Below are positions 1 to 37,319 of a DNA stretch of 37,319 bases, piece by piece; position 1 is the first letter of the stretch, and each line of letters starts with the position of its first letter. The DNA is from Chlorobiota bacterium (GTDB lineage Bacteria; Bacteroidota; Chlorobiia; Chlorobiales; Chlorobiaceae). A model generated the notes under the pieces. The model was given only the letters and a program-made list of their open reading frames with translations. It was not told the origin of the DNA and did no database searches. The stretch lies in NCBI GenBank assembly GCA_016866305.1, contig VGMX01000020.1:1-37319 (forward strand), given 5' to 3'. The translations under genes were made by a program, and so were the position numbers.

Positions 1-124
1 TAGAGGTCAGCATCCACGAAGTCGTGCCGCTGTCGGTGACAACCTCCTCGGCTCCCCATGCCGTACCGCCGGACAACATTGCCGCTGCAAGAAACAGCAA
101 TGGATACGAGAACTTTTTCATCAT
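1..124 (-). CDS. amt: Ammonium transporter Amt, N-terminal fragment (cut by window edge)
   Basis: Only the first 41 codons are present; the gene runs off the left edge. Translating the minus strand from the ATG at 124 gives two Met, two Lys and a hydrophobic stretch ending AWGA, which reads as a cleavable signal peptide. This is followed by EEVVTDSGTTSWMLTS. The DSG-T-WMLTS segment matches the start of the first membrane helix of Amt/AmtB ammonium channels, which normally continues into ALVLLMTPGLA. Amt proteins are trimeric inner-membrane channels for ammonium; those of Gram-negative bacteria often carry a signal peptide as here. No strong Shine-Dalgarno is visible. The call rests on a short segment, so another secreted protein is possible. 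Confidence 0.55.
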   Translation of the reverse strand, partial: MMKKFSYPLLFLAAAMLSGGTAWGAEEVVTDSGTTSWMLTS

Positions 125-540
125 GATCTGATGGTTTAGATTATTCCTTAACGCCTTAATAAATTAATTTTGATACACAATAGTAGTAAATTATTAAGCT
201 TTCACCAAGAAATGATCGAATTTTATAACAAAAAAGCAGGAAAAGAGTAGTGGATGGCGGGAGAGGCAAGGAAATGGCACCCACGATAAAAAAACGTGAC
301 GGAAAAAGGGAATGCGGGGCGGTTTTTTCATCAGCCGCGATAAAACAAACCGCTGTTTTGTATATTATTTTGTGGGTTTCTGTTTGCCGCAGACGTTTTT
401 CTTTTTGAAAACCATTGCTAATTGCGCTAAATTGGATCATTAATTAGCCAATGGTTGGCTGATCGCGTTCAAATAATTTGTGCCTTGGTTATTTGCCTGC
501 GTTTCTTTTCTATCAATGCACATGTTTACTGAGACTAACA
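125..540. other. AT-rich intergenic region between amt and the RNA-binding protein gene
   Basis: These 416 bases separate two divergent genes. The stretch is clearly AT-rich compared with flanking coding sequence. A 94-codon open frame on the minus strand (156-440) has low-complexity, non-protein-like composition and I do not call it. The only structure I see is the imperfect dyad at 411-455. The region must hold the promoters for both neighbours, but I could not assign them securely. Confidence 0.6.
411..455. repeat. Imperfect inverted repeat upstream of the RNA-binding protein gene
   Basis: ACCATTGCTAATT (411-423) is mirrored by AATTAGCCAATGGT (442-455), with one extra base in the right arm and an 18-base spacer. 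It lies about 85 bases before the ATG at 541. It could be a protein-binding dyad or a stem in a long 5' leader. Genes of this RRM family are often cold-induced, with structured leaders, but that link is inference. Confidence 0.4.
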
Positions 541-813
541 ATGAATATCTACATTGGCAATTTACCCTACTCCGTTACCGAAGACGATCTCCGTGATGTA
601 TTTTCCCAGTTCGGACAGGTCGACAGCGCTAACATCATCACCGACAAGTTTTCAGGCCGCTCGAAAGGGTTTGGGTTTGTTGACATGCCGAATGACAGCG
701 AAGCACGTGAAGCTATCGAATCCATGAACGACAAGGACCTCAAAGGCCGTACCATAAAGGTAAACGAAGCCCGGCCTCGCGAAGAACGCCCGGCAAGAAG
801 GGATCGCTACTGA
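541..813 (+). CDS. Single-RRM RNA-binding protein (cyanobacterial Rbp type)
   Basis: This 90-residue protein is one RNA recognition motif. RNP-2 (IYIGNL) lies at residues 3-8 and RNP-1 (KGFGFVDM) near residues 42-49. A short basic, arginine-rich tail ends RPARRDRY. Proteins of this size and layout are common in cyanobacteria, Bacteroidetes and green sulfur bacteria. They bind single-stranded RNA and are often induced by cold. I start at the ATG at 541 because it gives the canonical MNIYIGNLPY beginning; an upstream TTG in frame would add 21 hydrophobic residues foreign to the family. The gene is monocistronic, with a strong terminator right after it. The in vivo RNA targets cannot be read from sequence. 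Confidence 0.9.
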   Translation: MNIYIGNLPYSVTEDDLRDVFSQFGQVDSANIITDKFSGRSKGFGFVDMPNDSEAREAIESMNDKDLKGRTIKVNEARPREERPARRDRY

Positions 814-839
814 TCTCCATTCCGAAAGAGTTTTACCGG

Positions 840-872
840 CAGCCGGACAGGAAACTGTCCGGCTGTTTTTTT
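840..872 (+). terminator. Rho-independent terminator after the RNA-binding protein gene
   Basis: An 11-bp GC-rich stem (CAGCCGGACAG against CTGTCCGGCTG) closes a GAAA tetraloop and is followed directly by a run of seven T. It lies 27 bases past the stop codon. Confidence 0.9.
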
Positions 873-888
873 CTGCACCTGAAACAGA

Positions 889-1383
889 TTACCGGTTCAG
901 GATAATGCCGAGATCCTCGAGCAGCGACTGAAGATCCTCTTCATGCTCGACCTCATCCTGAAGAATCTGCACCGCGAGATTGTAGGTCACGGGGTCCTTC
1001 AGACCGATCTCCTCGATAATGCTGTTGTAGACATTGATGGCGCACTGCTCCCCGACAATGTTCTGTTCGAGAATTTTTTTCACGAAGGGGTCATCCGGCG
1101 CATCGTAGCCGCAGTTGGTCCAGGTAAACCACTCACGGGGATTGGTAATTGGCGTACCCCCGAGCTGGATGATCCGGGTGGTCACCATGTCGGCGTGGCG
1201 CAGTTCATCGGCGGCATGCTGCAGCAGCTCGGCGATCACCGCATCCTTCATGGGCCCCTGCACAATCTTGGCACCCAGCCAGTACTGATAGTAAGCGAGC
1301 CATTCATCGGCAAAGGCCTTGTTCAGCAGCTCAAGCACGCGAGGAAGATGATCCCCCACGATTTCACGCCCTCTGGTTCCCAT
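889..1383 (-). CDS. Dps-like ferritin (DPSL / thioferritin-type bacterioferritin)
   Basis: A 164-residue four-helix-bundle iron protein. Likely di-iron ligands are E27, E60 with H63 (ADELRHAD), E112, and E144 with H147 (DEVEHEED). Cys91 and Cys114 lie between helices 2 and 3. A cysteine pair in this area marks the Dps-like (DPSL) group described in archaea and some anaerobic bacteria, which oxidise Fe(II) with peroxide and store iron in a 12-subunit shell. I start at 1383, where AAGGAG sits at optimal spacing (1390-1395); a longer in-frame Met upstream lacks this. The gene lies 25 bases after the epimerase gene on the same strand and is probably cotranscribed. The role is likely protection from peroxide and free iron in an anaerobe. 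Confidence 0.85.
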   Translation of the reverse strand: MGTRGREIVGDHLPRVLELLNKAFADEWLAYYQYWLGAKIVQGPMKDAVIAELLQHAADELRHADMVTTRIIQLGGTPITNPREWFTWTNCGYDAPDDPFVKKILEQNIVGEQCAINVYNSIIEEIGLKDPVTYNLAVQILQDEVEHEEDLQSLLEDLGIILNR

Positions 1384-1408
1384 AAGAGTCTCCTTTTTTG
1401 TGTTCTTT

Positions 1409-2350
1409 TTATTTGTTGTTTGCAACAAGATCCTTCAGCGCTTCACCAAGATCGGCGTAACGGAACACGAAGCCGTTGCGCATCAACTCTCCCGGGACCA
1501 CCCGCTGCCCTTTTACGGCATACTCGGCGCCTTCGCCAAGAAGCAGCTGCACGGCGAGCTTCGGGACCGGAAGAATCGACGGACGCCCCATAACCGAGCC
1601 CAGTTCACGGGCGAAATCGCTCATGGATGCGGGCACAGGGGCCACCGCGTTCACCGCACCGACATAGCGGGAATCGTCAAGGATGTCAAGGATGCAGCTG
1701 ACCTCATCGTCGAGGTGGATCCATGAAAGGCACTGCTGGCCGGAACCGACAGGTCCTCCAAGAAAAAAACTGAACGGCGTCATCATTTTCTGCAGCATAC
1801 CTCCTTTCGTGGAAAGCACTATCCCGGTGCGGAGCAATACGAGGCGAACGCCGTATTCTCCGGCGGGTTGCGCGGCATTCTCCCAGTCGATGCAGATTTT
1901 CGCAAGAAAATCGCCCCCCCGAGGCCCCGATTCATCAAGTTCCGCAGTATCGCCGCACTCTTCGAACGAACCGTAATAGCCGATGGCCGATGCGGAAAGA
2001 AAAAGTCCGGGCTTCCGCTTTGCGGCTGCAATGGCGGCAACCATATGCCTTGTGCTCTCGATGCGCGAATCGTAGCACTCTTTTTTGTGCTCTTCGGTCC
2101 ACCGTGACTCAAGCAGCGGCTTTCCTGCCAGATGAATCACCGCTTTCGCCCCGTCAATGCAGGCAACCCACTCTCCGGAAGCCATGTCGGCGTCCCACTG
2201 CACCCAGGCTGCCGCGCCCGGAACCTTCTCCCGCGCGGCGGAGGGAGAACGGGCAAGCACGACAACCTGCTCGTTGCAAACAATAAGCCGGCGTGCAAGC
2301 TCAGCGCCGATGACACCGGTTGCTCCGGTAATGACAATATGACCTTCCAT
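1409..2350 (-). CDS. NAD(P)-dependent epimerase, TIGR01777 / YfcH (SDR39U1) family
   Basis: A 313-residue extended short-chain dehydrogenase fold. The nucleotide-binding glycine motif TGATGVIG is at the N-terminus, a SAIGYYG segment supplies the Tyr of the active site, and the C-terminal tail (PVPKLAVQLLLGEGAE ... GFVFRYADLGEAL) is the DUF1731 region typical of the YfcH/SDR39U1 family. The substrate of this family is unknown in most bacteria. I start at the ATG at 2350 (MEGHIVITGATG), which fits family members; a Met 15 codons upstream is possible. It is the first gene of a likely two-gene unit with the Dps-like ferritin. Confidence 0.88.
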   Translation of the reverse strand: MEGHIVITGATGVIGAELARRLIVCNEQVVVLARSPSAAREKVPGAAAWVQWDADMASGEWVACIDGAKAVIHLAGKPLLESRWTEEHKKECYDSRIESTRHMVAAIAAAKRKPGLFLSASAIGYYGSFEECGDTAELDESGPRGGDFLAKICIDWENAAQPAGEYGVRLVLLRTGIVLSTKGGMLQKMMTPFSFFLGGPVGSGQQCLSWIHLDDEVSCILDILDDSRYVGAVNAVAPVPASMSDFARELGSVMGRPSILPVPKLAVQLLLGEGAEYAVKGQRVVPGELMRNGFVFRYADLGEALKDLVANNK

Positions 2351-2429
2351 AACGCGATTCGTATTTTGTGAAGTCCGACAATCCTGACGGAGCATGAAAG
2401 AAAGACCTTAAAACCTTTTTTAACTGTCA

Positions 2430-2458
2430 ATTACCGGTAATAATTCCCAAAATGGGAA
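2430..2458. promoter_or_regulatory. Two adjacent palindromes in the divergent epimerase / ATP-grasp intergenic region
   Basis: ATTACCGGTAAT (2430-2441) is a perfect 12-bp palindrome. Three bases later comes TTCCCAAAATGGGAA (2444-2458), two 6-bp arms around AAA. They lie between the divergent starts at 2350 and 2579, where operators would be expected. No regulator is assigned. Confidence 0.4.
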
Positions 2459-2534
2459 CGGGAACATGAAAAAATTCGGCTTCAGGGATGCCTGACAGGC
2501 GGAACTGACCGGCCGGCATCTCAGGGCGGGGAAA

Positions 2535-2549
2535 CAGGTTTTCAACCTG
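2535..2549. repeat. Short inverted repeat upstream of the ATP-grasp ligase
   Basis: CAGGTT and AACCTG flank a TTC centre, 30 bases before the ATG at 2579. It could be an operator half of the divergent region or a small leader hairpin. No T-run follows, so it is not a terminator. Confidence 0.3.
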
Positions 2550-2578
2550 CATATTGAGTATATTCAACGAAAAACCCC

Positions 2579-4294
2579 ATGCATATAACCATCAGGACAT
2601 ATTGGGGACCGAACCCCTTCAGCAGGCGCCCATGCATCATCTTCCGTTTCGAAGAGATGACCGATAAAGATCTTTCGATCATGGCGATGGCGTCCGGAAA
2701 GGTCGCCGGTTATCTCGAAAGCAAATACGGATACCCTCACTCCGGGAATCGAAACAGAACGGCCGGCTGCCACGATGTATTTGATTTCCTCTCCAACGCT
2801 TCGCTTTTCATGCTCAATTATGTCCGTGGCGACCTTGACGAAAGCGGGTGTTTGACGGACAGCGGCATTCCCGTGCTGTTTGTCGAGTTTCATCGCCCCG
2901 AACTGACGGTGAAGGCGGTAAAAATCCTGCTCGACATGGTCTCGGAATTCTCTTGTGCAAGAATGCCGGAACTCGATGCAATCCTGAACGACTTCTGGAA
3001 TGAGTGCCAGAAAGCACATCCGGACTTCCAGGCCCATACCCTGATCGCGGCAGCCAAGACAAGAAAGACACTCTATGCACATCTTGGCAACAAACTCTGG
3101 CTGTACGGGATGGGGGTGAATTCACAGGTTTTTTTTGAAACGAGCACGATTGAGGATATGAAAAGCTGTCCTGAAATGGACAAATTATCAGGAAAAGAGA
3201 TTTTCAGGGCGGTCGGCGCGCCGACCGCCCGTTACCGGATAGTAACGAGTCGCTCCGGATTATTGCCTGCAATTGACGATATCGGCTTTCCTTGCGCAAT
3301 CAAGCCGGTCCACTCGGGTGCCGGAAAAGGGGTTACGGCAAATATCAGAACGCTTGACGAGGTTGCCTTTGCCTATCTCGAAGCATGCAGATTTGCAAAA
3401 AAAGACAACGCGGTAATGGTGGAAGAGTATGTGCCGGGAAGAGATTACCGCCTGCTCTTTGCAAGAGGGAAGTTTGTGGGCTGCGCCAGCAGCGTGGCGC
3501 CTTCTGTGACCGGTGATGGCATCAGGAGCATTCGTGAACTTATTGAAAGCATCAATGCCGGCAGAACCAGAAACCTCTATGGAAGCAACTATCTGAGACC
3601 GGTAAGGATCGATCAAGGGGTCATTGAAACGCTTTCGGTCCAGGGCCTTGGGCTGGATTCCGTCTTGCAGCCGGGCGCAAAAGTAACCTTGCGCAGAAAC
3701 ACGAACCTTGGCGGGGGAGGGCTTTCAGACGCCTTTGATACGGTGCATCCGGAAATTCTTGCCATTGCAGAAAAAATTGCCGGACACTCGGGGCTGCACA
3801 GCGTCGGAATCGATTACATAACCGAAGACATAAGCGCCTCGCCATCTCTTTCGGGCGGAAAATTCACCGAATTGAACAAAACCCCCGGAGCACCCCTGCT
3901 TTTGGCGGCCGGTTATGACATAACCGGACTGGGGAACCGGATCCTCGGCGACGGAGTCGACAACATTGCGGTGACCCTCTCCATCCTCAGGAACGATGAC
4001 TATCAGGAATACCTGAAATCGTATCGAGGCGAATACGCGCTCTTCCTGCCGGATACTGTTGCAGGACAAGGCAGGGTATCGAAATTTGAAAACCGTACCT
4101 TCAGGCAGTTGCTCTACAAGGTTTTTTCCGATAAAAACCTGAAATGCCTGGAAATTGTCGCCCAACCGGAATTTCTCGAAGCGTCCGGCTTTCCAACCGA
4201 ATACCTGACAAGGATCATTGTAGGGAAATCGTGCAGAACGAAAATGATCTCCGACACCATCGAGAAGCTCGACTGCCCGGTGCACTATGCCTGA
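2579..4294 (+). CDS. Cyanophycin-synthetase-like ATP-grasp ligase without a Mur-ligase domain
   Basis: A 571-residue protein. Residues 1-160 resemble the N-terminal domain of cyanophycin synthetase (IRTYWGPNPFSRRP at the start). Residues 200-455 are an ATP-grasp domain with the CphA signatures: PCAIKP (238-243), GAGKGVTANI (247-256), VEEYVPGRDYR (281-291), a VTGDG-x-RSIRELI block (310-322), LRRNTNLGGGG (371-381), GIDYITEDIS (410-419) and ELNKTPG (431-437). Cyanophycin synthetases are about 870 residues because a Mur-ligase-type domain that adds arginine follows. Here that half is absent, replaced by about 115 residues I do not recognise. An ATP-dependent carboxylate-amine ligation is the likely reaction, with unknown substrates. 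The gene stands alone, divergent from the epimerase. A weak ribosome site makes the start less certain, but the N-terminus fits the family. Confidence 0.75.
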   Translation: MHITIRTYWGPNPFSRRPCIIFRFEEMTDKDLSIMAMASGKVAGYLESKYGYPHSGNRNRTAGCHDVFDFLSNASLFMLNYVRGDLDESGCLTDSGIPVLFVEFHRPELTVKAVKILLDMVSEFSCARMPELDAILNDFWNECQKAHPDFQAHTLIAAAKTRKTLYAHLGNKLWLYGMGVNSQVFFETSTIEDMKSCPEMDKLSGKEIFRAVGAPTARYRIVTSRSGLLPAIDDIGFPCAIKPVHSGAGKGVTANIRTLDEVAFAYLEACRFAKKDNAVMVEEYVPGRDYRLLFARGKFVGCASSVAPSVTGDGIRSIRELIESINAGRTRNLYGSNYLRPVRIDQGVIETLSVQGLGLDSVLQPGAKVTLRRNTNLGGGGLSDAFDTVHPEILAIAEKIAGHSGLHSVGIDYITEDISASPSLSGGKFTELNKTPGAPLLLAAGYDITGLGNRILGDGVDNIAVTLSILRNDDYQEYLKSYRGEYALFLPDTVAGQGRVSKFENRTFRQLLYKVFSDKNLKCLEIVAQPEFLEASGFPTEYLTRIIVGKSCRTKMISDTIEKLDCPVHYA

Positions 4295-4328
4295 TTCTCC
4301 CCGGGAAATTTCCTGTCCGCCCGGATTG

Positions 4329-5399
4329 TCAGCCGTAACGGCGATCGAAGTCTGCAATGAATCCGCTCAACACCTCGACATCCTCGAGCCCCACCGCATT
4401 GTAAAGACTTGCACGAAAGCCGCCCCGCGAGCGATGGCCTTCAAGACCCAGCAGACCGGCTTCACGGGCCTCCTGACAAAAAACCGGCACACGCTCGGGA
4501 TCCACAGCATCAAACACCACATTCATCATCGAGCGTGAATCCGAAGGCACCGGGCAATGGAAAAGCGCTGAAGCGTCCAGTGTTTCATACAGCAGAGCCG
4601 CCTTTTTTCTGTTCAGCGCCTCCATGACCTGCAAACCGCCAACCTCCTGCTCCAGCCAGTCAAGCATGCATTCAACCACATATACTGCAAAAACCGGCGG
4701 TGTGTGATAGTTCGAACCGGCTGCTGCGTGGGTACGGTAATCAAAAAAGGGGGGCAGGTTCGACTGAATCATCTCCTGTGTTTTCCGGGGAACAACCACA
4801 ACGGTAACCCCGGCAGTCCCGATGGTCTTCTGGGCATGGGCATACATCAGCGCGAAACGGCCGGTATCGACATTCCGGCTCAGAATATCCGAGCTCATGT
4901 CGGCAACAAGCGGAACCGGTGATTCCGGCATGACCTGCCACTGTGTGCCAACCACGGTGTTGTTCGTGCAGATATGCAGATACCGCGTATCGGACCGGAT
5001 ATCGAGTGCTGAAGGAATGGCGCCGTGATCCCGTCCAGCCACGTGGACATCCCGTCCCAGCGAGCGGGCTGCGTCCAGAGCTTTTGCCGCCCAGTACCCT
5101 GTATCTGCATAATCAACAGCATCGGCGGGAGCAGAAAGGTTCATCGGAATCATGACAAACTGCAGGGAGCCTCCCCCCTGAAGAAAAAGAACCGCATCGT
5201 CACCGGCAAGCCCCATCAGCCTGCGAAGCTTTTCCTCGGTACGTTCGAGCAACTCCAGTACCGGCGAGGCGCGATGGCTGATCTCAAGCACGGAAAGTCC
5301 TGTTCCCCGGTAATCGGTCAATTCATCACGAATACGCTCCAGCACCGATCCGGGAAGCTTGCCGGGGCCGGCATAAAAATTGTGCACGTATCGGGTCAT
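4329..5399 (-). CDS. serC: Phosphoserine aminotransferase
   Basis: A 356-residue class-V PLP aminotransferase, close to the usual 360. It starts HNFYAGPGKLP, the SerC N-terminal signature (NFxAGPAxLP). It has the STS/ISHR region (LEISHRASP, 38-46), the VADMSSD block (165-171) and the PLP lysine K191 in HAQKTIGTAG. SerC converts 3-phosphohydroxypyruvate and glutamate to phosphoserine in serine biosynthesis, and also acts in pyridoxal phosphate synthesis. The ATG at 5399 gives the family N-terminus; upstream in-frame codons do not. It follows glmS by 20 bases and is probably cotranscribed. Confidence 0.93.
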   Translation of the reverse strand: MTRYVHNFYAGPGKLPGSVLERIRDELTDYRGTGLSVLEISHRASPVLELLERTEEKLRRLMGLAGDDAVLFLQGGGSLQFVMIPMNLSAPADAVDYADTGYWAAKALDAARSLGRDVHVAGRDHGAIPSALDIRSDTRYLHICTNNTVVGTQWQVMPESPVPLVADMSSDILSRNVDTGRFALMYAHAQKTIGTAGVTVVVVPRKTQEMIQSNLPPFFDYRTHAAAGSNYHTPPVFAVYVVECMLDWLEQEVGGLQVMEALNRKKAALLYETLDASALFHCPVPSDSRSMMNVVFDAVDPERVPVFCQEAREAGLLGLEGHRSRGGFRASLYNAVGLEDVEVLSGFIADFDRRYG

Positions 5400-5419
5400 G
5401 GCACGTCTGCGATGTGAAC

Positions 5420-7264
5420 TCACTCCACCGTAACCGATTTGGCAAGGTTGCGGGGACGGTCGACATTGCATCCTCGCAGGGTGGCCACATGGTATGCGAG
5501 CAACTGGAGAGGAATGACGGTCAGCAGCGGCGTTACCGGGCCTGATGCCTGGGGGATATAGATCACATGATCCGCAAGGCGGCTGATCTCCTGGTCTCCT
5601 TCGTTGGCAATGGCGATCACCCTGCCTTTCCGGCTCCGAACCTCCTCGATGTTGCTGAGCACCTTCGTGTAGGTGCTGTCGCGGGTAGCAATGAAGATGA
5701 CCGGCATGTCCTCGTCAATCAGGGCGATCGGGCCATGCTTCATTTCCGCGGCAGGGTACCCTTCTGCGTGGATATAGGAAATCTCCTTGAGTTTCAGTGC
5801 GCCTTCCAGCGCGACAGGGAAGTTATACCCCCTGCCGAGATAAAGCACGTTGCGGGCATCCTTGAGCGTTTCGGCAATAGCCCTGATCTGGTCGTTCAGA
5901 TCGAGAATACGCGAAACCTTTTCCGGAACCTTCGACAGTTCACGCAAACTCAGGGCGATTTCGTCGTGCGAAATGGTCCGGCCCTTGCTGAGCGCAAGCG
6001 CCAGCATGGAGAGCACGATCACCTGGGCCGTAAATGCCTTGGTCGAGGCCACACCCACCTCGGGACCCGCATGGGTATACATGCCGCAAAGGGTCTCGCG
6101 GGCGATGGTGGACCCGACCACATTGCAGATGCCCATGACCAGGGCGCCTTTTTCCTTCGCAAGACGCAGCGCCGCGAGCGTATCGGCGGTTTCACCCGAC
6201 TGGGAGATCACGATAACCACGTCTTCCCTCCCGACAATAGGATTGCGGTAACGGAATTCAGAAGCGTAATCGACCTCGACGGGAATGCGGGCGAACTCCT
6301 CGATCAGGTACTCGCCTATCAGTCCGGCGTGCCAGCTGGTTCCGCAGGCGCAGATCACGATGCGCTTGGCCTGTTTCAGCCGGTCGAGATAGTCTTCGAT
6401 GCCGCCGAGCTGAACCCGGCCTTCATTGAGCCTTACCCGCCCGCGCATGACATCCTGCATCACCTCGGGCTGCTCGAAAATCTCCTTGAGCATGAAGTGC
6501 TCGAAACCGCCTTTTTCGATCTTTTCAAGGCTGAAATCAAGCTCGGTGATCAGCTTCTCGCGCTCCACGTTCTCAATGGTCTTGACGGTGTAGTGGTCAC
6601 GCGTCACGACGGCCATTTCGCCATCCGACAGGTAAACCACCTTGTTGGTGTGCTCGACGATGGGCGCCGCATCGGAAGCGATGAAGAATTCGCCATCACC
6701 GATGCCGATCACCAGCGGACTGCCCTTGCGTGCCACCACGATCCTGTCGGGCTCTCGTGAAGAGATCACGCATATGCCGTATGCACCCTCGACATGCCGC
6801 AACGCCATGCGTACCGCCGATTCGAGGTCAAGCGAACTGTCGCCTTTCCAGATGCGGTCGATGAGATGCACCAGCACCTCGGAATCGGTATCACTTTCAA
6901 ATGTATAGCCCTGTCCCGACAGCTCCTGCTTGAGCACCGAGTAGTTCTCGATGATACCGTTGTGAATCAGGGCGATGTCACCGGTAACGTTCATGTGCGG
7001 ATGGGCATTGCGATCGCTCGGATCGCCGTGGGTAGCCCATCGGGTGTGGGCGATACCGGCTGTCACACCAAGCATCACGGTACCGGAAACGCTCAGGAGC
7101 TGCTCGAGATTGCCGACGCTCCCTTTCTGCTTGAGCACCGACATCTCGCCGTTCAGCACAGCGATTCCCGCAGAGTCATAGCCGCGGTACTCAAGCCGCT
7201 TCAATCCGTTCAGCAGAAGCGGCGCAGCCTCGCGCTTGCCGATATATCCAACAATTCCGCACAT
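5420..7264 (-). CDS. glmS: Glutamine--fructose-6-phosphate aminotransferase (isomerizing)
   Basis: A 614-residue full-length GlmS. Cys2 right after the initiator Met is the glutaminase nucleophile (MCGIVGYIG). The first 230 or so residues form the Ntn glutaminase domain. Two SIS sugar-isomerase domains follow, with CGTSWHAGL, SQSGETADTLAAL and STKAFTAQ. The C-terminus ends PRNLAKSVTVE, as in canonical GlmS, where it covers the active site. It makes glucosamine-6-phosphate, the first step to peptidoglycan and lipid A. No glmS ribozyme is expected in this lineage and none is obvious in the short leader. It leads a probable glmS-serC unit. Confidence 0.97.
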   Translation of the reverse strand: MCGIVGYIGKREAAPLLLNGLKRLEYRGYDSAGIAVLNGEMSVLKQKGSVGNLEQLLSVSGTVMLGVTAGIAHTRWATHGDPSDRNAHPHMNVTGDIALIHNGIIENYSVLKQELSGQGYTFESDTDSEVLVHLIDRIWKGDSSLDLESAVRMALRHVEGAYGICVISSREPDRIVVARKGSPLVIGIGDGEFFIASDAAPIVEHTNKVVYLSDGEMAVVTRDHYTVKTIENVEREKLITELDFSLEKIEKGGFEHFMLKEIFEQPEVMQDVMRGRVRLNEGRVQLGGIEDYLDRLKQAKRIVICACGTSWHAGLIGEYLIEEFARIPVEVDYASEFRYRNPIVGREDVVIVISQSGETADTLAALRLAKEKGALVMGICNVVGSTIARETLCGMYTHAGPEVGVASTKAFTAQVIVLSMLALALSKGRTISHDEIALSLRELSKVPEKVSRILDLNDQIRAIAETLKDARNVLYLGRGYNFPVALEGALKLKEISYIHAEGYPAAEMKHGPIALIDEDMPVIFIATRDSTYTKVLSNIEEVRSRKGRVIAIANEGDQEISRLADHVIYIPQASGPVTPLLTVIPLQLLAYHVATLRGCNVDRPRNLAKSVTVE

Positions 7265-7338
7265 AACAACCTGTTTTTAAAGTATATGACACAAAGGCTC
7301 CCCTGCAGAAACCCGCTCAGGGCAGAAAATTCAGAAGT

Positions 7339-7368
7339 CAAATATACGCAATATTAGAAATACGCAAT
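7339..7368 (-). promoter_or_regulatory. Candidate glmS promoter region with a repeated ATTGCGTAT element
   Basis: On the minus strand ATTGCGTAT occurs twice (7368-7360 and 7352-7344), 16 bases apart. The downstream copy runs into TATATTTG (7346-7339), about 75 bases before the glmS ATG. TATATTTG fits the Bacteroidetes-type TAnnTTTG -7 element, with a TTG 18 bases upstream. Whether Chlorobi use that motif is uncertain. Confidence 0.3.
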
Positions 7369-7417
7369 GTCCAACGACATACAATATGCCGCTCGGGAGC
7401 AATGCAACCGGCGGCTG

Positions 7418-8266
7418 TCAGGCTCCGCCCGCCCCGATGCCCTGAAGGACAAGCTTCATCGTATCATGAATTTTCTTCGACTCAGCGGCAACCGCGGCTT
7501 CATAATCCTCAATCGAGGAAAAGCTGCCGGAGGGATAAATCAGGCTCCGGCTCACGTTGATGACCGCGCCTCCCCCCTGTGCATCGACACCCGCCCGGAC
7601 GGCATCCTCGAGCGAACCTCCCTGGGCGCCGACGCCTGGAACAAGGAAAAAAAGGGTTGGCGCCTTCCTGCGCAATTCGCCGAGCAGAGTGCTTTTCGTG
7701 GCGCCGATAACCACTCCGCCGTTACCTTCGCGCTGCCATGCATCGACCTTTTCAAGCACCGCCTCATAGAGCGGTCTCCCGTCAAGGAGCCGTTGCTCCT
7801 CGAAATCCCGGGAACCCCCGTTCGAAGTCAGACAAAGCACGAAAACCAGCTTTTCCGTATAGGCGAAAAACGGTTCGAGGGAGTCAAAGCCCATGTAGGG
7901 AGCCACCGTGACGGCATCGAACGGCCAGTGCTCGAAAAAAGCCCGGGCATACATTCGGCTGGTATTGCCGATATCGGCCCTTTTGGCATCAGCAATAACC
8001 ATGCACTCCCCGGGGATCTCCCCGAGAGTCCTTTCCATATCACCGAGCCCCGGGAGCCCCCTTGCCTCGTAAAAAGCCGTATTGATCTTGTATGCCACGG
8101 CAGAACCCTTTGTCGCCCTGATAACGGAACGGTTGAATGCCGGAACCGGATCGGGCAGGCAGGAAAACACGTCGGGAACCTTTTGCGGATCGCTGTCCAG
8201 CCCGACACACAACAGTGACTGTATTGCCGATATCCTTCTGTTCGCCTTTTCTCGTACGGCACTCAT
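7418..8266 (-). CDS. pyrF: Orotidine 5'-phosphate decarboxylase (type 2, long form)
   Basis: A 282-residue PyrF of the longer bacterial type (TIGR02127-like, about 270-280 residues). Motifs include LLCVGLDSDPQKVP near the N-terminus, KINTAFYEARG, the catalytic DAKRADIGNT segment (D-x-K-R-x-D) and VAPYMGFDSLEPF. It decarboxylates OMP to UMP, the last step of pyrimidine synthesis. The start at 8266 is supported by GAGAGGG just upstream; the frame stays open for 142 more codons upstream but that part is not PyrF-like. It stands apart from glmS (153-base gap) and is probably transcribed alone. Confidence 0.95.
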   Translation of the reverse strand: MSAVREKANRRISAIQSLLCVGLDSDPQKVPDVFSCLPDPVPAFNRSVIRATKGSAVAYKINTAFYEARGLPGLGDMERTLGEIPGECMVIADAKRADIGNTSRMYARAFFEHWPFDAVTVAPYMGFDSLEPFFAYTEKLVFVLCLTSNGGSRDFEEQRLLDGRPLYEAVLEKVDAWQREGNGGVVIGATKSTLLGELRRKAPTLFFLVPGVGAQGGSLEDAVRAGVDAQGGGAVINVSRSLIYPSGSFSSIEDYEAAVAAESKKIHDTMKLVLQGIGAGGA

Positions 8267-8499
8267 TTTTCCCTCTCCGTTTGCTTCACATGAAAAAATT
8301 GGTTTTTTTAACTGCTTTGGCCGCTGCCTGCCGGAAACCAGCCTGCCGTCAGCCGGGAGACCGGCGGCACTGAAACTTATAGCCCGCAAGGAACATTGTT
8401 CGTTGGGGTAATATATATCAATATGATGGTTACGGCATGCTTCATTTAATGCGGGAATCCCGTAAATTACTACCCTGCAATATCGAGTACGACTGTCCC

Positions 8500-8529
8500 A
8501 TGACGATATATGCATATGCTTATTATAAC
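8500..8529 (+). promoter_or_regulatory. Weak candidate promoter for ftsH
   Basis: ATGACG (8500-8505) and TATAAC (8524-8529) are spaced 18 bp. The inferred start of transcription would be only about ten bases before the ATG at 8545, giving a very short leader. This agrees with the absence of a Shine-Dalgarno but is not strong evidence. Confidence 0.25.
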
Positions 8530-8544
8530 CATGACTGATGATTA

Positions 8545-10629
8545 ATGGCAAAGAACCTGTTGAAACCTTCAAATCCATACAGAAACGAACCGGAAACCAA
8601 CGAACGACGCCCCAAATTCTCGATAATGTACTATCTGGTAGTGATTCTGCTGCTGATAGGCATACAGCTTGCTTTTTTCTGGTCAGGCTCATCGGTGGAA
8701 ATCCCTTACAGCACCTTCCGAAAATATATTGCTGAAAACAGGGTCGAATCGGTAAGAATCTCTCCCGAACGCATCTATGTGGAACTGAAAAGCGACGGGA
8801 AAACCGGCACGACCGTACAGCCCTCTCCCAAAGAGGGGCCGGGGCTGCTCATGCCGCGCTCGTCCAACCCGTCAAATGAACTGTTCGTCACCCCGGTCCG
8901 CGACGACGAACTGATCGGGCTGCTTGAAAGCAAGGGGATAAAATACCAGGGCCTTCCGAGCAACACCTGGCTGGGTGAACTGCTGCAGTGGGTCCTGCCT
9001 TTCGGCCTGCTGATCGGCATCTACTTTTTCGTTTTTCGACGCATGGGCGGACCGGGATCACAGTTCATGAACATCGGCAAGAACAAGGCCGCACTGTACG
9101 AAAACCTCGACGAACACACCCGTATCACCTTCAAGGATGTTGCAGGCCTCGATGAGGCGAAAGCCGAGGTGATGGAGGTGGTGGATTTTCTCAAGGACCC
9201 GAAAAAGTATACGAAGCTCGGCGGCAAACTTCCCAAGGGCGTATTGCTGGTAGGCCCTCCCGGCACCGGAAAGACCCTTCTGGCAAAAGCCGTCGCCGGT
9301 GAGGCCGAAGTACCGTTCTTCAGCATCAGCGGCTCGGACTTTGTGGAAATGTTTGTCGGTGTCGGCGCAGCACGGGTGCGCGACCTTTTCCGGCAGGCAA
9401 AGGAAAAAGCACCCTGCATCATCTTCATCGACGAGATCGACGCGGTTGGCAGAAGCCGCGGCAAAGGCGCCATGATGGGAGCCAACGACGAGCGGGAAAA
9501 CACGCTCAACCAGTTGCTCGTGGAGATGGACGGCTTCGCGACCGACAAGGGGGTCATCCTGATGGCCGCGACGAACCGTCCCGACGTGCTTGATTCGGCA
9601 CTGCTGCGTCCCGGGCGTTTCGATCGCCAGATCATGGTGGACAAACCGGACCTGAAAGGCCGTATCGACATCTTCAAGGTGCACACCAAGAACCTGTCGC
9701 TCTCTTCGGACGTGAACCTGAAAACCCTGGCATCGCAGACCCCGGGCTTTGCCGGAGCGGAAATCGCCAACGCAGCCAACGAGGCCGCACTGCTCGCATC
9801 GCGTCGCAACAAGCAGAGCATCGAAATGAAGGATTTCGAAGACGCCATCGAGAGGGTTGTTGCCGGTCTTGAAAAGAAGAACAAGGTCATCAACCCGCGC
9901 GAAAGGGAGATCGTGGCTTATCACGAGGCAGGCCACGCCATCGTAAGCTGGATGATGCCGGAAAACGATCCGGTGCAGAAAATCTCGATCGTGCCGCGCG
10001 GCATGAGCGCGCTCGGCTACACCATGAACATTCCGCTTGAAGACCGCTATCTCATGACGAAGAACGAGCTTTTCTCGCGCATCTGCGGCCTGCTTGGAGG
10101 AAGGATCGCCGAACAGATTGTTTTCGGGGAAATTTCCACCGGGGCACAGAACGACCTCGAGAAGATCACCGGCATCGCATACAACATGGTGATGGTCTAC
10201 GGCATGAGCGAGCGGCTTGGCAACCTCTCCTACTCTGAGAGCAACAACCAGTACTACGGGGGGGCCGGCATCGACAAGAAATACAGCGAGGAGACCGCGC
10301 AGCTTATCGACAGCGAGGTGAAGGCGCTGGTCGAAAAAGCCCGCCAGACGGTAACCGACCTGCTGACGGCAAACCGCGAAAAACTTGAGTCCCTTGCAAG
10401 GGAACTGCTCTCGAAAGAGATGCTGCAGTACTGCCAGATCGAGGAGATCCTGGGCAAACGGCCCGCAGGAAGTTACCCGTCGCACCTGCATACGGACTGC
10501 AGCGGCAACGGAGCAACGCCTGAACCGGTCGGGGAACAGGAAAGAAGCGGCATGAACGAACAGGAACGGCTTGAGCTCGAAGCGGCCGTTGCCCGTCTCA
10601 GGGAAAGCAGGGAACAACAGGAGTCCTGA
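8545..10629 (+). CDS. ftsH: ATP-dependent zinc metalloprotease FtsH
   Basis: A 694-residue membrane AAA+ protease. Two membrane helices (about 28-48 and 145-163) flank the periplasmic domain. The AAA+ domain has Walker A GPPGTGKT (237-244), Walker [10 protein letters not shown] (291-299), and the second region of homology with ATNRPDVLD and RPGRFDR. The zinc site HEAGH is at 460-464. FtsH degrades misassembled membrane proteins and selected soluble regulators. The C-terminus carries a low-complexity acidic/basic tail of about 60 residues. The ATG at 8545 has no good ribosome site, but the N-terminal length suits the family. acyP follows 18 bases later. Confidence 0.97.
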
Positions 10630-10647
10630 GAAACATCCGGCAGAGCA

Positions 10648-10923
10648 ATGACCAGAAGAGTGCAGCTTGTCGTATCAGGACTTGTTCAGGGTGTGGGGTT
10701 CAGGCGGTTTATAGAACGGTCGGCCAGGGAACTGGACCTTCACGGTCGGGTAAGAAACCTGCCGGACGGAACGGTTGAAATAGAGGTTCAGGGTCCTGAG
10801 CGTCTGGTTGGCGAACTGGAGAGACGGGCCTGCAGCGGCCCCTCAAGATCAAGGGTAACGGGAGTCAGAAAAAAGGAACTCGATCCCGACAGTTCGCTGA
10901 ACGGCTTCAAGGTTCTCTTCTGA
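10648..10923 (+). CDS. acyP: Acylphosphatase
   Basis: A 91-residue acylphosphatase of standard length. The catalytic Arg19 lies in the GLVQGVGFR loop and the catalytic Asn37 in GRVRNLPDGTVE. It hydrolyses carboxyl-phosphate bonds in small metabolites such as acetyl phosphate or carbamoyl phosphate. It lies 18 bases after ftsH and is probably in the same transcript. Confidence 0.93.
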   Translation: MTRRVQLVVSGLVQGVGFRRFIERSARELDLHGRVRNLPDGTVEIEVQGPERLVGELERRACSGPSRSRVTGVRKKELDPDSSLNGFKVLF

Positions 10924-10953
10924 ATCACCGGAGCGGAAACGGGGATAAAGGGC

Positions 10954-10976
10954 GAAGGCAGGTCGAGCCCGCCTTC
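10954..10976. terminator. Hairpin between acyP and tRNA-Val, probable two-way terminator
   Basis: GAAGGCAGG (10954-10962) pairs with CCCGCCTTC (10968-10976) with one mismatch around a five-base loop. It sits between convergent transcripts, 31 bases after acyP and 22 bases after the tRNA 3' end. The T-runs are short on both sides, so it is only a likely terminator. Confidence 0.45.
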
Positions 10977-10997
10977 TTGGAATCGCTGTATTCGGGG

Positions 10998-11071
10998 TGG
11001 GTCCCGAGGGATTCGAACCCCCGACCTACTGGGTGTAAACCAGTCGCTCTAACCAGCTGAGCTAGGGACCC
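10998..11071 (-). tRNA. tRNA-Val, anticodon UAC
   Basis: A 74-nucleotide tRNA on the minus strand. The acceptor arms GGGTCCC and GGGACCC pair perfectly, the D-arm reads GCTCAGCTGGTTAGAGC, the anticodon loop is TTTACAC within CTGG/CCAG, and the T-arm carries GGTTCGAATCC. The anticodon TAC reads valine codons. The discriminator is A and the CCA end is not fully encoded (CCC follows). Confidence 0.97.
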
Positions 11072-11085
11072 GCTTGCGGGGCACT

Positions 11086-11113
11086 ATTATAATACATTTT
11101 TCCTGTAATGCAA
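11086..11113 (-). promoter_or_regulatory. Promoter of tRNA-Val
   Basis: On the minus strand TTGCAT (11113-11108) and TATAAT (11091-11086) are spaced 16 bp. The -10 box lies 15 bases before the mature tRNA 5' end. Confidence 0.55.
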
Positions 11114-11230
11114 AAAGGAAAAACCGGGTTGCCACCGGGCCGCACCACCTCCCGATTTGTAAGCCTTTACGAAAAAGCATAAATTCAGGCCGGCATTGTA
11201 ACCGAAAACCGGCAATTTTTAAAAACCACT

Positions 11231-12379
11231 ATGAAAGCATTATCAATCCTCGGCAGTACCGGATCAATCGGACTCAGCACGCTCGATGTTGTCAGACAGC
11301 ACCCTGAAAAGTTCACGATTACCGGCCTTGCCGAAGGGCACGATGTCGGACTGCTTGCCGAACAGATCAATGAATTCAACCCTGCCGTGGTCTCGGTAAG
11401 GGATGCGGCTTCGGCTGACAGGCTCCGGGGACTGCTCGGCTCAAACAGGCCTGAAATCTTTCACGGCATCGAGGGCGCGGCGACAGTTGCGTCTGCAGAT
11501 GGCGCCGAAATGGTGGTATCGGCAATTGTCGGAGCCGCCGGTCTGGTGCCCACGGTCAGCGCCATCAGGGCGGGCAAACATATCGCCCTGGCCAACAAGG
11601 AAACCCTTGTGGTGGCCGGGCAGCTTGTTTCCGACCTGGTCAGACAGCATAACGTGCAACTGCTTCCGGTGGACAGCGAACACTCGGCAATCTTCCAGTC
11701 GCTTGCCGGTCACAGAACGGAAGATATCGAACGCATCATCCTGACCGCATCGGGCGGCCCGTTCCGCAGGACACCGGCCGAAGAGCTGAAACTTGCCGGA
11801 CCGGAACAGGCGCTCAAGCACCCCCAGTGGTCGATGGGCGCGAAAATCACCATCGATTCGGCAACGCTCATGAACAAAGGTCTTGAGGTCATCGAAGCGC
11901 ACTGGCTCTTCAACATGCCGGCTGAAAAGATCGGGGTCGTGGTGCACCCGCAAAGCATCATCCACTCGATGGTGGAATATATCGACGGCTGCGTGATGGC
12001 ACAGATGGGGGTGCCGGACATGCGCGCGCCCATCGCCTATGCGCTGGCGTATCCGGAACGGTGCGAAACAGGCACCGGCAAGCTCGACCTCACGAAAATC
12101 GGCACGCTCACCTTCGAGGAACCCGACATGGAACGGTTCCCGGCACTCCGTCTGGCGTTCGACGCGCTCAAGGCAGGCCGAACCTACCCGGCAGTGCTCA
12201 ACGCCGCCAACGAAATCGCCGTCGCAGCCTTCCTCGATAAAAAAATCGGATTCACCGACATTGCGGCAACGGTTGACAAAACCATGCAGGCCCATAACGC
12301 CTATGCTCCCGTCGAGCTTGATGAATACCTGCAGGCAGACCGCTGGGGTCGAGAAAAAGCAAGGGAGCTGATCGGGTAA
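11231..12379 (+). CDS. dxr: 1-deoxy-D-xylulose 5-phosphate reductoisomerase
   Basis: A 382-residue DXR. The NADPH-binding GSTGSIG motif is at residues 8-14, followed by [12 protein letters not shown], the metal-binding [13 protein letters not shown] segment, the ASGGPFR substrate loop and the [14 protein letters not shown] block. It makes 2-C-methyl-D-erythritol 4-phosphate in the MEP isoprenoid pathway, which in green sulfur bacteria supplies quinones, carotenoids and bacteriochlorophyll tails. rseP lies downstream after 177 bases, the frequent dxr-rseP order, but a terminator-like hairpin separates them here. Confidence 0.96.
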
Positions 12380-12422
12380 CCGGCGTAGCACGGAAACCGA
12401 ACGAGCCGCTCCAGTTACCCGG

Positions 12423-12454
12423 TGCCCCGTCGATGCGCGGGGCATCCCTTTTCT
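12423..12454 (+). terminator. Terminator-like hairpin between dxr and rseP
   Basis: TGCCCCG (12423-12429) pairs with CGGGGCA (12438-12444) around an eight-base loop, followed by TCCCTTTTCTT. The T-run is interrupted, so it may be a partial terminator. Confidence 0.5.
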
Positions 12455-12556
12455 TACAAAACGGCATCTTCATTTAATTGTCCCCAAAAAGCATGAGGGC
12501 AATCGGGTCTGGAAAAACAAACAGAAATGAAGAAGCCAAGAAACGATTGAGAGACT

Positions 12557-13918
12557 ATGGACGTCCTGAACACCACATTTTTTTTCATTGTTGCCATTTT
12601 CATCCTCGTCACGGCACATGAACTTGGACATTTCTTCACTGCCAAGCTGTTCGGCATGAGGGTCGACAAGTTCTATATCGGGTTCGACTTCTTCAACATG
12701 CGGCTCTGGAAAAAGAAAATAGGGGAAACCGAGTACGGCATCGGGGTATTCCCGCTCGGCGGCTATGTGAAGATCGCCGGCATGGTTGACGAAAGCCTCG
12801 ATACCGCCTACCAGGCATCGGAACCCCAGCCATGGGAGTTCCGTGCGAAACCGGTCTGGCAGCGACTCGTCGTGCTTGCCGGCGGCGTGGTCATGAACAT
12901 GGTGCTTGCCGCAGTGATCTTCATCGGCGTCACCCTTGCACTGGGAGAATCACGCACCACCGTTGACAATCCGGTCTATATCGAAAAAGGATCGGCATTC
13001 GCCGCCATGGGCATGCAAACCGGCGACCGCATCGCTGCCGTCAACGGCAAAGAGGTGACAAGCTGGGAACAGGCTCTCGATCCGGTGCACTTCACCGCTC
13101 CGTCGCTGAACTTTACCCTGCTGCGCGACGGCAGGCGGATCACGCTTGCCGCTCCGGCGAACCTGCTTTCGAAGCTTAACGAAAACCAGGCACTCGGCAT
13201 CCGCCCGATCATGCCTCCGGTCATCGACGACGTGCTCGGCAGTGAACCCGCAGCAAAAGCCGGCATCAAGCCCGGCGCGATCATCACCGCCATCAACGGG
13301 CAGGCGGTCACGGACTGGAGTGAAGTGGTTTCCATCATCTCCGCACATGCAGGAAAACCGATTTCGGTCGCCTGGAAATACCTTGACCCCGTTCCGGGAA
13401 AGATGACTGACCCTGCGGAAATCATGGCGTCAGGCAGCACGACGGTGACGGATGTGGTTCCGAATGCAGAGGGCAGAATCGGCATCGCCCTGCGCCAGAC
13501 CCTGCAGACCGAGCGAATCAGCCTGAACGTTTTCGAGTCGATCGCAAGCGGTACCTCGCAGACATGGAAAATGAGCGTCATGACCGTCCAGGGATTCACC
13601 CGCATCTTCACCGGACAGGAGGACTTCCGCAAATCGCTGGGAGGTCCTGTCAAGATTGCAAAAATAGCCGGGCGTAGTGCCGAACAGGGCCCGGTCAGCT
13701 TTCTGTACTTTCTGGCCGTGCTTTCCATATCGCTTGCCGTCATCAACATCCTGCCGGTTCCGGCGCTTGACGGCGGACAGTTCGTCATGAACGCTGTAGA
13801 AGGCATCATCGGCCGCGAGTTGCCGTTCGAGGTGAAAATGCGCATTCAGCAGATCGGCATGGCGCTGCTGCTCTCGCTTTTCGCCTACATTCTCCTGAAC
13901 GACATTCTGAACCCGTGA
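12557..13918 (+). CDS. rseP: RIP metalloprotease RseP (site-2 protease family)
   Basis: A 453-residue intramembrane zinc protease. HELGH at residues 21-25 in the first helix is the zinc site. The third ligand region [11 protein letters not shown] is near residues 397-407 (LDG at 404-406). Between them are two PDZ domains; the second includes [15 protein letters not shown]. Such proteases cleave membrane-anchored anti-sigma factors and leftover signal peptides. Four membrane helices are expected. The stop codon is 17 bases before the chosen prfA start, suggesting cotranscription. Confidence 0.94.
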
Positions 13919-13935
13919 CCCCCCTGCATATGAGC

Positions 13936-15009
13936 ATGTTCGACAAACTGCAGGCTATCAAGGAAAGGCACCTCGATCTCGAAAAACAGCTTGCAGACCC
14001 GGCAGCCGCATCCGATCAGAGCCGCTTCAGGAAACTCAACAAGGAGTACAGCGACCTGCGGGACATTGTTCATGCTTTTGACCGTTACTCCCTTGCAAAA
14101 AAGCAGCTTGACGAATCGCGCGAACTGCTCAAAGGCGAAAAAGAGATGGACATGCGGGAACTCGTCCAGGCTGAAATCGATGAACTGCAGCATCAGATAC
14201 CCGAACTGGAACAGCAGCTCAAGGTGCTCCTGCTGCCGAAGGACGAGGCAGACTCCCGGAACGTGATCATCGAAATCCGCGCCGGAACCGGTGGAGACGA
14301 AGCCGCGCTCTTTGCCGCAGACCTGATCCGGATGTACCAGCGGTACGCTGAACGCCAGGACTGGAAATGCACGATGCTCGACTATACCGAAAGTTCCATG
14401 CCCGGAGGGTTCCGGGAAGCCGTGCTTGAAATGAGCGGCAACGACGTTTACGCAACCATGAAATATGAAAGCGGCGTCCACCGCGTTCAGCGGGTGCCCG
14501 AAACGGAAACCCAGGGGCGCATCCATACCTCTGCGGCAAGCGTGGCGGTGCTGCCTGAAGCCGAAGAGGTGGATGTGGAAATCCGCCGCGAGGATCTGTA
14601 TTTCGATACTTACCGCAGTGGCGGAAAAGGGGGACAGAACGTCAACAAGGTTGAAACCGCCGTACGGATCACTCACATACCCTCGGGTGTCGTGGTTGCC
14701 TGCCAGGAAGAACGCTCCCAGCTGCAGAACAAGGAGCGCGCCATGACCATGCTGCGCACGAAACTGTTCGACATGCAGCTTGCCGAGCAGCAGCAGCAGC
14801 GAGACGACCTGCGCCGATCGATGGTGACCACCGGCGACCGGAGTGCAAAGATCAGGACGTACAACTACCCGCAGTCGCGCGTTACCGACCACCGCATCGG
14901 TTTCACCAGCCACGGACTGCCGCAGATCATGCAGGGAGATCTCGGCGACATCATCGAAGCCCTGAAGCTGCACGACCAGACCGCGCGTCTGCAGGCGGAA
15001 CAGATCTGA
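13936..15009 (+). CDS. prfA: Peptide chain release factor 1
   Basis: A 357-residue class I release factor. The PxT stop-codon tripeptide PET (188-190) in [14 protein letters not shown] marks RF1, which reads UAA and UAG, rather than RF2. The GGQ motif (232-234) in [14 protein letters not shown] catalyses peptide release. I chose [12 protein letters not shown] at 13936, which fits family N-termini; an ATG two codons upstream (13930) and a GTG overlapping the rseP stop are alternatives. None has a clear ribosome site, so coupling to rseP translation is plausible. Confidence 0.95.
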
Positions 15010-15082
15010 AGAAAACCGGACGACACTCCTGAAATCATTTACCGGGATATATTATTGAGCTATTGTCGTTATATTTATCAGT

Positions 15083-15100
15083 CAGGGAACCCCCTCCCTG
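15083..15100. repeat. Small hairpin between prfA and the DUF1997-like gene
   Basis: CAGGGA (15083-15088) and TCCCTG (15095-15100) flank ACCCCC. No T-run follows, so it may be a weak attenuator or an operator. It lies just before a short open frame (15102-15173). Confidence 0.3.
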
Positions 15101-15172
15101 CATGAATCAGCCAGCAACAACTACTGAGAGAAAAACGGCCGCCGAACGAGCCGCAGAGGGAGAGCACCGGTA

Positions 15173-15784
15173 ATGGAAATGGAAGCCACAGGCAAAAGCA
15201 GAGGCGAATGGATTTTTCACGGGGAGTTCGACAGGACGGTCAGCTACCTCTCCGACCAGACGAAGATTCTCGGCGTCAACCCCTTCTGCCACAAGGTCGA
15301 AAGGACCGCTGAAGAGAACATCTACCGCTGGCATTTCAGAGTCACCGATCCACAGAACAACCCGTTCGACGTGATCTTCTATGTCGAGCAGTCCGAGGAA
15401 CTGCTCATCGAGCTGCCGGAACACCTTGAAGGCATCGATCCCGAAGAACTGACCACGGAAATGATCGAACAGTACACGGTAGGCAAGAAAATCCGCTGGC
15501 ACCACCACCCGCCTGCGAATCCCGTTGACGACCCGAAAAACCACCTCTTCGAAGGCAAGGCCTTTGCCGACATGTATGTACACCCCATGGAGACCGACAG
15601 GACAAGGGTGCACTTCGATCTGAAAATCGATGTCCGGTTCGTGCTCTATCCGGCATTCCGCATCATACCCGAGCAGATCATCCGAGCCATGACCAACGCA
15701 GGCATGTCGATGATCATGCAGGCGGCAACCAACAGGATGTTCCACTGCATATCCAAGGATTTCGGCCATGTCCATCACGCATGA
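15173..15784 (+). CDS. Conserved hypothetical protein, DUF1997-like (SRPBCC-type fold likely)
   Basis: A 203-residue soluble protein with no signal peptide. The middle has alternating strands, and the C-terminal third ([19 protein letters not shown] ... MQAATNRMF) looks like the end of DUF1997 proteins, known from cyanobacteria, plants and green sulfur bacteria. I recognise this only loosely. Function is unknown; an SRPBCC-like ligand-binding fold is my inference. The ATG at 15173 has AGGGAGAG upstream. It overlaps the nitroreductase start by 17 bases, so the two are cotranslated and may act together. Confidence 0.6.
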
Positions 15785-16313
15785 AAACAACCTCCCTGCG
15801 AACTTTCACGACCTCGTCAGAGCACGGTGCAGCGTTCGGAGCTACAAACGTGACGCCCCCGTTCCCGACGACGTCCTGAAACGTATTCTCGACGCCGGCA
15901 GGCTTGCCCCCTCGGGCAAAAACCTTCAGCCATGGACATTCATCGTGGCGAGTTCCCCGGAAATGCAGGAAAAAATCTACCCCTGCTACTCCCGCGACTG
16001 GATACAGGGCGCACCGCACCTGCTCATCGTCAAAGGAACACGCAGCGGAGCCTGGCACCGGGCCAAGGATGGCTACAGCTCGCTTGAAACCGATCTTGCC
16101 ATCGCCATGGACCACATGATCCTTGCCGCGGCCGCTGAAGGCGTCGGCAGTTGCTGGATCGCCGCCTTCGACCGCGACCTTCTCTACCAGGCTCTCGATC
16201 TCACCGAAAATGAGGAGATCTTCGCCTTCACCCCGCTCGGCTACGCCACCGACGATTATCAGCCCGTTCCCAAAACCCGGAAAACGCTCGAAGAGATCAC
16301 GGTTTTCCTCTAA
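15768..16313 (+). CDS. Nitroreductase family FMN protein
   Basis: A 181-residue nitroreductase-fold protein. The N-terminal [18 protein letters not shown] segment is the FMN-phosphate-binding RRSVR-type motif, and [15 protein letters not shown] is the second family block. The C-terminal [10 protein letters not shown] and [13 protein letters not shown] match the rest of the fold. These enzymes are dimeric, use NAD(P)H and reduce quinones, nitro groups or other acceptors; the substrate here is unknown. Its ATG lies inside the preceding DUF1997-like gene. Confidence 0.88.
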
Positions 16314-16434
16314 GCGCATCGTTTGCAGCCGACCTGCTCCGACAGGGACATTACGAAGCTCTCCGGATCGCAGGGAAACTGACGGATCGTGGAGTACACC
16401 TGAATTTTCAGCCGAAGAAAACCGTTAATGCGGT

Positions 16435-17673
16435 ATGGAATCCGATGCTTCAACAGCAAACGGCACCGCCATGAGAAACATCGTCTTCACCGGAAAAGGG
16501 GGCGTCGGCAAAACCTCCATTGCCGCAGCGACGGCCGTGAAAGCCGCGTCGATGGGTTACAGAACCCTTGTCATCTCCACCGATCCCGCGCACAGCCTCG
16601 GTGACTCGTTCGACATCGAGCTCGGCCCTTCGCCGGTACAGATCGCCGAAAATCTTTATGGACAGGAGGTGAGCGTTTACGGTGACCTCAACCTGAACTG
16701 GGAGATCGTGCGTGAGCACTTCGCCCACCTCATGGAAGTACAGGGAATCCAGGGCATCTACGTCGAGGAGATGGGGGTGCTGCCCGGCATGGAGGAGCTG
16801 TTCTCACTCTCCTACATCAAGCGCTACAACGAGTCGAACGAGTACGATCTTCTCGTGGTGGACTGCGCTCCGACCGGCGAGACGCTGCGCCTGCTCTCGC
16901 TTCCGGAAACCTTCGGCTGGATGCTCAGGCTCATGCGCAACCTCGAGAAGTACGTGGTGAAACCGGTGATCCGTCCGCTCTCGAAACGGGTGGGCAAACT
17001 GCACGAACTCGTGCCCGATACCGACGTGTACGACCAGGTTAACCACCTTTTTTCATCCATCGAAGGCATCATCGAACTGCTCTCCGACTCTTCGAAAACC
17101 ACCGTGCGGCTCGTCATGAACCCCGAGAAGATGGTGATCAAGGAGTCCATGCGCGCGCTTACCTACCTGAACCTCTACGGCATCACGGTTGACCAGATCG
17201 TCATCAACCGGGTGTTCATGGATGAGCTGGACGGTCAGTACATGAAAGAGTGGAAGGAGATCCAGCACAGGTACATCGACCAGATCGAAAAATCCTTCTC
17301 TCCGATACCTATCACGAAAGTACCGCTTTTCCGGCGTGAGGTGCTCGGACTGGAGATGCTGAAGCGTGTCGGCGAGGTCGTCTACGGCGACCGGAACCCT
17401 CTCGACATCTTCTACCACGAAGAGCACGTCGATATCAGCAAGGTCTCGGAAGGGCATTACGAGATGAAGCTTCGGCTCCCCTTCGTTTTCGACAACAGAA
17501 TGGAAGCCAACGTCGTGCAGGTCGGCGACTCGATGACCGTCCGGCTCGGCAACTACCAGAAAGGGGTCGTATTACCGACCTTTCTGGCCGGCATGAAGGT
17601 CACCCACGCCGGGTACGAAGAGAAGTGGCTGAAAATCGACTTCCGGAAAAAGGAGAAAGAATCTCCCTCATGA
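16435..17673 (+). CDS. ArsA/Get3-family ATPase with C-terminal HSP20-like domain
   Basis: A 412-residue P-loop ATPase. The deviant Walker [10 protein letters not shown] starts near residue 20. [13 protein letters not shown] is the switch I area and [17 protein letters not shown] is the DTAPTGHTLRLL signature with Cys in place of Thr. About 70 C-terminal residues ([29 protein letters not shown]...) form the ArsA HSP20-like domain. Members with this tail occur in phototrophs; their role is not arsenite export, since no ArsB is nearby. Targeting or handling of hydrophobic cargo is possible. An internal ATG at 16471 ([11 protein letters not shown]) would match many homologues; neither start has a clear ribosome site. 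Confidence 0.88.
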
Positions 17674-17701
17674 TTCGTGCGCTGCCGGCATGAAACCGGA
17701 G

Positions 17702-17731
17702 TATCCGGATATTTTCCTGCACTATCCGGAT
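17702..17731. promoter_or_regulatory. Twin TATCCGGAT palindromes upstream of iorA
   Basis: TATCCGGAT occurs at 17702-17710 and 17723-17731. Each contains the perfect palindrome ATCCGGAT and they are 21 bp apart, two turns of B-DNA. They lie 114-143 bases before the iorA ATG. The spacing suits a dimeric regulator binding one DNA face. Confidence 0.45.
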
Positions 17732-17844
17732 GTCTCAGCACACAAAACAGGGAAACCCGCCGCAAACAGCTCCCCGAAAACTGAATTCACTGGCTTTGCA
17801 GAAAAAAATATCTGATCTTTGGAGGATTCAAGTTTTCTACCTGT

Positions 17845-19458
17845 ATGAAAAAACACCTTCTCCTCGGAGCCGAGGCTGTTGCCGCCGGAGCTCTCGACGC
17901 AGGAATATCGGGCGTCTACGCTTACCCAGGAACCCCTTCGACCGAAATCACCGAGTACATCCAGAAAAGCCCTGAAGCCGCCGGACGGGGAATGCACACA
18001 ACATGGTCGGCAAACGAAAAAACCGCTTTCGAGGCTGCGCTCGGCATGTCCTATGCGGGAAAACGCGCGCTTGCTGCCATGAAGCACGTCGGGCTGAACG
18101 TTGCCGCTGACGCATTCATCAACTCGGCCATAACCGGGGTCAACGGAGGCGTGGTGCTTGCCGTCGCGGACGACCCGTCGATGCACTCGTCGCAGAACGA
18201 ACAGGACAGCCGGTTTTACGGACGGTTCGCCATGGTGCCGGTGATCGAACCCGCATCGCAGCAGGAACTGTATGAAGCGACAATCCGGGCATTCGATCTT
18301 TCGGAATCCCTGCAGCTTCCGGTGCTGCTCCGTCTGACCACCCGCCTTGCCCACTCCCGCGCCGGTGTAACCCGCGCCACCACCCGCAGTGAAAATCCCC
18401 TGCATGCGGAGTATGCCCCCGAACGGTTCGTGCTGATGCCGCAGAACGCGCGAAGGCAGTACGAGGGACTGCTCGGCAAGCAGAAAACACTGGAACGGCT
18501 CTCCGGTGGTTCCTCCCCGCTGAACCGGATGATCCCCGGAACAGGCCCGCTTGGCGTGCTTGCCTGCGGCATAGCCTTCAACTATGCAATGGAAGCGAAA
18601 AAAACCTTCGACCTCGATATTTCCGTACTCAAGATCGGCCAGTACCCGCTGCCCCGGCATCTGGTCGAAGATCTCTTCGCCCGATGCGAAACCGTGCTTG
18701 TTACCGAAGAGGGATATCCGATCCATGAAGAGCTGCTCAGGGGATGGTTCGATGACAAAAACATCCGGGGACGCCTGGACGGTGCGCTTCCCCGTACGGG
18801 AGAGCTCTCTACCGGTCTGCTCGCCGAAGCGCTTGGAGCAAAGCTTCCGGCCCCGGCCCAGGGTTCCGGAATCGTCGTGAACCGCCCGCCTGAACTCTGC
18901 CGGGGATGCGGCCACCGCGACCTGTTCGAGGCGCTGAACCGGGTGATGGAGGGTTTTGACAACCACCACGTCTTTTCCGATATCGGATGCTATACCCTGG
19001 GAGCACTGCCTCCATACCATGCCATCCACACCTGCGTTGACATGGGAGCGGCGATCACCATGGCCAAAGGCGCTGCAGACGCCGGCCTTCGGCCTGCCGT
19101 GTGCGTCATCGGCGACTCGACATTCACCCATTCCGGCATGACCGGACTGCTCGATGCGGTCAACGACCGTTCACCGCTCACGGTCATCATCGCCGACAAC
19201 GACACGACCGCAATGACCGGCGGGCAGGACTCGGCCGCGACAGGTTCGCGGCTTTACGATATCTGCCGGGGACTCGGGGTGGAGGAAAGCCGCATCAGGA
19301 CCATTCTTCCCCTGAAACAGCACCTGGAGGAAAATATGGCCGTGCTCCGTCAGGAAATCGCTTACGACGGCCTTTCGGTGGTGCTTGCACAACGGGAATG
19401 CATCGAAACCGCAGCCCGGAAAAAACGGAGGGCCGGAAGCAAATCCGCCAATCAGTAG
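17845..19458 (+). CDS. iorA: Indolepyruvate:ferredoxin oxidoreductase alpha subunit, lacking the ferredoxin domain
   Basis: A 537-residue TPP enzyme subunit. Residues 1-170 are the pyrimidine-binding domain ([13 protein letters not shown] at 23-35). Residues 350-520 are the TPP-binding domain with [10 protein letters not shown] (352-361), [15 protein letters not shown] (378-392), GDSTFTHSG (423-431) and DNDTTAMTG (451-459). Typical IorA proteins exceed 600 residues because two [4Fe-4S] motifs follow. Here the protein stops after [10 protein letters not shown] plus a basic tail, and iorB starts six bases later. C352, C355 and C382 remain and could hold a proximal cluster. The enzyme converts arylpyruvates to arylacetyl-CoA, or the reverse. 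A GGAGG lies 19 bases before the ATG, too far for ideal use. Confidence 0.9.
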
Positions 19459-19464
19459 ACAACC

Positions 19465-20061
19465 ATGCAGCAGAACATCATTGTATCCGGAGTAGGCGGA
19501 CAGGGCATCCTCAGCATTGCGGCAGTCATCGACCTTGCTGCACTGCATTGCGGCCTCACGATCCACCAGACCGAAGTGCACGGCATGAGCCAGCGCGGAG
19601 GCGCCGTTCAGTCACACCTGCGCATTTCGGACGCGGAAATCCACTCCGGCCTTATTACCGAAGGAACCGCCGACATCATTCTTTCGGTAGAACCGCTCGA
19701 AGCGCTCCGCTACCTGCACTTCCTCTCCCCTGGCGGGCGCATCGTCACGGCAACCGAAACCGTCGTCAATATGGCCGGTTACCCGCCTTTCGAACTGATC
19801 GAAGCCGAACTTCTCCGTACCGGCAGCCCGGTGCTGGTCGACGCCGCCGCTCTGGCCCGCGAAGCGGGGAGCACAAAAACCTCGAATATGGTGATGCTCG
19901 GCGCAACCGCACCGTTCCTGGCGATCGACCAGGAGCATCTGGAATCCGGGATCATGGAACTCTTCGGGCCGAAAGGAGAGAAAATCGTCGCCATGAACAT
20001 CGACGCATTCAGGAAAGGGCTCGCATTCTCACAACAGTCAATTCAACAGACAGTCCTATGA
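19465..20061 (+). CDS. iorB: Indolepyruvate:ferredoxin oxidoreductase beta (gamma-type) subunit
   Basis: A 198-residue protein with the pyruvate/ketoisovalerate oxidoreductase gamma domain. It starts [14 protein letters not shown], continues with the [15 protein letters not shown] signature and has the [14 protein letters not shown] segment, all typical of IorB. It pairs with IorA; this domain likely contacts CoA. The gene is six bases after iorA, and its stop overlaps the paaK start in an ATGA arrangement, so all three are translationally linked. Confidence 0.94.
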
Positions 20062-21359
20062 TCTGGAACGCGCATTACGAATGCATGGAGCGCGAAGAGC
20101 TCCGGAAACTGCAGGGCGAAAGCCTCAGGACAATGGTGGAACGGATATACGGCAACGTGCCCTTTTACCGGGCGAAACTGCAGCAGGCCGGCATCGAACC
20201 CGGCGACATCCGCACTATCGACGATCTCCCGAAGCTGCCCTTCACGACCAAGCAGGACCTGCGGGACAACTACCCCTTCGGGCTGTTCGCCGTACCGCAG
20301 CAGGATATCGTGCGGCTGCACGCATCGAGCGGTACGACCGGAAAATCCACAGTGGTCGGCTACTCCCATAACGACATCCTCATGTGGAGTGAAGTGGTGG
20401 CCCGTTCGCTCACGATGGCCGGCATCACCCGCGACGACATCGTGCAGGTGGCCTACGGCTACGGCCTCTTTACCGGCGGCCTCGGCGTGCACTACGGCGC
20501 GGAGAAGATCGGCGCGTCGGTGATCCCGATCTCCGGCGGCAACACCAGGAAGCAGCTCCAGCTTCTGGAGGATTTCGGTTCGACAGCAATCGCCTGCACC
20601 CCGTCCTACGCCGCCTATCTCGGCGAGGCGATTGTCGAGGAGAAGCTCGACCGCTCAAAGCTGAAGCTCAGGGCAGGCATCTTCGGCGCGGAACCCTGGA
20701 CGGAGGAGATGCGCACGCAGATCCAGCAACTGCTCGGCCTCAAGGCGTACGACATCTACGGCCTCTCCGAAGTGATCGGCCCCGGCGTTTCGATGGAGTG
20801 CGCCTGCCAGCGGGGGATGCACATCTTCGAGGATCACTTCATCCCGGAGATCATCGACCCCGAAACCTGCGAGGTGCTTCCGTACGGCACGCTCGGCGAG
20901 CTGGTCTTCACCAACGTCACCAAGGAGGCCATGCCGCTCATGCGCTACCGCACCCGCGACCTGACGCGCCTGCACGCCGATAAATGCGATTGCGGCCGCA
21001 CGCTGGTGCGCATGGAGAAGTGCGTCGGACGCTCGGACGACATGCTCATCATCCGCGGCGTGAATGTCTTCCCGTCGCAGGTTGAATCGGTTCTGCTCGA
21101 AATGAGCGAAACCAAACCGCATTACCTGCTCGTGGTGGATCGCGAAAACAACCTCGACACGCTTGAAATCCAGGTCGAAGTCGAAGAGCAGTTCTTCTCT
21201 GACGAGGTCAAGGAGCTTGAAGGTCTTCGCAAGCGCATCAGCGGCAACCTGACCAGCCTCCTCGGCCTGCACGCCAATGTGCGGCTGGTCGAACCGGGCA
21301 CCATCGAGCGCAGCATGGGCAAAGCACAACGGGTGGTTGACAAACGGAAACTCAAATAA
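20058..21359 (+). CDS. paaK: Phenylacetate-CoA ligase (arylacetate-CoA ligase)
   Basis: A 433-residue adenylate-forming enzyme. The phosphate-binding loop SSGTTGKST is at 90-98. [15 protein letters not shown], the [15 protein letters not shown] block, [11 protein letters not shown] and the C-terminal MGKAQRV segment are typical of PaaK. It activates phenylacetate, indoleacetate or a hydroxy derivative with ATP and CoA. Beside iorAB it closes a path between arylacetates and arylpyruvates. The start overlaps the iorB stop (ATGA). The frame is open for hundreds of codons upstream, but that part is antisense-like sequence inside iorA and iorB. Confidence 0.93.
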
Positions 21360-21369
21360 CGGAGCAGCT

Positions 21370-21798
21370 ATGATCATCAGGCAACTCTCGGTGTTTCTCG
21401 AAAACCGCGCCGGGCGGCTCACCGAACTTACCGGCATCCTCGCCGACAACGGCATCAACATCTCGGCCTTCAGCATCGCCGATACCACCGATTTCGGCGT
21501 CCTGCGCGTCATCACCGGAAATCCCGAACTGGCCGAAAAAGTGCTGAAGGAGCGAGGTTTCGCGGTCAAGATTACCGACGTCATCGGCATCGTCATGCAC
21601 AACAAGCCGGGCGCGCTGCATCACGCCTTGCAGATTCTGACCGACAACGGTATCTCCATCGAGTACATGTACGCCTTCGCCAGCGGCGACGAGCGCGCCA
21701 CAGCGGTCATCCGCACCGACACGCCGAACAAGGCGATCGAAGTGCTGCAACTCCACGAGATGGAGCTGTTGCAGGCGGGTGATGTGTACCAGATTTGA
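21370..21798 (+). CDS. Tandem ACT-domain protein
   Basis: A 142-residue protein built from two ACT domains (about 3-68 and 70-135): IIRQLSVFLENRAGRLTELTGIL and ITDVIGIVMHNKPGALHHALQIL. ACT domains bind amino acids and give allosteric control. Small tandem-ACT proteins next to paaK and ior genes are a recurring arrangement. It probably senses an aromatic amino acid and tunes a partner enzyme here. GGAG six bases before the ATG fixes the start, ten bases after paaK. Confidence 0.9.
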   Translation: MIIRQLSVFLENRAGRLTELTGILADNGINISAFSIADTTDFGVLRVITGNPELAEKVLKERGFAVKITDVIGIVMHNKPGALHHALQILTDNGISIEYMYAFASGDERATAVIRTDTPNKAIEVLQLHEMELLQAGDVYQI

Positions 21799-21834
21799 GG
21801 GAAAGGGACTTTAAGGACGAAAAAGGAAGCGGAT

Positions 21835-21850
21835 GGGAACCGGGGTTCCC
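21835..21850. repeat. Perfect 16-bp palindrome just before the aminotransferase gene
   Basis: GGGAACC and GGTTCCC flank a GG centre, ending 17 bases before the ATG at 21868. In RNA this would form a short stable hairpin next to the ribosome site; in DNA it could be an operator separating aminotransferase expression from the ior genes. Confidence 0.45.
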
Positions 21851-21867
21851 TGATAAAACCATAGCCA

Positions 21868-23061
21868 ATGCCAAGATTTTCAGCTTCAGTTTCAGCGCTT
21901 CGCTCCTCGGCTATCAGGGAGCTGATGAGCCTTGCTTCCCGGCCTGACATCATTTCGTTTGCCGGGGGAATGCCGGGCAACGAGCTGTTTCCGGTCGATG
22001 AGGTGGAAGAGCTGTTCCGGGGACTCGACCTGAAAACCAGGCAGGCCGCCTTCCAGTACGGTCCCACGCCCGGCCTGCCGTCACTGCTCGAATCGCTCGG
22101 CGGCTTCCTCGAAAAGAAGGGGCTGCCGGTTCAGAAGAACCGGCTCATGATCACCACCGGCTCGCAGCAGGGCCTCAGCATCGTGGCCAAAGCCTTCGTC
22201 GATCCCGGCGACCGGGTGCTCACCGAGTACCCCTGCTTCATTGGAGCCATTGCGGCCTTCCGCTCCGCCGGTGCGAAGATCGTTCCGATTCCGGTGGACG
22301 AAGAGGGGCTCGACATCGCCATGCTCCGTCTGGAGGCAGCCCGGCCCGATCCGGCGAAGTTCCTCTACATCACGCCCTACTTCCACAATCCGGCAGGAAT
22401 GCTCTACAGCTCGCAGCGCAAGCGCGAGCTGGTCGAGGCGCTGCAGGGGCGCAACATTCCGCTCATCGAGGACGACGCATACGGCGACCTCTGGTTCCAC
22501 GAGGAAGATCGGGAGCGGCTGAAGCCGATCAAGGCACTCGACCCCGAAGGCATCGATGTTTGTTACCTGGGCTCCTTCTCCAAGATTCTCGGCCCCGGCC
22601 TGCGCCTCGGCTGGCTGCTCGCCCCGCCCGCAATCTACGAGAAGTGCGAGCTCATCAAGCAGTCCGCAGACGCCTGCTCGCCGAGCTTCACCCAGGTCAT
22701 CGCCGACGCCTTCATGCGCTCGGGACAAATCGACAGCTACATCGCTTCGGTAAGGCAGCAGTACCGCCTGCGGGCATCAGCAATGGCAGCAGGGCTCCGG
22801 AAGTGCCTGCCGGACTACGTCCGCTGGAACGAGCCGAAAGGCGGATTCTACATCTGGCTCACCCTTCCCGAAGGGACAGACGCTGCTGAAATACTGAAAC
22901 ATGCCATCGATGGAGGAGTCGTCTTCGTCACCGGCAGCACCTTCGATCCGGAAGGCCGGCGAACCAACGCCATCAGGCTCTCCTACTGCAACAACACCCC
23001 GGAAGAGATCGAGAGGGGCATCCCGATAGTGGCCAGCGCCATCAGGACTGTCTGCGGCTGA
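21868..23061 (+). CDS. PLP-dependent aminotransferase, class I/II (LysN / aromatic aminotransferase type)
   Basis: A 397-residue fold-type I aminotransferase. It has the N-terminal ISFAGGMPGNELFP signature of the 2-aminoadipate aminotransferase (LysN/MocR-like) group, TTGSQQGL (96-103), the substrate/PLP residues N174 (FHNPAG) and the D202-D203/Y205 region (EDDAYGD), and the PLP lysine K239 in GSFSKILGPGLRLGW. This group often acts on aromatic amino acids, 2-aminoadipate and branched-chain substrates. Placement after iorAB-paaK-ACT suggests an aromatic amino acid/arylpyruvate pair. A 69-base gap with a palindrome precedes it. Confidence 0.9.
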   Translation: MPRFSASVSALRSSAIRELMSLASRPDIISFAGGMPGNELFPVDEVEELFRGLDLKTRQAAFQYGPTPGLPSLLESLGGFLEKKGLPVQKNRLMITTGSQQGLSIVAKAFVDPGDRVLTEYPCFIGAIAAFRSAGAKIVPIPVDEEGLDIAMLRLEAARPDPAKFLYITPYFHNPAGMLYSSQRKRELVEALQGRNIPLIEDDAYGDLWFHEEDRERLKPIKALDPEGIDVCYLGSFSKILGPGLRLGWLLAPPAIYEKCELIKQSADACSPSFTQVIADAFMRSGQIDSYIASVRQQYRLRASAMAAGLRKCLPDYVRWNEPKGGFYIWLTLPEGTDAAEILKHAIDGGVVFVTGSTFDPEGRRTNAIRLSYCNNTPEEIERGIPIVASAIRTVCG

Positions 23062-23111
23062 GTGCCGGATTCAGCGCTTTCGCCTTCCGACTCCTGACTC
23101 GCGACTCCCGC

Positions 23112-25223
23112 CTACCCGTATTTCTTCTTCATGCCCAGCTTGTCGATGCGCGAATAGAGCGTCTTGGGGTGCATCCCGAGCTGTTCGGCAGCGCCACCTG
23201 CTCCGCTGACCCTCCCTTTGGCGCGTTCGAGCGCATCGAGAATCAGCTCCCGCTCCCGCATGCGGCTATCCTCCTCGAATTCGTGCATGCTTCTCAGCGG
23301 CCTGATGCTGAGCCGGTCGCCTGAAGAGCTGTCACCGGAAAGGATGGAGGAAAAATCAAATGAAGGACCATCGGAAATGATCACGACCTGTTCGACAAGA
23401 TGGGCCAGTTCCCGGACATTGCCTTTCCACTGGCGCCCCTCGAGACGCAGCAGGTCGAGTTCCCGGAACGGGAGCTCTGGACGGCCGAACTCCCGGGCAT
23501 ACCGTGATGCGAAGTGTGCGGCAAGCAGGGGAATGTCCTCCCTGCGCTCCCGCAGCGGAGGAATGGCGAGAGGAAACACGTTGAGCCGGAAATAGAGATC
23601 CTCGCGGAACCGGCCTTCGGCAACTTCACGTTCAAGGTCACGGTTCGTGGCGGCAATCACCCGCACATCGACAGGAATCACGCGACTCCCGCCCAGCCGC
23701 TCCAGTTCGCGTTCCTGCAGCACCCGCAGGAGCTTTGCCTGCAGTTCCAGCGGCAGTTCGCCGATCTCGTCGAGGAAGATGGTGCCACCGGCTGCGAGTT
23801 CGAACTTGCCGATCCGCCGCTCCGTCGCACCCGTAAAGCTGCCCTTCTCGTGCCCGAACAGTTCGGACTCGATGAGCGCAGCAGGAAGCGCCGCACAGTT
23901 CACCCTCACCATCATCTTCTCCTTCCGCGAGGAAAGGTTATGGATGGCTCGCGCAAACAGCTCCTTGCCGGTACCGGTCTCCCCCTGGATCAGGACGGTG
24001 GCGTCGGTCGGGGCAACCTGGCTTGCCCTTCGCAGGGCGGCAGCAAGCGACGCGCTCTGGCCGATGATCTCCTCGAACTCGTGTGTTCCCTTGATCTCCT
24101 CGATCAGCCACGTTCTTTCGCCCTCCAGCCTTCGCCGCAGGTCATCGATCTCCTCGTAGGCAAGGTAGTTCTGCAGTGCAAGCGACAGCTGCGGCACCAC
24201 AAGGCCCACGGTCTGCAGGTCATTCTCGTCGAATGAACGGGAGGTACTGGAAATGATCAGACCGGCCCGGCTGCCCGGGGAGTCCCACAGTCCGGCGCTG
24301 ATGACCGAGCAGATTCCGAACTTTTCCCGCACGAGATCGACGAGGCGGTACTGTTGACACAACCGGAAGAAATCCTCGCCGGAGTAGCACCCGGGGTTGG
24401 TGATGAGCGAGAAACTCTCCCTTGCAATATCTCGAAAATCGGATACACCGAAATGGTCGTAGGAAAGCACGGGAGCAAACCCGCCCGATGGCTCCCGCAT
24501 GAAATTGTCGAAAACCCGGTAATCCCCGTCGCTGCCCATGACCCTGATACCGAGAAAGGTGCACGGCACCAGCCGGTCGATCTGCTCGCAGACGGCAAGC
24601 ATCATCCGGCTCCGGTCCCTGATGGTCAGCAGTGCGTTGTTGACGGCAAGCTGCATGGCGGTCTGCGCTTCACGCTGCCGCAGTTCCTCATATGCAAGCG
24701 CGTTGCTGACCGCGACCGCTATCGGCGATGAAAGGGTTGAAAGCAGTTCTTTTTCATCCTCAGACCACTCTTTCTCCTGCTTCGAGACGAAGTTGAGAAA
24801 GCCGATCACCTTGCCTCCGGAACGCAGCGGCGAAAGCACCACCTGCCGCATACCAAGCTTGTAGAGCATCCGGGGCACCGGAAAATCCGCCGGATAGCGA
24901 TCCATCTCTCCCTCGATGGATTCGACCGACACCGCCGTATCGCCAAGATGCGGCTCGATCCAGGAACCGGCCACCGGACGTTTTTTTCGCTGGACGGTCT
25001 CGGGAACGTCAAAACGCAGCATCTCGAAAAACACGTTGATGTAGCGCCGGTCGCGATCGAAGGTGATAATGACCGCCGAATCGAACTCGAAGACAAGGCG
25101 CAGCTTGTCGGTGACTGTCCGGAACAGTTCCTGGGGCTCGCGTATCGAACCGACGGCGTCGCTGATGTAGCGCATCAGCGAACTGGCTTCATGGATGGAC
25201 TCTGCCTGCATGGATGACATCAT
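23112..25223 (-). CDS. Sigma-54-dependent transcriptional activator with two GAF domains
   Basis: A 703-residue enhancer-binding protein. Residues 25-180 and 190-350 look like two GAF sensor domains. The AAA+ domain runs from about 385 to 615: Walker A GETGTGKE (414-421), sigma-54 contact loop GSFTGA (461-466, Ser in place of the usual Ala), Walker [11 protein letters not shown] (481-490) and [11 protein letters not shown] Fis-type HTH is at about 660-697 ([20 protein letters not shown]). There is no receiver domain, so the signal is probably a small molecule or redox state sensed by the GAFs. It is divergent from the efflux operon, whose promoter has a -24/-12 element. AGGA lies at good spacing for the second Met (25220). 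Confidence 0.93.
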
Positions 25224-25224
25224 G

Positions 25225-25243
25225 ATTCCTGAAAATCAGGAAT
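25225..25243. promoter_or_regulatory. Perfect 19-bp palindrome, candidate enhancer/operator for the sigma-54 activator
   Basis: ATTCCTGA and TCAGGAAT flank an AAA centre. It overlaps the ribosome site of the regulator gene and lies about 130 bp upstream of the -24/-12 promoter, the usual enhancer distance. It could serve both efflux activation and autoregulation. Confidence 0.6.
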
Positions 25244-25251
25244 ACAATTTA

Positions 25252-25263
25252 CAGAATATTCTG
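25252..25263. promoter_or_regulatory. Second palindrome next to the candidate enhancer
   Basis: CAGAATATTCTG is a perfect 12-bp palindrome, centred about 23-24 bp from the first one, so two activator dimers could bind near one another. Confidence 0.4.
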
Positions 25264-25362
25264 ATTATTCAAGAAACAGCAACAACAAACCGGCCATGAC
25301 CGTTCCGTGATAACCCCTTTCCCGAAAGGCATTTGCAGACACCTTGCCTGATTGTCATTTTC

Positions 25363-25379
25363 TGGCATATGAATTGCTT
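25363..25379 (+). promoter_or_regulatory. Sigma-54 (-24/-12) promoter of the efflux operon
   Basis: TGGCATATGAATTGCTT has GG at 25364-25365 and GC at 25376-25377, exactly ten bases apart. It matches the consensus TGGCAC-N5-TTGCW at all but one core position. Transcription would start near 25389, about 60 bases before the TolC-like start codon. The divergent neighbour encodes the sigma-54 activator. Confidence 0.75.
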
Positions 25380-25448
25380 ACTCCTGACACTACGACCCGG
25401 ACGGACTCTTCCGGCCAGGTTCACGGCAATCATTTCATAAACGAACCG

Positions 25449-26756
25449 ATGAAGAAAACGCTGTTACAACGAACGGGAACCGTCGCCGCACTGCTTTTGT
25501 TCGCGCTGCCGCTCCGGGCTGAAGCCGCTCCGTTGACGCTGGAAGAAACCCTCCGGCTCGTCAAGGAGAACAATCCATCGCTGAAAGCCGCCGTCGAGGA
25601 GGTCAATGCGGCCGATGCCCGTGTCCGGAAAAGCAGAAGCGCATACTTCCCGCAAATAACGGCCGGTGCGGGATACACCCGAATTGATCCGGTCTCCGAA
25701 ATGGGCTTCGCAGGAAGCGAGCCCGTCAGGTTCATGCCGAAAGACAACTACGAGGCAAAAATCACCGCAAAAGCCGTCCTGATCGATTTCGGCAGACGGG
25801 GCGATGAGGTCGATATCGCCCGATCAGGGAAAAACGCGGCAGGCCATACGCTCGATCTGACAAACCGCGAGCTTTCCTATCAGGCCGTGCAGCTCTTCTA
25901 CGGCATCCTCTTCCTGCGCGAAAGCATCCGGGTCGAGGACAAGGAGATAACCGCACTGCAGAAGGCTTCGGATTATACCTCGAAACGCTACCGGGCAGGA
26001 ACGGCAACCCGTTTCGATGTGCTCACGACCGAGGTCCGCATCCAGGCTGCCCGGTCCAGAAAGCTCTCCCTCGAACAGCAGCTCCGCCGGCAGGAGATCA
26101 CCCTGCGCCGGATCTCGGGACTGGCGGCAAACGACCCGCTCGACCTGAAAGGCTCGTTCTCGGTCAATCCTGCACATCCCGACGAACCGTCGCTTGTTGC
26201 AGAAGCCCTGAAAAGAAGGCCTGAAGTAAACATCGCCGGCGAAAACGAACAGATCGCACGGCTTCGACGCTCGCAAGCCATGAAGGAGGGGCTGCCGGTT
26301 GTGAGTGCAAGCGCCTCATGGGGAGTCTCGAACGGCTACCAGCCCGATATCGATGAAATCCGCGAAAACGTTGCTGCGGGCATCCATATCGAAGTGCCGA
26401 TCTTTACCGGCTTCCGCACATCGGCAGAGCGTCAGGAAGCCGCGGCATTGCTCCGGGCTGCGGCACAGCGAAGGATAGATGCCGAACAGCTCGCTGCAGG
26501 CGATGTGGAGGAGACCCTGCACGCACTGGAAACGTCACGGAAAAACATCCTGACAACCGAATCACAGGTACAGCAGGCAAAGCTGGCCGCCGAACATGCC
26601 CGCACCCGGTACGAAAACGGCATGGCGACAACCCTCGACCTGCTCGATACCGAAGCCGCGCTGGCGCAGGCGGAACTGGCCAGGCTTCAGGCCGCGTACG
26701 ATTACGTCATGAACAACTATACCCTGAAAAGGGCAACGGGGGAGGTATTCTGGTAA
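25449..26756 (+). CDS. TolC-family outer membrane efflux protein
   Basis: A 435-residue outer membrane channel. A signal peptide (MKKTLLQRTGTVAALLLFALP, ending AEA) precedes two OEP repeats that share LTLEETLRLVKENNPSLK and FTGFRTSAERQEAAALLRAA features, with long alpha-helical, coiled-coil stretches. It forms the trimeric duct of a tripartite pump with the EmrA- and EmrB-like proteins downstream. The ATG at 25449 is chosen because it starts the signal peptide; the frame stays open 35 codons upstream over the promoter. It is the first gene of the operon. Confidence 0.92.
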   Translation: MKKTLLQRTGTVAALLLFALPLRAEAAPLTLEETLRLVKENNPSLKAAVEEVNAADARVRKSRSAYFPQITAGAGYTRIDPVSEMGFAGSEPVRFMPKDNYEAKITAKAVLIDFGRRGDEVDIARSGKNAAGHTLDLTNRELSYQAVQLFYGILFLRESIRVEDKEITALQKASDYTSKRYRAGTATRFDVLTTEVRIQAARSRKLSLEQQLRRQEITLRRISGLAANDPLDLKGSFSVNPAHPDEPSLVAEALKRRPEVNIAGENEQIARLRRSQAMKEGLPVVSASASWGVSNGYQPDIDEIRENVAAGIHIEVPIFTGFRTSAERQEAAALLRAAAQRRIDAEQLAAGDVEETLHALETSRKNILTTESQVQQAKLAAEHARTRYENGMATTLDLLDTEAALAQAELARLQAAYDYVMNNYTLKRATGEVFW

Positions 26757-26757
26757 A

Positions 26758-27303
26758 ATGGAACACGAAAGCAAACAGATCGTCTGTGCGGTCGATTTTT
26801 CGCCGCTGTCCGACGATGTGGTAACCTATGCCGCCGCACTGCAACGGTGTGGCGCACAGTTGACCCTCCTGCATGTCGAAAGCGACGGGGAAGGCGCAAA
26901 GGAGGGGGTGCTGAAAAAACACCTGCACGCATTCTCGCACTACAGCGACATCCTTGCACGCCAATCCGGCAAGGCAGTCTTCATGGTGCGTTACGGTGAG
27001 CCCGCTGCGGAAATCATCTCCTGCGCGTCGGAGCAGGGGGCTGACCTGCTCGTGCTGGGATCGCACGGCAGCATGGCGTTCACCCGCCTGCTCATGGGCA
27101 GTACGGCCGAAACCGTCATGCGCAAGGCTTTGTGCCCGGTCGTCATCTACAAGGCTCCTGAAAAAGGAACTGCCGCTCGGGAAAGAAAAGAGGGCGAGAC
27201 GCGGCACCCGGAAAACACAAGGCCCCCGTTCCCGGCAAACCGGGAGATCGTGCAGGAAAACAGCAGAAGCGCCAATTCGAACGACAAGAAACAATCAGTA
27301 TGA
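26758..27303 (+). CDS. Universal stress protein (UspA family) within the efflux operon
   Basis: A 181-residue UspA-fold protein. The first 138 or so residues are one Usp domain: IVCAVDFSPLSDDVV at the start and the ATP-binding signature G-x2-G-x9-G-S in GSHGSMAFTRLLMGS. A hydrophilic, charged tail of about 43 residues follows (KAPEKGTAARERKEG...), which most Usps lack. ATP-binding Usps often act as stress switches or partners of transport proteins. The ATG is one base after the tolC stop and the gene ends in an ATGA overlap with the EmrA-like gene, so it is an integral operon member. Confidence 0.9.
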   Translation: MEHESKQIVCAVDFSPLSDDVVTYAAALQRCGAQLTLLHVESDGEGAKEGVLKKHLHAFSHYSDILARQSGKAVFMVRYGEPAAEIISCASEQGADLLVLGSHGSMAFTRLLMGSTAETVMRKALCPVVIYKAPEKGTAARERKEGETRHPENTRPPFPANREIVQENSRSANSNDKKQSV

Positions 27304-28274
27304 TGGAAACAGAAAAAACCGCAAAAGAAGCTCTGAAATCCTCCAGCCCGATCCAGCTCGTCATAACGGCCCTTGCCGTTCTTGCCGCCCTTGTCTGGGG
27401 GGGAAGCAAGCTGTACCACTCATTCCTGTACGTCGAAACCGACAACGCCCAGATAGAAGGCGATGTCTATCCCGTTATTTCACGGGTTCCCGGCAGGGTG
27501 CAGCAGGTGCTCTGCGCCGACAACCAGCACGTTGCTGCCGGCGACACCCTGGTGCGGCTCGATCCGGCAGATTTCCTGGTAAAACGCGACATGGCGGCAG
27601 CGGCCCTCGATAACGCGCACGCAGCGGTTGCCGCCGCAGGGGAATCCGCTGCCGCAGCTGCGGCAACGCGGCAGAAACTTGCTGCCGATCTCCGAAGAAG
27701 CGAAAATCTCCGCCGCCAGGACGTGATCTCGGCGTCGGAATTCGATGCCGTCAAAGCTGCCGCGATCTCGGCGTCCGCTCAATCCGCCGCCGCCCAAAGC
27801 CAGCAGAAAGCAGCCTCGGCCCAGGTGAACCTGCGGGAAGCCGAGCTGCGCAATGCCGAGCTGCAGCTTTCCTACACCGCCATCACGGCCCCTGCTGCCG
27901 GCCATGTCTCCAGAAAAAACGTGCAGCCCGGCCAGTACGTCGCTGCCGGCCAGCAGCTCATCGCGCTGGTCGGCAGCGGTAAACTCTGGGTCGTTGCGAA
28001 CTTCAAGGAGACGCAGCTGGAAAACCTGAGGCCCGGCCAGCTGGTTGCAATCAAGGTCGATGCCTATCCAGGCGAGGAGTTCGAGGGAAAGGTTGAATCC
28101 ATCTCTTCCGGTACAGGGTCCCGCTTCGCCCTGCTGCCGCCAGACAACGCCAGCGGCAACTTCGTCAAGGTGGCGCAGCGCGTCCCGGTCAAGATCGTCT
28201 TTACCGGAAATCCGGGCAAGAAGCACAAGCTTGCCGCCGGCATGAATGTAATCGTCGAAGTCCGGGTAAAATGA
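27300..28274 (+). CDS. EmrA/HlyD-family membrane fusion (periplasmic adaptor) protein
   Basis: A 324-residue adaptor. One N-terminal membrane helix (about 18-38) anchors it. ETDNAQIEGDVYPVISRVPGRV is the first lipoyl half; a long Ala-rich coiled-coil hairpin follows (AAVAAAGESAAAAAATRQ...); the second half contains YTAITAPAAGHVSRKNVQPGQYV, and the C-terminus has a beta-barrel with GSGKLWVVANFKE. It joins the EmrB-like pump to the TolC-like channel. The two Met codons at 27300 and 27303 overlap the Usp stop. Confidence 0.93.
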   Translation: MMETEKTAKEALKSSSPIQLVITALAVLAALVWGGSKLYHSFLYVETDNAQIEGDVYPVISRVPGRVQQVLCADNQHVAAGDTLVRLDPADFLVKRDMAAAALDNAHAAVAAAGESAAAAAATRQKLAADLRRSENLRRQDVISASEFDAVKAAAISASAQSAAAQSQQKAASAQVNLREAELRNAELQLSYTAITAPAAGHVSRKNVQPGQYVAAGQQLIALVGSGKLWVVANFKETQLENLRPGQLVAIKVDAYPGEEFEGKVESISSGTGSRFALLPPDNASGNFVKVAQRVPVKIVFTGNPGKKHKLAAGMNVIVEVRVK

Positions 28275-29869
28275 GCGGAACGGCAACGGCAGCTTCGCTG
28301 CATGAAGGGGGGCACACCTACGAAACCGGTGCACGGAGGGTGATCATCACCCTCACGGTGATCGTTTCGGCCATGCTCGAACTGATCGACACCACCATCG
28401 TGAATGTAGCCATCACGCAGATCAGCGGCAACCTCGGGGCCAGTATCGAGGACGTCGCCTGGGTGGTTACCAGCTACGCCATCGCCAACGTGATCGTCAT
28501 CCCGCTCTCGGGTTTCCTCGGCAACCTGCTCGGTCGCCGCACCTACTACATCGGCTCCATCCTGCTCTTCACCGTGGCTTCGCTGCTCTGCGGCCTGGCC
28601 ACCGACATCTGGGCACTGGTCTTCTTCCGTTTTCTGCAGGGCATAGGCGGCGGTGCGCTGCTGCCAACCTCACAGGCCATCCTGTACGAAACCTATCCGC
28701 CACACGACCGCGGCAAAGCCACCGGCATCTTCTCCATGGGTCTCGTGCTCGGCCCAACCATCGGCCCGCTGCTCGGCGGCTGGCTGGTCGACTCCCTGAG
28801 CTGGGAGTGGTGTTTCTTCGTGAACATCCCGGTAGGGCTGCTGGCCGCATGGTCATCATTCGCATTCATCCGCGAGCCGAAAACCGTGCACAAGATCACG
28901 AAGATCGACTGGACCGGTATCGGCCTGCTCGCCGTGGGCATCGGTTCGCTGCAGTTCATTCTCGAGCGCGGGGAATCGAAGGACTGGTTCGAAACCCCTT
29001 ATATCACCTGGTTCACCATCATCGCCGTGGTTTCGCTGCTCTTCTTCGTCTGGTGGGAACACCGGGTAGAGGAACCTGCCGTGGATCTCAGCGTGCTCGG
29101 CCGGAGCCACAACCTGGCCATCGCAGCCGTACTGACCTTCGTTGTCGGCTACGGCCTGTACGGATCGCTCTTCGTGTTCCCGGTGTTCGTACAGCACCTG
29201 CTCGGCTTCACGGCCCTGCTGACCGGCCTGGTACTCTTTCCGAGCGCCATGCTGACCGGTGTCATTTCGTTGCCTCTCGGCATAGCCCTCCAGCGCGGAG
29301 CTTCACCAAAATTCCTCATGGCTTTCGGCATGGCCGCCTTTTCGCTTTTCTGCTGGGAGCTGGGCCAGCAGACCATGCAGTCGGGTGCTGCAAACTTCTT
29401 CTGGGTGCTGCTGTTGCGCGGCATCGCCCTCGGATTCATCTTCATACCCGTCACCATGCTCGCCGTATCGGGTCTGCACGGCAAGGACATCGGCCAGGCC
29501 ACCGGACTCAACAACATGGTGCGCCAGCTCGGGGGCTCGTTCGGCATCGCACTCACCAATACCTATGTAGCCAAACGCGTGGCGGCCCACCGGGTGGAAC
29601 TGCTTGGGCACCTCTCTCCCTACGACTCCGCTGCGGTCGAGCGGCTCCAGGGTATCGGGCAGGCCGCGCAGGCGCGCATGCTCTCGCCCGTCGAATCCGA
29701 GCAGGCCGCCCTGAGAGCACTTGAAGGCACCCTGACCGCGCAGAGCTACCACCTCGCCTACATGGACGCCTTCATGCTGATAGCCTTACTCTTCGCGCTC
29801 TCGATGCCGCTGCTGTTTTTCATCAAGCTGAAAAAAGGGGAGAAAGCCGACCTCTCGTCGGCTCACTGA
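28271..29869 (+). CDS. EmrB/QacA-type DHA2 multidrug MFS transporter
   Basis: A 532-residue drug:proton antiporter with 14 expected membrane helices. Motifs include ELIDTTIVNVAITQI (motif D1 type), WVVTSYAIANVIVIPLSGFL, FFRFLQGIGGGALLPTSQA and the motif C-like GLVLGPTIGPLLGGWLV. It would export lipophilic compounds through the EmrA-TolC duct. The start overlaps the EmrA-like stop (ATGA). It is the last gene of the operon; msrB follows convergently after four bases, leaving no room for a separate terminator. Confidence 0.95.
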   Translation: MSGTATAASLHEGGHTYETGARRVIITLTVIVSAMLELIDTTIVNVAITQISGNLGASIEDVAWVVTSYAIANVIVIPLSGFLGNLLGRRTYYIGSILLFTVASLLCGLATDIWALVFFRFLQGIGGGALLPTSQAILYETYPPHDRGKATGIFSMGLVLGPTIGPLLGGWLVDSLSWEWCFFVNIPVGLLAAWSSFAFIREPKTVHKITKIDWTGIGLLAVGIGSLQFILERGESKDWFETPYITWFTIIAVVSLLFFVWWEHRVEEPAVDLSVLGRSHNLAIAAVLTFVVGYGLYGSLFVFPVFVQHLLGFTALLTGLVLFPSAMLTGVISLPLGIALQRGASPKFLMAFGMAAFSLFCWELGQQTMQSGAANFFWVLLLRGIALGFIFIPVTMLAVSGLHGKDIGQATGLNNMVRQLGGSFGIALTNTYVAKRVAAHRVELLGHLSPYDSAAVERLQGIGQAAQARMLSPVESEQAALRALEGTLTAQSYHLAYMDAFMLIALLFALSMPLLFFIKLKKGEKADLSSAH

Positions 29870-29873
29870 GCTG

Positions 29874-30413
29874 CTAATCCCTGGTGTCCGGCTCGAAATC
29901 GAGCACAACGGAATTCATGCAGAACCGCTTGCCGGTCGGAGGCGGTCCGTCATCGAATACATGGCCGAGATGTGAACCGCATCGCCCGCACAGCACCTCG
30001 GTACGCTCCATGCCATATGACTTGTCGGTCCTGTACTCCACGCTTCCGGAGCGCACGGTCTCAAAAAAGCTCGGCCAGCCGCAGGTGCTCGAAAACTTCG
30101 CATCCGAACGGAAGAGCGCATTGCCGCAGGCCGCGCAGGAATAGGTGCCGGTACCCTCGAAATCCCAATACTTGCCCGTAAATGCCCTTTCGGTCGCCGC
30201 ATGGCGCGCCACCTCGTATACCTCCGGAGGAAGCACCTTTTTCCAGACGGAATCGGGCAGGTCAAGCCGAGCGGTATCGGTTCTGGAGTAATAGGGGTTG
30301 ACCGGAGATGATTGCTGCACGGATGCGGGATTTGTACCGTTGCCGGTGTTTCCGGATGAACAGGACAAAACCGCCGCCACCGGAAACAGGAACAGAAAGA
30401 GAAGATGTTTCAC
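29874..30413 (-). CDS. msrB: Peptide-methionine (R)-S-oxide reductase MsrB, lipoprotein
   Basis: A 179-residue MsrB with an export signal. The N-terminus is a short hydrophobic helix ending in the lipobox VLSC, so it is predicted to be a lipoprotein outside the inner membrane. A Ser/Asn-rich linker precedes the SelR domain: zinc ligands CAAC and CGRC, a resolving-type Cys in STCGWPSF, and the catalytic Cys165 in RFCMNSVVLDF. It repairs oxidised methionine in exported proteins. I use the GTG at 30413 because it starts the signal peptide; a TTG at 30428 is possible. Neither has a good ribosome site. Confidence 0.9.
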   Translation of the reverse strand: MKHLLFLFLFPVAAVLSCSSGNTGNGTNPASVQQSSPVNPYYSRTDTARLDLPDSVWKKVLPPEVYEVARHAATERAFTGKYWDFEGTGTYSCAACGNALFRSDAKFSSTCGWPSFFETVRSGSVEYRTDKSYGMERTEVLCGRCGSHLGHVFDDGPPPTGKRFCMNSVVLDFEPDTRD

Positions 30414-30520
30414 GAAAGGAAAAAGCAATGCGTTACGGAATCTCCTGATGAAGGCTGTAACACACCCGGGGTGGAAAGGGTTCCGGAAAAAACCGGCACG
30501 GCATGACAGGCCCGAACAGG

Positions 30521-30533
30521 CGCCTGCCAGGCG
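30521..30533. repeat. Small GC-rich inverted repeat between msrB and the WecA-like gene
   Basis: CGCCTG and CAGGCG flank a single C. It lies 13 bases past the stop of the minus-strand membrane protein gene (ending at 30546), so it may help terminate that transcript, but there is no T-run. Confidence 0.3.
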
Positions 30534-30545
30534 GCCGGAACGCTG

Positions 30546-31421
30546 TCAGCTCTCCCGCAATAGTTCAGGCCGCCGCGAAACTGCATGATACGCGGCACAA
30601 AAGCCTGCAATGGAGGTGAACAGCATGGCATCGGATACCCCCAGCACTGCCGCCAGTACTGCCAGCAGCGGGAAAACAAGGCTCAGCGACACCATTATTC
30701 CTTCATTTCTTCCGGCAGCTGAAACCGGAAGACAATCGGCAATGAAAGGGCTTCTGCAGGCCGCAATCCGGCTGAGAGCGACCGAAACCATTACGCAAAC
30801 CGGCAGAGCAACGACCATCAGCGAAACCGCAGGAGATACAGCTCCACCTGTCGCTGCCGGCAGGGCAAGTAGGGCTACCGAAAGAAGAAATCCGGCAAAC
30901 ACACCGAATGCGTTTTCTGCTGTCGCGGTCTTGCAGGAACCACCCCAGGCAAGAAAAAGCCCGGAAACAGCGGCTCCGGCAAGACCAAGCATCGTGAAGA
31001 GGGCAGAGGAGTGCATCCAGGCCAGCACCATTATAGCGCTGAAGGCTGCTGCCGAAACCGTTCCGGCTATCGCGAACCTTCTTGCGATATGACGAACGGC
31101 ATTCATGACACCTAAAGCAGCCAGCATGGTAAGAGGAACTGCGAGTGCTCCGGTGCTGATTTCGCCACCGTCGGGATAGTATCCGATAACGTCGATCTTC
31201 ATTGAGGGAAACAGCTTCATCGCGAGGGCTGTTGCCGCAAGCTGGATGATGATCCTTGCCCTGAAGTTGTCGGATGAACAATCTAAAACCTTCTCTTGCC
31301 TGCAGTTCTGCCTGGGAGGCGCTGATTGTTCACTGCTTTTTGCCCAGTCGGCCTCCAGCTGTCGAACCTCACTTTTCGTGAGGACCATCCCCGAAGATAA
31401 AACCAGTTCTGACGTGGACAT
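30546..31421 (-). CDS. Degenerate WecA/MraY-family membrane protein (probable pseudoenzyme)
   Basis: A 291-residue protein with a soluble N-terminus (about 50 residues) and around eight membrane helices. By eye it aligns with the C-terminal two thirds of WecA/TagO-type phosphosugar-undecaprenyl-phosphate transferases. VPLTMLAALGVMNAV matches the plTllwivgvtNAvN block. The catalytic NLIDGLDGLAAG that should follow is RHIARRFAIAG here (110-120). The GDxGSlflGFLLA motif is ENAFGVFAGFLLS (169-181). SPFxADRxHLHHR is SPFIADCLPVSAA (224-236). Both Asp and the His cluster are gone and the N-terminal helices are missing. Either a remnant or a repurposed paralogue; no frameshift is seen. Confidence 0.55.
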   Translation of the reverse strand: MSTSELVLSSGMVLTKSEVRQLEADWAKSSEQSAPPRQNCRQEKVLDCSSDNFRARIIIQLAATALAMKLFPSMKIDVIGYYPDGGEISTGALAVPLTMLAALGVMNAVRHIARRFAIAGTVSAAAFSAIMVLAWMHSSALFTMLGLAGAAVSGLFLAWGGSCKTATAENAFGVFAGFLLSVALLALPAATGGAVSPAVSLMVVALPVCVMVSVALSRIAACRSPFIADCLPVSAAGRNEGIMVSLSLVFPLLAVLAAVLGVSDAMLFTSIAGFCAAYHAVSRRPELLRES

Positions 31422-31440
31422 GATGAGGGTACCTGAAACG

Positions 31441-31464
31441 TTGATGAAAGATTCTGTTCATCAA
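31441..31464. promoter_or_regulatory. 24-bp dyad upstream of the WecA-like gene
   Basis: TTGATGAA (31441-31448) and TTCATCAA (31457-31464) are perfect inverted copies around an eight-base spacer, 20 bases before the ATG at 31421 on the minus strand. This is a classic operator layout. Confidence 0.45.
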
Positions 31465-31633
31465 TTATCAAGATTCATGCCAAAGAGAAAAGGTTTCACC
31501 TAAAAACCTCCAGTACAAGCAGTTACAGGAAACCCCCCTTGGCCGGAGGTGAATGCAATAACGAGACAAACAGACGAATCCTGTCCTGTTTGGAGAGCGG
31601 CATGTAGCAGAATGAGGCGCTGCAATCGGTTTG

Positions 31634-31662
31634 CATGAAAAAGGGTAACAGCCTTTTTCATG
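31634..31662 (-). terminator. Terminator of the MFS exporter gene
   Basis: CATGAAAAAGG and CCTTTTTCATG form an 11-bp perfect stem around a seven-base loop. On the minus strand it begins at the MFS stop codon. The T-run is inside the 3' arm, so it could work in both directions. Confidence 0.6.
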
Positions 31663-32977
31663 ATTCTGAAAACTCCCGATACTCTCTCCATGCCCGCTCG
31701 ATCTCCTTCCGGTAGCTGAACAGGAAAATCGTGGCCAGCAGCACGATGACTGCTCCGATCCGTATGGCGACCGCCGTGCCGTAGAGTTCCGAGAGGAACC
31801 CCACCTGCAGGTTGCCGAGCGGCATGAATCCCATGAGCACCATCAGGTAGATGCTCATTACCCTGCCGCGGTACCGGTCCTCTACGAGGCGCTGCACCGT
31901 AGCGGTCATGGTGGCGAACGCCGAAAGCATGCCGATACCGGCAACGAAAAGAAACCCCATCGCCAGCCATGCCCGGCCTGCAAACGTGAAAGCCGCAAGC
32001 GCGAGCGAAAAGGTGAGAATGCCGCCGATCACCATGGCGCTGCTGCGAACCCTGCCTGAGGACATGGAGACCAGAAAAGTGCCCGACAGCGAACCCAGAC
32101 CGAACGCAGAGAACAGGTAACCCATGCCGTCGGAGCCCATCCCGAAGGTCTGCTTGGCCACGACGGGCAGCATGGACATAAACGACCAGCCGAAGATCGA
32201 TACTACCGAAACGAACAGCACGATGGTCCTGATCAGCGGATGCTCCCACGTGTAGACAATGCCGTCGCGGATTGACTGGAGGGGATGCTGATGCGCTTCG
32301 GATTTCATGCGATGCGGGGCTGTCCGGATCGCCATCAAAGCCGCGATCACCGCCACATAGCTCAGGCCGTTTGCCATGAAAGCCCCTCCGGTGCCGATCC
32401 AGGTGATCATGAGACCTGCTATGGCCGGGCCGATCACCCTCGACGCATTGAAGATAGCCGCATTGAGCGCCACGGCGGAATGAAGCTGGTCACGCTCGAC
32501 CATCTCGCTGAGAAAAGCCTGAATGGCCGGTGTTGCCACCGCTGCCACGCAGCCGAGCAGGAAGGCAAGCACGATGATGACCGGCACCGTAACAATACCG
32601 GTGAGCGTGAAGATGCCCAGCACAAAGGCCAGCAGCATCGATGCGGACTGCGTCCAGAGCAGGATGATCTTGCGGTCGTAACGGTCGACGATCACACCGC
32701 CAAAAAGCGACAGGAACAGGGTCGGCAGCGAGGATGCCGCAGCCGCCACACCCACCTGAAAAGCAGAACCGGTCATCTCCAGCACCAGCCATCCCTGCGC
32801 AACCATCTGCAGCCAGGTGCCGATCATGGAGACGATCTGCCCGATGAAATACCTGCGGAAATTCCTGCTCCTGAAAGCAGGAAAGGCAGAAAGCACCTTC
32901 TCTTTCAGGCTTGACAGTTCGAGGTCAGAAAGGGAATTGTCGCTACCGGTCAACGGATCGTCAGCTTGTTCGTTCAT
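31658..32977 (-). CDS. MFS exporter of the EntS / MFS_3 type
   Basis: A 439-residue transporter with 12 expected helices. It begins with a hydrophilic stretch of about 35 residues and then FRRYFIGQIVSMIGTWLQMVAQGWLVLEMTGS, the start of the enterobactin-exporter/transmembrane secretion effector group (PF05977). The motif A equivalent GGVIVDRYDRKIIL and ASRVIGPAIAGLMITWIG also fit. Such proteins export siderophores, macrolides or other small molecules; the substrate here is not known. It is single and divergent from the secreted-protein gene. Confidence 0.9.
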   Translation of the reverse strand: MNEQADDPLTGSDNSLSDLELSSLKEKVLSAFPAFRSRNFRRYFIGQIVSMIGTWLQMVAQGWLVLEMTGSAFQVGVAAAASSLPTLFLSLFGGVIVDRYDRKIILLWTQSASMLLAFVLGIFTLTGIVTVPVIIVLAFLLGCVAAVATPAIQAFLSEMVERDQLHSAVALNAAIFNASRVIGPAIAGLMITWIGTGGAFMANGLSYVAVIAALMAIRTAPHRMKSEAHQHPLQSIRDGIVYTWEHPLIRTIVLFVSVVSIFGWSFMSMLPVVAKQTFGMGSDGMGYLFSAFGLGSLSGTFLVSMSSGRVRSSAMVIGGILTFSLALAAFTFAGRAWLAMGFLFVAGIGMLSAFATMTATVQRLVEDRYRGRVMSIYLMVLMGFMPLGNLQVGFLSELYGTAVAIRIGAVIVLLATIFLFSYRKEIERAWREYREFSES

Positions 32978-33051
32978 TGGTTGTCGTCCCTGTTCGCAGC
33001 ATAAAGATTATCGCAGAAAAGAAAGTAGGAAAACTATCGGGATAAACCCTG

Positions 33052-33111
33052 TTCCTGCAGGAAATCCCCCGTTGTTTTTAACCTGACGAATACCTAACTT
33101 TTACACGTAAA
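33052..33111. promoter_or_regulatory. Two palindromes in the divergent MFS / secreted-protein region
   Basis: TTCCTGCAGGAA (33052-33063) is a perfect 12-bp palindrome. TTTACACGTAAA (33100-33111) has perfect 5-bp arms around AC. They lie between divergent starts at 32977 and 33149. The TTCCTG half-site also occurs in the palindrome at 25225, which may be coincidence. Confidence 0.35.
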
Positions 33112-33148
33112 GCAAGAACAACCCCTATCACCCCAAACAGGAACCAGC

Positions 33149-34093
33149 ATGAAAAGGATTGTCATCCCTTCCACGATTGCGCTGTTGCTGCTGTTCTGCC
33201 AGTCACTTTGCTTCGCGGCCATCAGCCAGTTCACCGGCACATGGAAAAACGCGGATCCGAACACCAGAGGCATCACCAGACTGGTCATCACCGGTACCGG
33301 GAATGCCCTTAAAATGCATGCCTGGGGCAAATGCCATCCCCAGGATTGCGACTGGGGCGAGGTCAGCGCCTATGCTTACGCTCCGGACGTCTCTTCCGGA
33401 ATCGAGCAGAACGCCCAGGCCGTCTCGGCTCTTTTCAGCACCGGCTTCAACCAGACGCTGGTGATCGTGAAACCGCTAAGCAGAAGCTCCATTCGAGCCG
33501 AGGTCTACACCAGGTTCACTGACGGCAGCGGACGCTCGAACTATACGGCATCCTACACCCTGAACCGGCAGCTCGTCACAGGCCCCATCGGCCCCATAGG
33601 ACCGATAGGACCCATCACGCCGATAACGCCTCCGGCACTCGAGGAGGACTGCGTGTCGTTCAATCCGGCAACGACGACTGTCAGAAACATCGACGGACGC
33701 TGGACCATTGCTGACGGCAACCACCTGATGTTCAGCTTTGGTGACAAGAAAATGGAAGCATTCAAGGCGCTCAAGATCATCAAGTACTACCGGATGAACC
33801 GCTCCTGTTTTGTCGGTCGTCCAGACCCGAGCTTCCGGTACCTGCTTGCTGACGGCAACGCTCCTCAGGGAAGCATGCCCGGAGAGGACTGCGTGGCATT
33901 CAACCCCGGAACCATCGAGGTGAAAAACATCGGCGGACGCTGGAAAATCGTGGATGGCAGCCACTGGGTATTCGATTTCGGCGGCAAGGAAGCCGAGGCC
34001 AGAGCGGCCTTCGCCATCATCAAAAAATACGGTTTCACCCGCAGCTGCTACGTCGGCCGCCCGAACCCGAGCTTCCAGTACCTGAGGAAGTAA
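33149..34093 (+). CDS. Secreted protein with a Gly-Pro-Ile linker and a duplicated C-terminal domain
   Basis: A 314-residue exported protein I cannot name. Residues 1-23 are a signal peptide (cleavage after CFA). Residues 25-142 form a beta-rich domain (FTGTWKNADPNTRGITRLVI ... AWGKCHPQDCDWG ... RFTDGSGRSNY) seen in other secreted bacterial proteins. Residues 145-162 are a GPI-GPI-GPI-TPI-TPP linker. Two copies of one domain follow (166-232 and 246-312): each has DC-V-FNP, a GRW-I-DG-H segment, an F-FG region, an II-K-Y helix and SC-VGRP-PSF-YL, with two conserved Cys. The layout suggests a sticky, disulfide-bonded surface or periplasmic protein. AGGA at good spacing supports the ATG. Confidence 0.8.
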   Translation: MKRIVIPSTIALLLLFCQSLCFAAISQFTGTWKNADPNTRGITRLVITGTGNALKMHAWGKCHPQDCDWGEVSAYAYAPDVSSGIEQNAQAVSALFSTGFNQTLVIVKPLSRSSIRAEVYTRFTDGSGRSNYTASYTLNRQLVTGPIGPIGPIGPITPITPPALEEDCVSFNPATTTVRNIDGRWTIADGNHLMFSFGDKKMEAFKALKIIKYYRMNRSCFVGRPDPSFRYLLADGNAPQGSMPGEDCVAFNPGTIEVKNIGGRWKIVDGSHWVFDFGGKEAEARAAFAIIKKYGFTRSCYVGRPNPSFQYLRK

Positions 34094-34115
34094 CCGTTTC
34101 GGCAGCAGAAACAGT

Positions 34116-34152
34116 AAACCCCCCGGCTTCGTGCGTGAAGCCGGGGGGTTTT
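34116..34152 (+). terminator. Strong, bidirectional terminator after the secreted-protein gene
   Basis: AAACCCCCCGGCTTC (34116-34130) and GAAGCCGGGGGGTTT (34137-34151) form a perfect 15-bp stem with a six-base loop. The A-run before and the T-run after allow termination from either side. It also insulates the restriction-modification locus. Confidence 0.92.
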
Positions 34153-34341
34153 GCTTTACCAGACCTGAAAAAAAACTCTTGCACCTGAGAGGCAAACCCT
34201 GTCGGAGCCAGGCCATCAATCAAGCTATGCTGCCTGATGTTGATTTTTTTCCTGTTGCTGGTTTTCGATGCCTTCCCTGCCCCTTTTTACCTTTTCTGCT
34301 TCATGATTTTCATGCCGGGATTTACGGGTTATTGCTTATAC

Positions 34342-34356
34342 TTGTCATAATGTCAA
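34342..34356. promoter_or_regulatory. Near-perfect dyad before the HTH-methyltransferase gene
   Basis: TTGTCATAATGTCAA is symmetric except for one base pair and lies 26-40 bases before the ATG at 34382, where a promoter -10 (CATAAT) could also lie. The methyltransferase has its own HTH domain, so it may bind here to limit its synthesis. Confidence 0.45.
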
Positions 34357-34381
34357 AATATTTCCCGTGGAGGAGAGGATC

Positions 34382-35659
34382 ATGAACACGACCCAGACCT
34401 TTTCAGTGTTACGCCAGCAGGCAGGTTTGTCGATTGACAAAATTGCTCATATCACCGGATACAGCCAGAGAGAGGTTTACCGCTGGGAAAAAAACGAGGT
34501 TGTGCCCCGAAAAATGGTGCTTGACCAGCTCACAAGAATTGCCCAGCCTTTATCAACCTATGGAAAAGACTCTTCCGGCTTTACCTTCATTGATCTTTTT
34601 GCAGGTATTGGAGGCATGAGAAAAGCCTTTGAGGAGCTTGGTGGCAGATGCGTGTTTACAAGCGAATGGGACAAGTATTCCCGTCAGACCTACTGTGCAA
34701 ATTTCGATTGTGACCACGAGATTGGCGGCGACATCACAAAAATTGATGCCCGCGACATTCCGTCACATGATATTCTGGTTGCGGGCTTTCCCTGCCAGCC
34801 TTTTTCAATAGCAGGGGTTTCCAAAAAAAATGCTCTCGGCAAACCTCACGGATTCGCTGACAAAACCCAGGGGACCCTCTTTTTTGATGTGGCAAGGATT
34901 ATTGAGTACCATCAACCGAAGGCGATCCTGCTTGAAAATGTCAAAAACCTTCAGCGGCATGACAAAGGGAAAACATTTGCTGTTATCAAGGAAACGCTCA
35001 CAGAACTGGGCTATTACTTTGACTGGAAAATCATTGATGCCGGAAACTGGGTTCCCCAACACCGGGAGCGAATATTTATTGCCGGATTCAGGGAGGATTG
35101 CGGATTCAGCTTTGACCGGTTTGATCTGCCGCAAGGCTGCGAGCGTCCGGTCATAGAAACCATATTGCACCCGGAAAAAGGTATGGAAGATGAGGAACCG
35201 CCATATACAGTCGGCCCGTTGGCAAGAATATCCGACCGCTACACCCTTTCGGATCATCTCTGGGAGTATCTTCAGAAGTACGCAGAAAAACATCGGGCAA
35301 AAGGCAATGGTTTCGGATTCGGCCTTGTCGGCCCACACGATGTAGCCAGAACACTTTCGGCAAGGTATTACAAGGATGGTTCCGAGATACTGGTGAAGCA
35401 GGAGGGGAAAAATCCCCGCAGGCTGACGCCGAGGGAGTGTGCACGTTTGATGGGTTTTGACACGCCCAATGGCAACAGTTTTGTTATTCCTGTTTCGGAT
35501 ACACAGGCTTACCGGCAGTTCGGAAATGCGGTGGTTGTTCCTGTCGTCAGGTCAGTAGCCCGGTATATGCTTGAATATCTGATGGACGGTGTTTCATCCG
35601 ACCAGTTACGTTTTGACTTTGGCATTCTGATGGCGGACAACGCTGTTCAGTATGGCTGA
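34382..35659 (+). CDS. DNA (cytosine-5-)-methyltransferase with N-terminal HTH (Dcm / M.EcoRII / M.SsoII type)
   Basis: A 425-residue C5 methyltransferase. Residues 5-50 form an XRE-like helix-turn-helix (LRQQAGLSIDKIAHITGYSQ, then REVYRWEKNEVVPRK). The catalytic domain has TFIDLFAGIGG (68-78), GFPCQPFSIAG with catalytic Cys138, the ENV motif (185-187), the QHRERIFIAGF motif (226-236) and the C-terminal RLTPRECARLMGF and FGNAVVVPVV. An HTH followed by this domain is the Dcm/EcoRII/SsoII layout, whose members methylate the inner C of CCWGG or CCNGG. GAGAGG before the ATG supports this start. It overlaps vsr by eight bases. Visibly lower GC than flanking genes suggests transfer. Confidence 0.93.
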   Translation: MNTTQTFSVLRQQAGLSIDKIAHITGYSQREVYRWEKNEVVPRKMVLDQLTRIAQPLSTYGKDSSGFTFIDLFAGIGGMRKAFEELGGRCVFTSEWDKYSRQTYCANFDCDHEIGGDITKIDARDIPSHDILVAGFPCQPFSIAGVSKKNALGKPHGFADKTQGTLFFDVARIIEYHQPKAILLENVKNLQRHDKGKTFAVIKETLTELGYYFDWKIIDAGNWVPQHRERIFIAGFREDCGFSFDRFDLPQGCERPVIETILHPEKGMEDEEPPYTVGPLARISDRYTLSDHLWEYLQKYAEKHRAKGNGFGFGLVGPHDVARTLSARYYKDGSEILVKQEGKNPRRLTPRECARLMGFDTPNGNSFVIPVSDTQAYRQFGNAVVVPVVRSVARYMLEYLMDGVSSDQLRFDFGILMADNAVQYG

Positions 35660-36182
35660 TGTTGTTTCGCCGGAAACACGAAGCCGCATGATGTCCGGCA
35701 TCCGGGCAAAGAATTCCATTCCCGAAATGAAGGTGCGCAGAGGCCTTCATGCAAGGGGATTCAGATTCAGGCTCCATTGCAGGGAATTGCCCGGCAAGCC
35801 GGATATTGTTTTTCCGAAGTATCGTGCCGTTATTTTTGTTCATGGGTGTTTCTGGCATGCCCACGAATGCACTCTGTTCAAATGGCCGAAAACAAGGGAG
35901 GATTTCTGGAAAGAGAAGATCGGCAACAACAGAATCCGTGACCTTGCTGTCATGGATGAACTTGCAGGGCAAGGCTGGAGAGTTCTGATTGTCTGGGAGT
36001 GTGCCCTGAAGGGCAAGGGGCGCAGGCCGATCGATGAAGTTGTTGACTCCTGTGCAGAGTGGCTGCTTTCAAGCTCTACAAAACGTGAAATCAGAGGGCA
36101 ACATGCGACTATCGACATTGCAATCGATCATGAAAAACAAGGGTTGCCGGACGATTTACGCGAAGGTACTCGCCGCAAATGA
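35652..36182 (+). CDS. vsr: Very short patch repair (Vsr) DNA mismatch endonuclease
   Basis: A 176-residue Vsr, longer than the 156 of E. coli by a C-terminal tail. The N-terminal RSRMMSGIRAKNSIPEMKVRRGLHARG is the family signature. Catalytic Asp51 sits in LPGKPDIV, and H64, C66, H69, H71 and C73 (VHGCFWHAHEC) keep the same positions as in E. coli, including the zinc ligands. Vsr nicks beside the T of T:G mismatches formed when 5-methylcytosine deaminates in the methylated site. Its overlap with the methyltransferase gene shows they work as a pair. Confidence 0.94.
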   Translation: MADVVSPETRSRMMSGIRAKNSIPEMKVRRGLHARGFRFRLHCRELPGKPDIVFPKYRAVIFVHGCFWHAHECTLFKWPKTREDFWKEKIGNNRIRDLAVMDELAGQGWRVLIVWECALKGKGRRPIDEVVDSCAEWLLSSSTKREIRGQHATIDIAIDHEKQGLPDDLREGTRRK

Positions 36183-37319
36183 CAACAGGAAGCAGCAGGT
36201 CTATTTCGGCGGTGATTTCCAGGCGATCAACATTATTCCCTTTGACACGATAGCTCCTGATCCCGACAAGCCTCATATTTTCAAGGCACCTCTCAATTTC
36301 TGGTGGCTTTCCGACGACGGGAACTTGCACAATGCTTCCCGAGCCCGGCTCATACTCTATCCCCAATATCCGGAAGTAAGGTTTTCGGGCTTCCTCCAGG
36401 GCTGTTCCGCTGCTCCGTCGGAACTCATGGACGAGCGTCTGAGACTGGCAGGGCGTATCCTTTTTCTTGGAATATCTCCTGACGGCAGAATTATTGGTTA
36501 CCTGTGCCACCCTGAAAGTGAACTTGCCCGGGAGTTCACTTCCCTCGGAGAACTGCCCCGAAGCGGGGTTTTTCTTGAACCCGGCCTCGGAACCGGAGTC
36601 CTTGATGATAGATCGTTACTCATCGAAAAATTGAGAGATATTCATCAGAAAGGCTGGATCCGATCAAGAAAACTTGGCAGCAACGGTGTGATTTTACCCT
36701 GCGAAGCTCCCAATTGCGGAGGGATGACTCTTGAAGCAGAACTGGATATTATACCCAACAGCCGCTCGGAGCCGGACTGGCTTGGCTACGAAGTAAAGCA
36801 GTACAATGTCAGCAACTTTCAGAGGATCAACAGTGGCATACTGACGCTCATGACCCCCGAGCCGACCGGCGGATATTACCGGAGCGCCGGTATTGAAGCG
36901 TTTATTCGCAAATTCGGCTATCCCGATATGACTGGTGCCGCTGATCGTGGCGATCGTCTGAATTTCGGAGGTATTCACAAAGTAGGAGAGTATCACCGCC
37001 TGACAAACCTTCAGATTGTGCTTAAAGGCTTTGATGCCACCAAGGGCAAAATCACCGACGCAACGGGCGGAATCTCGCTGATGAACAGTGAAGGTGAAGA
37101 GGCTGCGATCTGGGGATATGCTGAAGTTATGGCCAAATGGAACCGGAAGCACAACAAGGCAGTCTACATCCCGAGCCGCTGTGTTCAGTCACCCGAACGC
37201 CGTTACTGGTACGGCAACCTGATTCGAATTTGTACAGGAACAGATTTTTTGAAGTACCTGCAGGCGATGGCGGAAGGCAAGGTCTACTACGATCCGAGCA
37301 TCAAACTGGAGAATGCTTC
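36103..37319 (+). CDS. MvaI/BcnI-family type II restriction endonuclease (cut by window edge)
   Basis: The frame is open from 36103 to the right edge (405 codons seen, no stop). The C-terminal part holds GWIRSRKLGSNGV, MTLEAELDIIPN and EPDWLGYEVKQYN. D225, E230 and K232 keep the D-x4-E-x-K spacing of the MvaI active site. MvaI and BcnI cut CCWGG and CCSGG. Those enzymes are about 240 residues; here about 165 residues of unknown type precede the nuclease. I start at the ATG at 36103 because AGAGGG is at good spacing, giving an 80-base overlap with vsr; an ATG at 36130 has no ribosome site. It completes the restriction-modification unit. Confidence 0.88.
   Translation, partial: MRLSTLQSIMKNKGCRTIYAKVLAANDNRKQQVYFGGDFQAINIIPFDTIAPDPDKPHIFKAPLNFWWLSDDGNLHNASRARLILYPQYPEVRFSGFLQGCSAAPSELMDERLRLAGRILFLGISPDGRIIGYLCHPESELAREFTSLGELPRSGVFLEPGLGTGVLDDRSLLIEKLRDIHQKGWIRSRKLGSNGVILPCEAPNCGGMTLEAELDIIPNSRSEPDWLGYEVKQYNVSNFQRINSGILTLMTPEPTGGYYRSAGIEAFIRKFGYPDMTGAADRGDRLNFGGIHKVGEYHRLTNLQIVLKGFDATKGKITDATGGISLMNSEGEEAAIWGYAEVMAKWNRKHNKAVYIPSRCVQSPERRYWYGNLIRICTGTDFLKYLQAMAEGKVYYDPSIKLENA

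Follow-up and report, generated by a model that had tools for sequence, protein, structure and literature searches.

The intergenic region that separates a sigma-54 activator gene from a divergent tolC-usp-emrA-emrB operon in the window (the whole stretch of 37,319 nucleotides of Chlorobiaceae DNA that was analyzed) is very probably a dedicated sigma-54 control region of this tripartite pump, driven by the adjacent GAF-GAF-AAA+-Fis activator. The promoter, the architecture of the activator, a pair of operator sites, the conservation of these elements and the co-inheritance of pump and activator can all be read from sequence. From this arrangement we infer that the activator binds these sites, that the operon depends on sigma-54 in vivo, and that it is induced by a pump substrate or a related stress.

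Promoter, activator and pump genes

The original prediction placed a -24/-12 element with GG-N10-GC at 25363-25379, and the letters are present where it put them: the stretch reads TGGCATATGAATTGCTT, with GG at 25364-25365, ten further bases, and GC at 25376-25377. Positions 25363-25377 match the sigma-54 consensus TGGCAY-N5-TTGC exactly, and this is the only zero-mismatch match in the window. A search of the activator/tolC intergenic region for a sigma-70-like promoter found none. In the organism's own genome, a pattern search returned 10 exact matches versus 6 for a reversed-pattern control, a weak signal, the pattern by itself being no commoner than chance genome-wide. We therefore consider this site functional because it is conserved in relatives (see below), and not because of genome-wide pattern counts.

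The genome carries a single rpoN gene and five clear sigma-54 activators. Several of the 10 matches fall inside genes, and the intergenic ones include sites upstream of nifH and of an Hsp20-like gene. The former (L195, contig C1:28546-28560) is a full-consensus promoter, TGGCACAGATATTGC, that precedes a nifH-like gene (MRKVAIYGKGGIGKST...) by ~90 bp, which is what one would expect in a diazotrophic green sulfur bacterium, and it serves as a positive control for the consensus. The latter (L204, contig C22:15860-15874) lies ~66 bp upstream of a small gene that looks Hsp20-like by eye, and is possibly another sigma-54 target. Given these two sites, the sigma-54 consensus is apparently in real use here.

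The gene on one side of the promoter had been read as a GAF-GAF-AAA+-Fis activator divergent from the pump genes, and this reading holds. Pfam identifies the first GAF domain (residues 30-172), the AAA+ domain (PF00158 Sigma54_activat, 2.1e-74) and the helix-turn-helix (HTH_8, 655-696). Pfam sees the first GAF alone and does not detect a second, which is supported by predicted structure: an AlphaFold2 model (46 homologs) contains two GAF-like folds (pLDDT 84), GAF1 matches PDB entry 3K2N (Z 25.0), and the GAF1-GAF2 pair can be aligned to the PDE5A/PDE2A tandem GAFs over ~320 residues (Z ~19). The protein thus combines the features of an enhancer-binding protein, namely an N-terminal sensor, a Sigma54_activat AAA+ domain with a GSFTGA loop, and a C-terminal Fis-type HTH. 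Among 81 activator homologs the GAFTGA loop reads GSFTGA in 77 and GAFTGA in 4, and this A-to-S variant is known to be functional from the activator LevR (PMC3162934). The same homologs conserve N-terminal residues including R28, D48, E90 and W313, as well as a recognition region, GRVSGxxGAA...KTL.

The sequence of 3K2N, a domain of a sigma-54-dependent regulator of Chlorobium tepidum TLS that covers residues 10-185 only and was deposited without a function, is found letter for letter in the C. tepidum locus (L171); the structure thus corresponds to GAF1 of the activator ortholog in that species. The -24/-12 element of that locus reads TGGCATGGAAATTGAT. This structural-genomics orphan therefore gains a candidate role and a target promoter.

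On the other side of the activator, the predicted order tolC-usp-emrA-emrB agrees with the open reading frames and with Pfam and NCBIfam matches (Table 1). The genes are separated by gaps of 1, -4 and -4 bp, which argues that they form a tight operon. The permease scores well above the cut-off of its family (TIGR00711, 408.7 versus 230.2 bits). Since the adaptor falls below that of TIGR00998 (221.7 bits, E 1.2e-65, versus 390.8) while its adaptor fold is clear from HlyD_D23 and HlyD_3, we describe it as EmrA-like rather than EmrA.

Table 1. Features of the sigma-54 control region and its flanking genes (positions in the window, or residues where stated)
Feature	Position	Strand	Remarks
Sigma-54 enhancer-binding activator, 703 aa	23112-25223	-	Pfam GAF, Sigma54_activat, HTH_8
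Activator domains (residues)	GAF1 ~30-180; GAF2 ~204-360; AAA+ 386-552; lid 558-625; Fis-type HTH 655-696		
Operator site 1, TTCCTGAAAATCAGGAA	25226-25242		Perfect inverted repeat; ~-155 from predicted start; TTC-N11-GAA conserved
Extra half-site ACAGAA	25251-25256		Abuts site 2; CAGAA at 25252-25256; conserved
Operator site 2, TTCTGATTATTCAAGAA	25259-25275		~-122 from predicted start; exactly 33 bp from site 1
Sigma-54 promoter, TGGCATATGAATTGCT	25363-25378	+	-24 TGGCAT / -12 TTGCT, GG-N10-GC
Predicted transcription start	25389	+	12 bases 3' of the C in the -12 GC; inferred from promoter position
TolC-type outer-membrane efflux protein, 435 aa	25449-26756	+	Pfam OEP 1.9e-61
Universal stress protein (UspA-type), 181 aa	26758-27303	+	Pfam Usp 1.8e-25; retained in most relatives
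EmrA-type periplasmic adaptor, 324 aa	27300-28274	+	Pfam HlyD_D23/HlyD_3
EmrB-type DHA2 major-facilitator permease, 532 aa	28271-29869	+	NCBIfam TIGR00711

Operator sites and conservation across the Chlorobiaceae

Two palindromes upstream of the promoter had been proposed as enhancers, and this proposal stood in part. The first, ATTCCTGAAAATCAGGAAT, spans 25225-25243 in the letters and contains operator site 1. The second, CAGAATATTCTG, is also present (25252-25263), but it is not a conserved dimer site; it combines the half-site CAGAA with the left arm of site 2, and the true second site lies at 25259-25275. There are thus two conserved inverted repeats upstream, both within the ~100-200 bp before the predicted start from which enhancer-binding proteins act, but their units are TTC-N11-GAA sites and not the palindromes originally listed. 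The right arm of site 2 is imperfect in the window (CAAGAA for TCAGAA).

We searched 86 Chlorobiaceae genomes, most of which have an activator ortholog (64-87% identical), and mapped neighboring genes by tblastn; the intergenic counts below refer to the 68 genomes in which activator and tolC share a contig, and relatedness among these genomes inflates them. The gene order is the activator divergent from tolC, followed by usp (absent in a few), emrA and emrB. A -24/-12 element scoring at least 12/14 (median 14) is found in 68/68 activator/tolC intergenic regions, compared with 3.4% of dinucleotide shuffles used as a control. Positions G2, G3, A5, T12, T13 and G14 are invariant. The strict GG-N10-GC form occurs in 54/68, and GG-N10-GT or GA in the other 14. 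Because the distance from promoter to tolC varies among relatives from 35 to 258 bp, the element is not pinned by adjacent coding sequence.

The operator pair is similarly persistent. The two 17-bp inverted repeats of the form TTC-N11-GAA are exactly 33 bp apart, or three helical turns, in 61/68 regions; six of the remaining seven are a single base off, and in the last (L159) site 1 is degenerate. The best forms of the operator are TTCTGA-N5-TCAGAA and TTCCTGA-N3-TCAGGAA. The half-site that precedes site 2 is conserved as well, reading A (85%), G (100%), A (100%) and A (98%) at +27 to +30 relative to site 1. The original prediction had asked whether related Chlorobi keep the promoter and palindromes, and had set their loss beforehand as evidence against it; no relative has lost the -24/-12 element, and the operator pair is retained in essentially all of them.

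A pattern search of the organism's own genome finds the strict 33-bp pair just once, which fits a local, single-target regulator. A loose single-site pattern was also tried as a way of defining a regulon and was rejected as too unspecific (111 matches at one mismatch), so the paired pattern was used in its place. Since site 1 adjoins the activator start codon in the window, 2 bp away, the activator probably represses its own gene too. At 25221-25230, the left arm of site 1, TTCCT, reads AGGAA on the activator strand, 2 and 5 bp before the first two ATGs, and may double as the activator's ribosome-binding site.

Site 2 and the promoter are separated by 52, 62-64, 74-75, 82-86 or 93-98 bp, with none between and one outlier at 185 bp, and successive groups lie roughly one helical turn apart. 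By sequence, the spacers form 49 clusters that are less than 70% similar to one another. In a vector-strength test on 48 cluster representatives, we observed a peak of 0.77 near 11 bp that was unmatched in 20,000 uniform draws. Because shared ancestry leaves fewer independent changes, we do not treat this as a formal test, and the movement of site 2 relative to the promoter in helical-turn steps is suggestive.

Co-inheritance and related loci

We searched for EmrB in 13 genomes whose activator was missing, partial or represented by a paralog only, and found it in 5, where in every case the end of the contig falls in the operon or interrupts the activator. These five apparent cases of a pump without an activator were rejected: four contigs stop within the region or shortly ahead of it, and in G042 the activator is truncated at the contig edge. 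Two genomes that are 99% complete (G040 and G076) are without EmrB and keep only a 57% activator paralog. Among Chlorobiaceae genomes in which the assembly reaches the activator, we found no case of the pump without it.

The arrangement also occurs beyond the family. In Hymenobacter frigidus (L043) and in three genomes from a single genus of this phylum (L234-L236), probably also Hymenobacter, an activator with 43-45% identity is encoded divergently from tolC-usp-emrA-emrB; the contig of H. frigidus breaks off within emrA. Judged by eye, the inverted repeats at these loci are again paired, ~31-32 bp apart. These loci have a perfect TTGGCACA-type -24 and a degenerate -12 (TTnGGT, TTGGTT), which makes sigma-54 use there less certain; the departure from TTGC is perhaps a lineage-specific sigma-54 preference, and rpoN is present in the L234-L236 genomes. 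In 394 genomes sampled from the phylum the module is otherwise rare, and this rarity, together with the shared gene order, suggests transfer between Chlorobiaceae and Hymenobacter-type genomes.

Paralogs of the activator within the Chlorobiaceae (L187, L190, L191) and a homolog from the same order (L237) have as neighbors an HlyD-type adaptor, an ABC-2-type exporter and TolC and/or Usp, and these loci too carry inverted repeats as well as promoters of the form TGGCA(C/T)...TTG. Paralogs beside ABC-2 exporters point to an activator subfamily tied to efflux pumps in general. It is plausible, as a tentative proposal that we would put at slightly less than even, that the activator founds an undescribed, efflux-devoted subfamily of sigma-54 activators in Chlorobiaceae and some other Bacteroidota, whose tandem GAFs sense the substrate of the pump itself (either a xenobiotic or some toxic phototroph metabolite) and switch on EmrAB- or ABC-type exporters along with the stress protein. 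At three further loci (L192, L193, L194), a paralogous activator 56-57% identical retains operator-like repeats and the -24/-12 element while the tolC frame is apparently broken or shortened; these are perhaps decaying efflux loci.

Mechanism, alternatives and known systems

We propose that a dimer or oligomer of the activator would sit on the two inverted repeats, three helical turns apart, and on the adjoining half-site. Its GAF domains may sense a small ligand or redox signal, upon which the ATPase ring would assemble and the activator would loop the DNA between operator and promoter. ATP-driven remodeling of the RNA polymerase-sigma-54 complex, held closed at the -24/-12 element, would then open the promoter and switch on tolC-usp-emrA-emrB. 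On this view the pump would stay off until its activator's GAF domains receive a signal, as the original prediction proposed.

Alternatively, the paired sites might mainly autorepress the activator gene, with the sigma-54 promoter of the pump driven chiefly by another activator. Site 1 is only 2 bp from the activator start codon, and the genome encodes four further sigma-54 activators. However, autoregulation alone does not require an operator-promoter distance that changes in helical-turn steps, and wherever the assembly extends far enough the pump comes with this activator, with the operator pair nowhere else in the genome; we consider this explanation very unlikely. The pairing of operator and activator is itself drawn from sequence, such that a different protein could bind the operator while the neighboring activator acts elsewhere. 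Yet operator and activator travel together in Chlorobiaceae, in Hymenobacter and in the paralogs beside other pumps, and the recognition region of the activator is conserved, which leaves this option with an even smaller probability. The last alternative takes the -24/-12 match for a chance occurrence of the consensus and gives the pump an ordinary promoter under a MarR/TetR-type repressor encoded elsewhere. The motif alone is about as frequent as its reversed control genome-wide, and EmrAB pumps are usually controlled by repressors. Conservation in 68/68 regions, with GG, A and TTG invariant, and the lack of any sigma-70-like promoter found in the intergenic region make this the least probable of the three, and scarcely credible.

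Control by the adjacent sigma-54 activator resembles known systems in its parts. NorR-norVW and FhlA-hyc of Proteobacteria likewise place a GAF sensor-AAA+-Fis HTH protein on sigma-54 promoters via upstream inverted repeats, and the NorR target is divergent, with three binding sites. FhlA and NorR are the best NCBIfam matches of the activator, although both are below the family cut-offs (FhlA PRK15429, 409.4 versus 830 bits; NorR PRK05022, 364.9 versus 476), and here the predicted target is a drug-efflux operon with two sites at 33 bp. The pump, as known from its genes, shares with E. coli EmrAB-TolC a DHA2 permease, an EmrA-like adaptor and a TolC-like outer-membrane channel, but has its own tolC and a universal stress protein within the operon. 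EmrAB pumps are normally under MarR/TetR-type repressors, and that of E. coli is under the MarR-family repressor EmrR/MprA, whereas positive sigma-54 control is predicted here.

Two surveys of sigma-54 regulons (Francke et al. 2011, PMC3162934; Geobacter RpoN regulon, PMC2725144) connect sigma-54 with transport and the cell exterior, and efflux, multidrug targets and Chlorobi are absent from the main text of both papers. In the literature searched, which was scant on subscription journals, we found no description of a sigma-54-controlled EmrAB pump, in line with the original suggestion that such control is unusual. Each part is of a known kind; the family-wide combination of sigma-54, a tandem-GAF activator and an EmrAB-type pump is the unusual element, and was not found in that literature.

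A sigma-54 promoter stays off unless an ATP-driven activator acts on it, so the predicted wiring, if true, would give the pump a tight all-or-none switch, where EmrAB pumps usually have leaky control by a repressor. The arrangement is retained throughout a family of phototrophs that has seen little work on regulation; one member, C. tepidum, is transformable. The series of helical-turn distances also amounts to an experiment of nature on how enhancer-binding proteins loop DNA. The outlier in that series is L178, where site 2 lies ~185 bp from the promoter, apparently because ~90 bp have been inserted in the spacer, and this locus may provide a natural test of how looping depends on distance.
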